Source: Sporanaerobium hydrogeniformans (GTDB lineage Bacteria > Bacillota > Clostridia > Lachnospirales > Cellulosilyticaceae). Taken from it: DNA of 64,000 bases. Position numbers and translations under genes: made by a program. The stretch is taken from positions 1-64,000 of the forward strand of contig NZ_PEDL01000017.1 in assembly GCF_002735925.1 (NCBI RefSeq), written 5' to 3'. The notes beneath the pieces were generated by a model. The model was not told the origin of the DNA. It searched no databases and was given only the letters and a program-made list of their open reading frames with translations. Below are positions 1-64,000 of this stretch, piece after piece (within the stretch, counting starts at the first letter, position 1; every line of letters begins with the position of its first letter).

Positions 1-282
1 TTTCATACGACCAAGCATATTGTGTACTTCACCAAGAGCACCTTCTGCTGTTTGGATAAGAGATACACCATCTTGTGCATTACGAGATGCTTGATTTAAG
101 CCTTTTACTTGACTTCTCATTTTTTCTGAAATAGCAAGACCAGCAGCGTCATCACCTGCACGGTTAATTCTATAACCAGATGATAATTTTTCCATTGCCT
201 TTGTACTACCCTTACCATTAACACCTAATTTATTAAAGGCATTGGTTGCTACAAGGTTGTGAGCAATTACTGAACTACTCAT
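1..282 (-). CDS. hag: Flagellin, N-terminal part (runs off window)
   Basis: Flagellin, the filament subunit exported through the flagellar type III apparatus. The 94 visible codons start [19 protein letters not shown] and contain the D0/D1 signatures [20 protein letters not shown] and [14 protein letters not shown]. The rest lies beyond position 1. The ATG at 280-282 has a strong AAGGAGGG site 8 nt upstream. It is the last gene of the comF-to-hag order and has its own sigma-28 promoter. Its leader carries a hairpin that looks like a CsrA site, so translation is probably controlled by the CsrA/FliW pair encoded just upstream. Identity is firm; central domain and length cannot be seen. Confidence 0.95.
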
Positions 283-290
283 AAATTTAT

Positions 291-325
291 CCCTCCTTGA
301 ATCTATGTGCTAGGCATCCATGCCT
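291..325 (-). promoter_or_regulatory. Probable CsrA-binding sites in the flagellin leader
   Basis: On the minus strand AGGCATGGATGCCT (312-325) forms a 5-bp hairpin with TGGA in the loop, the form a high-affinity CsrA site takes (GGA presented in a loop; core CANGGANG). A second GGA lies in the Shine-Dalgarno AAGGAGGG at 291-298. The two GGA motifs are 23 nt apart, a spacing one CsrA dimer could bridge. B. subtilis hag has the same two-site layout. Binding is inferred, not shown. Confidence 0.7.
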
Positions 326-345
326 TTTACACTTCTTTTCTTTTT

Positions 346-372
346 ATATCGGTTAGAAGACAACTCTCTTTA
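346..372 (-). promoter_or_regulatory. Sigma-28 (SigD) promoter of flagellin
   Basis: Minus strand reads TAAA (369-372), 15 nt, then ACCGATAT (346-353), matching the flagellar sigma consensus TAAA-N15-GCCGATAT with one mismatch. It lies about 65 nt upstream of the flagellin start, after the flaG terminator, so flagellin can be transcribed separately. Confidence 0.85.
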
Positions 373-425
373 ATATTAAATACAAATTTTTTATTCTTTT
401 TGGTCTTTTATGTGTAAGATTAATC

Positions 426-464
426 TAAAAAAAACAGAAGTCGCCTTTTTACGATTTCTGTTTT
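426..464 (-). terminator. Terminator after flaG
   Basis: Stem AACAGAAATCG / CGACTTCTGTT (one mismatch) around an 8-nt loop, followed on the minus strand by a run of T. It lies just past the flaG stop and closes the flgM-to-flaG transcription unit before the flagellin promoter. Confidence 0.8.
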
Positions 465-474
465 TTATATTCTT

Positions 475-924
475 TTACATTTTTTCGTCCACAACAAGAC
501 CTGAATACTCAAGCATACTATATACGATATCTAGAAGCTTTTCTGAAGGAATCTCCTTAATAACCTCTTTCGTTTCTTTATCAATCACTTTAGCCATTAC
601 ACGATGTGTCTTATCATGAATAGATATTTGGAGTTCTCGATTGGCTCCTACTAATTCTGCATTAGTCTTCTCAATGGACTCCATAAGCTTTTTTTCTTGA
701 AAGCTAGGTATATACCCTGCACTTAGCATTTTCTGTCTTATTTCTAAAGAAGAATCCATACCTAACGCTGACTCCTGCTCCCCTTTATTCTTCTGTGCCT
801 TAATCGCCTGAGAAGATATAGACTTCTCAGAAATCTTCATCTCGGGTGCCTTTATCTCTACCTTTACTTCTGCTGTAGCATGGCTTCCTCCACTTATTCC
901 AGTACCTACACTTCCTATACTCAT
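475..924 (-). CDS. flaG: FlaG family flagellar protein
   Basis: FlaG family protein, linked to filament length control; the exact role varies among species. The conserved C-terminal half is visible (LQISIHDKTHRVMAKVIDKE, then EVIKEIPSEKLLDIV). The N-terminal third is a glycine/serine- and lysine/glutamate-rich linker with no recognisable domain. I start at the ATG at 922-924 because AGGAGGTG sits at ideal spacing before it; an in-frame ATG nine codons upstream has no such site. It sits between csrA and flagellin, whereas in B. subtilis flaG follows hag. Confidence 0.85.
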   Translation of the reverse strand: MSIGSVGTGISGGSHATAEVKVEIKAPEMKISEKSISSQAIKAQKNKGEQESALGMDSSLEIRQKMLSAGYIPSFQEKKLMESIEKTNAELVGANRELQISIHDKTHRVMAKVIDKETKEVIKEIPSEKLLDIVYSMLEYSGLVVDEKM

Positions 925-1022
925 TTTTTCACCTCCTAATAATAGACTCATTTAACCTATATATATTTTTATATCGTCTGTTTTTTTCAAAAATTAAGAG
1001 GTGTGTGTTCATTTCTTATACA

Positions 1023-1259
1023 TTATTTTTTAATAAGAGTTTTAAGATTCGTAAGAACATCTTTATTGGTAGCTGTAACTTCATGTGCCCCTTCATTACT
1101 GGCTTTGACAAGGTTATAGAGTTCTTCTCTATAAATGCTTACATCTTTAGGTGCTGAAATACCAATTTTTACTTTATCGCCTTGTACATCTAAAATCTTA
1201 ATTTCAATATTGCCATCTATAATGATGGCTTCGTCCTTTTTTCGTGTTAGAGCTAACAT
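1023..1259 (-). CDS. csrA: Carbon storage regulator CsrA
   Basis: RNA-binding translational repressor of 78 aa. It has the CsrA start MLALTRKKDEAIIIDGNIEI and the segment APKDVSIYREELY. Arg6 and Arg44, the RNA-contact positions in characterised CsrA, are present. A basic C-terminal tail of about 20 residues extends past the core. In Firmicutes CsrA represses hag translation and is antagonised by FliW. The start codon overlaps the end of fliW by 7 nt, so the two are probably translationally coupled. A candidate target site lies in the flagellin leader (291-325). Confidence 0.97.
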   Translation of the reverse strand: MLALTRKKDEAIIIDGNIEIKILDVQGDKVKIGISAPKDVSIYREELYNLVKASNEGAHEVTATNKDVLTNLKTLIKK

Positions 1260-1705
1260 GACTGCTCTCCCCTTTCTGCTAACAAGTCTAAAACGGCATG
1301 CTTCGTTGTATAGTCTTGCCCATCTAGTATGACTTGCATTCCAAACCTTGTTTCTTGCTGAATAACAAGGGGTGCCATAAGATTAAGAGTAGCTGTTTCT
1401 ATCTCTCCTTTTACACTTACCATGGCGAAAACACTGAAATTTTTCAAATCTCCTCCGCCTAATTGTTGGAAGTAGTGCTTTGCAATAGCTGGTTCATAGT
1501 CTGGCTTAAACAAATAAGGATTAGTAAGAATAAAACAAATAGCTTCATCTTCTATACTTTGTAAATAACAAAAAGGACTTTCCTCTTCCTCTTCAATGAT
1601 AATAAATTGTTTAAGCTCCTCAAACCCTGGAATTCCTTCTTTAAAGGTAATAAATTTTTCTTCTCCTATTTCAATATCCCCAAAGCTTTTTGTTTTTAAT
1701 AACAT
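1253..1705 (-). CDS. fliW: Flagellar assembly factor FliW
   Basis: FliW binds both CsrA and free flagellin. When flagellin accumulates in the cytoplasm FliW is held by it, freeing CsrA to shut off flagellin translation. Family features: start MLLKTKSFGDIEIGEEKFI, then EGIPGFEELKQF, the acidic EEEEESPFCYLQS segment and a VMAPLVIQ-like strand (NLMAPLVIQQETRFGMQVIL). I use the ATG at 1703-1705, which follows GAGGAGGG; the longer reading adds 11 residues that FliW proteins lack. It lies between flgL and csrA and overlaps csrA. The B. subtilis yviE gene that precedes fliW is absent here. Confidence 0.95.
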   Translation of the reverse strand: MLLKTKSFGDIEIGEEKFITFKEGIPGFEELKQFIIIEEEEESPFCYLQSIEDEAICFILTNPYLFKPDYEPAIAKHYFQQLGGGDLKNFSVFAMVSVKGEIETATLNLMAPLVIQQETRFGMQVILDGQDYTTKHAVLDLLAERGEQSC

Positions 1706-1806
1706 ATATACCCTCCTCTGTATAATGGAATCTATCAATTTATAAAAAAAAAAGAAGAGTACTCTCTTCTTTTACAAAGAAGTCGCTAGGTGTCAAGCAA
1801 CTTCTA

Positions 1807-3273
1807 TCAGCTTAAAAAGTCAGCTAAAGTATTCATAATGACCTTGGACGTAGCTTGAAGTGCAGATTGATAAACCATATATTGTGCATTAAATTCCACA
1901 TAGGTTTCTTCAATATCAATATCTTCTGTATTAGAAAGAAGTTCTGTAAAGTTCGTTGTGTCATCTACTAATCTAGATTGTGTGTATTTTAGTCGTGTGG
2001 TACGACTTCCTAGATCTGCCATTTTATCTGAAATATCCGCTAGTGATTCTTCGAAGTCTTTTATTTTATTAGTAAACACCTCATTCAGTTTAGTGTCATC
2101 ACCTGTTTCTTGAGCATAGGTAAGGGCATCTATTAACTCCTCAATATCTCCACCTATTTTTTGCATAGAGCTTGCTACACCTAAGGTGTTTACACTAATA
2201 GTACTTCCTACACCAATTTCATATTCAATAAGCTGAGCCTCATTAATATTAACTTTACCATTGGCTTCTGTATTAAAAACAATAGGATTCACACTACCAG
2301 TTGGCATAATAGAAGCCTCTTTCAAAGTAGAACCCTTTACAGCCTTAGCATCTTCTCCTATTTTCATATCTGCTGTTAAAGTAACGTCTGCTAGAAGTGT
2401 TACATCTGTTTCCAATACCGTTCCACTGGTTATTTTTACATCTCCTCCAAGAACAATATCCTCTGTTAAGGTCATTTCATTACCTACAGTCATGTCACCC
2501 GTTAACACAAGATCCTGTGTTAACGCAAAATCTTCAGTAAGAGGTGATGTTACCCCTAGTGTAGCTGCATCTGCTGCTGATAAAGTAGTACCTGCCTTAA
2601 GTGCAAGTCCTTTAGGAAGAGTTGTACCTGCTTCTAAAACCGTCCCCTTGCCAAGTACAGTGCCTATTCCTAACGTATCCCCTGCCTCAGCAATAATAAT
2701 ATCCTCTGTAAGTTCTGTTCCTTTGGATAAAATAGAACCTTCCTTTAACTCTGTTCCTGCTTTTAATTCTGTTCCTGCTTTTAATGTATAGTCTGCATTT
2801 AAAGTGATATCTTCTTTAAGTGTTTGAGCCTCTTTAAGTATAACAGGTTGATTCGTTTTATAACCTGAGAAGACATAACGACCTGCATAAGTTACATTAG
2901 CTTCCTGTCCAAGCTGTTCCCATAGCTGAGATATGTCTGTAAGAATTTTTTCTCTATCTGCACTATCTAAAGTATCTGTAGATGCCTGTACACATCTTGT
3001 ACGAATATCTGTTAGGATGGTATGAACATTTTTTAGTGCTGCTTCTGTTGTTTCCATCCACGAAGTTGCTTCTTTGGTATTACTCGTATATTGCTTCGTT
3101 TCTAATACATTCACTCTTAATTTAAGGGCTCTTCCTGTTATAACAGGATTATCAGAAGGACGACTTACTTTTTTTAGGGTATTCATTTGATTGTAAAGGG
3201 TATCTAGCTTAGACATATTGGTATTTAAACCGTGCATCATATTTTGACGAATCATTCCATTCGTAACGCGCAT
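1807..3273 (-). CDS. flgL: Hook-filament junction protein FlgL with long repetitive insert
   Basis: FlgL (HAP3) forms the second ring between hook and filament. The N-terminal flagellin-like helices (MRVTNGMIRQNMMHGLNTN, RPSDNP, YAGRYVFSGYKT) and the C-terminal helices (SRTTRLKYTQSRL, ETYVEFNAQYMVYQSALQAT) are intact. At 488 aa it is much longer than the usual roughly 300. Nearly all the excess is residues 150-327: six-residue units such as TLKAGT, ELKEGS, TVLGKG, DLVLTG, with hydrophobic residues at fixed positions, which suggests a beta-solenoid domain on the outer face. It follows flgK by 15 nt in the flgM operon. Confidence 0.95.
   Translation of the reverse strand: MRVTNGMIRQNMMHGLNTNMSKLDTLYNQMNTLKKVSRPSDNPVITGRALKLRVNVLETKQYTSNTKEATSWMETTEAALKNVHTILTDIRTRCVQASTDTLDSADREKILTDISQLWEQLGQEANVTYAGRYVFSGYKTNQPVILKEAQTLKEDITLNADYTLKAGTELKAGTELKEGSILSKGTELTEDIIIAEAGDTLGIGTVLGKGTVLEAGTTLPKGLALKAGTTLSAADAATLGVTSPLTEDFALTQDLVLTGDMTVGNEMTLTEDIVLGGDVKITSGTVLETDVTLLADVTLTADMKIGEDAKAVKGSTLKEASIMPTGSVNPIVFNTEANGKVNINEAQLIEYEIGVGSTISVNTLGVASSMQKIGGDIEELIDALTYAQETGDDTKLNEVFTNKIKDFEESLADISDKMADLGSRTTRLKYTQSRLVDDTTNFTELLSNTEDIDIEETYVEFNAQYMVYQSALQATSKVIMNTLADFLS
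2293..2826 (-). repeat. Coding repeat: about 30 hexapeptide units inside FlgL
   Basis: Codons 150-327 of flgL encode a run of degenerate six-residue units in two flavours: an xLKAGT/xLxKGT type (about residues 151-232) and an LTxDxxL type (about 245-320), joined by a short AADAATLG stretch. The repeat is in the protein; the DNA copies have diverged except for one near-perfect tandem copy around 2755-2785 (ELKAGT twice). The period and the alternating L/V/I with G/T/D resemble beta-helix proteins. Confidence 0.8.
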
Positions 3274-3287
3274 GTGTCATCCTCCTT

Positions 3288-5411
3288 TTAGAAATTACCA
3301 AGTTTAAAAATGGTAGTCTCATAAATACTATCTATGGTATTAATAAGCTTTGCACTTACTTGATAAGCTTGCTGATATTTGATAAGATTGGTAAACTCAT
3401 CGTTCATATCCACTTGAGAAACTGATAATCTTTGGTTATCAATCGTCTGAGTGATAGAAGTTTGAGTCTTGTAATACATTTCTGCTTCTTGTGCATTGAT
3501 CCCTAATTCACTAAACATAGATACCATATAATCCTTAGGGTCGCCTTCTTTAAACATCTTTTTATTATCTTTTTGCCCAGATAAGGCAGCTAATAGATCA
3601 TTATTACTTGGGTTAGGGTTTACAACTTGGCTTGTATCTTTATTAGGTATATGCTCTGTATTGGTTCGAATATTGTTAATACTTTCATAAATAGCATAGG
3701 AAATAGAGAAGTTCGCAGCTGTCATGTTTTTATAGTTGTTTTCAAGAGTTGCATTTTGATCAGGGGCTCCCGTCGTACTACCTGTTGAATAGGTAAAAAG
3801 CTGATAAAGTGTTTTAACACTCTTTTCCCTTTCTTTTTCTTCTTCTTTTGTTCCTGCTGGAAGTAAGTTTTTATCCTCATCATAATATGTAAGTTTACCA
3901 TATTCATCACGCTTAACATATTTTACCGTTGTACCAGTTACTGCATCCGTAAAATCTTTAACCTGCACGTAACCCTCTTGATCCATACTATAGGTTTCGT
4001 TAAGGGTACGAGCAAATTCTCTTACGAAGTTATCCATACGCTTGATGTAATACGGTATACCATTATACGTTACACCCTTTGTATTATCAATAACCCCACA
4101 CCCATCACGAATATCAATAATTCCTTTTAATTCACCTGACATCGTGTTATCTCGCATATTAAAAGGAATACCATCCCTCCATACTACATCATAGAGTCCA
4201 TCTACATCCTGTTCATTAAGTTTTTTAAGTTCTAGTTTATAACCAGTATTCATTCCAGGATTTGCTATATCCACTAAAAGTCTCGCTGTCCCATTATCAT
4301 TATAGCTTACTTCGTAAAGATTTCCCTTTGTCACGCTTACTTGGCTATCTAATTTCTGCATAGCAGTAGCCTTTACCTCACGCTCTTGAAATAGCTTAAG
4401 TTCTTTCTCACTGTCTTTCACTTCTTGTGCTTTAGCATCCACATCTGCCTGTGCTGCTGCAATTGCCCCTGGGTCTCCCCCTGCTACTGCTGCCGCAAGA
4501 ATAGCTTCTAGTGCTGTCATTTCTCCTTTGAGGGTATTTAATTCATTTTCAACATCTACTTGAGTTTTGCCTAGATCTTGAATTTTCTTATTGAGAGTAT
4601 CAATGTCTGTCGCTAGGTTATTTAGTTGTATCTCTTTGTTACCTCTTACCTCAATGCCTAGTTCCCTCATATCTAAATGATCAACTAAGGTTTGTCCTGC
4701 TATCTTAACTGTAAGCTGAGTAAACTTTTTATCATCCACTTCTACTTCCTGTTCTTTTGTATCGACATTAATAATCTGCGACAGCCTGTCAATACATACT
4801 TCTCTTTCATCTTTAAAAGTATTGGTGTCATTGCCAAAAATTTCAGCTTGATAGATTTGAGCGTTAAGACTTTGAATTTTACTCCCTAAAAGATTAATCT
4901 CATCTACCGCTGCCTTTACATTGTAGTTAAGGTCTTGCTGATAATTTGAAAGTGACTTAGCAATGTTATTATAATATTTTGTATAGTTAATCATCTGTTG
5001 TCTAAGAGCTACTTTTCGTTCGTTTTCATCAGGAAATTTGCTGAGATCATCAAAAGCTTTAAATAAATCATTATAAACCTTCGTAAACCCTGTTTCACTT
5101 GGTTCTCCGAAAACAGCTTCTACAAGAGCACTCTGCTCTACCTTTACACGATATTCACCCAACTTATCATTCTGATTCCAAAGTTTGTTATCCAGATAAG
5201 AATTATGCATACGCATAACACCTGTCGTATCTACACCTGTTCCAACCATACCCACACCAATACCTGTAAGAGGTCTGCTAGCTTGTTGTTCTAAAACTTG
5301 CCTTGAGTAACCTACGGTATTGGCATTACTAATATTATTGGAGGTAACTGCCAAGCCTCTTTGAGCTGCAAATAAGCCACTTACTCCAATGTTAAATTCA
5401 AAAAAAGCCAT
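3288..5411 (-). CDS. flgK: Hook-associated protein FlgK (long copy)
   Basis: FlgK (HAP1), first junction ring between hook and filament. The N-terminus shows the rod/hook/HAP signature FAAQRGLAVTSNNISNANTVGYSRQ; the C-terminus has LSVSQVDMNDEFTNLIKYQQ and ends in helices that pack like flagellin D0. The protein has 707 residues. Relative to the neighbouring 564-aa FlgK it carries an extra segment at about 262-350 (codons 4362-4628) with strong heptad character and an Ala-rich turn (AAAVAGGDPGAIAAAQADVD), predicted to be a helical hairpin. Another variable segment surrounds residues 480-580. AAGGAGGTAG precedes the ATG. It is one of two adjacent flgK genes. Confidence 0.92.
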   Translation of the reverse strand: MAFFEFNIGVSGLFAAQRGLAVTSNNISNANTVGYSRQVLEQQASRPLTGIGVGMVGTGVDTTGVMRMHNSYLDNKLWNQNDKLGEYRVKVEQSALVEAVFGEPSETGFTKVYNDLFKAFDDLSKFPDENERKVALRQQMINYTKYYNNIAKSLSNYQQDLNYNVKAAVDEINLLGSKIQSLNAQIYQAEIFGNDTNTFKDEREVCIDRLSQIINVDTKEQEVEVDDKKFTQLTVKIAGQTLVDHLDMRELGIEVRGNKEIQLNNLATDIDTLNKKIQDLGKTQVDVENELNTLKGEMTALEAILAAAVAGGDPGAIAAAQADVDAKAQEVKDSEKELKLFQEREVKATAMQKLDSQVSVTKGNLYEVSYNDNGTARLLVDIANPGMNTGYKLELKKLNEQDVDGLYDVVWRDGIPFNMRDNTMSGELKGIIDIRDGCGVIDNTKGVTYNGIPYYIKRMDNFVREFARTLNETYSMDQEGYVQVKDFTDAVTGTTVKYVKRDEYGKLTYYDEDKNLLPAGTKEEEKEREKSVKTLYQLFTYSTGSTTGAPDQNATLENNYKNMTAANFSISYAIYESINNIRTNTEHIPNKDTSQVVNPNPSNNDLLAALSGQKDNKKMFKEGDPKDYMVSMFSELGINAQEAEMYYKTQTSITQTIDNQRLSVSQVDMNDEFTNLIKYQQAYQVSAKLINTIDSIYETTIFKLGNF

Positions 5412-5426
5412 TTTTCTACCTCCTTA

Positions 5427-7121
5427 TTACATCTTATTAATAATGGTGTCCATCATACCGTCCATTATCGTTACCATACGTGCTGCTGCATTATAAGCAT
5501 ATTGGTATTTAAGCATAAAGGTTAACTCTTCGTCTTGTGAAACGCCACTCATCGCACTTCTTTGCTGGTCAATGTTGTTAACTGTTGCTAATTTCTCTGA
5601 TGCCTTATTCTGATAGCCAGAACCCTCCATCCCTATGTCTGTTACAAATTCTGCATAGTAATTCATAATAGAAACCTTCTTGTAATGAGGTGAACTAGGT
5701 GATAGTGTACTTAGCTCACCTGGCCAATCTTTAGCAGCTCCCCAATTGGCTAGCAGCTCAGTTATTTTACTATTATCTCCTACGTTCTCAGGATCATTGG
5801 CAACTGTTCCTAATTTATTGTATCCACCTTCTTCTAATAGTTCTGGATTAACCTGTAAATTACCTGGTACCATATAACTTTTAAGTGCATCACTTGTTAA
5901 GTAAGTTGTATAATCTTTAATATATTGATCATAAGCTACGTTGTAAGCTGCTTCATCTACATAGTCATCTAGGTTGGGTTTAGTAGGTGGTGGATTATCT
6001 GCTGGTGTTTTTATAGGAGTAAAAATAGGAACACCCGTCATACCTTGGTGGATACCAATTCCCATTCCATTAAGCGTTTCATTCGCCACATCTACTACTG
6101 CATGAATAAAATCATTAAACTTTTTTTGAATCTTAGGAATGATATAGCTATTTCCTGTCATATCTACACTGTAATGACTATTAAGAGCAATGTCGTCCCA
6201 TGTAGTTTTCTCATTGACGTACTCTTCTCCTCTTGCGATAAGAAGTGCTTTGAGGCTACCCGTATCCGTTTCCTTAGCTGCTGATATGACTTTGTCTAAC
6301 TTATAGACATCTTCCTTATTGGTAGACCACACAGGCTTTACAAAAGGACTCTTTTCTTTTGTCTGTTTTAATTCTAATAACGTAGTAAAATCCTTATCTA
6401 CAACAACTGTATTTTCAAAGCTTAAGGTAATTTTACTATCTGCATCTTCTTCGTATTTAACCTCACCATACGTTGCCAATTCATCTAATAACTTATTACG
6501 CGCATCTCTATAATCATTGGCATGATCACCATTTATTTCATTAACAGCAATTTTATCATTATAGTCTTTAACTTCTTTTATAATCTCATTGATTCGTTTA
6601 GTAGCTGCAATAACCTGTGTATTGAGATTATCTTGATAAGTATTTAAAGCATTGGTTACTTGATTTGCCTTTTTTATAAGTACGTTGGCAGCCTGTATAA
6701 AAGAAAGCCTTTCTTCTACGCCATCTGGATTCGTATTAAGCTTTTGTGTCTGTGCCCAGAAGCTACTAAGCATCTCACTAACCCCTTCACCATAAGGCTC
6801 ATCTAATATACTTTCTATTTCACTCATTGCCGAATGACATGTCGTATAATAATTAAGTACAGTACTCTCCGTTCGAAAGCGCCTATCCGCTAAACTATCT
6901 CTGATTTGGCGAATTTCTGTCTGACTTACTCCTAGCCCTACCTGCATCAGTCCACTACTGGCACTTCCTATATTAAGGTATGCACTTTCATGCTGCAGGA
7001 GTTGTTGTCTTGTATAACCTGGTGTATTCATATTTGAAAGGTTCTGCCCTGTTACTTGCAATCCTTTTTGAGCAGCTTTAAGTCCTGATACCATTCTCCC
7101 TAAACTTGCAATCGATGCCAT
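5427..7121 (-). CDS. flgK: Hook-associated protein FlgK (short copy)
   Basis: Second FlgK homologue, 564 aa, directly upstream of the longer copy with a 15-nt gap and an AAGGAGG site. N-terminal GLKAAQKGLQVTGQNLSNMNTPGYTRQ and C-terminal DEELTFMLKYQYAYNAAARM are typical of FlgK; the middle contains a proline-rich linker (KTPADNPPPTKPNLDDYVDE). The two copies are clearly diverged rather than a recent duplication. Which one makes the canonical HAP1 ring, or whether both do, cannot be told from sequence. It is co-transcribed with flgM, flgN and flgL. Confidence 0.92.
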   Translation of the reverse strand: MASIASLGRMVSGLKAAQKGLQVTGQNLSNMNTPGYTRQQLLQHESAYLNIGSASSGLMQVGLGVSQTEIRQIRDSLADRRFRTESTVLNYYTTCHSAMSEIESILDEPYGEGVSEMLSSFWAQTQKLNTNPDGVEERLSFIQAANVLIKKANQVTNALNTYQDNLNTQVIAATKRINEIIKEVKDYNDKIAVNEINGDHANDYRDARNKLLDELATYGEVKYEEDADSKITLSFENTVVVDKDFTTLLELKQTKEKSPFVKPVWSTNKEDVYKLDKVISAAKETDTGSLKALLIARGEEYVNEKTTWDDIALNSHYSVDMTGNSYIIPKIQKKFNDFIHAVVDVANETLNGMGIGIHQGMTGVPIFTPIKTPADNPPPTKPNLDDYVDEAAYNVAYDQYIKDYTTYLTSDALKSYMVPGNLQVNPELLEEGGYNKLGTVANDPENVGDNSKITELLANWGAAKDWPGELSTLSPSSPHYKKVSIMNYYAEFVTDIGMEGSGYQNKASEKLATVNNIDQQRSAMSGVSQDEELTFMLKYQYAYNAAARMVTIMDGMMDTIINKM

Positions 7122-7132
7122 AGTGTCCTCCT

Positions 7133-7642
7133 TTACTGTTTTTGATCAAAAAAGCTATGCTTTGCCATCCCTGGTTGATCTCCATCCTTACTATAACTAG
7201 TAGAGGGCATTTGTAATCGCGTGCTCTCTATGGCCTTAATAGTAAAGTTAATCAGCTCTAAGGAATGGTCAATGAGTAGGGTATTTAATTCATTTTGCTT
7301 TTTTAACCCCTCTATCTTGTCTAAAAGCTCTGTTCTTAATGCAATGAGGCGCTTACTCGCTTCATTTTCCTCTCCTAATTTCTCTATGAGTCTTGTTACA
7401 TTAATTTCTTTTGCAGAAATCCCCGTTACGATAGCAATGTCATTAAGAAGAGCATCTCTCCTTCTTTCTAGGATAGATACTCTGCCTGCAAACTCCTCTT
7501 CCCTTTTCACTACTTCTTGGAGAAAATCAATTTGCTTATTTACAATAGCCTCTTCCTTATACTTAGCTAGAGTACATAAGCCTTCATAACACTCTCTTTC
7601 TTCTTCTAGGGTGTCTATTAGTTCATATACAATACCTGCCAT
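7133..7642 (-). CDS. flgN: Flagellar export chaperone FlgN
   Basis: FlgN family protein (B. subtilis YvyG), a cytoplasmic chaperone that keeps FlgK and FlgL export-competent. It is 169 aa and almost all alpha-helical with heptad patterns (VNKQIDFLQEVVKREEEFAG, LNTLLIDHSLELINFTIKAI), ending in a polar disordered tail. The position between flgM and flgK is the conserved one. Sequence is fast-evolving in this family, so the call rests on helical layout plus context. Confidence 0.88.
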   Translation of the reverse strand: MAGIVYELIDTLEEERECYEGLCTLAKYKEEAIVNKQIDFLQEVVKREEEFAGRVSILERRRDALLNDIAIVTGISAKEINVTRLIEKLGEENEASKRLIALRTELLDKIEGLKKQNELNTLLIDHSLELINFTIKAIESTRLQMPSTSYSKDGDQPGMAKHSFFDQKQ

Positions 7643-7650
7643 ATGGATTC

Positions 7651-7926
7651 CTAACCTTTTATATCAAAACTGGATAATATTTTTTCTGCTACCTCTTTTG
7701 CACCTACATCATAAGTACCTGAAGCAATCTGTTCTTTTAAAGCCTTTACCTTATCTTGTCTTATATCAGGTACATTACTAAGTGCTTTATAAGCTGCTTG
7801 GTAATCTTTAGCTGTGCCAGATAAATCCACTTCATCCTTCTTATTTGTTTTCGTAACCGCTTTATATTTGGATACCATCTGTTTGTTATAGGTTTCATAG
7901 ATACCTGCTAACTTATCTATTCTCAT
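7651..7926 (-). CDS. flgM: Anti-sigma-28 factor FlgM
   Basis: FlgM binds and inhibits the flagellar sigma factor until the hook is complete and FlgM is secreted. The protein begins MRIDKLAGIYETYNKQM and has the SigD-binding C-terminal half with DEVDLSGTAKDYQAAYKAL and IRQDKVKALKEQIASGTYDV. I start at the ATG at 7924-7926, which has GAGGTG six bases upstream; a longer frame adds MSEVFR and would use the ribosome site as coding sequence. First gene of the flgM-flgN-flgK-flgK-flgL-fliW-csrA-flaG unit, behind a sigma-28 promoter, which gives auto-feedback. Confidence 0.92.
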   Translation of the reverse strand: MRIDKLAGIYETYNKQMVSKYKAVTKTNKKDEVDLSGTAKDYQAAYKALSNVPDIRQDKVKALKEQIASGTYDVGAKEVAEKILSSFDIKG

Positions 7927-7970
7927 TCTAAACACCTCACTCATCTCTTCGTTTACTATTTATGTATAAT

Positions 7971-7997
7971 ATATCGACCTTTATAATAAGGACTTTA
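7971..7997 (-). promoter_or_regulatory. Sigma-28 promoter of the flgM operon
   Basis: Minus strand TAAA (7994-7997), 15-nt spacer, GTCGATAT (7971-7978): one of the two sites in the window with both sigma-28 boxes at correct spacing. It starts transcription about 40 nt before flgM. Confidence 0.8.
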
Positions 7998-8014
7998 GAC
8001 ACTTTAGCAAAATA

Positions 8015-8053
8015 AAATGAGAGGTAAGCTTATCCCAAAGCTTCCTCTCATTT
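8015..8053 (-). terminator. Terminator after comFC-yvyF
   Basis: Near-perfect stem AAATGAGAGG-AAGCTT / AAGCTT-ACCTCTCATTT with a 6-nt loop followed by TTATTTT on the minus strand. It separates the comFC-yvyF transcript from the flgM promoter. Confidence 0.9.
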
Positions 8054-8058
8054 AAGAC

Positions 8059-8490
8059 TTATTTAATTTTATCAGACTGTAAGAAACGCATTTTATCTTT
8101 TTCACCTTTTTCCCGGTCTTTTTCTAGTATCAATTGTTTTGTCGCATTGAGTTCTTTTGCCATGTCATTAATACTCTCATTTACTGCACTGCTACATCTA
8201 TCACAATACCTACCTGAAAGAATCTTTATACCACAACTTTCGCAAGATAATGTAATAGGTGAGCCTGGTGCAATTTGCAGACGCCCTTGCCTTAAGAAGC
8301 TTTCAATGAGCCCTACAGGAGTATCTGTCTCTATGCTTACTTCCTGCATAGAAGCACCTGGGTTTTCTCTTAAATATTCTTTTACCTTTTGAAACATTTC
8401 TTCTTCTTTTTTCTTACACTGTGGACAAACACTTGGTCCACTAATATGTTGATACATTTTTTTGCATCTTCTACATACTCTAACTTCCAT
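8059..8490 (-). CDS. yvyF: YvyF-type flagellar operon protein
   Basis: 143-aa protein of the YvyF family found next to flgM in Firmicutes. It has an N-terminal zinc-ribbon-like pair (CRRCKKMY then CPQC), a winged-helix-like middle (GASMQEVSIETDTPVGLIESFLRQGRL) and a second pair (CESCG then CDRC), then a charged C-terminal helix. This suggests a small zinc-bearing nucleic-acid or protein adaptor. The molecular role is not established; the name rests on layout and on the comFC-yvyF-flgM order. A GGGGGGAG site precedes the ATG. Confidence 0.85.
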   Translation of the reverse strand: MEVRVCRRCKKMYQHISGPSVCPQCKKKEEEMFQKVKEYLRENPGASMQEVSIETDTPVGLIESFLRQGRLQIAPGSPITLSCESCGIKILSGRYCDRCSSAVNESINDMAKELNATKQLILEKDREKGEKDKMRFLQSDKIK

Positions 8491-8532
8491 CTACATCTCC
8501 CCCCATCTTACTAAGCCTATACATTTACTTTA

Positions 8533-9237
8533 TTATACACCAATACAAACTATCAATACATATATTTTTTCAATATTATTATCCTTTTTGTCAGTTAATG
8601 CACGTACACATTCTTTAATAGTCGTACCTGTTGTATATATATCGTCAACTAATACTATATTTCTTAAGCCTAAAACGTCATTTTGTGAGTTAATTGCCAT
8701 ACTTTTATAAAGTTGCTTCAAACGCTCTTCTCTATCACAATCTGATTGAGGTTTGGTATTTTTAATTCTTCGTAAAATATCTTTGGTTGGAATAGTTGTT
8801 AACTTAGAGAGCTCCTTACATAAATCAAGTGCTTGATTAAAGCCTCTTTTCCTTAAGCGATGAGGCGCTAGTGGGACTGGAATAAGTGCATCTATTTCTT
8901 TATCCACAAACCACCCTAAATCATGCACAAACAACTCAGCATAATCTCTGGCATACTTCCGAAGTCCCTTATACTTCCATCTCAAGACAGCTTGTCTTGC
9001 TACGCCATCATACAGAAATAATGCCCTTATAGGTGGTTTTTCCTCTAAGTCCTCCTTGCTACAATATGCACAGTGACATGCATCAAGTGCATAAGGTCTT
9101 CCGCACCTTTTACAGACATGTTCTCTTAGGACAAGAGGGTAACACCGGGAACATAAAGTACTCTCTTCCTCATTTTCTAAAATAGTTTCACATAATGTAC
9201 ATTTAGTTGGGAAAAGCAACTGGGTTAATGCGTACAT
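8533..9237 (-). CDS. comFC: ComF family protein (phosphoribosyltransferase fold)
   Basis: ComFC/GntX-like protein, 234 aa. It has an N-terminal zinc module of several Cys pairs (CTLC, CSRC, CKRC, CAYC within residues 12-60) and a type I phosphoribosyltransferase domain with the PRPP-binding loop IVLVDDIYTTGTT near residue 195 and PVPLAPHRLRKRGFNQA. In B. subtilis ComFC acts in DNA uptake; in non-competent bacteria it is linked to DNA repair. The comFA helicase that normally precedes it is not here; recD2 lies upstream instead (15 nt). Confidence 0.92.
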   Translation of the reverse strand: MYALTQLLFPTKCTLCETILENEEESTLCSRCYPLVLREHVCKRCGRPYALDACHCAYCSKEDLEEKPPIRALFLYDGVARQAVLRWKYKGLRKYARDYAELFVHDLGWFVDKEIDALIPVPLAPHRLRKRGFNQALDLCKELSKLTTIPTKDILRRIKNTKPQSDCDREERLKQLYKSMAINSQNDVLGLRNIVLVDDIYTTGTTIKECVRALTDKKDNNIEKIYVLIVCIGV

Positions 9238-9252
9238 ATTTTCTCCTCATTT

Positions 9253-11526
9253 TTAAATTAACCCGGTAAGATGCATCACTAAACTGGAATATCTCTCTAT
9301 CTCTTTATTATTATCTACCATGCGCTCCATGGTTTCTCTAAGCCCTACAGCTACTACTAGCTTTTTCGCCCTTGTTACAGCTGTATAGAGTAAGTTACGA
9401 TTAAGAAGCATAGGAGGACCACTATGGATAGGTAAAATAACCGCTGGATACTCACTTCCTTGAGACTTGTGTATGGTAACTGCATAAGCAAGTTCTAATT
9501 CATCTAATTGATTAAATTCATACTCTACTACCTTTTGATCATCAAAAGTAACTATTAAAATCTCAGTCTCCTCATTGATGCCCGTAATAAGCCCACAGTC
9601 TCCATTAAATATACCTACACCTTCATCAATAGGTAGTCCTGTTTTAGCAAGGATTTTCCAAGGAGTATTGTAATTATTTTTAATCTGCATTACCTTATCT
9701 CCCTCTCTAAAAAGGACTCCACGATATTCTTTTTGAGGTTTAAGTGGCTGCGGTGGATTAATAGCTTCTTGTAAAGCTTTATTAAGCTCATTGACACCTA
9801 CAATACCTTTGCGCATAGGAACTAATACCTGTATATCCTTTAAACTATCAAAGCCTTGATATTTAGGAAGCCTAGATGTTATCAGTTCAATAATTGTATT
9901 TTTTACATCCTCTTGTGCCCCTCTTGTCATAAAGAAAAAATCTGTATCCTTTTCATTTGTAATAGGATATTCGCCTTTATTAATAAGATGGGCATTCCGA
10001 ATAATAGCACTCTGACTAGCTTGTCTAAAAATTTGAACGAGCCTTACTACAGGTAACCTCTTACTTTTGATAATATCTTTGAGTACATTACCTGCACCTA
10101 CTGAGGGGAGTTGGTCTGCATCTCCAATAAGTACAAGGCGTTGACCTTCTACTACAGCCTTCAGTAAGGCATGCATTAAAGTGATATCCACCATAGACAT
10201 TTCATCTACAATGATGACATCCGCTTCAAGGGGATTTTCCTCATTGCGATTGAACATTTGCCTACTCGCATCCTCACGTATATAGTTAATTTCAAGTAAA
10301 CGATGAATGGTTTGAGCTTCTATGCCTGTAGCCTCACTCATACGTTTAGCTGCCCTTCCTGTGGGAGCTGCTAATAGTACTTCATCACCTGCCTTCTCTA
10401 GCATATTGAGAAGCGCATTAATGGTTGTGGTCTTACCTGTACCAGGTCCTCCTGTAATCACAGTCACTCCATAAGTAAGCACATGCTTGATCGCTTCTTT
10501 TTGCTCTTCAACTAGCTCTATCTGAAGTTCTTTTTGTGTTTTAATAAGTTCTTTTTCTATATCTAGGTGAGTACTTGGTTCATAAAGAGCAGCAAGGTCA
10601 ATTAACTTTCTAGCTACTGCCTGTTCGCTATAATAAAGATAGGCTAGAAAAACACATTTCTTCTCTCCGTATACCTTAATAATAATTTGCTTCCCAAGAT
10701 TGAGTTCAATCAGCGCATTTTCTACTAAAGGATGGTAAGGCTCACCATTGTCCTCTATAAGGTCTTTTGCATTCAGTCCTAATAAACTTACTGCCTCTTT
10801 TACTAAATTCTCTCTTGGCATATAAGTATGCCCATTTGCAGAAAAATTAGACAGTATATAGATAACACCTGTTTTAATACGATGAGGGTCTTCGTGGGTA
10901 ATCCCTACTTTTTGTGCAATTTCATCTGCTTTTTTAAAGCCTATCCCAAATATATCCTCTACCAGACGATAGGGTGTGTTTTTTACAACCTCCATTGTCT
11001 TATTTTTATATTGTTTATAAATTTTAATAGCATAAGTGGGTGTAATACCGTAATCTTGCAAAAAAAGCATGGCTTGTCTTAGCTCATATTGGGCATGAAA
11101 AACTTCTCCAATCTCTTGCGCCTTCTTCTCACTAATTCCACTAACCTGTGCTAAAACCAAAGGCTCTTCTTCTATAATGCGAAAGGTTTCTAGCCCAAAG
11201 TGTTTAACAATCTTCTTTGCTGTCTTTGCTCCAATTCCTTTAATCACACCAGAAGCTAAATATTTTTCCATCCCTTGCACTGTCTTAGGCATACTCCTCT
11301 CGAAATACATCACCTTGATTTGTTTCCCATACACAGGATGTGTCGTCCAGTGACCTACTAATTTAATATCCTCCCCTGCATAAACACCCGCCATTTCTCC
11401 AACGCAAGAGATTTCCTCTCCTTCGTATTCCACAGTACAAACGGTATAGCCATTTTCTTTATTTTGATAAATAATATCCTCTATGGTTGCTTCTAGTACG
11501 ACTTGTTCATCCACTTCATTCACCAC
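9253..11526 (-). CDS. recD2: RecD2-type ATP-dependent DNA helicase
   Basis: Superfamily 1B 5'-3' helicase of the RecD2/TraA type, acting in replication-fork and mismatch repair without RecBC. It is 757 aa. Visible parts: N-terminal OB-like domain; helix-hairpin-helix segments GVIKGIGAKTAKKIVKHFG, VSGISEKKAQEIGE and FGIGFKKADEIA (about 90-210); Walker A GGPGTGKTTTINAL near 357; DEMSMVD motif II; GDADQLPSVGAG motif III; and C-terminal AVTIHKSQGSEYPAVILP. The start is a GTG at 11524-11526 with only a weak ribosome site (AGAGATAGAA), so the exact start is uncertain. Confidence 0.93.
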   Translation of the reverse strand: MVNEVDEQVVLEATIEDIIYQNKENGYTVCTVEYEGEEISCVGEMAGVYAGEDIKLVGHWTTHPVYGKQIKVMYFERSMPKTVQGMEKYLASGVIKGIGAKTAKKIVKHFGLETFRIIEEEPLVLAQVSGISEKKAQEIGEVFHAQYELRQAMLFLQDYGITPTYAIKIYKQYKNKTMEVVKNTPYRLVEDIFGIGFKKADEIAQKVGITHEDPHRIKTGVIYILSNFSANGHTYMPRENLVKEAVSLLGLNAKDLIEDNGEPYHPLVENALIELNLGKQIIIKVYGEKKCVFLAYLYYSEQAVARKLIDLAALYEPSTHLDIEKELIKTQKELQIELVEEQKEAIKHVLTYGVTVITGGPGTGKTTTINALLNMLEKAGDEVLLAAPTGRAAKRMSEATGIEAQTIHRLLEINYIREDASRQMFNRNEENPLEADVIIVDEMSMVDITLMHALLKAVVEGQRLVLIGDADQLPSVGAGNVLKDIIKSKRLPVVRLVQIFRQASQSAIIRNAHLINKGEYPITNEKDTDFFFMTRGAQEDVKNTIIELITSRLPKYQGFDSLKDIQVLVPMRKGIVGVNELNKALQEAINPPQPLKPQKEYRGVLFREGDKVMQIKNNYNTPWKILAKTGLPIDEGVGIFNGDCGLITGINEETEILIVTFDDQKVVEYEFNQLDELELAYAVTIHKSQGSEYPAVILPIHSGPPMLLNRNLLYTAVTRAKKLVVAVGLRETMERMVDNNKEIERYSSLVMHLTGLI

Positions 11527-11583
11527 TTCTATCTCTGATTTAACCTTTTGAGTTTTTATTAGTATAACATATTGCCCTCAAAG

Positions 11584-11620
11584 AGTAAAAGGTGCCCATT
11601 TCCTTGTGATGGGCACCTTA
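11584..11620 (-). terminator. Terminator after the stalk-domain lipoprotein
   Basis: Stem AAGGTGCCCAT / ATGGGCACCTT with a short loop and a following TTTTACTCTTT on the minus strand. Confidence 0.85.
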
Positions 11621-11635
11621 CTTTTAAAGTTTTTA

Positions 11636-12853
11636 TTAAAGTGAAACAATAAAGCCTGTTTCTACTTCCTGTACGTTAAATCCAAGTTTTTGAAGTTCAG
11701 CTACTGAAATATATGCTGTACCTCCTTGAATAAGGGTATTTGCTTCTATTTTTTGACCACTTATTACAATAAATGTTTTTTGTGTTGCTTTATCATAGGT
11801 TACATCAAAACCAAGTTGACTCATCACTGCTCGAAGAGGAAGGTAATTTACTCCCCCTTTAGTGATACTCTCTTTCTTCTCTACAGTAGCCCCTTGATTA
11901 ACAGGACTACCTAATAATGCCATGTACTCTTCCATTGATAACTTAATTACATTTTTAGGAAGCACAAATTCTTTTTTCTCTGTTTTAGTAGCTACTGCGT
12001 CAAACTTCATGCTCGCTAAAACTTTTTCGTTACCAGAAGCCACTTGAATTTGCATATCTAAACCGGATGCATATTTATTATCTTCAAAATGATAATTAAC
12101 CTTTAAGTTGCTTCCACTAACCATGGGTTTAATTTGAGTTTTTGCTAAAAGAAGATAAGCCTGAAGACTTTCTTTTTCTTTATCCACTTCTGCTTGTGTC
12201 ATACCTGTATCTGCTATTTTATTAATTGTATCCATATTATTCAGTGCTGCATTTAGAAAAGCTATGGTTGCATCTACTAGTTGGTCAGAATTCATCTCTA
12301 AAGTATAATTTCTCTTGTCTTGCTTAATAGCTACATTTACATTTGTCTTTTTAACTAAATCCATTGCTAAGCTATTTGCTTGTTTAGCATCTAATGGCTT
12401 AATGCCTAAAACTTGATTTGCGGTGTCAATCCCTATGTATTCTGCCTGAATCGCATTTAATTTTTCTGGAACAGGTGCTCCTACTAGTCCAAAAAGCTCT
12501 GTAAAGTAAGATTTGCTAATATATACTATTTGCTTATCCATATAGGCTTTAATAGGTGAAAGCTTCATACCTGGTATTGCTTCCCCATTGAGTTTGATTT
12601 CTTTGAGATTCATTTCTAGTTCGCCTTGAAGTGTTGTCGCATTTACCCAACCTGCTATATCTAGCTTCATGTCCATTTTCATACCTTGTACTTCAGCAGC
12701 CATGGTCATAGTAGCAGAGATATTTTCACCTTCCCAGCTACTCACCTTATTCATCTCGTCCATTAATGCTAGTCCTTCTTTGCTACAGCCTACCATGCTA
12801 AACAGCATAATAATAACTGTTAAAAATGCCATTAACCTTCTTTTCACATCCAT
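11636..12853 (-). CDS. Lipoprotein with copper-amine-oxidase-like stalk domain
   Basis: Predicted surface lipoprotein, 405 aa. The signal peptide ends in the lipobox SMVGC (Cys23). The middle is a beta-rich region resembling LolA/LppX-like antiparallel sheets (MTMAAEVQGMKMDMKLDIAG), and residues about 335-405 form a copper-amine-oxidase N-terminal-like (stalk) domain with YLPLRAVMSQLGFDVTYD and ISVAELQKLGFNV. The stalk domain is a common clostridial wall module, not an enzyme. Function unknown. It is flanked by terminators on both sides, so probably monocistronic. AGGAGG immediately precedes the ATG. Confidence 0.8.
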   Translation of the reverse strand: MDVKRRLMAFLTVIIMLFSMVGCSKEGLALMDEMNKVSSWEGENISATMTMAAEVQGMKMDMKLDIAGWVNATTLQGELEMNLKEIKLNGEAIPGMKLSPIKAYMDKQIVYISKSYFTELFGLVGAPVPEKLNAIQAEYIGIDTANQVLGIKPLDAKQANSLAMDLVKKTNVNVAIKQDKRNYTLEMNSDQLVDATIAFLNAALNNMDTINKIADTGMTQAEVDKEKESLQAYLLLAKTQIKPMVSGSNLKVNYHFEDNKYASGLDMQIQVASGNEKVLASMKFDAVATKTEKKEFVLPKNVIKLSMEEYMALLGSPVNQGATVEKKESITKGGVNYLPLRAVMSQLGFDVTYDKATQKTFIVISGQKIEANTLIQGGTAYISVAELQKLGFNVQEVETGFIVSL

Positions 12854-12959
12854 TACCTCCTACTTATACTATAAAATTTAAAGCTCTTAATAGTATATCT
12901 TATTGACTGATGTTTTTTTCATCTATTCAGAATTTGTAAACAAATTGTAATACTATTCA

Positions 12960-12998
12960 ATAAGAAAAGCTATCATAAGGTTCTTTACGATAGCTTTT
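12960..12998 (-). terminator. Terminator after metK
   Basis: Stem AAAAGCTATC / GATAGCTTTT with a 14-nt loop followed by a short T run on the minus strand, ten bases past the metK stop. Confidence 0.8.
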
Positions 12999-13007
12999 GT
13001 CTTATTT

Positions 13008-14195
13008 TTATTGAATAGCTGCTTTTAACTCTTCTACCTTATCTGTTCTTTCCCATGGAAGGTCTATGTCTGTACGACCAAAGTGCCCATAAGCTGCTGT
13101 TTGTTTATAGATAGGTCTTCTAAGGTCAAGCATTTTAATAATACCTGCTGGACGAAGATCAAAGGTTTTGTTTACAATTTCTACAAGCTTATCATCACTT
13201 ACACAGCCTGTTCCATGTGTGTTAATAAGGACAGATACTGGTCTTGCTACACCGATTGCATAAGCAAGTTCAATTTCACATTTGCTCGCTAAGCCTGCTG
13301 CTACAATATTTTTAGCTACATAACGTGCTGCATAAGCTGCTGAACGGTCTACTTTTGTTGGGTCTTTCCCTGAGAAAGCACCACCACCATGACTTGCATA
13401 GCCACCATAAGTGTCTACTATAATTTTACGCCCTGTAAGACCTGAGTCACCAACAGGTCCTCCAATTACAAAGCGTCCTGTTGGGTTGATAAAATATTTT
13501 GTATCTGCATCTAAAAGCTCTTCTGGTACAATAGGTTTAATAACAAGATTCATGATATCTTCATGAATTTGCTCTTGAGTTACTTCTTCTGCATGCTGAG
13601 TAGAAACAACAACTGCATCAATTCTTACCGGTGTATCTCCGTCATACTCTACAGTTACTTGTGTTTTACCATCTGGTCTTAAATAACTAAGTGTACCATT
13701 TTTACGTACTTCTGTCAGCCTTCTAGAAAGTCTGTGTGCCAGTGATATAGGCATAGGCATCAGTTCTGGTGTTTCATTACAAGCAAACCCAAACATCATT
13801 CCTTGGTCTCCTGCGCCAATGGCTTCAATCGCCTCTTCACTCATTTCACCACGTTTTGCTTCTAAAGCTTTATCTACACCCATGGCAATATCTGCTGATT
13901 GCTCATCAAGCGCTACAATTACACCACAAGAATGGCCATCAAAGCCAAATTCGGGTTTATTGTAACCAATCTCATTAATCGTATCTCTTACTGTTTTATT
14001 AATGTCTACATAACAATTTGTTGAGATTTCTCCCATTACAAGAACAAGTCCTGTTGTTAAAGCTGTTTCACAAGCTACCCTTGCTTGTGGATCTTGTGCA
14101 TAAATTGCATCTAAAACTGCATCTGAAATTTGGTCTGCAATTTTATCTGGATGTCCTTCTGTAACTGATTCTGATGTAAATAATCTTCTTGCCAT
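13008..14195 (-). CDS. metK: S-adenosylmethionine synthetase
   Basis: Makes S-adenosylmethionine from methionine and ATP. It is 395 aa with the family signatures [32 protein letters not shown] and [19 protein letters not shown]. The start is the ATG at 14193-14195 with GGAGG upstream; an upstream in-frame reading of 29 residues runs through the riboswitch terminator and is not real. A SAM-I riboswitch and intrinsic terminator lie directly upstream, so expression should fall when SAM is plentiful. Confidence 0.98.
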
Positions 14196-14237
14196 TTTAA
14201 ATCCTCCTTCAAGTTGTTTGGTATTAGGATTTCCGAA

Positions 14238-14272
14238 AGCAAAATAAAAAACCTCATTAAAAAATGAGGTTG
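14238..14272 (-). terminator. Riboswitch-controlled terminator before metK
   Basis: Stem AACCTCATT / AATGAGGTT with an A/T loop followed by TTTTTTATTTTG on the minus strand, placed between the SAM aptamer and the metK ribosome site. It is the expression platform of the S-box. Confidence 0.92.
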
Positions 14273-14283
14273 TAAAATGCAAT

Positions 14284-14397
14284 CATACGTCCTCATCTTA
14301 CGCGTTAGCCGCGTCGGAATTGGCACCTTTGCATACTTGCTAGGTTGCCGGGTTTCATAGGGCCTGGTCCCTCCACCTCTCTGGATAAGTGTTCGTA
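14284..14397 (-). ncRNA. SAM-I (S-box) riboswitch aptamer
   Basis: Minus strand carries the S-box core: CTTATCCAGAGAGGTGGAGG, then GACCAGGCCCTATGAAACCC, GGCAACC and AAGGTGCCAATTCC, closed by P1 (CTTATC / GATGAG). These match the conserved SAM-I positions, including the GATGAG closing strand. With the downstream terminator it should repress metK when SAM binds. Confidence 0.96.
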
Positions 14398-14400
14398 TTT

Positions 14401-14429
14401 AGTGTACTATTTACCCTAAAATCTGTCAA
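14401..14429 (-). promoter_or_regulatory. Sigma-A promoter of the metK riboswitch
   Basis: Minus strand TTGACA (14424-14429), 17-nt spacer, TACACT (14401-14406). Transcription would start just ahead of the S-box P1 helix. Confidence 0.8.
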
Positions 14430-14438
14430 TATTTTATT

Positions 14439-14840
14439 TTAACTTTCACTTTGAAATGTAGAGGCTTGCGTATTTGTGACACCTTGACTGCCATAAGAAG
14501 CTTTCATTTGTTTATACATCATATCTGCAAGGCCAATCCCGCCCACTTTAGCCATATTTTCACACTGGGCATTGATTTGGTAGTCTTCAAACATCTTCTC
14601 ATAATCCCCTTTAGGAACAAGGCTATTTTCTTCTGAAAGAAATGCACTTTTCATTTGCTTCATAATCATGGAAAGCATATAAGATTCCATAGCTACACAT
14701 GCTTCTTTAAGTTCTTTATCATCTTCTTTTGTTATAGCCTCATTAAGCATTTTTTTAAAATCTTTATTTTGCTCAGTTGCTGTTTGTTCTAAAAGTTGCT
14801 GAGTATAATGGGTACTAAATTGTAAGCTTGATATATCCAC
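14439..14840 (-). CDS. FlgJ-like rod-binding protein
   Basis: Rod-binding (FlgJ N-terminal) domain protein without a muramidase domain, about 133 aa. The family core is ELKEACVAMESYMLSMIMKQ followed by GDYEKMFEDYQINAQCENMAK and GGIGLADMMYKQM. It probably caps or guides assembly of the flagellar rod. A GTG at 14838-14840 has GAGGGG at correct spacing; a GTG three codons upstream abuts that site. It is last in the mbl-flhO-flhP series, 14 nt after flhP, which fits co-transcription. B. subtilis lacks a gene at this position. Confidence 0.88.
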   Translation of the reverse strand: MDISSLQFSTHYTQQLLEQTATEQNKDFKKMLNEAITKEDDKELKEACVAMESYMLSMIMKQMKSAFLSEENSLVPKGDYEKMFEDYQINAQCENMAKVGGIGLADMMYKQMKASYGSQGVTNTQASTFQSES

Positions 14841-14854
14841 TTTTTTCACCCCTC

Positions 14855-15667
14855 TTAACTACGCTTAAGGTCATTGGCTTGTTGCATCATCGTATCTACT
14901 GTTTTAATAGCTGTAGAGTTAAGCTCATAGGCTCTTTGAGCTACTATAAGTTTTACCATTTCTTCTGCAATCTGCACATTAGAGCCTTCTAGATAGCCTG
15001 CTCTCACATTGCTGAGCTTAAGACCTTCCGTTTCCCCTTCTAAAAGAGGTTCTCCAGAAGCAGGTGTTTCTATAAAAAGGTTAGAACCAATGGCCTCTAA
15101 GCCTTCTGTATTAGAGAACTGTACAATTTTTATTTTAGCAATATCCATACGGGTGTTGGTATCAGGATCCATATAGTAAAGTGAACCATCCCCGCCAAAT
15201 ATCACTTTATTAATAGGTACATCCGTTCCAATGATGATAGATTCATCTTCTGTAGACAAAACAGGATCTCCATCAGCTGTAACTAATGCATAGGTTCCCC
15301 CATCAACCAGAGCGATACGAAAGCTCCCATCACGTGTATAGGTTTCTTGATCTGCCTTTTGAACAGCAAAAAAGCCTTTTCCTTCTATTGCAAGGTCTGT
15401 AGCATTTTCTGTAGCTTGCAAAATACCCATTGTATAATTACGTGAGTTAGGAAGTGCTCTTACACCATGTCCTACTTGCATAGATGCTGGTGCTTGAATA
15501 TTGGGGATCTCTGGCCCTTCTAAGTTTGCATAAAGCAAGCTTTTGAAATGGGTTGTTTCTTTTTTATAACCCGTTGTATTGACATTGGCTAAGTTATTAG
15601 AAATTGTATCTACATTGAGTTGTTGCGCAACCATACCAGACGCTGCCGTCCATAAACCTCTTACCAT
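14855..15667 (-). CDS. flhP: Flagellar basal-body rod protein (FlgG/FlhP type)
   Basis: Rod/hook family protein, 270 aa, with N-terminal LWTAASGMVAQQLNVDTISN and NLANVNTTGYKKETTHFKSL, an inner beta domain (AIEGKGFFAVQKADQETYTR) and C-terminal NVQIAEEMVKLIVAQRAYEL plus IKTVDTMMQQANDL. These mark distal-rod FlgG-like proteins. The order mbl-flhO-flhP is that of B. subtilis, so I use flhP. A GGAGG site precedes the ATG; the gap to the upstream gene is 12 nt. Confidence 0.9.
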   Translation of the reverse strand: MVRGLWTAASGMVAQQLNVDTISNNLANVNTTGYKKETTHFKSLLYANLEGPEIPNIQAPASMQVGHGVRALPNSRNYTMGILQATENATDLAIEGKGFFAVQKADQETYTRDGSFRIALVDGGTYALVTADGDPVLSTEDESIIIGTDVPINKVIFGGDGSLYYMDPDTNTRMDIAKIKIVQFSNTEGLEAIGSNLFIETPASGEPLLEGETEGLKLSNVRAGYLEGSNVQIAEEMVKLIVAQRAYELNSTAIKTVDTMMQQANDLKRS

Positions 15668-15679
15668 CTCTTATTCCTC

Positions 15680-16447
15680 CTACATCTTTCCTATATCATT
15701 AACTGCCCTACCTAAAAGTGAATCATGGGTTTGGACTACCTTTTGATTCGCTTCATAAGCCCTGGAAACAGTAATCATATCTACCATAGCCGTTACTGGA
15801 TTAACCGTAGAAGCTTCTAGATACCCTTGAATGATGCTTCCCCTGAATTCTGTTCGAGGTGCAGTCGCTGCAAAAAGATTGTCATCTATTTTAGTAAGTG
15901 TTCGTGTATCCTCAAAATCAGCTAAATCCAATTGGTCTATATACTCTGTCCCTTTATAAATCGTACCATCCTCTTTAATAATGACTTCTCCGCCCGTTGT
16001 TAAAAAATCTTCTCCTAAGCTAATAGGTCCATCTTGTCCCATTACACTATAACCCTCTTTAGTTACAATATTACCTAGCTGATTAATTGAGAAGTTCCCA
16101 TCTCGGGTATAGCTTGTCCCTCCTGGTGTTTGAATAACAAAAAAGCCAGAGCCTTGAATAGCCACATCTACTACTTCATCTGTTTTAATAACAGAACCTT
16201 GCGAAAACTGAGTATATACTTCGTCCACCCTTGCCCCTAAACTCATCCTACCAATAGGACCATTGTGAGGTACTTGATTCTGTGTATCGTCCAGACGACT
16301 CGCTAATATTTGCGGAAAAGATGCTATGACTGTCGTATCTTTTTTATAGCCTGTTGTATTGACATTGGCTAAATCATTAGAGATAACATCCATCTTTTTA
16401 GTTTGAACATTTAAACCCGTAGCGGCTGTGTATAAGCCTCTAATCAT
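15680..16447 (-). CDS. flhO: Flagellar basal-body rod protein (FlgF/FlhO type)
   Basis: Rod protein of 255 aa, paralogous to the next gene. It shows N-terminal GLYTAATGLNVQTKKMDVIS and NDLANVNTTGYKKDTTVIAS, the GSGFFVIQTPGGTSYTRDGN sheet and C-terminal VTAMVDMITVSRAYEANQKV. It lies between mbl and flhP as in B. subtilis. It would build the proximal/distal rod that passes through the wall. Assignment to FlgF versus FlgG is by position only. Confidence 0.9.
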   Translation of the reverse strand: MIRGLYTAATGLNVQTKKMDVISNDLANVNTTGYKKDTTVIASFPQILASRLDDTQNQVPHNGPIGRMSLGARVDEVYTQFSQGSVIKTDEVVDVAIQGSGFFVIQTPGGTSYTRDGNFSINQLGNIVTKEGYSVMGQDGPISLGEDFLTTGGEVIIKEDGTIYKGTEYIDQLDLADFEDTRTLTKIDDNLFAATAPRTEFRGSIIQGYLEASTVNPVTAMVDMITVSRAYEANQKVVQTHDSLLGRAVNDIGKM

Positions 16448-16471
16448 CCCTTTTCCTCCCTCTTTCTTTAA

Positions 16472-17476
16472 CTATCTGTTATATGGATTACCCTTAGCGT
16501 AACGGTACTCTACCCACATACCTGTTCCTATGGCAACACAAGACATAGCATCTTCTGCAATTACTGCAGTAATGCCTGTTCTTTCATGAATTAATTTATC
16601 AAATCCATAGATAAGGCTTCCTCCACCTGTCAGTACAATACCTCTATCCGATATATCAGCAGCTAATTCTGGTGGTGTAGCCTCTAACACAGATCGAATA
16701 CCATCTATAATATTAGTTATAGGCTCTTCTAACGCCTCCATAATTTCTTCTGAAGTGATAATGATATTTTTAGGAAGACCCAATACAAGATTTCTACCTC
16801 TTACTTCTATATCGACTGGAACCTCTCGTTTATAAACGCTTCCTACATTAATTTTTATTTGTTCAGCCGTTCTTTCCCCAATTAAAATATTATACTTCTT
16901 ACGTACATATTTAATAATTGCCTCATCAAAGTCATCACCCGCACATTTAAGAGATTTCTTTACAACTGCTCCACCCAATGAAATAACTGCAATATCACTT
17001 GTTCCCCCACCTACATCTACAATCATACTTCCACAAGGTCTAGAAATATCTATGCCTGATCCAATAGCTGCAGCAATAGGTTCTTCAATAGTATCTACAT
17101 ACCTTGCTCCTGCTTGCTTTGTTGCATCCTCTACTGCTTTTTTTTCTACTTCTGTTACACCACTGGGTACACACACACCAATACGAGGCTTAATAAGTCT
17201 ATGTCCTATAGCCTTGTTAATGAAATATTTTAGCATCTGCTCTGTTGCATCATAATCTGAAATAACCCCTTGGCTTAGAGGACGAATGGATCTTATATTT
17301 GCCGGAGTTCTCCCTAGCATCTTTTTAGCTTCCTCACCTACAGCCATAATTTCATTTGTTTTTTCTTTAATTGCCACTACAGAAGGTTCCCTTAAAACAA
17401 TCCCCTTCCCCTTCACGTAAATAAGTACATATGCCGTGCCTAGGTCAATTCCAATATCTGTTCCAAATCCAAACAT
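16472..17476 (-). CDS. mbl: MreB-like actin homologue Mbl
   Basis: Cytoskeletal ATPase that directs lateral wall synthesis. It is 334 aa with actin-fold motifs GIDLGTAYVLIYVKGKGIVL (phosphate 1), IVDVGGGTSDIAVISLGG (phosphate 2), EPIAAAIGSGIDI (connect) and GIVLTGGGSLIYGFDKLI (adenosine). The ATG at 17474-17476 follows AAAGGAG; a seven-residue longer reading lacks a site. It lies between spoIIID and flhO exactly as mbl does in B. subtilis. A sigma-A promoter lies about 90 nt upstream. Confidence 0.93.
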   Translation of the reverse strand: MFGFGTDIGIDLGTAYVLIYVKGKGIVLREPSVVAIKEKTNEIMAVGEEAKKMLGRTPANIRSIRPLSQGVISDYDATEQMLKYFINKAIGHRLIKPRIGVCVPSGVTEVEKKAVEDATKQAGARYVDTIEEPIAAAIGSGIDISRPCGSMIVDVGGGTSDIAVISLGGAVVKKSLKCAGDDFDEAIIKYVRKKYNILIGERTAEQIKINVGSVYKREVPVDIEVRGRNLVLGLPKNIIITSEEIMEALEEPITNIIDGIRSVLEATPPELAADISDRGIVLTGGGSLIYGFDKLIHERTGITAVIAEDAMSCVAIGTGMWVEYRYAKGNPYNR

Positions 17477-17564
17477 GGTTCTTCTCCTTTGTACCAATAC
17501 TCTCTAATCTATACTTTATCTTAACTTCAGACATCAAATATTTTATTTATACTCTCAATACCTT

Positions 17565-17594
17565 ATTATAACATTAAAAGGATTATTTTTGCAA
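17565..17594 (-). promoter_or_regulatory. Sigma-A promoter of mbl
   Basis: Minus strand TTGCAA (17589-17594), 18-nt spacer, TATAAT (17565-17570), after the spoIIID hairpin. It would drive mbl-flhO-flhP-flgJ. Confidence 0.7.
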
Positions 17595-17611
17595 AATATT
17601 CATAAATAATT

Positions 17612-17640
17612 ATAGCATCTCATCAAAAATGAGATGCTAT
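17612..17640 (-). terminator. Hairpin after spoIIID
   Basis: Perfect 12-bp stem ATAGCATCTCAT / ATGAGATGCTAT ten bases past the spoIIID stop. The T tract on the minus strand is weak (AATTATTTAT), so termination may be partial. Confidence 0.65.
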
Positions 17641-17650
17641 GTATTTTTAT

Positions 17651-17905
17651 CTATTTTAGGATAGTGGAATATTTTTCTTTTGTTGCCAATCCTCCTCGTA
17701 GATGCCTTTCTGCTTTATTTAGCTCCAACACCTTTCTTGCTTCGGATGCAAGCTTTGGATTTATTCTCTCTAGCCTTTCTGTTACATCTTTGTGAACTGT
17801 ACTTTTACTAATACCAAATTTCTTTGCTGTTTCTCGGACAGTAGCGTTAGAATTGATAATAAACTTCGCAGCTTCTACGGCTCTTTCTTCTATATAAGCT
17901 TTCAA
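17651..17905 (-). CDS. spoIIID: Sporulation transcription factor SpoIIID
   Basis: Mother-cell DNA-binding regulator that works with sigma-E to switch genes on and off during sporulation. It is 84 aa. It has a helix-turn-helix (TVRETAKKFGISKSTVHKDV) and the conserved basic C-terminal region ERHLRGGLATKEKY. The only suitable start is TTG (17903-17905), seven bases after AGGGGGG. A loose sigma-E-like pair (CATAAGAT at 17939-17946 with an ATAA box 15 nt upstream) precedes it. Position ahead of mbl matches B. subtilis. Confidence 0.95.
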   Translation of the reverse strand: MKAYIEERAVEAAKFIINSNATVRETAKKFGISKSTVHKDVTERLERINPKLASEARKVLELNKAERHLRGGLATKEKYSTILK

Positions 17906-18009
17906 GAAAAGGCCCCCCCTAACTTTGGCTCTTGATTAATCTTATGCAGGGCCCTTCCTACTTATTACAACTAAATGACATTTACATGAATTCTTCCACA
18001 CACTTATAA

Positions 18010-18058
18010 TCACTAAAAAGGAGCAGTGTAAGATCATTCTCTTATACTGCCCCTTTTT
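18010..18058 (-). terminator. Terminator after spoIIQ
   Basis: Long stem AAAAAGGGGCAGTATAAG / CTTACACTGCTCCTTTTT (two mismatches) with a T-rich exit on the minus strand. Confidence 0.88.
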
Positions 18059-18084
18059 AAATACTTCAATAAGCTTATTGGGGA

Positions 18085-18987
18085 CTATTCTGCATCCGCA
18101 GTATGTCCCATGTCTACACCTTCTACTTCTACACTTACATTAGAAGCATTTTGTTTGTAGTCAAGAAACTCTAATGGGTTCACAATATCTTCATTACACA
18201 TCACTTGTAAATAAATGTTGCTACCTTCTAAAACAAAGGCACCCATTGGTTTACCTACTGTACCAATAATATCTCCAGCTTTTACAACTTTACCTAATAA
18301 ATCTTTATTAGGTGTACCGCCTTGAAAACCATACACTGTCTTATAGCCATTGCCATTGTCGATAATCATTGTACGGCCTACATAAGGCATATCTCCCTCA
18401 AGAATAGTCGAATCATCAACAATATCAATAACCTTACCATCTGCTACAGCCTTTACATTTTCACCTGTTTGAGCTGCAATACAAACACCAAAAGTTCTCA
18501 TTGTTTGATTAAGTGACTCACTATACCAATGACTTGTTGCTGCATCTGTGTAAGGTACAACAACTTTACCATCTACTGGCCAAACAAAGGTATCTCCTTT
18601 TGCAAAGAAAGGTTCACTTGCTACTGTAGCTGTGGTTGATTCAAAGTTCTCTGGCACAACACCTTCTACTGCTTCCTTACTTTCTTCACTTGTAGCTAAA
18701 GAAGAGGACTTTTCATCTTCTTTTACTACGGCTTGTTCTTCAGAAGCATCAGGTGCAATTCCTTCAGGCTCCATCTCTACAATAACGTCACCTACTTGCT
18801 CATCTTGAGCTTTTACATCATTTCCTGTAGCTGCTTCATTGGCTGCATAAGGATTAGCTTGTTCCTTTACATTGCCCTCCATACTAGGAAGAATAAATAT
18901 GGCAGTAAGTGCACCTATGCAAATTACTCCTACAGCAATATAAAAGCCATACTTTTTAAAAAATTGTCCAACTTTTGTATTATTCAT
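18085..18987 (-). CDS. spoIIQ: SpoIIQ-like stage II sporulation protein (degenerate M23)
   Basis: Forespore membrane protein whose LytM domain meets SpoIIIAH across the intermembrane space. It is 300 aa: short cytoplasmic N-terminus, one membrane helix (about 14-34), an acidic low-complexity linker (about 40-125), and an M23/LytM fold from 131 (FVWPVDGKVVVPY through VNPLEFLDY). The catalytic pattern is gone: the HxGxD site reads TFGVC (165-169), the HxH site reads NIY (257-259), and the YxHL position is YGFQ. So it should be structural, not a peptidase. The ATG at 18985-18987 follows GGAGGTG. A sigma-F-like promoter lies just upstream. It is between spoIID and spoIIID as in B. subtilis. Confidence 0.85.
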   Translation of the reverse strand: MNNTKVGQFFKKYGFYIAVGVICIGALTAIFILPSMEGNVKEQANPYAANEAATGNDVKAQDEQVGDVIVEMEPEGIAPDASEEQAVVKEDEKSSSLATSEESKEAVEGVVPENFESTTATVASEPFFAKGDTFVWPVDGKVVVPYTDAATSHWYSESLNQTMRTFGVCIAAQTGENVKAVADGKVIDIVDDSTILEGDMPYVGRTMIIDNGNGYKTVYGFQGGTPNKDLLGKVVKAGDIIGTVGKPMGAFVLEGSNIYLQVMCNEDIVNPLEFLDYKQNASNVSVEVEGVDMGHTADAE

Positions 18988-19009
18988 TCTATACACCTCC
19001 GACGTGTAG

Positions 19010-19038
19010 ATTATCGCCAGAGTTTTTTTGTTTTATTC
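19010..19038 (-). promoter_or_regulatory. Sigma-F/sigma-G type promoter of spoIIQ
   Basis: Minus strand GAATA (19034-19038), 15-nt spacer, GGCGATAAT (19010-19018). The -10 box fits the sigma-F pattern GGnnAnAnT exactly and the -35 box fits GYWTA at 4 of 5. It lies 23 nt before the spoIIQ ATG. Known spoIIQ genes are sigma-F dependent, which agrees. Confidence 0.7.
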
Positions 19039-19046
19039 AATGTATT

Positions 19047-19958
19047 TTATCTTTTGTAATTATATTGTGCAATTTCTACGTCTGTATAGTAATAGCGAAT
19101 GAGCTCCCTGTAATCCTTATCTTCTTTAGCTAATTCATTCGCCCCATTTTGACTAAAACCAACACCATGCCCTTCTCCCCTCACATCGAAAACTAGCCAT
19201 TCCCCTTGATTAAAGATTTTAAAACAACTAGAGGGCAGGCCTAAAAGATTTTTAAACTCTTCTCCTTCTATAATTTGATTTCCTATTTGCAAACTCTTCA
19301 CATACTCTGCCTGGTCTTTTTCTATTATTTGAATTTGTGTTTCTAAGTTTTTCTCTAACAGAATGTTAGGATATTTTTCTTCTAACAATTTGATAATTTC
19401 TGTCTTCTTTAAAGGTACTTGTTTGGTCACATGATCCTTACTACTTTCTACACCTACTAAGTAAGGAATATCCAGCTTGTAAACTTCTTTGGCATCACGT
19501 GTAAAACCACCACTTGCTCGATGATAAATAGCCTCAATCGGCTCATTATTGTAAAGAATGATTTCATTCCCCGTAGCTTCTACTGCTTCTTTATAGGTTG
19601 TATAGATAGACGCATAATCTTGCCCCCACAAATCTTTCATCTCTTCTTCTGTATAGCCTGTAAGCTCTCCTTTTGTTTCTATCCCTAGTATGCGCCTTGC
19701 CAAATAAGTACGGCATATAACCCCTTGAGCCTTTAGCGTTTCCATTTCATAATGAGAAGGCACCTCTTTAGCTAATATACCAATCAGCCTACTAGTCTCT
19801 ACTAGAGATACCTGCTGTTCTTCTGTAATGCCTGTCTCCCTACTCTCCAATTTATAAGCAAGTTTTACATCCAGATTTCCTGTTACCCAAACAATAAAAA
19901 AGGGTAGCAAAAACAAAGTGCTCCCTATAAAAACAAACTGTATTAAGATTTTTTTCAT
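19047..19958 (-). CDS. spoIID: Stage II sporulation protein D
   Basis: Lytic transglycosylase that drives engulfment with SpoIIM and SpoIIP. It is 303 aa with an N-terminal membrane anchor (about 5-26). The catalytic region is GILAKEVPSHYEMETLKAQG with Glu65 at the place of the essential glutamate, then RTYLARR; YHRASGGFT and C-terminal GEGHGVGFSQNGANELA are family signatures. GGGGG lies eight bases before the ATG. It follows ywmB and precedes spoIIQ. Confidence 0.95.
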   Translation of the reverse strand: MKKILIQFVFIGSTLFLLPFFIVWVTGNLDVKLAYKLESRETGITEEQQVSLVETSRLIGILAKEVPSHYEMETLKAQGVICRTYLARRILGIETKGELTGYTEEEMKDLWGQDYASIYTTYKEAVEATGNEIILYNNEPIEAIYHRASGGFTRDAKEVYKLDIPYLVGVESSKDHVTKQVPLKKTEIIKLLEEKYPNILLEKNLETQIQIIEKDQAEYVKSLQIGNQIIEGEEFKNLLGLPSSCFKIFNQGEWLVFDVRGEGHGVGFSQNGANELAKEDKDYRELIRYYYTDVEIAQYNYKR

Positions 19959-19993
19959 CGATAGTACCCCCTTGTCCTCATCATCCTCTCTAT

Positions 19994-20021
19994 AGTATAT
20001 GAGAAAGGTACCACTTTATGA
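19994..20021 (-). promoter_or_regulatory. Possible sigma-E promoter of spoIID
   Basis: Minus strand TCATAAA (20015-20021), 13-nt spacer, CATATACT (19994-20001); the -10 box matches CATACAnT at 7 of 8, the spacer is slightly short. It overlaps the end of ywmB and lies about 35 nt before spoIID, a gene that is sigma-E dependent elsewhere. Confidence 0.5.
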
Positions 20022-20022
20022 A

Positions 20023-20817
20023 TTAAAAAGGCTCATTGTAAAAAGGAAAGGCTATCATACAAGTAGTGCTGTCTTCCTCTTCATTATAAATAAAGCTTAT
20101 TTGTGTGTTTGCTTTTTGCCCTCTATGATCTCTTATAAAATCTTTATAGTCTTTTGTATAACCATAATAAGTAACCATATCTTCTCTATCTGTAGGTATA
20201 TACGTATCTGTTATTTCCCCATGAAGGTTTTTCATTACTGTATTAGCCCAAACTTCTTGTTCACTAACACTTAATGTCCCTTGGAGGCATCCTTTAAAGC
20301 TTATATATTCACTTGGGCTTACTCTCCATTTATCATATAGTTTAAATGCCGCCTGTCTCCAAAGCTCCAGCTGGCCTATATCCTCTGTACCATGAAGCTT
20401 AAGTACATAAAAACTTGTTGTAGGTGTTTTTTTATTCGCTTTAAGCTCTAGCTCATATAGAGAATGCTTTTGTTCGTCCTCCACATGAACCTTAATGGCT
20501 GAGTCTTCTTTGCCTAGACTTGTTTGCGCATCATTATCATGTAACTGCGTACACAGCTTAGAGCACTCTTCACCATGTGAAAAGGCTGTAATAGCTTCAG
20601 CACCTTTTTGAACAAAGTCCTTAAGACTTGCAACCTGCCCTTCATTTATTCCTGAAAATGAAACTTCTATTTGGTTGTATGTAAGACCAGGTAATTGAAC
20701 TGCCTCATAAAGAGTACCTAACGTGTTTGCTTTTTGATCATATAAATCGATCCCTAAAATATAGGTTGTTGATAAAAGTAAGGTAAGTAATATCACTTTA
20801 CAATGGCTTAATCTCAT
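20023..20817 (-). CDS. ywmB: YwmB family protein
   Basis: YwmB family (TATA-box-binding-like fold), 264 aa, with an N-terminal signal/anchor (VILLTLLLSTTYILGIDLY). Two related alpha/beta halves are visible, each with a long helix and strands (for example LWRQAAFKLYDKWRVSPSEY and STTCMIAFPFYNEPF at the end). Its biochemical role is unknown; it is regularly found next to spoIID in sporeformers. The ribosome site GGAGAGGGGG lies in the 3' arm of the upstream terminator hairpin. Confidence 0.82.
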   Translation of the reverse strand: MRLSHCKVILLTLLLSTTYILGIDLYDQKANTLGTLYEAVQLPGLTYNQIEVSFSGINEGQVASLKDFVQKGAEAITAFSHGEECSKLCTQLHDNDAQTSLGKEDSAIKVHVEDEQKHSLYELELKANKKTPTTSFYVLKLHGTEDIGQLELWRQAAFKLYDKWRVSPSEYISFKGCLQGTLSVSEQEVWANTVMKNLHGEITDTYIPTDREDMVTYYGYTKDYKDFIRDHRGQKANTQISFIYNEEEDSTTCMIAFPFYNEPF

Positions 20818-20864
20818 AAAAAAATCCCCCTCTCCTTTTGTTAGTTAGAGTATGGGGGATTTTT
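20818..20864 (-). terminator. Terminator after the FN3 pair, overlapping the ywmB ribosome site
   Basis: Minus-strand stem AAAAATCCCCC / GGGGGATTTTT with T run, between the stop of the 1400-aa gene (20897) and the ywmB ATG (20817). The 3' arm contains GGAGAGGGGG, which also serves as the ywmB Shine-Dalgarno. Confidence 0.85.
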
Positions 20865-20896
20865 GTTTTTCTTATTCACTTTTCTTCTTAAATTAT

Positions 20897-23800
20897 TTAC
20901 TCTATAACCTGCCAGATCCAGCTACTGAGCTCTTCAAAGGTCACTTTATTTTTAGCTGTAATCCCTTCAATTAACCCTATAGCATAAGCCTTTGAAACGG
21001 CTTCCGTATAAGTTGGACTTACACCTACAAAAGTCATTTTAGATGGTTTAATCTTATACCCTTGCTTGAGTTCATAAAGTTTCACTATGCCTGCTATAGC
21101 TTCCTCTTGGGTAAGTACACTGGAATGAGAGCTTGTATAAAGACCTGCTCGTCTTGCTTTTTCAAATGTTTGTGAAGAAGCTGAAGCTGTTAAATCTATA
21201 CCTACCTGATTTTCGGCAATACCTAATAAAAGATTTACATACTGATCTCTATAAACGTAATCTGATTTATAGTATACACTACCTAAGCCTGAAATATTAT
21301 AGGTAGCTGCAAGCTTACTCATTATGTAACTTGTCGTACCACTTACTGCTTGCATTTGTGTTTCATAAAGGGCATATAGACCTGTAAAGGCTGTTTTATA
21401 GCTTATATAAGTCTCTTTTTCACCTTCTATGGTATAGGTTTCATTGTTCCAGTTAGCTGTATCATAATTATAAGTACTAGCTGTAAGTGTTTTATAGCTA
21501 TAATCTCTAATGCCATCTAATTTTAATTTTACTTTTATAGGATTTGTAAAGCTTTTAATGACATTTTGTTTAGTCCCTGACCTTACAGTAATCCCTAATT
21601 GTTCACCTTTTACAAATTTTTCAGGATAGGGCTTTACTATAAAACCAAGCTTATACTCCATCCCTTTTGTAAATTCAAATTGTACACTGTCTGTTGCTTT
21701 ATAACCCTTTAATGCATAGCTCATATGCTTAACTGGAATCTCATAAGTTCCTACACTGGTTACTACCTTAAGCTCCATATTAAGGTTAGCCAAAGTATCT
21801 GCTAAAGCCTTAGACATCTTAAGACGTCTTACATCTGCATCGTAACGGTTATTATACCTTATAAGAGGAATGGTATAATAATAAGCTTTTTTATTGATTA
21901 AATCAGAGATTATCTTGTTGGTATCAACGATTTCATAAGTCCATATTCCTGAACTATAAGACTCTTCTACTGCATTAGGGAAGGTAACAACATATTCGTT
22001 ATCTCCCGCATCGTATTCATTATCTGAATTTTTTGTCAAAATCCTTACCCTTGCTGTATAGGCTGATTCCTTTATAATTGTCCTCTCTGTTTCTGTATCC
22101 TTAAAGGTTAGCACAGTCTTTACACGTACATAATAGGGCCTATTGGCAACAAGACCTTTAAACTGTATCATGTTTTTAGCGTGTATTTCGAACTTAGCAG
22201 TTGTATCTCCTGTATTATTTTGCCCACTTGTACTTACTTCTATAGCATCCATAAATTCTGGATTATCTGCAAATTCTACTATATACTCATACTTTTTATT
22301 TGTTATTTCCGCTTGATTATCAAGATCCTCTTGAATACGCATCCATTCTACAGTAATGTAACTTTCTGTAACAGGCTTAAAGTCTTTACCTAACTCTAGT
22401 ATGCTTTCATAGGCCGCTGGTCCAAGCCCTCTAGGTGCATCAGGTACCCCTATAGTTGTTGTCGTCTGTGTAACAGGGTTGCTCCATGCAGAAACTTCGG
22501 TGCCAATCTTTTGCTTAGCACGTATCCATACATTATAGGTAGTTTCTGGTATAAGCCCTGTTATGGTTACACTGGCTTTTGCTCCGTTAGAGACATAATT
22601 TTTATCCCCTGGCTTATCAGAGATAGTAAATTCCCATGTTTTTGCTTTATCTGGGTCACCTGTTCGGCTATAAACAAGTTCATAAATAAAGTCACTGTTA
22701 TAGGTCCACGCTACTGATACCGAACTGTCTGTTACCCCATTTGGCATCAGAACAGGTACAATAGGCTTGGCTTCTGGATTTTCAAAGGAAGTATTTGTTG
22801 TCCCTATAACAAAACTTGGAAAAGTCTGTGTCAACTTTTCTCCTGTTTCTAGTTCTCTATAAGCTCTAATCATCACGATATAGCGCGTATTAGGCTTAAG
22901 CCCTCCCATTGTATATTGTTTCCATGCTAAGCCATCTCCGTGGTTAGCTGCACCTGGAGTGATAGTTTGCCACCCGGTCGTGCTATCTTTTTCATTATCA
23001 TAAATCCATTTTTCGATTTCAAGTGCACTCGTTGTGGTAATCTCTTCCTTCATTGCTTTAATGACATCATCATAAAGTAAAGGCTTCACCTCATATTTCA
23101 CATCATTTCCTAACGTTACGTAACGGTCTTTGTAATTAGCACCATAGGTAGACCCTACCGTTTGCTTAACAAGTTCTAGCTCCGTTTGTGTTAATAAAAG
23201 ATGCTCCTTTAAACCTTCACTACCTGCAAATTTAATCTCTGGCTTTCCACCGGTATAGACTTTACTGTTCCAAAGTTTTGCAAAGAAACGTTCTTCTTCA
23301 TCTGTGTACTTACTTGGATCATTAGCCGTAATCTCATGCCAGCTCTCCAACCATTCCATAGTGATACTTTCTTCCTTGATACCATTTGCTTGAATACGAA
23401 GAGGTGGTTTGGCTAAAACAGGTGGTGTAAAAATATCGCCATTTTTATCAACCGTAATAGCTACGATGGTAGGCTGAGACTCTTCATAAATACCACTATA
23501 ATTTCTTTTAGCCACTATTTTAATGTAGTACGTATTATTGGCTATTAGTTTTTTTATCTCTCCCTGACGGTTAACATATTGTGTTAGTAAGGTTTTAAAA
23601 CCTACTGCAGTTGTATTATCTTGTTTAAAGATTACACTTTGCTCGTCTCCTTCTTTTGCAGTAAAATCTTCAATGACTGGTTCTAACGTTTCATCTGCAA
23701 GTAAGGTTTCATAATCTACTACCCATATATCGTATTTCATACTGTATTCTACGCGCTCTTCACCGTTTACTCTATGCTTAGGCGCATCCCATACAAGTTG

Positions 23801-25099
23801 AAGTTGTAGCGGATTTTGATTTTTAGAATAAAAGGTATGCATCTTCATTTTGTCTTGGGAAATGTCATCCCCTTTAACTAGGTAATCTGCTTTGTTAAAT
23901 CCCTCTTGGGTTTGAACACTATCTGAGTAGGGCTCTGGTATTTGAGGTTTGAGTGGTTGCTCTCTTAATTCATAAGGCACATATTCTACTTCCTTCGTAG
24001 TCAGTGTTTCCCCTCCTAAGAACATATACTCTACATAATAATAACTCTTTACCTTCGGTTCATCGTGCTCAAATCGCTCTGGGTCACGTGGTTGAAGGGC
24101 TGCATTGTTAATTGTTCCTATAAGAGTATAGCCGACCTCCCCTTCTTGTCTTCTCCATATTTTAGTCGTTTGAAGTGTATTGTTATCTGCCCATGCACCT
24201 AGCTTCCAAGAAAGCTCTATGCGACCTTTTCCTATAGATGTAATGTTTAACTCCACACTACGTGTTGCATTAACAATTTTAGGTGTCTCTGTATTTATTC
24301 CTATATTTGAAAAACGATCTTTTAAAAAGCTACTATTAATGTCGTCTACAACAACGTAAGCTGAATACTTTTGCCCTGGCCTTGTATTAGGTATTGTGTA
24401 TTTTACTTTTCTGACACCCTTTTCCGTAATAAGCTGAGCGGTTTCTTCGGTAATCGTTACTGTTTGTGAACCCACTCCTGTTGGATTACTCCCATCTGTT
24501 CCATCTACTCCAGCTTTAGTCGATACATCCTTATCAATGTACACAAGCTTATAAGTCGCCCCTGGGATGTATTCCCAAACAATTTGAATCGCATCTCCTA
24601 CTTCTCTTGCAGTAGTGTTAAAGTCGGTTACGAAATATTTCTTAGGATGCTCTCCTGTACCTGTTATCCCCGCTTCATACTGCTTATTCTCCTCATTGGT
24701 ATGCCAATGTCCAGGGATTACACTTACCTTATATAGGCTACCATTCTTAAATTGGTTTGGATCAGGTAGTACATCCTCCATTTGTAAAGTATAGGTATTC
24801 TCCCCTGTGGCTGGAATTTGATTACTTGTTATACGATTACCAAAAGCATCTTCTAAGGAAAGTCTATAAAATTCTGCTTCTGCCTTATCATTACTATTGC
24901 CTTCTAAAATAGAATGGTTAGTTGCTTTTTTAAAGGTAATTCTAGCTTTAGGATACATGTTACTTCCCGTTCCATCATGACCTACTACAATAGGTGATAT
25001 CCCATCCGCAGGCAACTTATCTTGTGTATTACCTAGCACGGGAAATGCATTTAAAAGCAGAATACCTGCTAATACCCCCGCTATCCTTCTTTTCTTCAT
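20897..25099 (-). CDS. Giant secreted fibronectin type III protein with SLH-like C-terminus
   Basis: Predicted secreted protein of 1400 aa, function unknown. It has a signal peptide (RRIAGVLAGILLLNAFPVLG), then a series of fibronectin type III-like domains recognisable by repeated closing strands: YYVEYMF, NTYYIKIVAKRNYSG, NTRYIVMIRAYRE, TTYNVWIRAKQ, RPYYVRVKTVL. A unique alpha/beta region follows (about 1010-1200). The last 170 residues look like degenerate S-layer homology repeats (VSPTYTEAVSKAYAIGLIEG at the end), which would tether it to the wall. It lies 12 nt after the 1611-aa gene and shares its architecture, so the two form an operon. Confidence 0.8.
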   Translation of the reverse strand: MKKRRIAGVLAGILLLNAFPVLGNTQDKLPADGISPIVVGHDGTGSNMYPKARITFKKATNHSILEGNSNDKAEAEFYRLSLEDAFGNRITSNQIPATGENTYTLQMEDVLPDPNQFKNGSLYKVSVIPGHWHTNEENKQYEAGITGTGEHPKKYFVTDFNTTAREVGDAIQIVWEYIPGATYKLVYIDKDVSTKAGVDGTDGSNPTGVGSQTVTITEETAQLITEKGVRKVKYTIPNTRPGQKYSAYVVVDDINSSFLKDRFSNIGINTETPKIVNATRSVELNITSIGKGRIELSWKLGAWADNNTLQTTKIWRRQEGEVGYTLIGTINNAALQPRDPERFEHDEPKVKSYYYVEYMFLGGETLTTKEVEYVPYELREQPLKPQIPEPYSDSVQTQEGFNKADYLVKGDDISQDKMKMHTFYSKNQNPLQLQLVWDAPKHRVNGEERVEYSMKYDIWVVDYETLLADETLEPVIEDFTAKEGDEQSVIFKQDNTTAVGFKTLLTQYVNRQGEIKKLIANNTYYIKIVAKRNYSGIYEESQPTIVAITVDKNGDIFTPPVLAKPPLRIQANGIKEESITMEWLESWHEITANDPSKYTDEEERFFAKLWNSKVYTGGKPEIKFAGSEGLKEHLLLTQTELELVKQTVGSTYGANYKDRYVTLGNDVKYEVKPLLYDDVIKAMKEEITTTSALEIEKWIYDNEKDSTTGWQTITPGAANHGDGLAWKQYTMGGLKPNTRYIVMIRAYRELETGEKLTQTFPSFVIGTTNTSFENPEAKPIVPVLMPNGVTDSSVSVAWTYNSDFIYELVYSRTGDPDKAKTWEFTISDKPGDKNYVSNGAKASVTITGLIPETTYNVWIRAKQKIGTEVSAWSNPVTQTTTTIGVPDAPRGLGPAAYESILELGKDFKPVTESYITVEWMRIQEDLDNQAEITNKKYEYIVEFADNPEFMDAIEVSTSGQNNTGDTTAKFEIHAKNMIQFKGLVANRPYYVRVKTVLTFKDTETERTIIKESAYTARVRILTKNSDNEYDAGDNEYVVTFPNAVEESYSSGIWTYEIVDTNKIISDLINKKAYYYTIPLIRYNNRYDADVRRLKMSKALADTLANLNMELKVVTSVGTYEIPVKHMSYALKGYKATDSVQFEFTKGMEYKLGFIVKPYPEKFVKGEQLGITVRSGTKQNVIKSFTNPIKVKLKLDGIRDYSYKTLTASTYNYDTANWNNETYTIEGEKETYISYKTAFTGLYALYETQMQAVSGTTSYIMSKLAATYNISGLGSVYYKSDYVYRDQYVNLLLGIAENQVGIDLTASASSQTFEKARRAGLYTSSHSSVLTQEEAIAGIVKLYELKQGYKIKPSKMTFVGVSPTYTEAVSKAYAIGLIEGITAKNKVTFEELSSWIWQVIE

Positions 25100-25111
25100 A
25101 TTCTTGCCTCC

Positions 25112-28100
25112 CTATCTTACTTGTACCTTGTAGAACATACGAATCACTTCTTCTACCATGAGCTGCTTGCTAGGTAGTACCTGTGAATTCGGATTATCTA
25201 CTATCCTTAGTTCCACCGCTGCATAAACATAATTACGATAGATGGTCTGGAAAGCACCTATATTTTTTATACTCTGCCTATTTTTAATAGCTATTGCATG
25301 AATAGGCCTATTGTAAAGCTGCTCATACACTTGCATTGCAATGTATATGGCCTCATCCTGTCTCACACTCTGGCGATTTCCTATGTTATTTACACCTTTA
25401 ATCCCCTTATTCTTAAGGTATACCGCATAATCTGCCCCTCGTTTCGCCCCCAACATTTTTGCTGCTATACCGTAGACCTGTTCCTTAGTAGCAGCTGTTT
25501 TGATCATGTAGCCATTTAAAGTAAAGAGGTCTGTCAAGGTATATTGGCTAATAAAACTTTGATAAGGGGCTAGGCTTGGCATAGTATCTATAAGGGATCT
25601 TTGACCTGTTAAAATATAAATGCCTAGTTCGCTTGCTTCTATATAAAACACACTTCCTGTATTATATGTTTCTATACTTTGCCAGCTACCTGTATAATGA
25701 TAGCCATTTACTGCGAAGGCTTCTAGTTCACTTGCAAGAAGTATTGCCTTATCAATTTCATGGATACTCTTCTGAGAGGTTGTATAGCGTTCCATCACTT
25801 TTTTAACACGCTTAGCATGTTCTTTTTCAACCTTTTTAACCTTTTCATCTAATAAGTCTTGTAGAGCATCTAAATCAATGGTTTTATTATCGTAGAGTTC
25901 TTTTTCTAAATCTTGAACCAAAGCCTTTTTCTGTTCTTCAATTAGCTCATTTAAGTCATCCATTATTTCTATTTCTATATAGGCATCTTTTTCCTTACTA
26001 TACACAAGCTCCATATCAATAAATAACTCTGGTGTAAGAGGCGTTTCACCTTGCAATGTGTTTATAGTAGTATCCGCTGCAAATTCAATCATCACATAAT
26101 AATCTTCTATTTTATTACTGTCGATTTGAGCAATGGCCTCTTTTACTGCTTCATTTTGACTTACAAGTGTGTAAGGCCTAATACTTGCTTTATATTTACC
26201 TAATGTAATAGTAAGAATTGTATTTAAATGATTATCTACTATTAATGAAGCAGGCATGTAATACACAGCAGATAAAGAACCTTCTCCTGTTACAAGCTCG
26301 TATTCTCTTTTACTACTCAGCTCTGCCTCCATATAGCTTTTTCTATATTTATACGTATAGCCTTTCTCTACTTCCCAGTAAGGCTTCCTTCTCAGCTTCT
26401 CTACTTCATTTTCAAATTGGTCGAGGATTTCCTCAAATTGGTCATCCTTCTCTTGTTCATCTTCATCGTATTCTGTACGTGTACTAACAGGACTGCAATA
26501 TAATGAAGTTGGATACCCTTCTGTCCCCTCTATCTTTTGAGTCTTATCCACTATACGTACTTTAATATTATACCGCCTATTAGGCTTAAGTCCTGTAATC
26601 TTGTACACATAATGCTTATAGCCCACAGTCACATCACTACTATTTTTTAAAGAGGTAAGTGGTACCATACTATACTTATTTACCTCATAAGCTGCATCTT
26701 CTTCACCTTGAATGGCAAAATCAAAGGCATACTCTCCTGGCACATTGGCTCCTTCTGGTATGGGTGCTTCAAAGCTTACTACAATCTCTTCTTTAGGATT
26801 ATGTGCGTAGTTTTTTTCAAACTCCACCTTTAGATGAATAGGGGGTGAAACGGGTGCTGTTGTAACAGGCACCATAATCCAACTTGATTGGATGGGTTGC
26901 CCCTTTATCATGCACACCGTTCTTACATAATAGTAATAGATCACATTAGGTTTTAAAGTAGTATCTGTTAATCGAAAGGCAGCTGCAGATTGTTCCGGTT
27001 CTAACTTAGTCCAAGTACTATTTTTACTTGTATAAGTACTCATATAAGGTTGGGATTCATGAGGTGAATTTGATCTAAAACCAACTCGCACATTGTCTGC
27101 TGCAACTAATGCTTCCACTGTTTTCTTTTGCTCCTCAGACGTAAGCTGCTTATCTGTCCTTACAAACTCATAGTAAGTTTTTTGAATCGTATTATCCTCT
27201 TCAAAAACAGCTGGTGCCCACCCTAAAATAACAGAATTATTGTTGGGCTGCTCTTCTATCCAAATCTTTTCAGGAGTTGGAGGTACCTTATCTTCTGAAG
27301 TGGGTGGAATAGGTGTTGTGGTTGTTGTAAAAGTAAAGTTTTTAGATAAGAGAGAGTATCGTGCCCCCACCTTATCATTTGGAGTTCCTCTCCAAGGATC
27401 GAGCTTTGTACGCATTTGAATATAGTAAACTTGGTTAGGGTCTAACCCTTTTAATTCAAAGCTATCTATGCCCACTCCTGTAAAGGAAGGCACTTTTACA
27501 GTAAAGACAGCAACGCCTCCCTCCCTTATTGTGTCTATATAAGTACTTCCATTCCAGCTTGAAGTTAAATCAAGCTTATTATCTACTGAAATAGGGGAAG
27601 CTGTTAAAGCACCACTTTCTACCTTACTGATAGTCTGATTAAGTTTATCTGCTTTTTGATAAAGATAAACCTCATATTCCCCTCTAAATCTTCCTACCTT
27701 ATCAACTGAGCCATCATGTAAATAATAAAAGGCAGGTTCTAGCATCCTTTTAACATAACTTTTAACATCTACATTTCCTACGTTTATTTTATACGATAAG
27801 ACTTTTTGAATATCCGTTGTGGTATCTACCCCTGTAATATGTGTAGGGATGGGAATAATTTCTTTTGTATTATCAAGTGAAAGAGAAATCAAATTGGACT
27901 CATCACTATAAACAATAGGCTTGGTTGCTATAGGCGATACTAAAACAGTTCTAAAAGAAAGATAGTAAGTACCTGGTACAAGGCGATTGCTCAGTGTATC
28001 TTGCTTTTTACCTGTAATGGAGCTTACATAATCTCCAGAGGTTGCTGCTAAGTGGTTCTCTGTTAATTTTATCTGCTCCCATTTACCATCTTTCCCATAA

Positions 28101-29947
28101 TTCATTAACACGACATCTTCCATCGTAAAAGTTTTATTCACTGGATCATAGCGAAGCTCAGGTGTATTATTATAGGTATCTCCTGCTGTTCCTTCAGCAA
28201 CCGTAACAATGGGTTTATTGTCTGCATTTAGTGATACCTTGAAAATTTTAGAATAAGTAGCATATTTGTCATCTGTTACATGATTGGTATTGGTAATAGG
28301 ATCTAAATCCTCTTTATCTTTACGAAGTAAAAGTTCATAGTAAAGATCACCTTCTTTTAAAAGTTCTGTTAAATCACTAGGTGCCTTCCATATTAACTTT
28401 TCAAACCCTATAGCTTGTGGTTGTGCGCCTTGAACATTACTCTCACTTGGTACTGCATATACATTATCCATATTTATTATCTCTGTAACAGGTGGTGTAG
28501 TAGGAAAATGTGATGGATTATAGTAAACAATCTGAGAGAGATACTTATTCCCATCTATCTCTACTTCTATCTTAAACCAATTGGCAGTAGAACTCGGTAC
28601 AACAGCTGTTATATTTTGAGACTGACTTTTATTAGGGTCATATTCATAAATCATGTGTGGTACAGCTGCTTCTGTATCATGATTATTTAAAACATAAATA
28701 TTATAAGTAGCACGTGACATAATATGGTAAGGAGTAATACTAAGCTGTACCTGATTACTACTGGTTTTATTTAAGGAATAGCCGAGATAAGTATACCCTT
28801 TATAGGCTGGCCAGTATTTATCTGACTGATTTCCATATTGCCAAGAGCCATCTACAACTGTACTTGTTTTAAGTGCATCCCACTGGATGACTTTTATGTT
28901 AGAACCGGTTACTTCATCTTTTGATAAATATAATGCAACAACATGATTTTTTACCTCCACTGTATTGGTAAGCGTTGCCCCATCATCTATTTTGACTGAA
29001 CCTCCATCTTGAGGCTTAAAATCAATACGCATGGAATTTGCATTATCCGTTGCACTATATTTCGTTGCCATATTTAAGGTAATGTTTTGTGCATTGGTTG
29101 GATCAATGTAATCAAATATTCCTGTAGCCTTCACTTCTTTCAAAGTTTCAAAGCTTACTTTCACTCCTGGCTTAGAACCAGGTTTAACTGCTGTAATATC
29201 TTGGATAATCGTCTGTGATGCTAAATCCCCACCTGTTGTTACATACAAATGAGTAGGTTCAATCTTATAACCTTTAGGTCCATTAAATAGTTCTTTCTTG
29301 CCAATTTCTGCACCACCTACCTTTAAAGTAAAAGGTGTAATATTACCTTTTAGGACACCATTTGTATAAAGCATTAGAGTATTTCCAACAATCTTAATAC
29401 GAAATCTTAGGTTGTCTCGTCCTTGACTTTCTGTATTGATGCTTACATTGTTAACAGCTACGTTATACTCTTGCCATGTTCTATCTACCTTTGTGCCTAG
29501 CTTTAAATTAGGCTCGATAACTGTTGATGTTTTAGATGTACCTTCTTTCCATGAAGATGTTGCATTGTCAAAGGCACGCTCCGTATACGTTATCTGTTCA
29601 GGCACATCCCCATCTAATACTGAAATTTGAGTTGCAAGGTTGGTTCCATCTGCATTATTTACTTCTACCTTAATCTTACGAGTTACAGTTGTTGTTCCTA
29701 CTACTGCTTCTATGTAATAATAAAGCTCATATTCTCCTGCTGCATTAAGCTCCCATTGTACCAAAGCGGTTTCATCGGCTGCTATATCTCTATCAGCTAG
29801 AACTAATCCTGATGCAGCTTCTTTAAGCATTTTCTTAGTTACTGCAAAGCCTAATCCTGTATTTTCTGCAGCTTGGATGAAATTCATACCTTGAAAAACA
29901 CCTAAAAACATTACAAAAGCTAAGAACTTAGCTATTTTTTTCTCCAT
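25112..29947 (-). CDS. Giant secreted fibronectin type III protein with coiled coils and SLH-like C-terminus
   Basis: Predicted secreted protein of 1611 aa, function unknown. The signal peptide ends near FIQAAEN. The N-terminal third is beta-rich with a jelly-roll-like feel; several fibronectin III-type modules follow (GLDPNQVYYIQMRTKLDPW, NVIYYYYVRTVCM, GLKPNRRYNIKVRIVD). Then come acidic coiled-coil segments (EEILDQFENEVEKLRRKPYW; LNELIEEQKKALVQDLEKEL) and a C-terminal part with SLH-like repeats (NYVYAAVELRIVD near the end). I start at the ATG at 29945-29947, preceded by AGGGGG, not at the ATG six codons upstream that overlaps that site. First gene of a two-gene operon with the 1400-aa protein. 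Confidence 0.8.
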   Translation of the reverse strand: MEKKIAKFLAFVMFLGVFQGMNFIQAAENTGLGFAVTKKMLKEAASGLVLADRDIAADETALVQWELNAAGEYELYYYIEAVVGTTTVTRKIKVEVNNADGTNLATQISVLDGDVPEQITYTERAFDNATSSWKEGTSKTSTVIEPNLKLGTKVDRTWQEYNVAVNNVSINTESQGRDNLRFRIKIVGNTLMLYTNGVLKGNITPFTLKVGGAEIGKKELFNGPKGYKIEPTHLYVTTGGDLASQTIIQDITAVKPGSKPGVKVSFETLKEVKATGIFDYIDPTNAQNITLNMATKYSATDNANSMRIDFKPQDGGSVKIDDGATLTNTVEVKNHVVALYLSKDEVTGSNIKVIQWDALKTSTVVDGSWQYGNQSDKYWPAYKGYTYLGYSLNKTSSNQVQLSITPYHIMSRATYNIYVLNNHDTEAAVPHMIYEYDPNKSQSQNITAVVPSSTANWFKIEVEIDGNKYLSQIVYYNPSHFPTTPPVTEIINMDNVYAVPSESNVQGAQPQAIGFEKLIWKAPSDLTELLKEGDLYYELLLRKDKEDLDPITNTNHVTDDKYATYSKIFKVSLNADNKPIVTVAEGTAGDTYNNTPELRYDPVNKTFTMEDVVLMNYGKDGKWEQIKLTENHLAATSGDYVSSITGKKQDTLSNRLVPGTYYLSFRTVLVSPIATKPIVYSDESNLISLSLDNTKEIIPIPTHITGVDTTTDIQKVLSYKINVGNVDVKSYVKRMLEPAFYYLHDGSVDKVGRFRGEYEVYLYQKADKLNQTISKVESGALTASPISVDNKLDLTSSWNGSTYIDTIREGGVAVFTVKVPSFTGVGIDSFELKGLDPNQVYYIQMRTKLDPWRGTPNDKVGARYSLLSKNFTFTTTTTPIPPTSEDKVPPTPEKIWIEEQPNNNSVILGWAPAVFEEDNTIQKTYYEFVRTDKQLTSEEQKKTVEALVAADNVRVGFRSNSPHESQPYMSTYTSKNSTWTKLEPEQSAAAFRLTDTTLKPNVIYYYYVRTVCMIKGQPIQSSWIMVPVTTAPVSPPIHLKVEFEKNYAHNPKEEIVVSFEAPIPEGANVPGEYAFDFAIQGEEDAAYEVNKYSMVPLTSLKNSSDVTVGYKHYVYKITGLKPNRRYNIKVRIVDKTQKIEGTEGYPTSLYCSPVSTRTEYDEDEQEKDDQFEEILDQFENEVEKLRRKPYWEVEKGYTYKYRKSYMEAELSSKREYELVTGEGSLSAVYYMPASLIVDNHLNTILTITLGKYKASIRPYTLVSQNEAVKEAIAQIDSNKIEDYYVMIEFAADTTINTLQGETPLTPELFIDMELVYSKEKDAYIEIEIMDDLNELIEEQKKALVQDLEKELYDNKTIDLDALQDLLDEKVKKVEKEHAKRVKKVMERYTTSQKSIHEIDKAILLASELEAFAVNGYHYTGSWQSIETYNTGSVFYIEASELGIYILTGQRSLIDTMPSLAPYQSFISQYTLTDLFTLNGYMIKTAATKEQVYGIAAKMLGAKRGADYAVYLKNKGIKGVNNIGNRQSVRQDEAIYIAMQVYEQLYNRPIHAIAIKNRQSIKNIGAFQTIYRNYVYAAVELRIVDNPNSQVLPSKQLMVEEVIRMFYKVQVR

Positions 29948-30069
29948 TTTTCTTTGCCCCCTCATTCTCTTAAGTTTCTACTCATGCATCTATATAAAAT
30001 TTTTATTTTTTACCAAACACTCCTAATTATTTATCGGCATACCTACTGCTTTTCATAACAAAAAAGGCA

Positions 30070-30122
30070 AAAAAATAAGTGCTTATGTCATCACCTTTTA
30101 GTGATTGAAACATTTAGCACTT
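30070..30122 (-). terminator. Terminator after mutY
   Basis: Long imperfect hairpin with outer stem AAGTGCT / AGCACTT and inner AATCAC / GGTGAT, followed on the minus strand by ATTTTTTTGCC. Confidence 0.8.
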
Positions 30123-30139
30123 GTTTTTTACCTTCTTAA

Positions 30140-31186
30140 TTAGAGCTGGTCTAATATCTTTTTAAAAGCTGTTCCTATAGGAAGCTTTTTAAACGCTTCA
30201 ATAGTAAAATAATCTATAGGAGAGGTATTTGTTTTACATCTTTTCAGCTCTTCTTCTCGTTCATGGCTCCAAGTAATAACAATGGGCTCCATTTGCCATT
30301 TTCTATGGCTAAAAACATGCAGCTTTGGCTCTAAAGGCTGAATAAACTCATTTGTTTTTTGTTTATAATTTTTCCCTTTAGAAGCTTCTATCATAGGTAT
30401 ACCCCACAACTGAGCTAACAATCCTTCTTCCGGGCGTTTTTCTAAACCATATTTATTTTCTTTTTTTAAGAGGACCAATGTATAAGCCTCCTCAATTACC
30501 TTTATTTTTTTACGTTTTATAGGATAAAGTGTCTCTTCACCTCGCCTATGTGCTTCACATAAGCTTGCTACAGGACAAATTGTGCATTCTGGATTTTGAG
30601 GTGTACAAATCACAGCTCCTAATTCCATCAGGGCTTGATTAAATCGATTAGGGTCTTCAGGCATTAACTCCATCACTTTATCTTCAAAAATTTTACGATT
30701 TTTAGCTACTCCTATATCATCGGATATACAAAATTGACGCGCTAAAATACGCATTACATTCCCATCTACTGCAGGGAGGGGGATACCATAAGCAATACTA
30801 CAAATAGCGCCTAATGTATAGGGGCCTATCCCTGGTATTTCTCTTATCTCTTTGGGTTCTTTAGGCATCTGTCCTCCCCATTTTTCACTCACAAGCTGAG
30901 CCCCTTTTTGTAAGTTTTCAGCTCTTCTATAATAGCCTAGTCCTTGCCAATAGTGATGTACTTCCTCTAAAGAAGCCTCTGCAAGAGCCTTTGGATTAGG
31001 AAAACGTTCCATAAACCGTATATAATAAGGAATCACTGTATTTACCTGTGTTTGTTGAAGCATCACTTCAGAAACCCATATGGCATAAGGGTCTCTTGTT
31101 TCTCTCCAAGGCATTTGTCTTTTGTTTGTATCAAACCACCTAAGAAGCTTATGGGCATAGCTTTTTTTATCCATTTTTATGTGCAT
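30140..31186 (-). CDS. mutY: A/G-specific adenine DNA glycosylase MutY
   Basis: Removes adenine mispaired with 8-oxoguanine. It is 348 aa. Catalytic Glu40 lies in SEVMLQQTQV, the helix-hairpin-helix is EIPGIGPYTLGAI, and the catalytic Asp141 is in AVDGNVMRIL. The 4Fe-4S ligands Cys194, 201, 204 and 210 have the C-x6-C-x2-C-x5-C spacing. The C-terminal NUDIX-like domain (ENKYGLEKRPEEGLLAQLWG) reads 8-oxoG. All key residues are present. The stop is followed by a strong terminator. The ATG at 31186 or the one four codons on could be the start. Confidence 0.97.
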   Translation of the reverse strand: MHIKMDKKSYAHKLLRWFDTNKRQMPWRETRDPYAIWVSEVMLQQTQVNTVIPYYIRFMERFPNPKALAEASLEEVHHYWQGLGYYRRAENLQKGAQLVSEKWGGQMPKEPKEIREIPGIGPYTLGAICSIAYGIPLPAVDGNVMRILARQFCISDDIGVAKNRKIFEDKVMELMPEDPNRFNQALMELGAVICTPQNPECTICPVASLCEAHRRGEETLYPIKRKKIKVIEEAYTLVLLKKENKYGLEKRPEEGLLAQLWGIPMIEASKGKNYKQKTNEFIQPLEPKLHVFSHRKWQMEPIVITWSHEREEELKRCKTNTSPIDYFTIEAFKKLPIGTAFKKILDQL

Positions 31187-31328
31187 GCTTTCTCTACCTT
31201 ATATCCTTTACTGTCATTATCTCATTCTACATTATTTTTAAAGTAAACTTCAATAATTATACCTTTAAAAGTTTTTCACTAAAATTTCCTAGGAAATCTT
31301 CATTAAAAACCCTTGAATAACAAAAATT

Positions 31329-32390
31329 TTATTTCCTGGGTGGTAAATTTCCTAATTTTTGCATAATCCTTACTTCTGGGTGTTTAGAAAGTTCAAAGCG
31401 ATAAGGAGTTGTAATATAATTGTCTCCATCTATAACAATCCGAAGAGTAGGTCTTTGAAGATCTCCCATATAGTTTTTTTCAACTAGCCCTATCAACCTA
31501 TTGCTAAGTAATACTGCTGATCCTACTGGATAAAAGTTAATAATACTCTCTAAAGTTTCTCTCACTTCTTGGTTTAAACGCTCTTTTCTAAGTAATAATA
31601 CTGCTTCATTAAGAGGTACTCCTGGCCTATAAGGCCTGTCTGAAACAATCGCATTAAATACATCACAGCAAGCTACTATTTTAGCTCCAATATGTAAATC
31701 CTCTCCTTTTTTCAAAGGATAACCACTACCATCTTCCCGTTCATGGTGACAAAGTATAATAACCTTTGCAACAGCACTTAAATGAGGATCCTCTTTAATA
31801 ACCTGATATCCTATTTGTGGATGCTCTTTAAGTATCTCATATTCATGAGGCATTAGTGTTTCTTTTTTATTTAAAATTTCCTTTGGAACAAATAATTTAC
31901 CTATATCATGAAGTAAACATCCCATTACAATATCCTTTATAAGCTCCATCTTAAGTCCCATTTTTACTGCTAAGATAAGTGAGGTGATTGCCACTCCTAA
32001 AGAATGTTCATAGATGTCTTCATCATTTCTTTTAATATTCATGATGTCATAAATCATGTTTTTTCCAGCTATTTCTTCTAAAAGAGAGTTTACTATTTCC
32101 TTTATACTTTGCATATTGATGTTAAGACTCGTTTTACTTACATTAATAGACTCTATAAGATCATTTGTTAAAATTTTTCTTTTGTTTTCATCTACTATAC
32201 TAACTGGTTCTATCCCTTGTGATAATGCATCATCTACATAGACGTAAGAAATGTTATATTCCTGCAGCTTTTCTTTATAAGAAAGTCTATACTGACTTTG
32301 ACTTTTTAATAAAACCACTCCACTTTTACATACTATGTCCTTTGCAATAATCTCATTGCCCAATAATTTGTCAATTTCAACTAGGCGCAT
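31329..32390 (-). CDS. HD-GYP domain phosphodiesterase
   Basis: Likely cyclic di-GMP phosphodiesterase, 353 aa. The N-terminal 100 residues have no known domain (DVF3391-like; KDIVCKSGVVLLKSQSQYRL). The HD-GYP core is complete: metal-binding His-Asp at 161-162 (LLHDIGK), HHEREDGSGYP at 215-225, DVFNAIVSDRPYRPG. No receiver or PAS domain, so input is unclear. It lies alone downstream of the ATP synthase operon after a terminator. A diguanylate cyclase is encoded on the other side of that operon. Confidence 0.9.
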   Translation of the reverse strand: MRLVEIDKLLGNEIIAKDIVCKSGVVLLKSQSQYRLSYKEKLQEYNISYVYVDDALSQGIEPVSIVDENKRKILTNDLIESINVSKTSLNINMQSIKEIVNSLLEEIAGKNMIYDIMNIKRNDEDIYEHSLGVAITSLILAVKMGLKMELIKDIVMGCLLHDIGKLFVPKEILNKKETLMPHEYEILKEHPQIGYQVIKEDPHLSAVAKVIILCHHEREDGSGYPLKKGEDLHIGAKIVACCDVFNAIVSDRPYRPGVPLNEAVLLLRKERLNQEVRETLESIINFYPVGSAVLLSNRLIGLVEKNYMGDLQRPTLRIVIDGDNYITTPYRFELSKHPEVRIMQKLGNLPPRK

Positions 32391-32447
32391 CCTTTATTCC
32401 CACCTTTATTCTATAGAGTTAATTTTTTGTAATAACTCTATGATACA

Positions 32448-32490
32448 ACAAAAAGGACTACTCGCCTATAAAAACTTGAGCAGTCCTTTT
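32448..32490 (-). terminator. Terminator of the ATP synthase operon
   Basis: Stem AAAAGGACTGCTC / GAGTAGTCCTTTT with a 14-nt loop and T run on the minus strand, a few bases after the atpC stop. Confidence 0.88.
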
Positions 32491-32494
32491 CATT

Positions 32495-32890
32495 TTATAT
32501 ACTACCTTTTAAATTCATTCGTGTAATTGCTTTTTTGAGGGCCACTTCTGCACGGATTCTATCCATACTTTTATCGGCTAAACGTTTTTGTGCACGTTCT
32601 TTTGCCTGCCTTGCTCTTTCTTCGTCAATTTCTTCTGGAAACTCGGAAGCATCTGTAAGCACCACTACGCGGTCAGATGTTATTTCTGCAAAGCCCCCCA
32701 TGGTTGTTGCTACCTTCTTAACACCCTCTTGTGTGTACTGAATGGTGTTATAGTCAAGTAAGGTTACAACTGGTTCGTGGTCGTAAAGTATCCCCATATC
32801 TCCTTCTGTTGTGCGCAGGATAACGGACTCTACTTCTTCGTCCAATATTTTCTTAAGTGGCGTTAAAATTTGAAGCCTTATTTTTGTCAT
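32495..32890 (-). CDS. atpC: ATP synthase epsilon subunit
   Basis: F1 epsilon, 131 aa: beta-sandwich (LQILTPLKKILDEEVESVIL, TTEGDMGILYDHEPVV) and the C-terminal helical hairpin (DEERARQAKERAQKRLADKS) that can inhibit the rotor. Last gene of the operon, 13 nt after atpD. Confidence 0.96.
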   Translation of the reverse strand: MTKIRLQILTPLKKILDEEVESVILRTTEGDMGILYDHEPVVTLLDYNTIQYTQEGVKKVATTMGGFAEITSDRVVVLTDASEFPEEIDEERARQAKERAQKRLADKSMDRIRAEVALKKAITRMNLKGSI

Positions 32891-32903
32891 CTTTAATCAC
32901 CAC

Positions 32904-34295
<1,392 letters not shown>

Positions 34296-34317
34296 TTATC
34301 TTTCACTCCTTTACCTG

Positions 34318-35184
34318 TTATTTGAGTGCTTCGGCACCAGCTACGATTTCTGTTAATTCTTGTGTAATAGCTGCTTGTCTTGCGCGGTTGTATTGGATAC
34401 TTAATTTATCCATGATTTCTGTTGCATTTTCTGTAGCAGAATCCATGGCTGTCATTCTCGCACCATTTTCACTCGCACTTGCCTCTACTAATCCACCATA
34501 AATAACATCAGCAACATATCTTGGGATAATATATCCTAGTACGGCTTCTGGTGATGGTTCATACACTAAAAGATCGCTTGGTTGTTCCGATTCACTAATC
34601 TGCTCTTCTATATTTTTCATGTCAAGTGGTAAAATCTTTACCATTTGAGGCTCTTGCTGAATAGAAGATTTAAAGCTTGTATAAGCTAAATAAACTTCTC
34701 CGATTTCACCCTTTTTGAACTTATCTATTACGTAATTAGCTATTTCTTTTGCATCACTATATGCTGGACTTTCTGAAATATCTAATAACGCTTTATTCAC
34801 TTCAAAGCCTCTTGATTTAAATTGGTCTACACCTTTTTTACCTACAACAACTAAATGGGTTTTTGCCTTACTTTCGATAGCATTCATTGTGAGCTTACAA
34901 ATATTTGCATTGTAGCCTCCACAGAGACCTTTATCTCCTGTAAGTGTAATATAAGCCTTTACATCTGAGCCATTTGCTCTTAGAAAAGGCGAACCTGTTC
35001 CCTTAGCATTTTGGGCTATAGATTGCATAGTTGTTAATATCTTATTGAAAAAGGGTCTTGTTTTAAGCGCTGCCTCTTTACTTTTATTGAGTTTAGAGGT
35101 AGCAACAAGATTCATGGCACTTGTAATTTTTTTCGTGCTATCAATGCTCCTGATTCGCCCTTTAATATCTTGTAAAGACGCCAT
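34318..35184 (-). CDS. atpG: ATP synthase gamma subunit
   Basis: Central rotor shaft, 288 aa. N-terminal helix IKGRIRSIDSTKKITSAMNLVA and C-terminal helix ATENATEIMDKLSIQYNRARQAAITQELTE flank the Rossmann-like middle (TGDKGLCGGYNANI). No unusual insert. Confidence 0.97.
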   Translation of the reverse strand: MASLQDIKGRIRSIDSTKKITSAMNLVATSKLNKSKEAALKTRPFFNKILTTMQSIAQNAKGTGSPFLRANGSDVKAYITLTGDKGLCGGYNANICKLTMNAIESKAKTHLVVVGKKGVDQFKSRGFEVNKALLDISESPAYSDAKEIANYVIDKFKKGEIGEVYLAYTSFKSSIQQEPQMVKILPLDMKNIEEQISESEQPSDLLVYEPSPEAVLGYIIPRYVADVIYGGLVEASASENGARMTAMDSATENATEIMDKLSIQYNRARQAAITQELTEIVAGAEALK

Positions 35185-35200
35185 CTACCTCACCCCTTTT

Positions 35201-36733
<1,533 letters not shown>

Positions 36734-37279
36734 CTATGCAAGTCTAAGTTCAGATAATTGTTTCTTTAAAGTCTGCATCTTGCCGCGAATGCTTGCATCT
36801 ACAACTTTATCACCAACTCTAATAATTAGTCCTGCTATAATACTCGTGTCTATTATTGTTTCAAGTTCAATCTTGCTATTGGTACTTGCTTCTAGTTTTA
36901 CTTTAATTGTGTCTACCTGAGACTCTGTAAGCTGAACAGCTGAAGTAACAGTGGCTTTTATAATGCCAGCTTGCTTTTTTACCATCTCAAGGAAAGCTTC
37001 TAGTACTTGTACTAAAAATCTTTGTCTATTCTTTTTAACAAGTAAGACTAAAAGGCCTACAATAGGTCCATCTACTTGGTTACTAAAAACCTTTTCCACT
37101 AAAGCAACCTTTTCTTCTAAAGTTACTTTTTGATTGTGTAAAACAGCTACAAAGTCAGGTGTATCCCTTAATGCCTTAAGGATATCCGCCACCTCTTCTT
37201 CATATTGTTTTACCTTGTTTTCTGTCGTTGCCACATCAAATAGGGCAGTAGCATATCTTTTTACAACTAACTCAGCCAC
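36734..37279 (-). CDS. atpH: ATP synthase delta subunit
   Basis: Stator subunit linking b to the top of alpha3beta3, 181 aa. N-terminal VKRYATALFDVATTENKVKQ and C-terminal GLIIRVGDKVVDASIRGKMQ are typical. It overlaps the end of atpF by 13 nt, so the two are translationally coupled. Confidence 0.96.
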   Translation of the reverse strand: MAELVVKRYATALFDVATTENKVKQYEEEVADILKALRDTPDFVAVLHNQKVTLEEKVALVEKVFSNQVDGPIVGLLVLLVKKNRQRFLVQVLEAFLEMVKKQAGIIKATVTSAVQLTESQVDTIKVKLEASTNSKIELETIIDTSIIAGLIIRVGDKVVDASIRGKMQTLKKQLSELRLA

Positions 37280-37824
37280 TGTACATCCCCCATCTCTTTG
37301 ATAATGTCATCTATCATTTCATTTTGTTTGGTTTCATCTATACTAGCACTTACAAACTTACTTGCCATAATTGTAGAAACCTCTATCATTTCTTTTTTAA
37401 GTTCATCCTTTATGCGTTCTTGCTCCAATTTGATATCATCCAGTGCTTTGCGTTTTATATTTTCGGCCTCTTCTTTCGCTTCTTTGATGATTTGCTCTTC
37501 TCTAAGAAGTGCTTTAGCTCTTGTATCCTTTAGGATTTGATTAGCTTCATCCTCAATTTTTGCAAGTTTTGATTCATAATTCTTTTTAAGCTCGATAGCT
37601 TCTACTTTTGACTTATTTGCGTCATCAATGTTCTTTGCAATACCAACCTTACGTTTATCTAGGAAATCTGTAGCAGGCTTAAATAATAGCTTATATAAAA
37701 TAAATACAATAACCATTGTAGCAAACCATTGTTCAGCTAAGTCAAAGAGTAATTGTACATCAAACCCAATGATTCTTCCCGGCTCTGTAGCTGCTGATAA
37801 TACTGTTATAAATGATGTATTCAA
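37267..37824 (-). CDS. atpF: ATP synthase b subunit
   Basis: Peripheral stalk, 185 aa: one membrane helix near the N-terminus (LAEQWFATMVIVFILYKLLF, about 30-50), then a long charged coiled coil (KSKVEAIELKKNYESKLAKI and on) that dimerises and binds delta. Only one b gene is present, so a homodimer is expected. Confidence 0.96.
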   Translation of the reverse strand: MNTSFITVLSAATEPGRIIGFDVQLLFDLAEQWFATMVIVFILYKLLFKPATDFLDKRKVGIAKNIDDANKSKVEAIELKKNYESKLAKIEDEANQILKDTRAKALLREEQIIKEAKEEAENIKRKALDDIKLEQERIKDELKKEMIEVSTIMASKFVSASIDETKQNEMIDDIIKEMGDVQWLS

Positions 37825-37871
37825 AGGGAAGCTCCCTCCTTTCTATGCCCGTGATGCATTTTGTGGTTCTA

Positions 37872-39444
<1,573 letters not shown>

Positions 39445-39525
39445 CTAGTCACGCTCCTTTCCATAAAAAATATATATGCAATGAGCTAAAAAGCTCTAGT
39501 TGCCTAACTTAAATACCTTAAATGT

Positions 39526-39891
39526 CTACTTTTTAAATGCTAACTGCATATAAGCAGCTACTTTCATCGATACAAGGCCAAAGAAAACACCCATCATATT
39601 GATACTGGGCTCTACTGCTGCGACAAGAAGCACTACTGCTGTCAAAAGATACCTCAGCATATAATGACGAGTAGTATAGGATTTTGCTTTAGCTTCTGGC
39701 ATTAATACCGCCTTATGAAAGGTATTTTCCATAAGCCTATATTTAAGAAGAGAAAATATAAGCCCAAAAAGTATTCCTAAACTCCAGCTCCATCTATCTG
39801 AAGTGATGAAAAGACCTATTGCATAAACAATCAAAGTAAAGCCTAGCATTGTTAAATACATGATGTTTCCCTTTAGGTTCACCTTATTCAC
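39526..39891 (-). CDS. atpI: ATP synthase subunit I
   Basis: Small membrane protein of four predicted helices, 121 aa (YLTMLGFTLIVYAIGLFI; WSLGILFGLIFSLLKYRLME; YLLTAVVLLVAAVEPS; FGLVSMKVAAYMQLAF). AtpI proteins help c-ring assembly. Start is GTG at 39889-39891, six bases after AAAGGAG, and overlaps the end of the upstream gene by 8 nt. Confidence 0.85.
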   Translation of the reverse strand: MNKVNLKGNIMYLTMLGFTLIVYAIGLFITSDRWSWSLGILFGLIFSLLKYRLMENTFHKAVLMPEAKAKSYTTRHYMLRYLLTAVVLLVAAVEPSINMMGVFFGLVSMKVAAYMQLAFKK

Positions 39892-40111
39892 GCTTTTCTC
39901 CTTTCTTAATTTCCTTACCTACTATATAAAACAAATTCCGAAATGCTGCTCCTACTCCTAAGAATATAAAAATAATTGTAAATAAGGGTTCCTTTTGAGT
40001 TTTACCATCTAAAAAGGCCCCAAACCATATACAGAGGAGTATAGGTACTAACATAGAAATACCTACTTGAGAAATTAATGAAAGACATCTTACCCAATTA
40101 TTTTTTTTCAT
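39884..40111 (-). CDS. atpZ: AtpZ/AtpI-type protein
   Basis: 75-aa protein with two membrane helices (LISQVGISMLVPILLCIWFG; LFTIIFIFLGVGAAFRNLFY) and a basic tail, matching the AtpZ family that precedes atpI in many Firmicutes and is linked to divalent-cation handling by the F1Fo complex. GAGGTGAAGA precedes the ATG. Confidence 0.82.
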   Translation of the reverse strand: MKKNNWVRCLSLISQVGISMLVPILLCIWFGAFLDGKTQKEPLFTIIFIFLGVGAAFRNLFYIVGKEIKKGEKRE

Positions 40112-40136
40112 TCTTCACCTCATAGTAGTTTTAGGT

Positions 40137-41291
40137 CTATTTATAAAGGTAATCCTTTGGCCTATTAGAGAGCTTGCCAAATTCATATAAAATAGCTTCT
40201 GTTATACGCCTTGATGCTTCTCCATCACCAAACGGATTTTTAGCCTGTGCCATTTGAGCATAAAGTGTTTTATCCTCTAAAAGCTCCTTTGTTAAGCTAT
40301 AAATCCTATCTTGCTCTACCCCGGCAAGCTTAAGAGTTCCTGCTTCTATTCCTTCAGGTCTCTCTGTTACATTGCGAAGTACTAAAACAGGCTTACCTAA
40401 AGAAGGTACTTCCTCTTGAAGTCCTCCTGAGTCCGTTAAAACTAAATAGGATCTACGCATGAGATTATGCATATCTTTTATATCCAAAGGTTCTACGAGA
40501 TGTATGTTCCTTATATTACCTAATAGTTTATATGCCACATCTCTTACAGCTGGATTTTTATGAACAGCATATACAACCTCAACATCCTCATACTCCTCAG
40601 CTATGGCTTTTACTGCTCGGCATATGTTCTCAAGTGGCTCACCTAAATTTTCTCTCCTATGAGCAGTCATGGTAATTACACGTTTCTCTTCATAAGGAAT
40701 AGTATTAAGCTCCTCTACACTAAAAGTATAATCGTTTTCTATTGTTGTTTTCAGTGCATCAATAACGGTATTCCCTGTTACATAAATGCTGCTTTCTGAA
40801 ATAAACTCCTTAAGAAGGTTTTCTTTAGCAAGTGGAGTGGGTGAAAAGTGTAAATTTGCAAGAGAACCTGTAAGCTTTCTATTCATTTCTTCTGGAAAAG
40901 GCTCATAACGATTATACGTACGAAGCCCTGCCTCTACGTGTCCTACTTTGATTTGTTTATAAAATGCTGCTAAGGCTGCTACAAAGGAAGTCGTTGTATC
41001 TCCATGTACAAGTACAATATCAGGCTTTGCTTCCTCTAAAACCTTTTCAAGACCTTCAAGTACCCTTGTTGTAATACCTGTTAGTGTTTGTCTTTCCTTC
41101 ATAATATCTAAATCATAATCTGGATGTAGGCCAAATAAATCAAGTACTTGATCTAGCATTTCACGGTGTTGAGCCGTCACGCATACCATACTTTGTATGT
41201 TAACATTTTTTTGTAATTCTAACACAAGAGGAGCCATCTTTACAGCTTCAGGTCTTGTGCCAAATATACTCATCACTTTAATTTTATCCAT
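40137..41291 (-). CDS. wecB: UDP-N-acetylglucosamine 2-epimerase
   Basis: Non-hydrolysing epimerase making UDP-ManNAc for wall polymers, 384 aa. Signatures: MSIFGTRPEAVKMAPLVLEL, TAQHREMLDQVLDLF, VHGDTTTSFVAALAA, GHVEAGLRTYNRYEPFPEEM, TDSGGLQEEVPSLGKPVLVL. B. subtilis mnaA also lies just before atpI, so the link to the ATP operon is an old one. AAGGAG precedes the ATG. Confidence 0.96.
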   Translation of the reverse strand: MDKIKVMSIFGTRPEAVKMAPLVLELQKNVNIQSMVCVTAQHREMLDQVLDLFGLHPDYDLDIMKERQTLTGITTRVLEGLEKVLEEAKPDIVLVHGDTTTSFVAALAAFYKQIKVGHVEAGLRTYNRYEPFPEEMNRKLTGSLANLHFSPTPLAKENLLKEFISESSIYVTGNTVIDALKTTIENDYTFSVEELNTIPYEEKRVITMTAHRRENLGEPLENICRAVKAIAEEYEDVEVVYAVHKNPAVRDVAYKLLGNIRNIHLVEPLDIKDMHNLMRRSYLVLTDSGGLQEEVPSLGKPVLVLRNVTERPEGIEAGTLKLAGVEQDRIYSLTKELLEDKTLYAQMAQAKNPFGDGEASRRITEAILYEFGKLSNRPKDYLYK

Positions 41292-41379
41292 TTCTATAAC
41301 TCCTTGATTTTAATCTCACCTACTTATGGATAGAATATGTAGGTTTTTAAGAACTATGTATTCTGTCACAGTTAGGTTT

Positions 41380-42441
41380 TTATTTGCCAATTTTACTCTT
41401 TGCTATATCTTCATCTATTGCTACAACTACACGATTTTTACCTTTTGCCTTTCCCCTAAGTAGGGCATTATCTGCTGCTTTTACTGCTTGATGGGGAGTA
41501 GGTGCCATATCAGGATAAGAACAAGCACCTAATGTAATTGTCACAGGCAATTCTATTCCATAAATCACTTGTATATAATGTACAGAACGCCTTAACTCTT
41601 CAAAAATATGTACGGCATCCTCAAAAGGTATAGGAATAAGTACAACAAATTCATCTCCCCCATACCTAATGACTTCTCCTCCGTATTCTTTGACGCAACC
41701 TTTGGCCATTTGGGCAATAGCTTTAAGTACCTCATCCCCTTGAAGGTGTCCGAGTACATCATTAATTGTCTTAAAGTTATCTGTATCTATCACTGCTACT
41801 GATAAAATACTTTTAGAATTTGTTACTTTATCTAAAACCTTTTGCATATAACGTCTATTATAAGTGCCTGTTAAGGGATCTGTTTCAGATTCCTTGGCTA
41901 CTGTTTGTAACAATCTTGAATTTTGTGCATTAATTGAAATAAAAACAGTAAGGGTTTCAAAAAATACAATCGTATTGTCTGTAAAAAAATTAGGTGCCTC
42001 ATGCTCTAATACAAGAGCCCCAAAGATACTATTATCATTAAAGTTTCTAAGTGGCACAGCATGTCTAGATAAGGGTATATTAAGGCAGCTTAATAACGGA
42101 GCTGTAATCTCTTCTTTTTTAAAAGTATAAGATTCTTTAAGTTGGCTAATAAAACCAGGGATTTCAGTAACTTTTCTTTCTCTAAAATCATTTTGAAGCT
42201 CTACACTTCTAAAATAAAGTTTATAACCCTCTTCGTTTTTTACCCATAAGTAACAGGTTGTTACCCCCATAACACCCATAAGCATATCTGTAATCACAGA
42301 CATAAGTTGTTTAAAGGAGCTAATATTAACAGCTTCCTTCATAATCTCCCCAAATACCCATAACATACCACGTTGTTGTTGTAATTCTGTCTCTAAATAG
42401 TCTATTCGATCCTGTCTACTATCTAATGTCTCATTATTCAT
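41380..42441 (-). CDS. GAF-GGDEF diguanylate cyclase
   Basis: Predicted c-di-GMP synthase, 353 aa: N-terminal coiled coil (1-30), GAF domain (about 40-175), and GGDEF domain from 187 (DPLTGTYNRRYMQKVLDKV) with intact active site RYGGDEFVVL (GGDEF at 261-265). The RxxD inhibitory site is missing (EYGG at that position), so no product feedback is expected. No membrane segment. The ligand sensed by the GAF domain is unknown. Confidence 0.93.
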   Translation of the reverse strand: MNNETLDSRQDRIDYLETELQQQRGMLWVFGEIMKEAVNISSFKQLMSVITDMLMGVMGVTTCYLWVKNEEGYKLYFRSVELQNDFRERKVTEIPGFISQLKESYTFKKEEITAPLLSCLNIPLSRHAVPLRNFNDNSIFGALVLEHEAPNFFTDNTIVFFETLTVFISINAQNSRLLQTVAKESETDPLTGTYNRRYMQKVLDKVTNSKSILSVAVIDTDNFKTINDVLGHLQGDEVLKAIAQMAKGCVKEYGGEVIRYGGDEFVVLIPIPFEDAVHIFEELRRSVHYIQVIYGIELPVTITLGACSYPDMAPTPHQAVKAADNALLRGKAKGKNRVVVAIDEDIAKSKIGK

Positions 42442-42469
42442 GTTTTTTCCCTCTCCCTTCGGGTAAAAC

Positions 42470-43318
42470 TTAAATTTCTTGAATGAGCATTCCTACATAA
42501 CCTGGTCCAGCATGAACACAAGCAACAGGACTAATCCAGTCCCAATCCTCAAAGGTTTCTACATGAGGTAAGGTTAAGAGTTGTTCTTTTATAGTATTTT
42601 TTATATCTTCACCATCTCCATGGTTCATATAAATGTTATACCGACCCTCTTGACTGGTAATCTCCATACATTGTTTAACAAAAGTACTAATAGCCTTTGC
42701 TCTTCCTCTTACCTTTGCAAAGGTTTTATATTTCCCATCCTCACCAATAGTGATAATAGGCTTTAAATTTAAAAGGGTTCCTATAGTACCTGATACGTGT
42801 CCAATCCGTCCACCTACCATAAGGTACTTTAATGTATCTACAATAAATAGAGTATGTTGCTTTGCTCTAAATTTATCCAGTTCCAGTACAATTTGCTCTA
42901 AGTTATACCCCTTCTCTCTAAGTTCTGCTGCCTTTAATATCAGCATTCCTTCCGCAATGGATATTGTTTTTGAGTCATATACATAGATCTGCAGCCCTTC
43001 ATAATCTTGCTGTATCATCCGAACTGCATTATAACACCCTGATAAACCTGACGACAAAGTAACCACTAATACATGTGTATAACCTGCCTCTTTCAACCTA
43101 TCAAAGGTTTGCTCAATTTCTTCTAGGGGAGGTAAAGAAGTGGAAGGTACCTCTACCTCTAAGTTTCTAATAACTTCTCTAGAAGTAATATCCAGTTGAT
43201 CTCTATAGATTTTATCCTTGTAGATAATCTGATAATGTAACATCTCAATTTGATATTTTTCAAGCTGTTTTATCGTTAAGTCAGATGCAGTATCTGTCAC
43301 AAGAGCTAGTTTAAACAT
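42470..43318 (-). CDS. degV: DegV family fatty-acid-binding protein
   Basis: DegV/FakB family protein that binds fatty acids for FakA phosphorylation or similar. It is 282 aa from the ATG at 43316-43318 (GGAGAG upstream; a GTG two codons earlier is less likely). Signatures: LALVTDTASDL, PSTSLPPLEEIEQTFDRL, SSGLSGCYNAVRM and VGGRIGHVSGTIGTLLNLKP. No fakA kinase is present in the window. Confidence 0.93.
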   Translation of the reverse strand: MFKLALVTDTASDLTIKQLEKYQIEMLHYQIIYKDKIYRDQLDITSREVIRNLEVEVPSTSLPPLEEIEQTFDRLKEAGYTHVLVVTLSSGLSGCYNAVRMIQQDYEGLQIYVYDSKTISIAEGMLILKAAELREKGYNLEQIVLELDKFRAKQHTLFIVDTLKYLMVGGRIGHVSGTIGTLLNLKPIITIGEDGKYKTFAKVRGRAKAISTFVKQCMEITSQEGRYNIYMNHGDGEDIKNTIKEQLLTLPHVETFEDWDWISPVACVHAGPGYVGMLIQEI

Positions 43319-43460
43319 AGTCACTCTCCAATCTCTTATCTATTAATTTATACTAAGTCACCCATAAAATCAAATATATTATTCGTTTTTGCCATTAATT
43401 TCTTCTTTTCTTGTGAAATTGCGCTAAATTTTACCCTTGTAAATTTTTATCCTCAAGCTA

Positions 43461-45842
43461 TTAACACAATTTTTCAGCAATTCTAACACTCTCCATTGCA
43501 TCTTTTGCATAATAATCTGCTTCAACAAATTCTGCCAAATCAGGAGTAAGTACCGCCCCTCCTACAATAACTTTTACCTCTGGACAGGCTACTTTTAAAG
43601 CAGCAATGGTTTCCTTCATACTTCCTACCGTTGTGGTCATCAGTGCACTTAGTCCTACAATTCTTATATCATGCTTTTTCACCGCTTCAATTACCTTTTC
43701 ACTTGGTACATCCTTTCCAAGGTCGTACACCTCAAAATGATAATTTTCCATAATGACTTTAACGATATTTTTCCCAATATCATGGATATCACCGTAAACA
43801 GTTGCTAATGCCACTTTAGGTTTTTGGGCATGAATACTACTTTCTTCTTTTGTCATAGCTTGCTGAAGTACTTCAAAGGCTTTTTTAGCAGCTTCTGCAG
43901 ACTTAATAAGTTGAGGTAAAAAAATCGTTTGTTCTTCATAAAGAGTCCCTACTTGATTAAGTGCAGGTACGATTTCTTCTTCTACAATTTCTAAAGCCTT
44001 TCGTTCTTTCAGCTTGCTTGTTGTAGCTTTTTTAGCTTCCTCCTTTAATCCTACAATAATAGCTTGTTTTAAATCCAGCTTTTCTACTTCTGGGTTCGCT
44101 CCGTTTGGCAAAATAGCTAGCTCATTCATTTGAGTGTTTTGAGTAATATAGGCTTTTGAATCTTTATCTTTACCTGTTAATACACGATAAGCACTAATAG
44201 TCTCTAGCATCCCTGTATCGCCAGGATTCATGATAGGCGCATCTAACCCCTGCATGAGAGCCATAGCTAACATTGTTTTATTAATAATAGGCCTATTGGG
44301 CAATCCAAAGGATACATTGCTCACACCAAGGACAGTTTTGACCCCTAATTCTTCCTTTACAAGCCTTACAGCTCTAAGTGTCTCTAATACTAAATCCTGC
44401 TGAGCAGATGCCGTTACAACTAAACAGTCGATTAAAATATCTTTTTTAGGAATACCTATTTCTCGTGCAGCCGTTACAATCCTTCTTGCTACCTCTAAAC
44501 GTTCCTCAGCAGACTCTGGGATCCCTCTTTCATCTAAAGTAAGACCTAGTATGCAGGCTCCATATTTCTTAGCAATAGGCAAAATGGCTTCTAAGCTTTC
44601 TTTCTTCCCATTAACAGAATTTATAATAGGTTTCCCATTGTAAATACGTGTTGCCTCTTCTAATGCCTGTACATTAGAGGAGTCTATTTGAAGTGGAAGC
44701 TTCACCATAGACTGTATTTCTGTAACAGCCTTTTTAAGCATAGCTACCTCATCTATATCTGGAAGACCCATGTTTACATCCAGTAGATGTGCTCCTTGTT
44801 TTTCCTGCCCAATAGCTTCTTTAAGTATATAATCCATATCGTCATTTCGAAGAGCTTGTTGAAGAAGCTTTTTACCTGTTGGATTAAGACGCTCTCCTAT
44901 GATTCGTACATCATCAAAATAAACGGCTTTCCCATGACTGCAAACCCCTGTTACTTCTTTATAGGTAGGTTCACTATAGGGCTCATTGCAAGTTGCCTCT
45001 ATCGTTTCTCTAATATATGCATAGTCGGTTCCGCAGCATCCTCCTAATAAAGAAACACCCATTTCTGCAAATTCTTTCATGTACCTTGCAAATTCTTTTG
45101 GTGAAACATTATAATGAACCTGCCCATCCTTTATAACTGGAAGACCTGCATTAGGTTGAACAAGGATAGGAATAGATGCTTTTTCTACAATCTGCTGTAC
45201 AATGGGCTTTAGTTCCTTAGGTCCTAAAGAACAGTTTACACCTACGGCTGCGACACCTAAGGCCTCTAGTGTAAGAATCATACTCTCTACACTTGTACCA
45301 AAAAAAGTTCGGCCATTTTCCTCAAAACTCATGGTACAAAAAATAGGTAAGTCACAATTCTCTTTAGCTGCTAATACACCTGCTTTAAGCTCATACAAAT
45401 CTGTAAAGGTCTCAAAGAGGATAACATCACAGCCAGCCTTTGCTCCTGCCACTACTTGCTCTTTGAAAATATCATAGATTTCTTCAAAGCTTGTATCGCC
45501 TATTGGTTCAAGCACCTTCCCACTAGAGCCAATATCTAAGGCAATATATCTATTTTTATAACCTTTTCTAGCTTCTTTAGCAATCTCTACTGCCTTTTCT
45601 ATCATACCCTCGACTGTATAAGGTGTCTTATTCAGCTTATAGCGATTTGCCCCAAAGGTATTCGTTGTAATAAAGTCAGCTCCTGCCTCTAAGTATTCTC
45701 TATGAATCTCCTCTATTACTTCTGGTCTTGTATAATTATAGCTTTCAGGTAGCTCCCCTAGCTTTACTCCTTTACTTTGAAGGACTGTTCCCATTCCACC
45801 ATCTAAATAGAGACGTTTTTTCCCTAATATATCATAAACCAC
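43461..45842 (-). CDS. metH: Cobalamin-dependent methionine synthase, lacking activation domain
   Basis: Transfers a methyl group from methyl-tetrahydrofolate to homocysteine via cobalamin, about 793 aa. Homocysteine domain with Zn ligands in GVNCSLGP and LLGGCCGTD; pterin domain (ERLNPTGKKLL, HLLDVNMGLPDIDE); cap and B12 domain with DIHDIGKNIVKVIM. The C-terminal SAM-dependent reactivation domain is absent, but the gene just upstream encodes it alone and overlaps this one. Start taken as GTG 45840-45842 (GAGGTG at correct spacing); a GTG three codons earlier is possible. Confidence 0.95.
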   Translation of the reverse strand: MVYDILGKKRLYLDGGMGTVLQSKGVKLGELPESYNYTRPEVIEEIHREYLEAGADFITTNTFGANRYKLNKTPYTVEGMIEKAVEIAKEARKGYKNRYIALDIGSSGKVLEPIGDTSFEEIYDIFKEQVVAGAKAGCDVILFETFTDLYELKAGVLAAKENCDLPIFCTMSFEENGRTFFGTSVESMILTLEALGVAAVGVNCSLGPKELKPIVQQIVEKASIPILVQPNAGLPVIKDGQVHYNVSPKEFARYMKEFAEMGVSLLGGCCGTDYAYIRETIEATCNEPYSEPTYKEVTGVCSHGKAVYFDDVRIIGERLNPTGKKLLQQALRNDDMDYILKEAIGQEKQGAHLLDVNMGLPDIDEVAMLKKAVTEIQSMVKLPLQIDSSNVQALEEATRIYNGKPIINSVNGKKESLEAILPIAKKYGACILGLTLDERGIPESAEERLEVARRIVTAAREIGIPKKDILIDCLVVTASAQQDLVLETLRAVRLVKEELGVKTVLGVSNVSFGLPNRPIINKTMLAMALMQGLDAPIMNPGDTGMLETISAYRVLTGKDKDSKAYITQNTQMNELAILPNGANPEVEKLDLKQAIIVGLKEEAKKATTSKLKERKALEIVEEEIVPALNQVGTLYEEQTIFLPQLIKSAEAAKKAFEVLQQAMTKEESSIHAQKPKVALATVYGDIHDIGKNIVKVIMENYHFEVYDLGKDVPSEKVIEAVKKHDIRIVGLSALMTTTVGSMKETIAALKVACPEVKVIVGGAVLTPDLAEFVEADYYAKDAMESVRIAEKLC

Positions 45843-46503
45843 ACTTTTCACCTCTTCTTCTATATATGCAGCTTCTTACTAAACTACAAGTACTGCAAGT
45901 TTTTTCTCGTTTTTCTTTTTGATTTGAAATGCCTATAAAGGCTGTAATGGATTTAGTAGGCAGAAGCATCTGGGTTTTCGTTAGCGATAGCCCAATATGC
46001 CTCCCTGCATTCAAAATAGCTAAAAGATCACCTTGACATGCTAAAGGTACATCCCCATAACCAGGGCTAAAACGCTTAGTTAAGAACTGTCCTTCTCCCA
46101 AGCTTTCTATCCTATCTTGTTCCCATTCATCACATAACTTATCCACCCAAACTGAAGCACATGCATCTAGTACCAACGCGTCTAGCATATCTAGCTTCTG
46201 TTTAAGGCGAATTTGTCTATCTACTTCTTGTCCTAAGGTAGCTGCTAATATATATACTTTCTCACAATGCATAAAAAGCTTATATAAGTCTTTACTTTCT
46301 AGCATCAACGTTGTCCCCTCAAAGCCTATTTTATTTTCTTGCCTAATAAGCATGAATTCTTTACTAATAAGCTTGGGACTCGCTAACTTTTCTAAAAACT
46401 TATAGGTTGCATCAACTTTGCTCACTATTTCTTCGTTTTCTTGATTAAGAGGAATGCCTATGTAACGTAAGGCTTCCCTCATCATTTGTCTTGTTATTTC
46501 CAT
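45832..46503 (-). CDS. Stand-alone methionine synthase activation domain protein
   Basis: Activation (reactivation) domain of B12-dependent methionine synthase as a separate 223-aa protein. The motif RFSPGYGDVPL and MLLPTKSITAFIGIS are the signatures. It ends in a Cys-rich tail (CSTCSLVRSCIYRRRGEKCG), which suggests a metal or Fe-S site not seen in E. coli MetH. It overlaps the start of metH by about 11-20 nt, so they are translationally coupled and presumably act together. Confidence 0.92.
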   Translation of the reverse strand: MEITRQMMREALRYIGIPLNQENEEIVSKVDATYKFLEKLASPKLISKEFMLIRQENKIGFEGTTLMLESKDLYKLFMHCEKVYILAATLGQEVDRQIRLKQKLDMLDALVLDACASVWVDKLCDEWEQDRIESLGEGQFLTKRFSPGYGDVPLACQGDLLAILNAGRHIGLSLTKTQMLLPTKSITAFIGISNQKEKREKTCSTCSLVRSCIYRRRGEKCGL

Positions 46504-46529
46504 ATAGCATCCTTTTTAATAAATCCTTT

Positions 46530-47138
46530 TTAATCTTTTTTTAAAACAGATACAAAGGGATTATCCTTTATATAAAAGCGCCACTCTACTTCTGCATACT
46601 CCTCAGCATAGGGAATATTAATGCGTTTATCTGCTACCCTTTCAGTAATAGGTGGTGCATCTGCTACCCATATGGCACCTTTTTGAGTAACAGCTGTCTC
46701 ATTTAAACTCCTATCAATTTGTAGCGCTTTACAAAGCTTTCCAGGTCCATTCGTAAGTTCTATTCTTTTTTTAGATTGAATAGGTCTATTTATTTTTGCA
46801 AAGCATTCGGATTCTTCACCTATAGGTTCTATCGCTCTTATTAATACAGCATGAGGTATCCCCTCATCACCTGCCACTAAATTTAAGCAATTATACATCC
46901 CATAAATAAGATAAATGTAAGTAATACCACCTGCTTTAAAAATAGGTTTCGTACGTGGGGTAGGTATGCCTCCATACGTATGGGCACCTTTATCCTCTGG
47001 CCCTCTATATGCTTCTGTCTCTACTATTTTAAATGGATAAGCCTTTTGGTCTATTTCTCTTACTAGTATTTTACCTAAAAGTGCTTTAGCTACTACTAGG
47101 CCATCTTGCAGATAAAAAGCTTGCTCTAATGGTTTCAT
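46530..47138 (-). CDS. DNA-3-methyladenine glycosylase (AAG/MPG type)
   Basis: Base-excision glycosylase for alkylated purines, 202 aa, with VETEAYRGPEDKGAHTYGG, TPRTKPIFKAGGITYIYLIYG and MYNCLNLVAGDEGIPHAVLIRAIEP, the AAG/MPG fold signatures including the YGMYNCLN substrate pocket. It is 26 nt upstream of the methionine synthase activation gene, on the same strand. Confidence 0.95.
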   Translation of the reverse strand: MKPLEQAFYLQDGLVVAKALLGKILVREIDQKAYPFKIVETEAYRGPEDKGAHTYGGIPTPRTKPIFKAGGITYIYLIYGMYNCLNLVAGDEGIPHAVLIRAIEPIGEESECFAKINRPIQSKKRIELTNGPGKLCKALQIDRSLNETAVTQKGAIWVADAPPITERVADKRINIPYAEEYAEVEWRFYIKDNPFVSVLKKD

Positions 47139-47162
47139 ATTTGATCACCTTTATACCTTAGA

Positions 47163-48023
47163 TTATTCTTCCTTTAATACAATAAACCTTCTTGCACTTT
47201 TTCCTAACTTGATTTCCTGATAAAGAGCATTGACTTCTGCTCCTATCAGTAAGAGCATACAACTAGCATATAGCCAAATCAGAAGTATAAATATACTTCC
47301 TATACTACCATAAAGTTGATTATATTTACTATAATTATCTATATAAACCGAGAAAAATAGCGTGAATACATACCAACCTAAAGCTGCAACTAACGTACCT
47401 GGCCACACATTTTTATATTTTGTATACTTACGAGGAACAAAGGTATAGATAATATAAAGGACAACCAAAAGTGCTATAGGAGTCATGATCAACCTTCCTA
47501 AATTCCAAAGAGGCATAAAAATACCTGTGTTTATATCTAAGCCACGAATAATATACCTTCCCACACGGTCTCCAAATACCATCCCCACCATCATCACAAT
47601 GATTAGTAAAGCTAACATGATAGTATAAACAACGCCACTTAAACGTGCTAACCAAAAAGGCCTTACGTATTTAGAATTATAGGCTAAATGAATCCCTCTA
47701 ATCATGGCATTAACTGCTGTTCCTCCTGACCACAAAGAAATAAGCACACCTACAGATAAAAGAGTCGTACTTCTATAGCTTATAAAGCGCTCTACTGTAT
47801 TTTCAATAAAAGGTACTAAAGAAGCTGGAACGACCTTTGATAGGTTACTTAGAAATAACTCCGTAGGTATTTGTGTATAACTTAGCAATGTGAGTATAAA
47901 AATTAAAAACGGAAAAAATGCTAATATCCAATAATAGGCAATCTGAGCACTTGTAGCTGCTATATTATGTGATGAATATCTTTTCCAAAGTCTTTTGGTA
48001 AATAACCCTAATTTATTAATCAT
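47163..48023 (-). CDS. YihY/BrkB family membrane protein
   Basis: Integral membrane protein, 286 aa, of the YihY (BrkB, formerly called RNase BN) family. About six helices; N-terminal YSSHNIAATSAQIAYYWILA and LISLWSGGTAVNAMIRGIHLAYN are characteristic. RNase BN activity belongs to another protein, so the real function is unknown, perhaps transport. Confidence 0.92.
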   Translation of the reverse strand: MINKLGLFTKRLWKRYSSHNIAATSAQIAYYWILAFFPFLIFILTLLSYTQIPTELFLSNLSKVVPASLVPFIENTVERFISYRSTTLLSVGVLISLWSGGTAVNAMIRGIHLAYNSKYVRPFWLARLSGVVYTIMLALLIIVMMVGMVFGDRVGRYIIRGLDINTGIFMPLWNLGRLIMTPIALLVVLYIIYTFVPRKYTKYKNVWPGTLVAALGWYVFTLFFSVYIDNYSKYNQLYGSIGSIFILLIWLYASCMLLLIGAEVNALYQEIKLGKSARRFIVLKEE

Positions 48024-48119
48024 AGGCTCTCCCTTCTTTTACTCTACCTTATTTTATATTCTCCCTCTTTTTTACATAGACATACTTTAATGAAAAAAAT
48101 CACTGATTCCTTTTCACGA

Positions 48120-48160
48120 AAAATAAAGCTTGTATACCTTAGGTATACAAGCTTTATTTT
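48120..48160 (-). terminator. Terminator after the 150-aa membrane protein gene
   Basis: Perfect stem TAAAGCTTGTATACC / GGTATACAAGCTTTA with TTTTT on the minus strand. The hairpin includes the stop codon of the gene it ends. Confidence 0.9.
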
Positions 48161-48606
48161 TTACTAGCTGTCATTGAAGTTACTTTATCCTTTGCTTTAG
48201 CAAATATCCCTTTTTTCTTTGCTTCTGGCAATTTTCCTGAAAGGACATTTACAATAAGTATTCCAGCAAGTTCTACTTTAATTTGCTTTTTAGTAGGAAT
48301 ACTGTTGTAAATACGTTCATCACACATAAGTGTTTGGATTTGTGGCCCGATTTTGGCAATAACAACTGGCATCTTACGCTTTCTATAAAGCTTAGGAAGG
48401 CTGTCCTTCACTTGCTTAGGAAGCTTTAGATTATCTACTTTGTCTTTCTTCTTATCTATAACAAATAGAGTTGCCGCTTGTTTATTTTGGTTAATAAGCT
48501 CTTGCTGACTGTCGTACTTAGCTTGTAATTTTCTTCCCCAAAAATAGAGACCTACTAATATGGCAGCAATTACTGCTAGCACAATCCAAAATATTGTCCA
48601 ATTCAC
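48154..48606 (-). CDS. Single-pass membrane protein of unknown function
   Basis: No recognised family. A 150-aa protein with one N-terminal membrane helix (TIFWIVLAVIAAILVGLYFW) then a soluble basic domain (KVDNLKLPKQVKDSLPKLYR; MPVVIAKIGPQIQTLMCDER) and lysine-rich tail. It starts at GTG 48604-48606, which follows AAGGAGGG; an upstream ATG would read through that site. It is the only gene in its transcript, ended by a strong terminator, and faces away from cls. Confidence 0.7.
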   Translation of the reverse strand: MNWTIFWIVLAVIAAILVGLYFWGRKLQAKYDSQQELINQNKQAATLFVIDKKKDKVDNLKLPKQVKDSLPKLYRKRKMPVVIAKIGPQIQTLMCDERIYNSIPTKKQIKVELAGILIVNVLSGKLPEAKKKGIFAKAKDKVTSMTASKK

Positions 48607-48743
48607 TGATTTTACCCTCCTTAAAGTGTCATGCACTCAACTTAGATAAGTATAGCATACCCAAAGTTATAAGACAATGTGTTAATAATTTTTCTTATAT
48701 AATATAATACTAAGTGAAAGATACTCTTTTAAGGTGGTGTAAA

Positions 48744-50201
48744 ATGCTACATATGCTCTCTTTGAAATATACGTGGCTTAATATTTTTCTATACATTAAC
48801 ATACTTATTGCACTTTCTTTTATTTTCTTTTCTAGGAAACCCCCTACCACAACCTGGGCTTGGATTATGATTATGCTTTTTATTCCTCTATTTGGCTTTA
48901 TCCTTTATCTTTTTTTTGGTCAAGATCTTCGCAAGCGTAAAACCTTTAGCATAAAAGAAGAAAAAGATCGCTTTTCTGCTTTAATGGAACGTCAAAACAG
49001 CTCGCTTTTGCATTATCTGGAAGCCTATGATAATCCCCTTATACATCATTATGAAAGCTTAATTAGGCTCAATCTCTCTGCTCATGAAGCTATTTATACG
49101 GAAGATAATACGATTAAAATCCTCACAGATGGAAAAATTTTATTTGAAGATTTTTTTGAAAACATCAAAAATGCTAAAAAATACATTCATATTGAATCTT
49201 ACATTATCCGTGACGATCATCTTGGTCAAGAATTTAAACGCTTACTCATTAGTAAAGCCCAAGAAGGCATTGAAATTTTCATTTTATATGACGATATGGG
49301 GTGTTTAACTACTCCTAAAAAATATTTTTATGAGTTACGCCAAGCTGGTATTAAAGTAGCTTGCTTTTTCCCCTCTCTTATTCCTTTTATCAAACTACGA
49401 GTTAATTATCGTAATCATCGTAAAATATGTGTTATTGATGGTTCTCTTGCCTATTTAGGTGGTTTTAATATAGGTGATGAATACCTGGGACTTAATAAAA
49501 AATTAGGTTATTGGCGTGATACGCATCTTAAAATAACAGGCAGTAGTGTACGCTTTATTAATTTACAATTTTTATTAGATCGTCGTTTTGCCATTAATGA
49601 AAATCTTGCCCTAGATCATTACATCCCTCTTGATACCCATAGGCAGCAAGGTACTGTAGGGATACAGATTGTATCAAGTGGTCCTGACTCTAGGTACTCT
49701 AGCGTCAGAAATGGTTATATTCAAATGATTCATGCTGCTAAAAAGTCTGTTTTTATTCAGACCCCTTATTTCATACCTGATGAAGCTGTTCTTACAGCAC
49801 TTAAATTAGCTGCCCTTTCAGGCATTGATGTACGTATAATGATTCCTAATAAACCTGATCACATGATTGTTTACTGGGCTACCTATGCTCATATTGGTGA
49901 AGTTCTAAGCTGTGGGGTACGTTGTTATACTTATGAAAAAGGTTTTCTCCACGCCAAAACAATTATAGTAGATAATACCATTGCCTCTGTAGGAACAGCT
50001 AATTTTGATGTGCGTAGCTTTAAACTGAACTTTGAAATCAATGCCTTTATCTATGACTTTGAAACAGCTAACGAACTTACCAATGTTTTCTTAGAAGATT
50101 TAAAAGATTGCAAAGAAATTACTCCTAAGCTTTATAGCCAGCGTCCCGCCCTTGTTCATTTCAAAGAATCTATCTCCAGGCTCCTTTCACCTATCCTATA
50201 A
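48744..50201 (+). CDS. cls: Cardiolipin synthase
   Basis: Phospholipase D-family cardiolipin synthase, 485 aa. Two N-terminal membrane helices (WLNIFLYINILIALSFIFFS; WAWIMIMLFIPLFGFILYLF). Two HKD motifs: HRKICVIDGSLAYLGGFN and HAKTIIVDNTIASVGTANFD. Start is the ATG at 48744 (AAGGTGG upstream), not the GTG ten codons earlier. Shares a bidirectional terminator with fapA. Confidence 0.94.
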   Translation: MLHMLSLKYTWLNIFLYINILIALSFIFFSRKPPTTTWAWIMIMLFIPLFGFILYLFFGQDLRKRKTFSIKEEKDRFSALMERQNSSLLHYLEAYDNPLIHHYESLIRLNLSAHEAIYTEDNTIKILTDGKILFEDFFENIKNAKKYIHIESYIIRDDHLGQEFKRLLISKAQEGIEIFILYDDMGCLTTPKKYFYELRQAGIKVACFFPSLIPFIKLRVNYRNHRKICVIDGSLAYLGGFNIGDEYLGLNKKLGYWRDTHLKITGSSVRFINLQFLLDRRFAINENLALDHYIPLDTHRQQGTVGIQIVSSGPDSRYSSVRNGYIQMIHAAKKSVFIQTPYFIPDEAVLTALKLAALSGIDVRIMIPNKPDHMIVYWATYAHIGEVLSCGVRCYTYEKGFLHAKTIIVDNTIASVGTANFDVRSFKLNFEINAFIYDFETANELTNVFLEDLKDCKEITPKLYSQRPALVHFKESISRLLSPIL

Positions 50202-50210
50202 CCTTGATCT

Positions 50211-50252
50211 AAAAAAAGTAGGCGTATCTTACTCAATACGCCTACTTTTTTA
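50211..50252. terminator. Bidirectional terminator between cls and the DUF342 gene
   Basis: Stem AAAAAAGTAGGCGTAT / ATACGCCTACTTTTTT around an 8-nt loop; A tract on one side and T tract on the other serve both converging genes. Confidence 0.92.
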
Positions 50253-51653
50253 GGAACCAATAACAATTTCTCCCTCTGTCCTTCGAATGGTGCAATGTAC
50301 CTGACTATCATCTATATATTTAATCGTACTTCCTATTGTTACCTTCACCCCTGGATGAATGGTATCACTGATTTTAATCATACCATCTTGTACATCTCTT
50401 AAAGTATTAGCAAGTTCTCTGTATTCATGTTGTAAAGCTTCAACTGTTTCTTTAAGTGGTCCTTGTGCATCCAATAATTTCCTTAGCATAGCCTGTTTTT
50501 GTGGGTCTAAGCTAGCTTGTGATTTAAGGCAAAGGAACTGTATACTCTTTTCAATTTTTCGAAGATTAGAATTTTCCTCAGCTATTTGCTTTTCAAGTGC
50601 CTTGAATTTTTCATATGTACTAGGAGGCACTCCAATCTGTACACAGGTTACTGTGCCCATAGGTGATCCAATATTTCTTGCTAGAATAAGGGAGGTAGCT
50701 GAAACACTTCCACCTACTATGAGTCCTTTACCACTCTCTACTTTTATCATATTTCCTGCAGACACGTTAGAATGCATAATAGCTTCTGTAATAACGTCTC
50801 CACCTGCTTCTACAGTTGTATTTTGTATAAACTTAGCAATAATATTGCCACCTGCAACAAGCTTCCCTTTATTGCCACCTTGAATACCATAGCTTAAAAA
50901 GATATCGCCACCCGCCATAATGGTGGCCTCCTCTACAGAACCTTTTACCTCCACAGAACCTACTGCTTTAATAGTAAAACCAGACTTTACACTGCCAGTA
51001 ATAATGACATTTCCTAAAAAGTCAATATTTCCAGTACCACTATCTAAATCCCCATTCAAAGTGTAAACTGTATTGACATAAACATTATGTCCATCGTATT
51101 CAAGCTTACCATCTACAGAAGCATATAAGCTTAGTCCATCTTCTGAAGCATGCGTATTTTTCCCTTTTGGTAATCTGGCTTCTTTACCCTTTTTTGCTTT
51201 AATAGTCTGCCCTAGTACATTAAAACCATTTTTGCCCATGGTAGCCATTGTTTTGGTCGCTAATAAGTCTCCCGTCTTAACATTTCTAACAGCACTTAAC
51301 TCTCTAAAGTCTACTGTTCCATCTTCCTTTTCCTTTGGTCTAAGATGCTTGATTTCTTCTTTGTCAAAATTCAATTTTAACACACCATCTTTACCGTCTT
51401 CTGCTTGCTCACCTTTTGCAATAATATACTTATAGCGATATTTCTTACTCTTTACTAACTCTGCTATAACATCTTCTAGAATGCCACTTACAATACCTTT
51501 TTTTTGCAGTTCCTTCTTAATATCATGAACAGATAAGACTTTTCCCCCATTGAGAGGTTCTTGAAATTCAATAACTCCTAACATTCTATCCCTAGATATT
51601 TCTAATACTACAGTTTCATTGACTACTTGAAGCTCTTCTCGTAAATTTCCCAT
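50250..51653 (-). CDS. FapA/DUF342 family protein
   Basis: DUF342 (flagellar assembly protein A) family, 467 aa. The centre is a polymerising right-handed beta-helix-like region (GDLDSGTGNIDFLGNVIITG, VKSGFTIKAVGSVEVKGSVE, GGDIFLSYGIQGGNKGKLVA). A coiled coil follows (FKALEKQIAEENSNLRKIEK). FapA homologues affect polar flagellar assembly or cell-surface matters in several bacteria; the role here is not settled. GGAGGAAGAGG precedes the ATG. It is followed by plsC in the upstream direction. Confidence 0.82.
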   Translation of the reverse strand: MGNLREELQVVNETVVLEISRDRMLGVIEFQEPLNGGKVLSVHDIKKELQKKGIVSGILEDVIAELVKSKKYRYKYIIAKGEQAEDGKDGVLKLNFDKEEIKHLRPKEKEDGTVDFRELSAVRNVKTGDLLATKTMATMGKNGFNVLGQTIKAKKGKEARLPKGKNTHASEDGLSLYASVDGKLEYDGHNVYVNTVYTLNGDLDSGTGNIDFLGNVIITGSVKSGFTIKAVGSVEVKGSVEEATIMAGGDIFLSYGIQGGNKGKLVAGGNIIAKFIQNTTVEAGGDVITEAIMHSNVSAGNMIKVESGKGLIVGGSVSATSLILARNIGSPMGTVTCVQIGVPPSTYEKFKALEKQIAEENSNLRKIEKSIQFLCLKSQASLDPQKQAMLRKLLDAQGPLKETVEALQHEYRELANTLRDVQDGMIKISDTIHPGVKVTIGSTIKYIDDSQVHCTIRRTEGEIVIGS

Positions 51654-51679
51654 AATCCTCTTCCTCCCCCATTCTATTT

Positions 51680-52408
51680 TTATAGCACAGTTATTTCATT
51701 TAAAAGTTCTACAACAATAGCGTGTACATAATGCGGTAAATTTCGTCTCTCTTCTTCTTTTAATTGGTCTATATAAATAGGTTTGCCTATATTCATATAA
51801 GCAGTTGTTTGTTTAATACTTTTACTCGCTTCTAATATTTTATAGGTATCTTGAAGAGCAATAGGGATAATGGGAACATTTGTTTTAGTTGCTAATTTAA
51901 AGCTTCCTTCTTTAAAATCTTTCATTTCAGGCGCATAGGTTCTAGTTCCCTCTGGAAAGATAATGACCGATTGACCTTTTTTGAGCTCTTCTATGCCTTT
52001 TAAAATGGCTTTTAAAGATTGCCTAGGGTCTTCTCTATCTATATAGATACTTCCCATGTCCTCAAACCATTTTCCAACAAGAGGCATTTTTGAAACTTCC
52101 TTTTTACCAATAAATATACCTGGTTCTTTAAGAATGCTCATTAAAATGACAATATCAAATACACTTTTATGATTAGCTACATATAAAACTGGACCACTCT
52201 CTGGTAAATTCTCTTCCCCCTTTACCTCTAGCCTTGTTCCAGCCGCTTTAAGCATATCTTTACTCATTGCTTTAGCCATCTTAAAAATCTCTTGTCTACT
52301 CCCATATGCTTCATGCTTAGCATTGCCATAGGTATATTCTTTTCTCTTTAATACGGTTCTAAACTGATGCCATACCATGGTACTTACTACTCCAACACTT
52401 CTTAGCAT
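51680..52408 (-). CDS. plsC: 1-acyl-glycerol-3-phosphate acyltransferase
   Basis: Second acylation step of phosphatidic acid synthesis, 242 aa. Motif I NHKSVFD (NHx4D), motif II GSIYIDRE, motif III FPEGTRTYAPE, motif IV VPIIPIAL. The N-terminus is a weak membrane anchor. It lies between pncB and the DUF342 gene, 11 nt after pncB. Confidence 0.94.
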   Translation of the reverse strand: MLRSVGVVSTMVWHQFRTVLKRKEYTYGNAKHEAYGSRQEIFKMAKAMSKDMLKAAGTRLEVKGEENLPESGPVLYVANHKSVFDIVILMSILKEPGIFIGKKEVSKMPLVGKWFEDMGSIYIDREDPRQSLKAILKGIEELKKGQSVIIFPEGTRTYAPEMKDFKEGSFKLATKTNVPIIPIALQDTYKILEASKSIKQTTAYMNIGKPIYIDQLKEEERRNLPHYVHAIVVELLNEITVL

Positions 52409-52419
52409 AGAACCCCCCC

Positions 52420-53874
52420 TTAGTCCTTTTTATAGTCTTCTAGCATTTTTTGTCTTAATTCATAGAGTTTATCGGATAATACAACTGGCATAATTTGAGG
52501 ATTAATAAGCCTTTTGTACTCATCCCACAATGTTTCTAGTTCTGTGTGTGCATAGGTCTTAATTTCTTTTACTGTTTTGTTTTGATAAACCTTTTTCCCT
52601 TGCCTATAAATAGGAACTAAAAGCTCTCTAAGCACAAAGGTATGGGGTTTAAGCTTCATTTTTTTCCATCTTGCTTTTGTCTCTAATAACGTTAAAGGCT
52701 CTTCTTCTTTAAAAACTTCTCCTTCTAATGCTAAAATATCTGCAAGCATCTTATAAGTTTTCTTGTCGTAAACTCTGACAATCTTTTTAATACCAGGATT
52801 TGTTACTTTTTCTGGATTATCCGATATCTTTATTTTAGGAATGACTGTACCATCCTTACTTATTTCAGCTGCTAGCTTATAAATGCCCCCAAAGGACGGA
52901 CAGTCTGAGGATGTAATCATATTGGTTCCTACCCCCCAAAGGCTAATTTTAGCCCCCTGTCTTTTAAGGTCTGCAATTAAGAGTTCATCTAAGTCACAAG
53001 AAGCACTAATAATAGCATCCGTATGTCCTGCCTCATCTAGCATCATTCTTGCTCTTTTAGAAAGATAGGCAAGGTCTCCACTATCCAGGCGAATACCATA
53101 AGAAGCAGATTTTATACCTGCAGCTTTCATTTCATCAAACACTTTAATGGCATTAGGCACACCTGACTCTAAAGTATCGTAGGTGTCCACAAGTAAAATA
53201 CATTTGTCTGGGAATAACTTAGCATAGGCTCTAAATGCTTCAATCTCTTCTTCAAAACTCATTACCCAGCTGTGTGCATGGGTACCTGCTATAGGTACAT
53301 CAAAGAGTTTACCTGTCAGCACATTAGAAGTTGCCGTGCAGCCTCCTATAATGGCAGCCCTAGCACCATACACACCTGCATCTGGTCCTTGTGCTCTGCG
53401 AAGCCCAAACTCTAAAACAGCATCTCCTTCAGCAGCTCTTACCACACGAGCTGCCTTAGTCGCAATCAAACTTTGATGATTAATAATTGTAAGAAGTGCT
53501 GTTTCTACAAACTGTGCTTCTAAGATAGGTGCTTTAACCCGCATAAGTGGCTCACCTGGAAAAACAACCGTTCCTTCTTCTATCGCATCAATATCTCCCG
53601 TAAATTTAAAGTTTGCTAAATAATCTAAAAAACTTCTATTAAATAATTTAAGACTTTCTAAATAAGTTATATCTTCCTCATTAAAATGTAGATTTTCAAT
53701 ATACTCTATAGCTTGCTCAAGACCTGCACAAATAGCGTAGCCATTTTTAGAAGGATTATTTCTATAAAAAAGATCAAATACTACTTCGTGATTATTTACA
53801 TCATTTTCATAATAACCTTGCATCATGGTAAGTTGATACAAATCAGTTAATAAGGTTAAGTTTCTTTCACTCAT
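52420..53874 (-). CDS. pncB: Nicotinate phosphoribosyltransferase
   Basis: NAD salvage: nicotinate plus PRPP to nicotinate mononucleotide, 484 aa. Begins LTLLTDLYQLTMMQGYY; active-site histidine region GTHAHSWVMSFEEEIEAFRA; phosphate-binding IRLDSGDLAYLSKRARMMLD; ISASCDLDE. AGGAGATACGC precedes the ATG. The following gene is plsC, a probable operon partner. Confidence 0.95.
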   Translation of the reverse strand: MSERNLTLLTDLYQLTMMQGYYENDVNNHEVVFDLFYRNNPSKNGYAICAGLEQAIEYIENLHFNEEDITYLESLKLFNRSFLDYLANFKFTGDIDAIEEGTVVFPGEPLMRVKAPILEAQFVETALLTIINHQSLIATKAARVVRAAEGDAVLEFGLRRAQGPDAGVYGARAAIIGGCTATSNVLTGKLFDVPIAGTHAHSWVMSFEEEIEAFRAYAKLFPDKCILLVDTYDTLESGVPNAIKVFDEMKAAGIKSASYGIRLDSGDLAYLSKRARMMLDEAGHTDAIISASCDLDELLIADLKRQGAKISLWGVGTNMITSSDCPSFGGIYKLAAEISKDGTVIPKIKISDNPEKVTNPGIKKIVRVYDKKTYKMLADILALEGEVFKEEEPLTLLETKARWKKMKLKPHTFVLRELLVPIYRQGKKVYQNKTVKEIKTYAHTELETLWDEYKRLINPQIMPVVLSDKLYELRQKMLEDYKKD

Positions 53875-53895
53875 CTTGCGTATCTCCTATTTACT

Positions 53896-53924
53896 TTGAC
53901 GTCAGCTCTACTTTGTATTATAGT
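53896..53924 (+). promoter_or_regulatory. Possible sigma-A promoter of the EamA gene
   Basis: TTGACG (53896-53901), 17-nt spacer, TATAGT (53919-53924), about 112 nt upstream of the transporter gene and divergent from pncB. Confidence 0.45.
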
Positions 53925-54035
53925 AATACTGTTTAATATATTATAACATAATTCACTATTACTAGGTGTGAAATCCTAAAAATTGATAAATAGAAATTTT
54001 ATATTCTGCATTTTATTACTAAAGAGGTGTTTCTT

Positions 54036-54968
54036 GTGTTAAAAAATAAAAATCAATCCCAAATTCTTGTTATAACTACATGTATAGCTATTTTCTGTAA
54101 TTTATTATGGGGAACACCTTTCCCTGTTCTTAAGATACTCTATGCCCAAATGCATATCCAAAGTAGTGATTTAGGTGGAAATATCACCCTTATTAGCCTA
54201 CGCTTTATCCTTGCAGCATTATTCCTTTTTCTGTTTGCAATTTTTACCAAAGCCCCACTCTTTCACTTAACTAAAAAGCAATGGCTCCTTGTAGCCACAT
54301 TAGGCCTATTTAGCACAACTCTTCAATACTTCTTTTTTAATATTGGTGTAAACAATACAAGTGGTATAAAAGCTTCCATTCTAGGACAAGTAGGCATTTT
54401 CTTCTCTGTTATTTTAGCTCATTTTATTTATGAAGATGACAAGCTGAATGTTAAAAAAATTATCGGACTTGCTTTAGGTTTCCTTGGCCTCGTTTTAATC
54501 AACTTAGATAAGAGCACAGAAGGGATGCTTCATTTCAAACTATTAGGTGAAGGCTTCATGCTATTTTCTGGACTTGTGGGTAGCTTGGCTCTATTTACTG
54601 CTAAACGTATTGGCAAGGAACTCCCTTCTATCGTTTATACCACTTGGCAAATGCTTATCGGCTCTATCCTTCTTTTTGTAGTAGGATACTTGATGGGTGG
54701 CAGGGTTACTGAGCTTCACTTTACCCCCTTTAGCCTTATTCTTTTAGTTTATCTTGCACTCCTCTCAAGCGTAGCTTTTTGTCTATGGTACTCTATCCTG
54801 CAATTCAGAAAGGTGGGTGAAATCGCACTCTATAAATTTATTGTACCTGTAAGTGGAACCATCCTTACTGCCCTTCTTATTCCTAATGAGCACCTTCTTC
54901 CTATTCATATCGTTGCCCTTTTGCTTGTAGCCTTAGGAATTATTAGTGTTAACCGTAAAAAAGGTTGA
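54036..54968 (+). CDS. EamA/DMT family transporter
   Basis: Drug/metabolite transporter superfamily, about 310 aa, ten predicted helices in two EamA repeats (first: ISLRFILAALFLFLFAIF, ATLGLFSTTLQYFFFNIGVN; second: GLVGSLALFTAKRIGKELPS, SSVAFCLWYSILQFRKVG). Substrate cannot be predicted. Start is the GTG at 54036, six bases after AGAGGTG; an earlier GTG lies in that site. Confidence 0.9.
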   Translation: MLKNKNQSQILVITTCIAIFCNLLWGTPFPVLKILYAQMHIQSSDLGGNITLISLRFILAALFLFLFAIFTKAPLFHLTKKQWLLVATLGLFSTTLQYFFFNIGVNNTSGIKASILGQVGIFFSVILAHFIYEDDKLNVKKIIGLALGFLGLVLINLDKSTEGMLHFKLLGEGFMLFSGLVGSLALFTAKRIGKELPSIVYTTWQMLIGSILLFVVGYLMGGRVTELHFTPFSLILLVYLALLSSVAFCLWYSILQFRKVGEIALYKFIVPVSGTILTALLIPNEHLLPIHIVALLLVALGIISVNRKKG

Positions 54969-54977
54969 TTTTTCTCC

Positions 54978-55006
54978 TTTACAAACCTGCATTTTAAATT
55001 TATAAT
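54978..55006 (+). promoter_or_regulatory. Sigma-A promoter of the ileS T-box transcript
   Basis: TTTACA (54978-54983), 17-nt spacer, TATAAT (55001-55006), 40-50 nt before the start of the T-box leader. Confidence 0.7.
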
Positions 55007-55049
55007 GTTACTATTGATTTTTATATATTTTAAACACAATGAAAAGGAC

Positions 55050-55297
55050 TAGTACTATTTTTGAAGCGGCGAAGCGAGTGGGGTTGGTGTAAGCCCATAC
55101 GATAGAAAATAGGAAAAATCACCTTGGAGTGGCAGACCGAACCTCGATCTTTGATGAGTGTAGGCTCTGACGGTTTCCTCCCGTTACCATAAGGAAAGGT
55201 ATAACGAGTGGTCTTATAGAAGGCAAATCAGGTGGTACCGCGGAAGATGACTTTATGATGTTCTTTCGTCCTGTTGATGGATGAAGGAGCTTTTTTA
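55050..55297 (+). ncRNA. T-box leader of ileS
   Basis: Senses uncharged tRNA and controls readthrough. The T-box sequence GGTGGTACCGCGG lies at 55231-55243 inside the antiterminator. The terminator stem is about 55261-55290 (TTCTTTCGTCC / GGATGAAGGAGC, with G-U pairs) followed by TTTTTT. A candidate specifier ATC (Ile) is at 55147-55149, agreeing with the downstream gene, though I could not draw Stem I fully. This leader fills the 388-nt gap between the transporter and ileS. Confidence 0.92.
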
Positions 55298-55355
55298 ATG
55301 CTCTAAAATCCAAAACTATCCATTTTATTTATAGAATCTATTTAGGAGGATGACT

Positions 55356-58300
55356 ATGTACAAAAAAGTTGACACTGCCCTTAACTTTGTAGACAGAGAA
55401 CTTGAAGTCTTAGAGTTTTGGAAAAAACACAATGTATTTGAAGAATCAATTCAAGCAAGAGAAGGTGGCCCTGTATTTACCTTTTACGACGGCCCTCCAA
55501 CAGCCAATGGTAAACCTCATATCGGTCATATCTTAACACGTACAGTGAAAGATATTATGCCACGTTATAAAACGATGAAAGGCTACAAAGTGCTTCGTAA
55601 AGCAGGTTGGGATACCCACGGTCTTCCAGTAGAACTTGAAGTAGAGAAGCTTCTTGGCATTAGTGGTAAGCCACAAATTGAGGATTACGGTATTGAACCT
55701 TTCATTGAAAAATGTAAGGAAAGTGTTTGGAAGTACCAAAATGAATGGGAAAAGATGTCTGACCGTGTAGGTTATTGGGTAGACATGGAAAACCCTTATG
55801 TAACTTATGATAATAACTATATTGAATCCGTATGGTGGTCACTTAAAGAGATTTGGAACAAGGATCTTATCTATAAAGGTCATAAAATCGTGCCTTACTG
55901 CCCTCGTTGTGGCACCTCCCTTTCTTCACACGAAGTTGCTCAAGGCTATAAGGACATTAAAGATCAAACAGCAACTTGTCGTTTCAAAGTAGTGGGTGAA
56001 GAAAATACTTACCTTTTAGCTTGGACAACTACTCCATGGACACTTCCATCTAACGTAGCTCTTTGTGTGAACCCAGAGCACACCTATGTGAGAGTAAACT
56101 TTGAAGGTAACACTTACATCTTAGCCGAAGCTTTAGTAGCCTCTGTGCTTGGTCAAGAAGGTGTAGAAATAACTTCTAAATTTTTAGGCAAAGAGCTTTG
56201 TGGTATGGTATATGAGCCACTCTTTACTTCTGCAAAAATAGATAAAAAAGCCTTCTTTGTAGTAGCAGATAACTATGTAACCCTTACAGATGGTACAGGT
56301 ATCGTACACATTGCCCCTGCTTTTGGTGAAGATGACGCAAGAGTGGGACGCACAAATAATCTTCCATTCGTGCAACTTGTTAACGAACAGGGTTATTTCA
56401 CCGAAGAGTTTCTAGCAGACTTTCCTCAGCTTAAGGATGTCTTTGTAAAAAATGCAGACCCAGAAATCCTTAACTATCTAAAGATGCAAGGTACACTTCT
56501 TAAGGCGACTCCTCATACCCATAGCTACCCACACTGTTGGAGATGTGATACCCCTCTTCTTTATTATGCCCGCGATACTTGGTTCATTGAAATGACAAAG
56601 GTACGTGACAAGCTCGTAGCCAATAATAATACGGTTAACTGGATGCCCCCATCTATTGGTGAAGGACGTTTTGGCAACTTCCTTGAGGGTGTTATTGACT
56701 GGGGTCTTTCTCGTTCACGATACTGGGGAACACCTCTACCTATTTGGGAATGTAAATGTGGTCATCGCCATATGATTGGAAGCATTGAAGAACTTAAAGC
56801 AATGAGTTCTGACTGCCCAGATAACATCGAGCTTCATAAACCCTACATTGATAATGTGCATCTTAATTGTCCAAAATGTAACAATGCGATGACTAGAGTA
56901 GGTGACGTTATTGATTGTTGGTATGATAGTGGTTCCATGCCATTTGCACAACTTCACTATCCATTTGAAAATAAAGAGCTATTTGAAGAAAACTTCCCAG
57001 CTGACTTTATCTCAGAAGCTGTTGACCAAACACGTGGTTGGTTCTATACTTTAATGGCTATTTCTACACTTATTTTTGATAAAGCTCCTTACAAAAATGT
57101 TATCGTTCTTGGTCACGTTGGTGACAAAGACGGTGTGAAGATGAGTAAGCACAAAGGCAACGTAGTAGACCCTTGGTCTGTTCTTGATGTACAAGGTGCT
57201 GACGCCGTACGTTGGTACTTCTACTCAGCTTCTGCGCCATGGCTTCCAAGTAGATTTGCTGGTGAAAATGTCAGTGAATCACAACGTAAATTTATGGGTA
57301 CCTTCTGGAATACCTATGCTTTCTATGTGCTTTATGCCAATATTGACGCATTCGACCCAACCAAGTACGAGCTTAAATACGATACTCTTAATAGGATGGA
57401 TAAATGGATACTTTCAAGACTTCATACTCTTGTCAAATCAGTAGATGAAGACCTTGAAAACTACCGTATCTTTGAAGCTGCTCGTGATATGCAAGACTTC
57501 ATTGATGACGTATCTAACTGGTATGTACGCCGCTCACGTGAACGTTTCTGGCAAAGTGACATGCCACAAGATAAGATTAATGCTTACAAGACACTTCATA
57601 CAGTCCTTGTAACACTTGCTAAGCTTGCAGCACCTTTTACCCCATTTATGGCAGAGCAAATTTATCAAAACCTTGTTAAATCAGTAGATGAAAAAGCTCC
57701 AACAAGTGTTCACCTCTGTGACTTCCCTGTATGTGAAGAAGCCATGATTAATAAAGAACTCGAAAAACACATGAATGAAGTCCTTGAAATCGTAGTACTC
57801 GGACGTAGCTGCCGTAATGAAAGTGGTATCAAAAACCGCCAACCAATCGGTACACTTTATGTAGGTGCTACAGAAGTTCTCCCACAAGCATTTATTGAAA
57901 TTGTAGCAGAAGAATTAAATGTGAAGCATGTAGAGTTCACTACAGAAGCTGCTGACTATATTTCTTATAGCTTCAAACCACAAATGCGTACGCTTGGACC
58001 AAAATACGGTAAAATGCTAAACAGCATTAGAACTGCTCTTTCTGAGCTTGATGGAACAGCTGCTATGGCTGAGCTTAATGAAACAGGCATTCTTAAACTA
58101 GCTATTGAAGGTTCTGAAATCGAACTTACTAAAGAAGACCTCCTCATTAGTACAGCTCAAAAAGAAGGTTATGTAGCTGCTGCTGATAAAGGTTATACAG
58201 TTGTTATCGATACCAACCTTACAGAAGAACTCCTTGAAGAAGGTTTCGTCCGTGAAATCATCTCTAAAATTCAAACTATGCGAAAAGAAGCTGACTTCGA

Positions 58301-58487
58301 AGTTCAAGACCACATCCATATCGCCTATACAGGCAGCGAAAAGGTTGCTCGCATTTTATCTAAAAATGCTGCTTACATCGCTTCTGAAGTTTTGGCTAAT
58401 GGTGTAACCGAAGGCACTCTTGATGGCTATACAAAAGATTGGAAGATTAACGGCGAAGCTGTTACCTTCACAGTCCAAAAAGCTTAA
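55356..58487 (+). CDS. ileS: Isoleucyl-tRNA synthetase (long, type 2)
   Basis: Charges tRNA-Ile, 1043 aa. Class I signatures: HIGH in TANGKPHIGHILTRTV, KMSKS region as DGVKMSKHKGNVVDP, editing domain with LAWTTTPWTLPSNVALCV and GTGIVHIAPAFGEDDARVG. Length and motif context (GWDTHGLPVE, KMSKHKGN) match the eukaryote-like type 2 enzymes, usually about 1030-1050 aa and often less sensitive to mupirocin, not the roughly 920-aa type 1 form. Start is the ATG at 55356 (AGGAGG at proper distance), not the ATG at 55350 abutting it. Confidence 0.96.
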   Translation: MYKKVDTALNFVDRELEVLEFWKKHNVFEESIQAREGGPVFTFYDGPPTANGKPHIGHILTRTVKDIMPRYKTMKGYKVLRKAGWDTHGLPVELEVEKLLGISGKPQIEDYGIEPFIEKCKESVWKYQNEWEKMSDRVGYWVDMENPYVTYDNNYIESVWWSLKEIWNKDLIYKGHKIVPYCPRCGTSLSSHEVAQGYKDIKDQTATCRFKVVGEENTYLLAWTTTPWTLPSNVALCVNPEHTYVRVNFEGNTYILAEALVASVLGQEGVEITSKFLGKELCGMVYEPLFTSAKIDKKAFFVVADNYVTLTDGTGIVHIAPAFGEDDARVGRTNNLPFVQLVNEQGYFTEEFLADFPQLKDVFVKNADPEILNYLKMQGTLLKATPHTHSYPHCWRCDTPLLYYARDTWFIEMTKVRDKLVANNNTVNWMPPSIGEGRFGNFLEGVIDWGLSRSRYWGTPLPIWECKCGHRHMIGSIEELKAMSSDCPDNIELHKPYIDNVHLNCPKCNNAMTRVGDVIDCWYDSGSMPFAQLHYPFENKELFEENFPADFISEAVDQTRGWFYTLMAISTLIFDKAPYKNVIVLGHVGDKDGVKMSKHKGNVVDPWSVLDVQGADAVRWYFYSASAPWLPSRFAGENVSESQRKFMGTFWNTYAFYVLYANIDAFDPTKYELKYDTLNRMDKWILSRLHTLVKSVDEDLENYRIFEAARDMQDFIDDVSNWYVRRSRERFWQSDMPQDKINAYKTLHTVLVTLAKLAAPFTPFMAEQIYQNLVKSVDEKAPTSVHLCDFPVCEEAMINKELEKHMNEVLEIVVLGRSCRNESGIKNRQPIGTLYVGATEVLPQAFIEIVAEELNVKHVEFTTEAADYISYSFKPQMRTLGPKYGKMLNSIRTALSELDGTAAMAELNETGILKLAIEGSEIELTKEDLLISTAQKEGYVAAADKGYTVVIDTNLTEELLEEGFVREIISKIQTMRKEADFEVQDHIHIAYTGSEKVARILSKNAAYIASEVLANGVTEGTLDGYTKDWKINGEAVTFTVQKA

Positions 58488-58496
58488 TTTAAAAAC

Positions 58497-58532
58497 AAAA
58501 AACCAACCCTCTTAAAAAATGGTTGGTTTTTC
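58497..58532 (+). terminator. Terminator after ileS
   Basis: Stem AAAACCAACC / GGTTGGTTTT with T run, ten bases past the ileS stop. Confidence 0.88.
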
Positions 58533-58601
58533 TTGTAGTCTTCTTTATTTTTTAGTAAAATAATAACAATAAAATTTAGAACATTCTAAAGGAGGCTCAT
58601 A

Positions 58602-58883
58602 ATGAAAATCGAACAACGTATGGATGAATTCCAAAAGGTCGCAACTACAAAGGAAGGTACCCCTGTAGAAGAACGGATGGATGAATTTCATAAACCACAA
58701 CCTTCAAAGACAGCCAAAACTCCTCTGCCAAGTAAAGCTACTTCTGAGCTCCCTTATGGTTTAAAAGCGCATAAGCCCTGTCTCTTCTGTTCAGGAACCT
58801 TAGAGCTTCAAGAAGTAAGAGCTTCTGAGGCTCTTTACCTTTGCTCCAACTGTCAAAGAGAGATCACCTTTCCTATTACTTAG
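58602..58883 (+). CDS. Small zinc-ribbon protein with duplicated RMDEF motif
   Basis: Unknown 93-aa protein. The N-terminus holds two copies of a nine-residue unit (EQRMDEFQK at 4-12, EERMDEFHK at 23-31) joined by a Thr/Pro-rich linker. The C-terminus is a probable zinc ribbon with Cys60, 63, 81 and 84 (CLFC and CSNC). AAAGGAGG lies before the ATG. It has its own terminators on either side. I know no named family for it; the layout suggests a peptide-binding short-linear motif plus a zinc knuckle. Confidence 0.75.
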   Translation: MKIEQRMDEFQKVATTKEGTPVEERMDEFHKPQPSKTAKTPLPSKATSELPYGLKAHKPCLFCSGTLELQEVRASEALYLCSNCQREITFPIT

Positions 58884-58914
58884 AGTAGGACTCTAGCGCA
58901 TTAGGAGGTTAATA

Positions 58915-58984
58915 AAAAGGGACGATATAGAATCGTCCCCTACAGATAGATTTATAAAGGGCTAGTATATACTAGCCCCTTTGT
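58915..58984. terminator. Tandem hairpins between the zinc-ribbon gene and corA
   Basis: Two stems: GGGACGAT / ATCGTCCC (58918-58939) and AGGGCTAGTATA / TATACTAGCCCCT (about 58957-58980) followed by TTTGTTTTT on the plus strand and A-rich sequence on the other. They can end both converging transcripts. Confidence 0.8.
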
Positions 58985-58986
58985 TT

Positions 58987-59919
58987 TTAGAATAACTTCT
59001 TTTTCATCATAAAGATGGTAAGTATCGCGGTTAATACAATAGATATAATAAGGATATAGAGAAAGGCCATAGGGTTGTTTTGAAGCGGAACATCTACGTT
59101 CATCCCCCATAAGCTAGCAATCATAGTAGGTATAGAAAGGACAATCGTAATAGATGTAAGTGTCTTCATTACAATATTTAAGTTATTTGAAATAACAGAT
59201 GCAAAGGCATCCATTGTCCCACTTAATATGTTGCTGTAGATATTAGCCATCTCGATAGCCTGTTTGTTTTCGATAATAACGTCTTCTAGTAAATCTTCAT
59301 CTTCTGGGTACTGTTTAATAGCTTCCATGCGCATCATCTTTTCCAGTACAATTTCATTAGCACGAAGTGAGGTTGTAAAATAAACCAAACTCTTCTCTAG
59401 ATCTAAAAGCTGGATAAGCTCTTTATTTTTCATAGATTTATGAAGCTCTTGTTCAATCTTATGACTCATACGATCAATGTAGCGTAAGTACTGTAAATAG
59501 GAAGAAGCATTTTTATACAAGAGTTGTAAAATAAAACGCGTTTTCTTAAAGGTAAAAAACCCTTTGATTTTGCCTGAACTAAAGTCCTCTAAAATTTGTA
59601 CATTTTTAAGACAGGCTGTAATAATAAATTTATCTCCCACAATAATACTCATAGGAATAGTTGCATATTCCCCAGCACCTTCTTCTGATTCTTTAATGGG
59701 TACGTCCACAATGATCACTGTACAGTTATCATCTACTTCAATACGTGCACGTTCTTCCTCATCCAGTGCAGATAAAATATGGTTCACTTCGATGTTAAAT
59801 ACTGAGGATACTTCATTGATTTCTTGGGGGGTAGGATTGATTAAGTTAATCCATGCTCCCTCTTCAAAGACATCTATTTGTTTAAGTCCCGTTTCAAATG
59901 TTTTATAAATCTTTTTCAT
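58987..59919 (-). CDS. corA: CorA-family magnesium transporter
   Basis: Mg2+/Co2+ channel, 310 aa. Long soluble N-terminal domain with helical funnel (LHKSMKNKELIQLLDLEKSL), then two membrane helices, the signature GMN in IASLWGMNVDVPLQ, and a basic C-terminal KKKLF. All core features are present. I take the ATG at 59917-59919; the ATG three codons earlier is an alternative. The 200-nt leader upstream contains overlapping helices that can hide the ribosome site, so translation is probably regulated. Confidence 0.95.
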   Translation of the reverse strand: MKKIYKTFETGLKQIDVFEEGAWINLINPTPQEINEVSSVFNIEVNHILSALDEEERARIEVDDNCTVIIVDVPIKESEEGAGEYATIPMSIIVGDKFIITACLKNVQILEDFSSGKIKGFFTFKKTRFILQLLYKNASSYLQYLRYIDRMSHKIEQELHKSMKNKELIQLLDLEKSLVYFTTSLRANEIVLEKMMRMEAIKQYPEDEDLLEDVIIENKQAIEMANIYSNILSGTMDAFASVISNNLNIVMKTLTSITIVLSIPTMIASLWGMNVDVPLQNNPMAFLYILIISIVLTAILTIFMMKKKLF

Positions 59920-59925
59920 TTTACA

Positions 59926-60073
59926 CATCCTTTGCCCTTACTCTAATTTACCACAAAGGATGGCACACAAATAAAGCTATCAAAAGCAATAAATTAGAGT
60001 GTAGATTATTTTATTCAATTTCATTCTGCTACGCCTATAACTCGGTCCGACGTCCATTAATGGTCACACACTC
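59926..60073 (-). promoter_or_regulatory. Two-state structured leader of corA (candidate translational riboswitch)
   Basis: On the minus strand: element 1 GAGTGT (60068-60073), element 2 ACACTCTAATTTA (59990-60002), element 3 CATCCTTTG (59954-59962), element 4 TAAATTAGAGT (59940-59950), element 5 CAAAGGATG (59926-59934, holding the ribosome site). Perfect pairings: 1 with the ACACTC part of 2 (closing a 65-nt domain); 2 with 4 (11 bp); 3 with 5 (9 bp, hides the ribosome site). 2:4 and 3:5 exclude each other, and 1:2 competes with 2:4. The 65-nt enclosed domain matches no riboswitch class I recognise. This describes most of the 304-nt gap between corA and the 51-aa ORF. Confidence 0.7.
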
Positions 60074-60127
60074 CTTTTTATTATGATATTTTACTTTACT
60101 TTTTATCAATTTTATCTATCCTTTCTA

Positions 60128-60156
60128 ATACTATTTTATTCTATTATGTATGTCAA
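60128..60156 (-). promoter_or_regulatory. Sigma-A promoter of corA
   Basis: Minus strand TTGACA (60151-60156), 17-nt spacer, TAGTAT (60128-60133). Transcription would begin near 60120, giving a leader of about 200 nt. Confidence 0.75.
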
Positions 60157-60189
60157 GCAAATTAACACTGACTTTATACTTTATTTATA

Positions 60190-60219
60190 CAAAAAGGTGG
60201 CTAAGTGCCACCTTTTTGT
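60190..60219 (-). terminator. Terminator after the 51-aa ORF
   Basis: Stem AAAAAGGTGGC / GCCACCTTTTT with 3-5-nt loop, right after the small ORF; also screens corA from read-through. Confidence 0.9.
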
Positions 60220-60222
60220 ATT

Positions 60223-60378
60223 TTAATAAATTTTTCCTGCTTTTGCCTTACCTGTTTTTGCTTTACCTTGTATTTCTGGGACAGGTGTCTCACTATTTTT
60301 AGAAAAATGTGCCTTTGAATTGCTTTCTGTTCCATGAGGTTCATTAACATCAGGTCTTTTCATCCCTGCTTTTGCCAT
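60223..60378 (-). CDS. Small conserved-looking basic protein, 51 aa
   Basis: Short gene on the minus strand. It reads MAKAGMKRPDVNEPHGTES through a middle with HFSKNSETPVPEIQGKAK to a lysine/alanine/glycine-rich end. AGAAGGTTGGTG precedes the ATG (60376-60378) and a perfect terminator follows the TAA by four bases. From memory, similar proteins beginning AKAGMRRP and containing PHGTESN and VPEIQGKAK occur in many clostridia, without known function. It has no signal peptide or membrane helix. Both flanks being transcription signals support it as a real gene. Confidence 0.7.
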   Translation of the reverse strand: MAKAGMKRPDVNEPHGTESNSKAHFSKNSETPVPEIQGKAKTGKAKAGKIY

Positions 60379-60528
60379 TTTTTCACCAACCTTCTGATTA
60401 GATCTTTTATTTATTTTGTCACACTTTTTAATTTTTATGCTTGTATTTTTTTACATTTGTAACATTTTTAGACTTAACCTCATATACTATTAGTAGACTA
60501 TTTTTATGAGCATAAAAGGAGGGCTGCC

Positions 60529-61263
60529 ATGAAAAATGAATACAATTACTCCATCCTCTCACTTGTCGTTTTACTTCTTGGATTAATAGCTTGCATCCTA
60601 TGTCTTTTATTTCCTCATCTCACTGTTGAGGCCCAAAGTGTCCTTATCATTTTTGGTATTTGCTTTATTACTATTGGAATTTCTTCCTATACAAGTCATC
60701 ATAAAAAATATATAAAAATGAGTTGTTTAAAAAATGGAACTGTTCCTATACTTGGTCACTGGCACTATGCACCTCATAGTTCTCCCCTCATTAATGAACT
60801 CATTAAAGAGAAAAAAGTAACTGCGATCTATACTACTGTTCTTACTCTCTTTTTAGCATTTACTTTTGCCTTTATCATCTATCTTACCAATGAAGCCTAT
60901 TCCATCCCTTTAAGCATTGCTCTATCTGCTTTAAGCTTACTTGCAAGTATTGCTCTATTTATTTTCTTGCCTCGCTACTACGATACCTTACTTAACCAAC
61001 CTGCTGAAGTCATTTTTGGTGAGGATTGCTTTTGCTTCTTAGATGAATTGTTTTGCTTACAAAAATCTATCTATTTACTTGGAGATGTGCGTATTGATTA
61101 CAGTGACGAATGTTCACTTCAATTCCTATATGGTTCACCAGAAGTAACACCTACTCCCTCTTACCAAATTAGTATTCCTATTCCTCCTAAAGAAATGGAA
61201 ACTGCCCAGAGTATTCAGTCCTATTATCTTGATCTCATTACTTGGATACCCCCTGAAAACTAA
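60529..61263 (+). CDS. Four-helix membrane protein of unknown function
   Basis: 244 aa; I recognise no family. Two membrane helices near the N-terminus (LVVLLLGLIACILCLLF; VLIIFGICFITIGISSY), two more in the middle (TVLTLFLAFTFAFIIYL; IPLSIALSALSLLASIALFI), and a C-terminal soluble domain of about 80 residues (PAEVIFGEDCFCFLDELFCL). AGGAGGG lies five bases before the ATG. Monocistronic, ending at a strong bidirectional terminator. Divergent from the 51-aa gene. Confidence 0.75.
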   Translation: MKNEYNYSILSLVVLLLGLIACILCLLFPHLTVEAQSVLIIFGICFITIGISSYTSHHKKYIKMSCLKNGTVPILGHWHYAPHSSPLINELIKEKKVTAIYTTVLTLFLAFTFAFIIYLTNEAYSIPLSIALSALSLLASIALFIFLPRYYDTLLNQPAEVIFGEDCFCFLDELFCLQKSIYLLGDVRIDYSDECSLQFLYGSPEVTPTPSYQISIPIPPKEMETAQSIQSYYLDLITWIPPEN

Positions 61264-61285
61264 GTAACCCTCTCAAAAAGTCATC

Positions 61286-61334
61286 AAAAGAGGTGGAACC
61301 TATCCCCCCTTCTTAGGTTCCACCTCTCTTTTTT
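61286..61334. terminator. Bidirectional terminator between the membrane protein and the P-type ATPase
   Basis: Stem AAAAGAGGTGGAACCTA / TAGGTTCCACCTCTCTTTT with 11-nt loop and T run, between converging genes. Confidence 0.92.
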
Positions 61335-61358
61335 ATGCCTTTTAGGCAGGACTACCTC

Positions 61359-63476
61359 TTAATGCTTTTTAAGTGCCTCTATAAAAAATCCCTGATGCTT
61401 CCCTAAAATTCTCATTGAGTTTATAACTGCTAAAAGGGAAACACCTACATCTGCAAAAACTGCAAGCCACATATTAGCAATACCTATAAGCCCTAACAGA
61501 AGTATCAGCACTTTAATGCCTAATGCAAAAATAATATTTTGCGTTACAACCCTTCTGGTTCTCTTAGCTACATCTAGTACATCGCCTATAGAACTAAGGC
61601 TATCTGTCATAAGCACCACATCAGCTGCTTCAATAGCTGCATCTGAACCAACGCCTCCCATGGCAATCCCAATATCTGCTCTAGCTAAAACCGGAGCATC
61701 ATTTATACCATCTCCTACAAAGGCTACCTTTCCTTCCTCAAGCTCCTTTTCTAAGTGCCTTACCTTATCTTGTGGTAAAAGTCCTGCATACACCTTATCT
61801 ACGCCTACTTGCTTACCAATGTATTCTGCAAACTCCTTCCTGTCCCCTGTTAGCATAATAATTTTTTTAATGCCTCTTGCTTTTAAAGCTTTAATAGCCT
61901 TCTCGCTATCTTCTTTTACTTGATCTGCTACAATAATACAACCTAGATAACGTCCATTTTTTGCTACATGGACTCTTGAACCTAATTCATTGGTGTCCAT
62001 AACAGACAAGTTATGAGCTTTCATAAGCTTTTCATTTCCTACTAGTAAACTTTCTCCTTTTACTTTACCAACTAAACCTTGGCCACTTACTTCTTCATAA
62101 TCGCTCACTTTAAGCCCTTCAAGTTTTTCTTTACCATAAGCTTTAACAATAGACCTTGCAATAGGATGATTAGAAAGACTCTCTAGCTGTGCAGCTAATC
62201 GTAAAATTTCTTCTTCACTACCTTCCTTTACTAAAATATGTGTCACATCAAAGCTTCCTTTGGTAATGGTCCCTGTCTTATCTAACACAATGGTATCAAT
62301 AGCATTTAACTCTTCTAAATAGTTACTTCCCTTTACAAGCACACCTTGCTTAGATGCTGCCCCAATCCCTCCAAAAAAACCCAGAGGTACAGATACTACT
62401 AAGGCACAAGGACAAGAGATAACAAGAAATACGATACTTGTATAGACCCAATGCTCTATATCTCCTGTTATAATAGAAGGAATAATTGCTACAAGTAAAG
62501 CCCCTAGCACTACAAGAGGCGTATACCACTTTGCAAATTTCGTAATGAATTGCTCGGAGTGAGATTTTTTACTACTTGCACTTTGAATAAGTTCTAATAT
62601 CTTAGATACTGTACTTGTTTCAAAGACTTCTGTTACTCTTACTTCAAGTAGACTATTTTGATTAATGGAACCACTTAATACCTGATCCCCCACTGTTACT
62701 TGAACAGGCAAAGATTCTCCTGTAAGCATAGAAGTATCTAGTGTCCCCATTCCTTTAATAACAATGCCATCTAGTGGTATCTTTTCTCCTGGCCTTACTT
62801 CAATGATTTCCTCTCTCTTTACTTCCTTAGGATGAACGGTAAGGACTTTTTCTCTTATAACTCGTGCAAAATCAGGACGAATATCCATCGCCTTTTCAAT
62901 CTGTCTAGTAGAATAGTCTACAGCCCTACCTTGTAAGTATTCACCTATCTTATAAAAAATCATAACCGCAACTGCTTCTGGATATTCACCGATTATAAAG
63001 GCTGCCACTGTAGCTAAAGTCATTAAAAAGTTTTCATCTAGCATACGTCCCTTTAAAAGGTTTTTTATAGCTTGCCAAATAACATCATATCCAACAACTC
63101 CATACGCTACTATCATAAAAATATCTTGCTTTAAAACACTTCCTAATAAAAGGAGCGAGATACTTGCTACGAGTGAAATCAACTCTCTATGTATAGGAGA
63201 GTGACTGTGCTCTTGTGAGTCATCCTGCTCTAACGCTACTTGCTGTTTTCCTTTTGGATAGATAATCTCTACACCTCTCTCGATGTCATCAACAATCCCT
63301 TGGATATAACCCCTAAGCTCTTCTTTATCCACTTGCTGCCTTACCTCTAAAGTAAGCTTCTTTAACATGAAATTTAAGGTAACTGCTTCAAACTGATTGG
63401 ATCCTCTTAGTTTTTCCTCTATCTTGTTAGCACAGTGTGCACAGTTTAAATTAAGAATTTCATATTCATATCTCAT
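61359..63476 (-). CDS. Zn/Cd-exporting P1B-type ATPase
   Basis: Heavy-metal efflux ATPase, 705 aa. The N-terminal HMA domain carries Cys12 and Cys15 (NLNCAHCANKI); a His-rich linker (EHSHSPIH) follows. Membrane motif CPCALVVSVP; phosphorylation DKTGT; HP motif SLSNHPIARS; GDGINDAP. The last helices have FADVGVSLLAVINS, whose Asp is typical of the Zn/Cd/Pb (CadA/ZntA) group, not Cu. Start is the ATG at 63474-63476 (GAGGAGGAG upstream); a longer reading of 28 residues crosses the operator. An ArsR-type operator and promoter precede it; no regulator is encoded nearby. Confidence 0.93.
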   Translation of the reverse strand: MRYEYEILNLNCAHCANKIEEKLRGSNQFEAVTLNFMLKKLTLEVRQQVDKEELRGYIQGIVDDIERGVEIIYPKGKQQVALEQDDSQEHSHSPIHRELISLVASISLLLLGSVLKQDIFMIVAYGVVGYDVIWQAIKNLLKGRMLDENFLMTLATVAAFIIGEYPEAVAVMIFYKIGEYLQGRAVDYSTRQIEKAMDIRPDFARVIREKVLTVHPKEVKREEIIEVRPGEKIPLDGIVIKGMGTLDTSMLTGESLPVQVTVGDQVLSGSINQNSLLEVRVTEVFETSTVSKILELIQSASSKKSHSEQFITKFAKWYTPLVVLGALLVAIIPSIITGDIEHWVYTSIVFLVISCPCALVVSVPLGFFGGIGAASKQGVLVKGSNYLEELNAIDTIVLDKTGTITKGSFDVTHILVKEGSEEEILRLAAQLESLSNHPIARSIVKAYGKEKLEGLKVSDYEEVSGQGLVGKVKGESLLVGNEKLMKAHNLSVMDTNELGSRVHVAKNGRYLGCIIVADQVKEDSEKAIKALKARGIKKIIMLTGDRKEFAEYIGKQVGVDKVYAGLLPQDKVRHLEKELEEGKVAFVGDGINDAPVLARADIGIAMGGVGSDAAIEAADVVLMTDSLSSIGDVLDVAKRTRRVVTQNIIFALGIKVLILLLGLIGIANMWLAVFADVGVSLLAVINSMRILGKHQGFFIEALKKH

Positions 63477-63497
63477 ACGACTCCTCCTCATCCTAAT

Positions 63498-63521
63498 ACA
63501 TATGAATGAATGTTCATATGT
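63498..63521 (-). promoter_or_regulatory. ArsR/SmtB-type operator
   Basis: Perfect inverted repeat ACATATGAA-N6-TTCATATGT, close to the ArsR/SmtB (CadC/CzrA) operator form. It lies directly downstream of the -10 box, so a bound repressor would block transcription of the metal ATPase and release it when metal binds. Confidence 0.82.
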
Positions 63522-63531
63522 TATAATATAT

Positions 63532-63560
63532 ATCATATGTACCTCATTTAAAATTGTCAA
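63532..63560 (-). promoter_or_regulatory. Sigma-A promoter of the metal ATPase gene
   Basis: Minus strand TTGACA (63555-63560), 17-nt spacer, TATGAT (63532-63537). The start of transcription would fall at the edge of the operator. Confidence 0.8.
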
Positions 63561-63633
63561 TACTTTTTTATGTTAAAGTACTTTATTTAAGTGTATAATC
63601 AAAGAGATTGAAATTAAGCTTTAGGAGGTTATT

Positions 63634-64000
63634 ATGCTAGAAAAATTCACACAGGAACTCATTACATTTATCGATAAAAGTCCTTCTATGTTTCATACTG
63701 TTCAAACATTAGAAGAAACTTTAATAGAAAATGCTTTTAAATATTTAGAGCCTTCCATGCCCTGGAAGCTGCAAAAGGGAGGTAAATATTATACTACTTG
63801 TAACGGCTCTTCTCTTATTGCTTTTCGCGTGGATTCATTAACAATTGAAGAAGAAGGCTTTAAAATCATAGGTGCTCATGGTGATGTGCCTGGTTTTCGT
63901 ATTAAACCTGAGCCTCAAATCACTACAGAAGGATATATTAAACTTAATACAGAAAGCTATGGTGGTCCTATTTTAAACACTTGGCTTGATAGACCCCTTT
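63634..64000 (+). CDS. M18 family aminopeptidase, N-terminal part (runs off window)
   Basis: Zinc aminopeptidase of the M18 family (aspartyl-aminopeptidase like). The 122 visible codons include the early substrate/metal region GAHGDVPGFRIKPEP (family AHTDxPG, with the metal His) and YGGPILNTWLDRPL. TTTAGGAGG precedes the ATG. The C-terminal half with the remaining metal ligands is outside the window. Confidence 0.92.
   Translation, partial: MLEKFTQELITFIDKSPSMFHTVQTLEETLIENAFKYLEPSMPWKLQKGGKYYTTCNGSSLIAFRVDSLTIEEEGFKIIGAHGDVPGFRIKPEPQITTEGYIKLNTESYGGPILNTWLDRPL

Follow-up and report, generated by a model that had tools for sequence, protein, structure and literature searches.

Genes and features at the corA locus

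The window analyzed here is the whole 64,000-nt stretch of DNA. On its minus strand, corA (58987..59919) encodes a CorA-like Mg2+ transporter of 310 aa (Pfam PF01544, E = 7.4e-56). Comparison with homologues gave MKKIYKTF as the N-terminus, and a start at 59928 was replaced by the likely ATG at 59919 on the basis of homologue alignment. A promoter-like sequence lies upstream (60128..60156, minus strand; -35 TTGACA, -10 TAGTAT, 17-nt spacer), and similar TTGAC..TAnTAT sequences are found upstream of homologous leaders. A preliminary description of this DNA had named it a sigma-A promoter. Both boxes are present at 60156-60128, but such sites were not above chance in a scan (7 found vs 11.0 expected). 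Just upstream of this promoter are a small ORF (MAKAGMKRPDVNEPHGTESNSKAHFSKNSETPVPEIQGKAKTGKAKAGKIY, 60378-60223, minus strand) and then a terminator-like hairpin.

The corA leader contains an upstream ORF (uORF) at 59980..60057 (minus strand), which runs from ATG to TGA and encodes a putative leader peptide of 25 aa, MDVGPSYRRSRMKLNKIIYTLIYCF. A Shine–Dalgarno-like AAGGAG (60071..60076, minus strand) precedes its ATG with a long spacer, 13 nt in the window and 11–13 nt in relatives. Codons 2–9 of the uORF (GAC GTC GGA CCG AGT TAT AGG CGT, for D V G P S Y R R; 60031..60054, minus strand) are conserved, and they form the core of what the preliminary description took for an aptamer.

Three pairings on the minus strand had been described for this leader, and all three were present. 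P1 joins GGAGTGTG (60067..60074), which overlaps the uORF Shine–Dalgarno, to TACACTCT (59996..60003) within the uORF, with GAGTGT (60073-60068) facing ACACTC (60002-59997). P2, the anti-sequester, joins 59986..60000, an arm ending 3 nt ahead of the uORF stop codon, to 59940..59954. Its core is ACTCTAATTTA (60000-59990) with TAAATTAGAGT (59950-59940), and it reaches 15 pairs if G-T is allowed. P3, the sequester, joins CATCCTTTGT (59953..59962) to GCAAAGGATG (59926..59935). The 5' arm of P3 lies in the P2 loop and shares its last bases with the P2 3' arm. The 3' arm holds the corA Shine–Dalgarno-like AAAGGA (59933-59928), and the core of P3, CATCCTTTG (59962-59954) with CAAAGGATG (59934-59926), spans this likely ribosome site. 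P2 and P3 are mutually exclusive. They recur with different sequences in leaders of relatives from the Cellulosilyticum family (hereafter, the family), indicating that the pairings are more than chance, and the proposed translational control by an anti-sequester and a sequester hiding the corA ribosome site was upheld in this respect. P1 was predicted at the matching place in nine of the ten family leaders, with its 5' arm at or after the uORF Shine–Dalgarno; in G002, a different helix covers the uORF Shine–Dalgarno. When the leader was folded without a ribosome, P1 and P3 formed (z = -2.21), and 5 of 200 shuffles gave an equally good fold.

Rfam covariance models gave no match on the corA leader at the gathering threshold. 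At E up to 5, nine weak matches were obtained in 59850-60250. All nine were at 60138-60250, where the terminator-like hairpin precedes the promoter, and none was on the leader. An M-box identity of the corA leader was rejected, as RF00380 matched neither at gathering nor at E ≤ 5. These results agree with the earlier statement that the domain lacks the conserved bases of the M-box and fits no class recognized there, and the Rfam search proposed there as a check returned no known class. The lack of an Rfam match is evidence against known riboswitch classes only.

Other features of the window were also recorded. A T-box leader (RF00230, 115.8 bits) lies at 55030-55276 (plus strand) and is closely followed by a long ORF at 55350, which by eye resembles an isoleucyl-tRNA synthetase. 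A SAM-I riboswitch (RF00162, 79.2 bits) is at 14290-14391 (minus strand). A large ORF at 61359-63560 (minus strand) reads by eye like a heavy-metal P-type ATPase.

Conservation of the uORF in the family

The core was searched in an order-level sample of 392 genomes with a strict 24-nt pattern allowing up to 3 mismatches. It was found in eight genomes (0–3 mismatches), all within the family and always ahead of corA. A relaxed pattern gave ten of the 392, nine in the family plus G100. CorA at ≥57% identity was present in 17 of the 24 family genomes (a tally of 18 includes one distant match). The uORF was carried by 10 of these 17 corA leaders, eight with the strict core and two with divergent forms (G016 and G002), and no uORF was seen in the other seven, by eye or by rule.

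The uORF frame was open over 22–26 codons in all ten homologues. The third frame of the same region was broken in 10/10 and the second in 8/10. Start codons were ATG or GTG only (10/10), behind an AGGAG- or GGGAG-type sequence. The peptides start with MDVGPSYRR (five), MDVGPSYRY (two), MDVGPSCRR (one), MEAEPSCRW (G016), and MDIGPSSPRY (G002, with an in-frame 3-nt insertion). Changes among homologues were conservative at the amino-acid level (D/E, V/I/A, G/E), and the C-terminal halves varied in sequence and length. Judged by this pattern of change, the conserved part of the leader is a coding sequence, the 25-codon uORF, which is probably translated. The 65-nt domain had been regarded as the aptamer of a new riboswitch class. 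This assignment was abandoned in view of the coding pattern (the open frame in 10/10, the conservative amino-acid changes, and the in-frame insertion): its segments are conserved in the collected corA leaders of relatives, but they are conserved as a coding leader.

A CorA tree, which took in 22 of 46 intended rows, placed the seven family corA genes without a uORF in a single group, with G002 branching at the base; the uORF may therefore have been lost there. A phage origin of the core was also considered and rejected; there was one weak phage match, and no viral contig carried the core.

Ribosome position and opening of the corA ribosome site

The energy needed to open the corA ribosome site was computed with a ribosome placed at each uORF codon, folding only the RNA downstream of it. 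Over the ten family leaders, opening cost 2.4–7.3 kcal/mol for a ribosome at codon 8 and 8.4–17.4 kcal/mol for one at the uORF stop, a mean rise of 6.44 kcal/mol. In 25 dinucleotide-shuffled leader sets the mean rise was -0.53 kcal/mol (sd 0.59, max 0.53). For single leaders, none of the 25 shuffles matched the observed rise in nine of ten. The exception, G019, had almost no switch (rise 1.3, equalled by 4/25 shuffles) and no clear step. The cost stepped up at codons 14–16 in eight of the ten leaders and at codons 18–19 in G015. Without a ribosome, opening cost 3.5–9.7 kcal/mol, nearer the closed state in most leaders. When pairing across the ribosome footprint was allowed (model M2), the open state was much narrower and limited to few positions.

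In silico, early hold-up thus corresponds to ON, completion of the uORF to OFF, and no translation to mostly OFF. Drop-off predicts a ribosome-free, mostly closed leader, and stalling or queued ribosomes would therefore be needed for a clear ON state.

M-D-x-[D/G]-P uORFs outside the family

Among 147 genomes sampled from the class, 51 had CorA relatives (E ≤ 1e-40). Their leaders were examined with a rule requiring a Shine–Dalgarno, a start, D/E, any residue, D/E/G, and P, in an ORF of 8–60 codons. The rule matched in 24 of 64 corA leaders, namely 10/17 in the family and 14/47 at class level; the other 33 of the 47 class-level leaders had no match. L098, L099, and G472 (the weakest CorA match) were left out of the class-level count, and L106 had no recognizable start. 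In several loci, among them L047, L083, L084, L087, L091, and L095, the corA start was placed wrongly by the script. The remainder of these corA loci gave no match (370,346 bases, counting both strands), and the corA uORF was the sole match in the whole window. Residue 4 was D in 13 of the 14 class-level matches and G in L074, whose CorA is the closest outside the family (68%) and whose uORF reads MDSGP. Other families share the amino-acid start M-D-x-[D/G]-P while their nucleotides differ. Near the corA region of G494, L074 also has a weak fluoride riboswitch match (1393-1464, minus strand; 36.5 bits, cut-off 34).

The pattern GAGGTG-N2-9-start-D-x-D-P was searched genome-wide in 391 Clostridia genomes and 398 phylum-wide genomes. 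In Clostridia it occurred at 21 places, with 16 as short uORFs before corA, two before mgtE, and three at the starts of longer ORFs. In the phylum-wide set there were 27 places: nine before corA, six before mgtE, and 12 other. Over both sets, a Mg2+ transporter gene follows at 33 of the 48 places (25 corA and 8 mgtE), and reversed-pattern controls gave five matches in the Clostridia set and seven in the phylum-wide set. The pattern was devised with the first uORFs from Clostridia already in view, and eight of the 16 Clostridia corA places had been seen before, in the corA leaders examined. The phylum-wide set is the independent test; 16 of its 398 genomes are shared with the Clostridia set, none of them with a match. 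The link to Mg2+, which had been guessed from corA alone, is strengthened by this association of M-D-x-[D/G]-P uORFs with Mg2+ transporter genes.

The nine phylum-wide corA places were assigned by tblastn (six), Pfam (L144), and the N-terminus of the L144 protein (L145 and L169). Pfam analysis of three downstream proteins confirmed one CorA and two MgtE. The 12 phylum-wide places not tied to a Mg2+ transporter are L146-L149, L151, L159-L162, L165, L166, and L170. In two of them (L149 and L151, from two genomes of one family), a 63-aa ORF starting MDADP behind GAGGTGGTG precedes a gene that by eye resembles an ABC-transporter permease. In L144, L145, and L169, an MDGDP uORF precedes the gene for a CorA from a different subfamily (L144 matches PF01544), with a SAM riboswitch match upstream on the opposite strand. 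The L150 ORF has 85 codons and overlaps mgtE, and the L155 and L156 uORFs lie 285–320 nt before corA.

D2, D4, and P5 are present in 38 of the 39 uORFs outside the family, but 33 of the 39 were found by the pattern that demands these residues. The residues after P5 vary freely. The G016 peptide in the family has E2, E4, and P5. The window peptide has D2 and P5, but G4 (MDVGP). With only one acid among its first five residues, it is a weaker match to the destabilizing motif than MDxDP.

The ribosome-position calculation was extended to leaders outside the family. Of the 27 leaders that could be tested, 18 had a rise above 1.5 kcal/mol; the mean was 2.75 against -1.19 kcal/mol for shuffles (12 each). 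The remaining 9/27 had no such rise, and in L156 the cost fell by 5.3. Eleven further leaders, whose uORF stop is within 26 nt of the transporter start or overlaps it, were left out, as was L150. Alternative structures freeing the corA site on incomplete uORF translation are thus predicted in silico for 9/10 family and 18/27 outside leaders.

M-box riboswitches upstream of the uORFs

Rfam was run on the 39 leaders outside the family, comprising the 33 pattern places and six further ones. An M-box was found upstream of the uORF on the same strand in 18 of them, about 44–409 nt before it. These distances were taken from coordinates, and the far cases (up to 409 nt) may include an intervening gene. 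In five leaders (L124, L129, L137, L152, and L164), the order is M-box, intrinsic-terminator-like hairpin, M-D-x-D-P uORF, and corA or mgtE; 13 more have an M-box upstream of the uORF.

No M-box was found in the ten family uORF leaders or in ten corA leaders without a uORF (sampled from 40). The M-box link is therefore indirect for the corA of the window. M-boxes do occur elsewhere in three family genomes, G000:C22 (L056), G001 (L057), and G002 (L055), and those in G000 and G001 are beside an mgtE-like gene. In these two genomes, corA and mgtE would therefore have different Mg2+ leaders. Three observations suggest Mg2+ as the signal for the corA leader: the gene context, the peptide motif, and the presence of M-boxes in relatives.

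Proposed mechanism and alternatives

Sequence comparison and computation gave a conserved ORF, alternative pairings, an in-silico dependence on ribosome position, and a link between uORFs and transporter genes. Our main reading, to which we assign a probability of about 0.8, is that corA is under translation attenuation, with the leader peptide operating the switch and low Mg2+ as the likely signal. The best reading of the peptide is a Mg2+-responsive, translation-aborting leader peptide of the mgtQ/mgtL kind known from enterobacteria.

In such a switch, a ribosome held up or lost in the first uORF codons (D2..P5, then S-Y-R-R) would leave the P2 5' arm free. P2 would form and exclude P3, and the corA Shine–Dalgarno would be free (ON). 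On reaching the stop codon, a ribosome that finishes the uORF would cover the P2 5' arm; P3 would then form and hide the corA Shine–Dalgarno (OFF). With no ribosome, P3 and P1, which would also tie up the uORF Shine–Dalgarno, would tend to form, giving a mostly OFF state. Low cellular Mg2+ would probably be the signal, hampering ribosomes that translate acidic/Pro N-termini, and the Mg2+ channel would be made when Mg2+ is short. We infer both the sign of this response and its triggering event, stalling or drop-off.

A leader-peptide switch could also answer to a cue other than Mg2+, such as charged tRNA for rare AGG or CCG, a ribosome-targeting antibiotic, or slow elongation. Rare codons are conserved in the uORF (in the ten corA genes, CCG accounts for 8 of 83 Pro, AGG for 3 of 95 Arg, and GTC for 15 of 183 Val codons), and S-Y/C-R, beyond the acidic/Pro part, is kept in 9/10 family leaders. 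Such a cue is nevertheless unlikely in view of the M-D-x-D-P uORFs, which genome-wide precede two unrelated families of Mg2+ transporters, often behind an M-box.

Lower still is the probability that the leader is a true riboswitch, with the GGACGTCGGACCGAGTTATAGGCG core binding Mg2+ or some other ligand as an aptamer and being readable as an ORF by accident. This idea draws on the near invariance of the core in the DNA of eight genomes (0–3 mismatches) and on the codons CCG, AGT, and AGG, which are identical in 10/10 family leaders. By comparison, one codon is kept at 9 of the 151 amino-acid-invariant columns of the ten corA genes (M and W left out), or at 21 of 209 when only the eight strict genomes are counted. 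This invariance goes beyond what the peptide needs and therefore points to some RNA- or codon-level role of the core, so that a residual RNA role may exist beside coding. The substitutions, however, follow codons (D/E, V/I/A, G/E, an in-frame insertion, and an ATG/GTG start), and in relatives outside the family M-D-x-[D/G]-P is retained with different nucleotides. Rfam, as described above, had no match on the leader. A core hairpin seen in the MFE fold was dropped because GGCG is changed to GGTA in G008 and G015 while the opposite side is unchanged. Finally, that the uORF and helices are kept for a small functional peptide or for mRNA stability, with no regulation of corA, would fit the conserved N-terminus but is highly improbable given the divergent C-terminal halves and a ribosome-position switch far beyond that of shuffles.

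Returning to the Mg2+-responsive leader peptide, we consider it reasonably probable that it belongs to a wider system. Bacillota would have widespread Mg2+-sensing M-D-x-[D/G]-P leader peptides before unrelated transporters (corA and mgtE), often in tandem behind an M-box, with N-termini that are hard to translate serving as the sensor. Alongside MgtL, mgtQ, and CorL, they would represent a cross-phylum Mg2+ gauge. The MDVGPSYRR form shares a CorL-like MD-x-P-S-[RYW] start, which is possibly a specific nascent-peptide motif.

Comparison with known Mg2+ leaders

If this reading is true across Clostridia and beyond, ribosome stability would be a general gauge of Mg2+. Leaders with both an M-box and a peptide would place one gene under two sensors of the same ion, one acting directly through RNA and the other through the ribosome. 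The case also illustrates that a conserved leader peptide may be mistaken for a novel class of riboswitch.

In enterobacteria, the sensing of Mg2+ through translation has been worked out for mgtL (PMC11282234), corL (PMC11552253), and mgtQ (PMC8092293). No paper on such Mg2+ leader peptides in Bacillota was found among the literature matches listed, which is not proof of absence. A recent survey reports eight candidate uORFs, and the mgtE motif that it lists occurs in Thioalkalivibrio only (PMC11109978). A mycobacterial M-box followed by a conserved uORF has been described (PMC12810186). Through Pro codons, the m1G37 of tRNA has a reported connection with Mg2+ homeostasis, and frame keeping at CC[G/A] depends less on m1G37 (PMC6335274).

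The corA motif of Gammaproteobacteria is, like the leader studied here, a corA leader, and a divalent-metal response was proposed for it (Stav et al. 2019, PMC6429828). It was reported there in Gammaproteobacteria only, and our comparison is with its description. In enterobacteria it probably overlaps the corL ORF. The M-box (ykoK, RF00380) also occurs in leaders of Mg2+ transporter genes and often lies upstream of the M-D-x-D-P uORFs outside the family. Unlike the structure described here, it is absent from the corA leader and, in the genome of the window, precedes an mgtE-like gene.

CorL (YsgD, NF041266) is likewise encoded by a uORF before corA, in enterobacteria, and its translation is reported to be inverse to corA expression (PMC11552253). 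Its N-terminus, MDTPSRYW (MDTPSRCW in Kosakonia), resembles MDVGPSYRR, MDVGPSYRY, and MEAEPSCRW; the E. coli CorL read from its TTG start is MDTPSRYWLTILSSRINS. One of three CorL relatives (Kosakonia) has C for Y at residue 7, and the family peptides show the same swap. In the N-terminal comparison of CorL with the family, residue shuffling gave p = 0.009–0.07, and the median score was reached by 1 of 194 other Shine–Dalgarno-preceded starts. We regard the CorL-like N-terminus of the family peptides as suggestive only. Membership of the family uORF in CorL was rejected, as none of the eight peptides tested of the ten matched the NF041266 profile (cut-off 30 bits), which gave E. coli CorL 52.5 bits. 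The corA upstream stretches of L072 (Stammera) and L073 (Pseudoalteromonas) had no CorL-like uORF in the script output. The reported output of CorL is Rho-dependent, unlike the site sequestration proposed here.

MgtL, which precedes mgtA, has acidic and Pro codons at 2–5 (EPDP), with an acid, an acid, and Pro at positions matching the Clostridia M-D-x-D-P. EPDP is reported to destabilize ribosomes at low Mg2+, and no mgtA reporter is detectable once E2 and D4 are changed (PMC11282234). A Mg2+ response through acidic codons and ribosomal protein L31 counts among the defining traits of the mgtL/mgtQ type. MgtL differs from the leader studied here in its output, described as Rho-dependent termination rather than sequestration, and in its acids, as the window peptide (MDVGP) has one.

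mgtQ, in the Salmonella mgtC-mgtB intergenic region, is a short ORF with an acidic/Pro start before a Mg2+ transporter gene, and its output is translation initiation, as proposed for the window. Its acids are at residues 2 and 5 (D2 and E5), with Pro4. As reported, stem-loop 2:3 frees the mgtB ribosome site, whereas 1:2 and 3:4 hide it, loss of the mgtQ start codon lowers mgtB, and hampered mgtQ translation raises it (PMC8092293). Stem-loops 1:2 and 3:4 against 2:3 would correspond to P1 and P3 against P2 in the window. mgtQ differs in having eight codons and in lying inside an operon, before the P-type ATPase gene mgtB, whereas the uORF of the window has 25 codons and precedes corA in a member of Bacillota. 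The sequence relation between the two is the acidic/Pro start alone.
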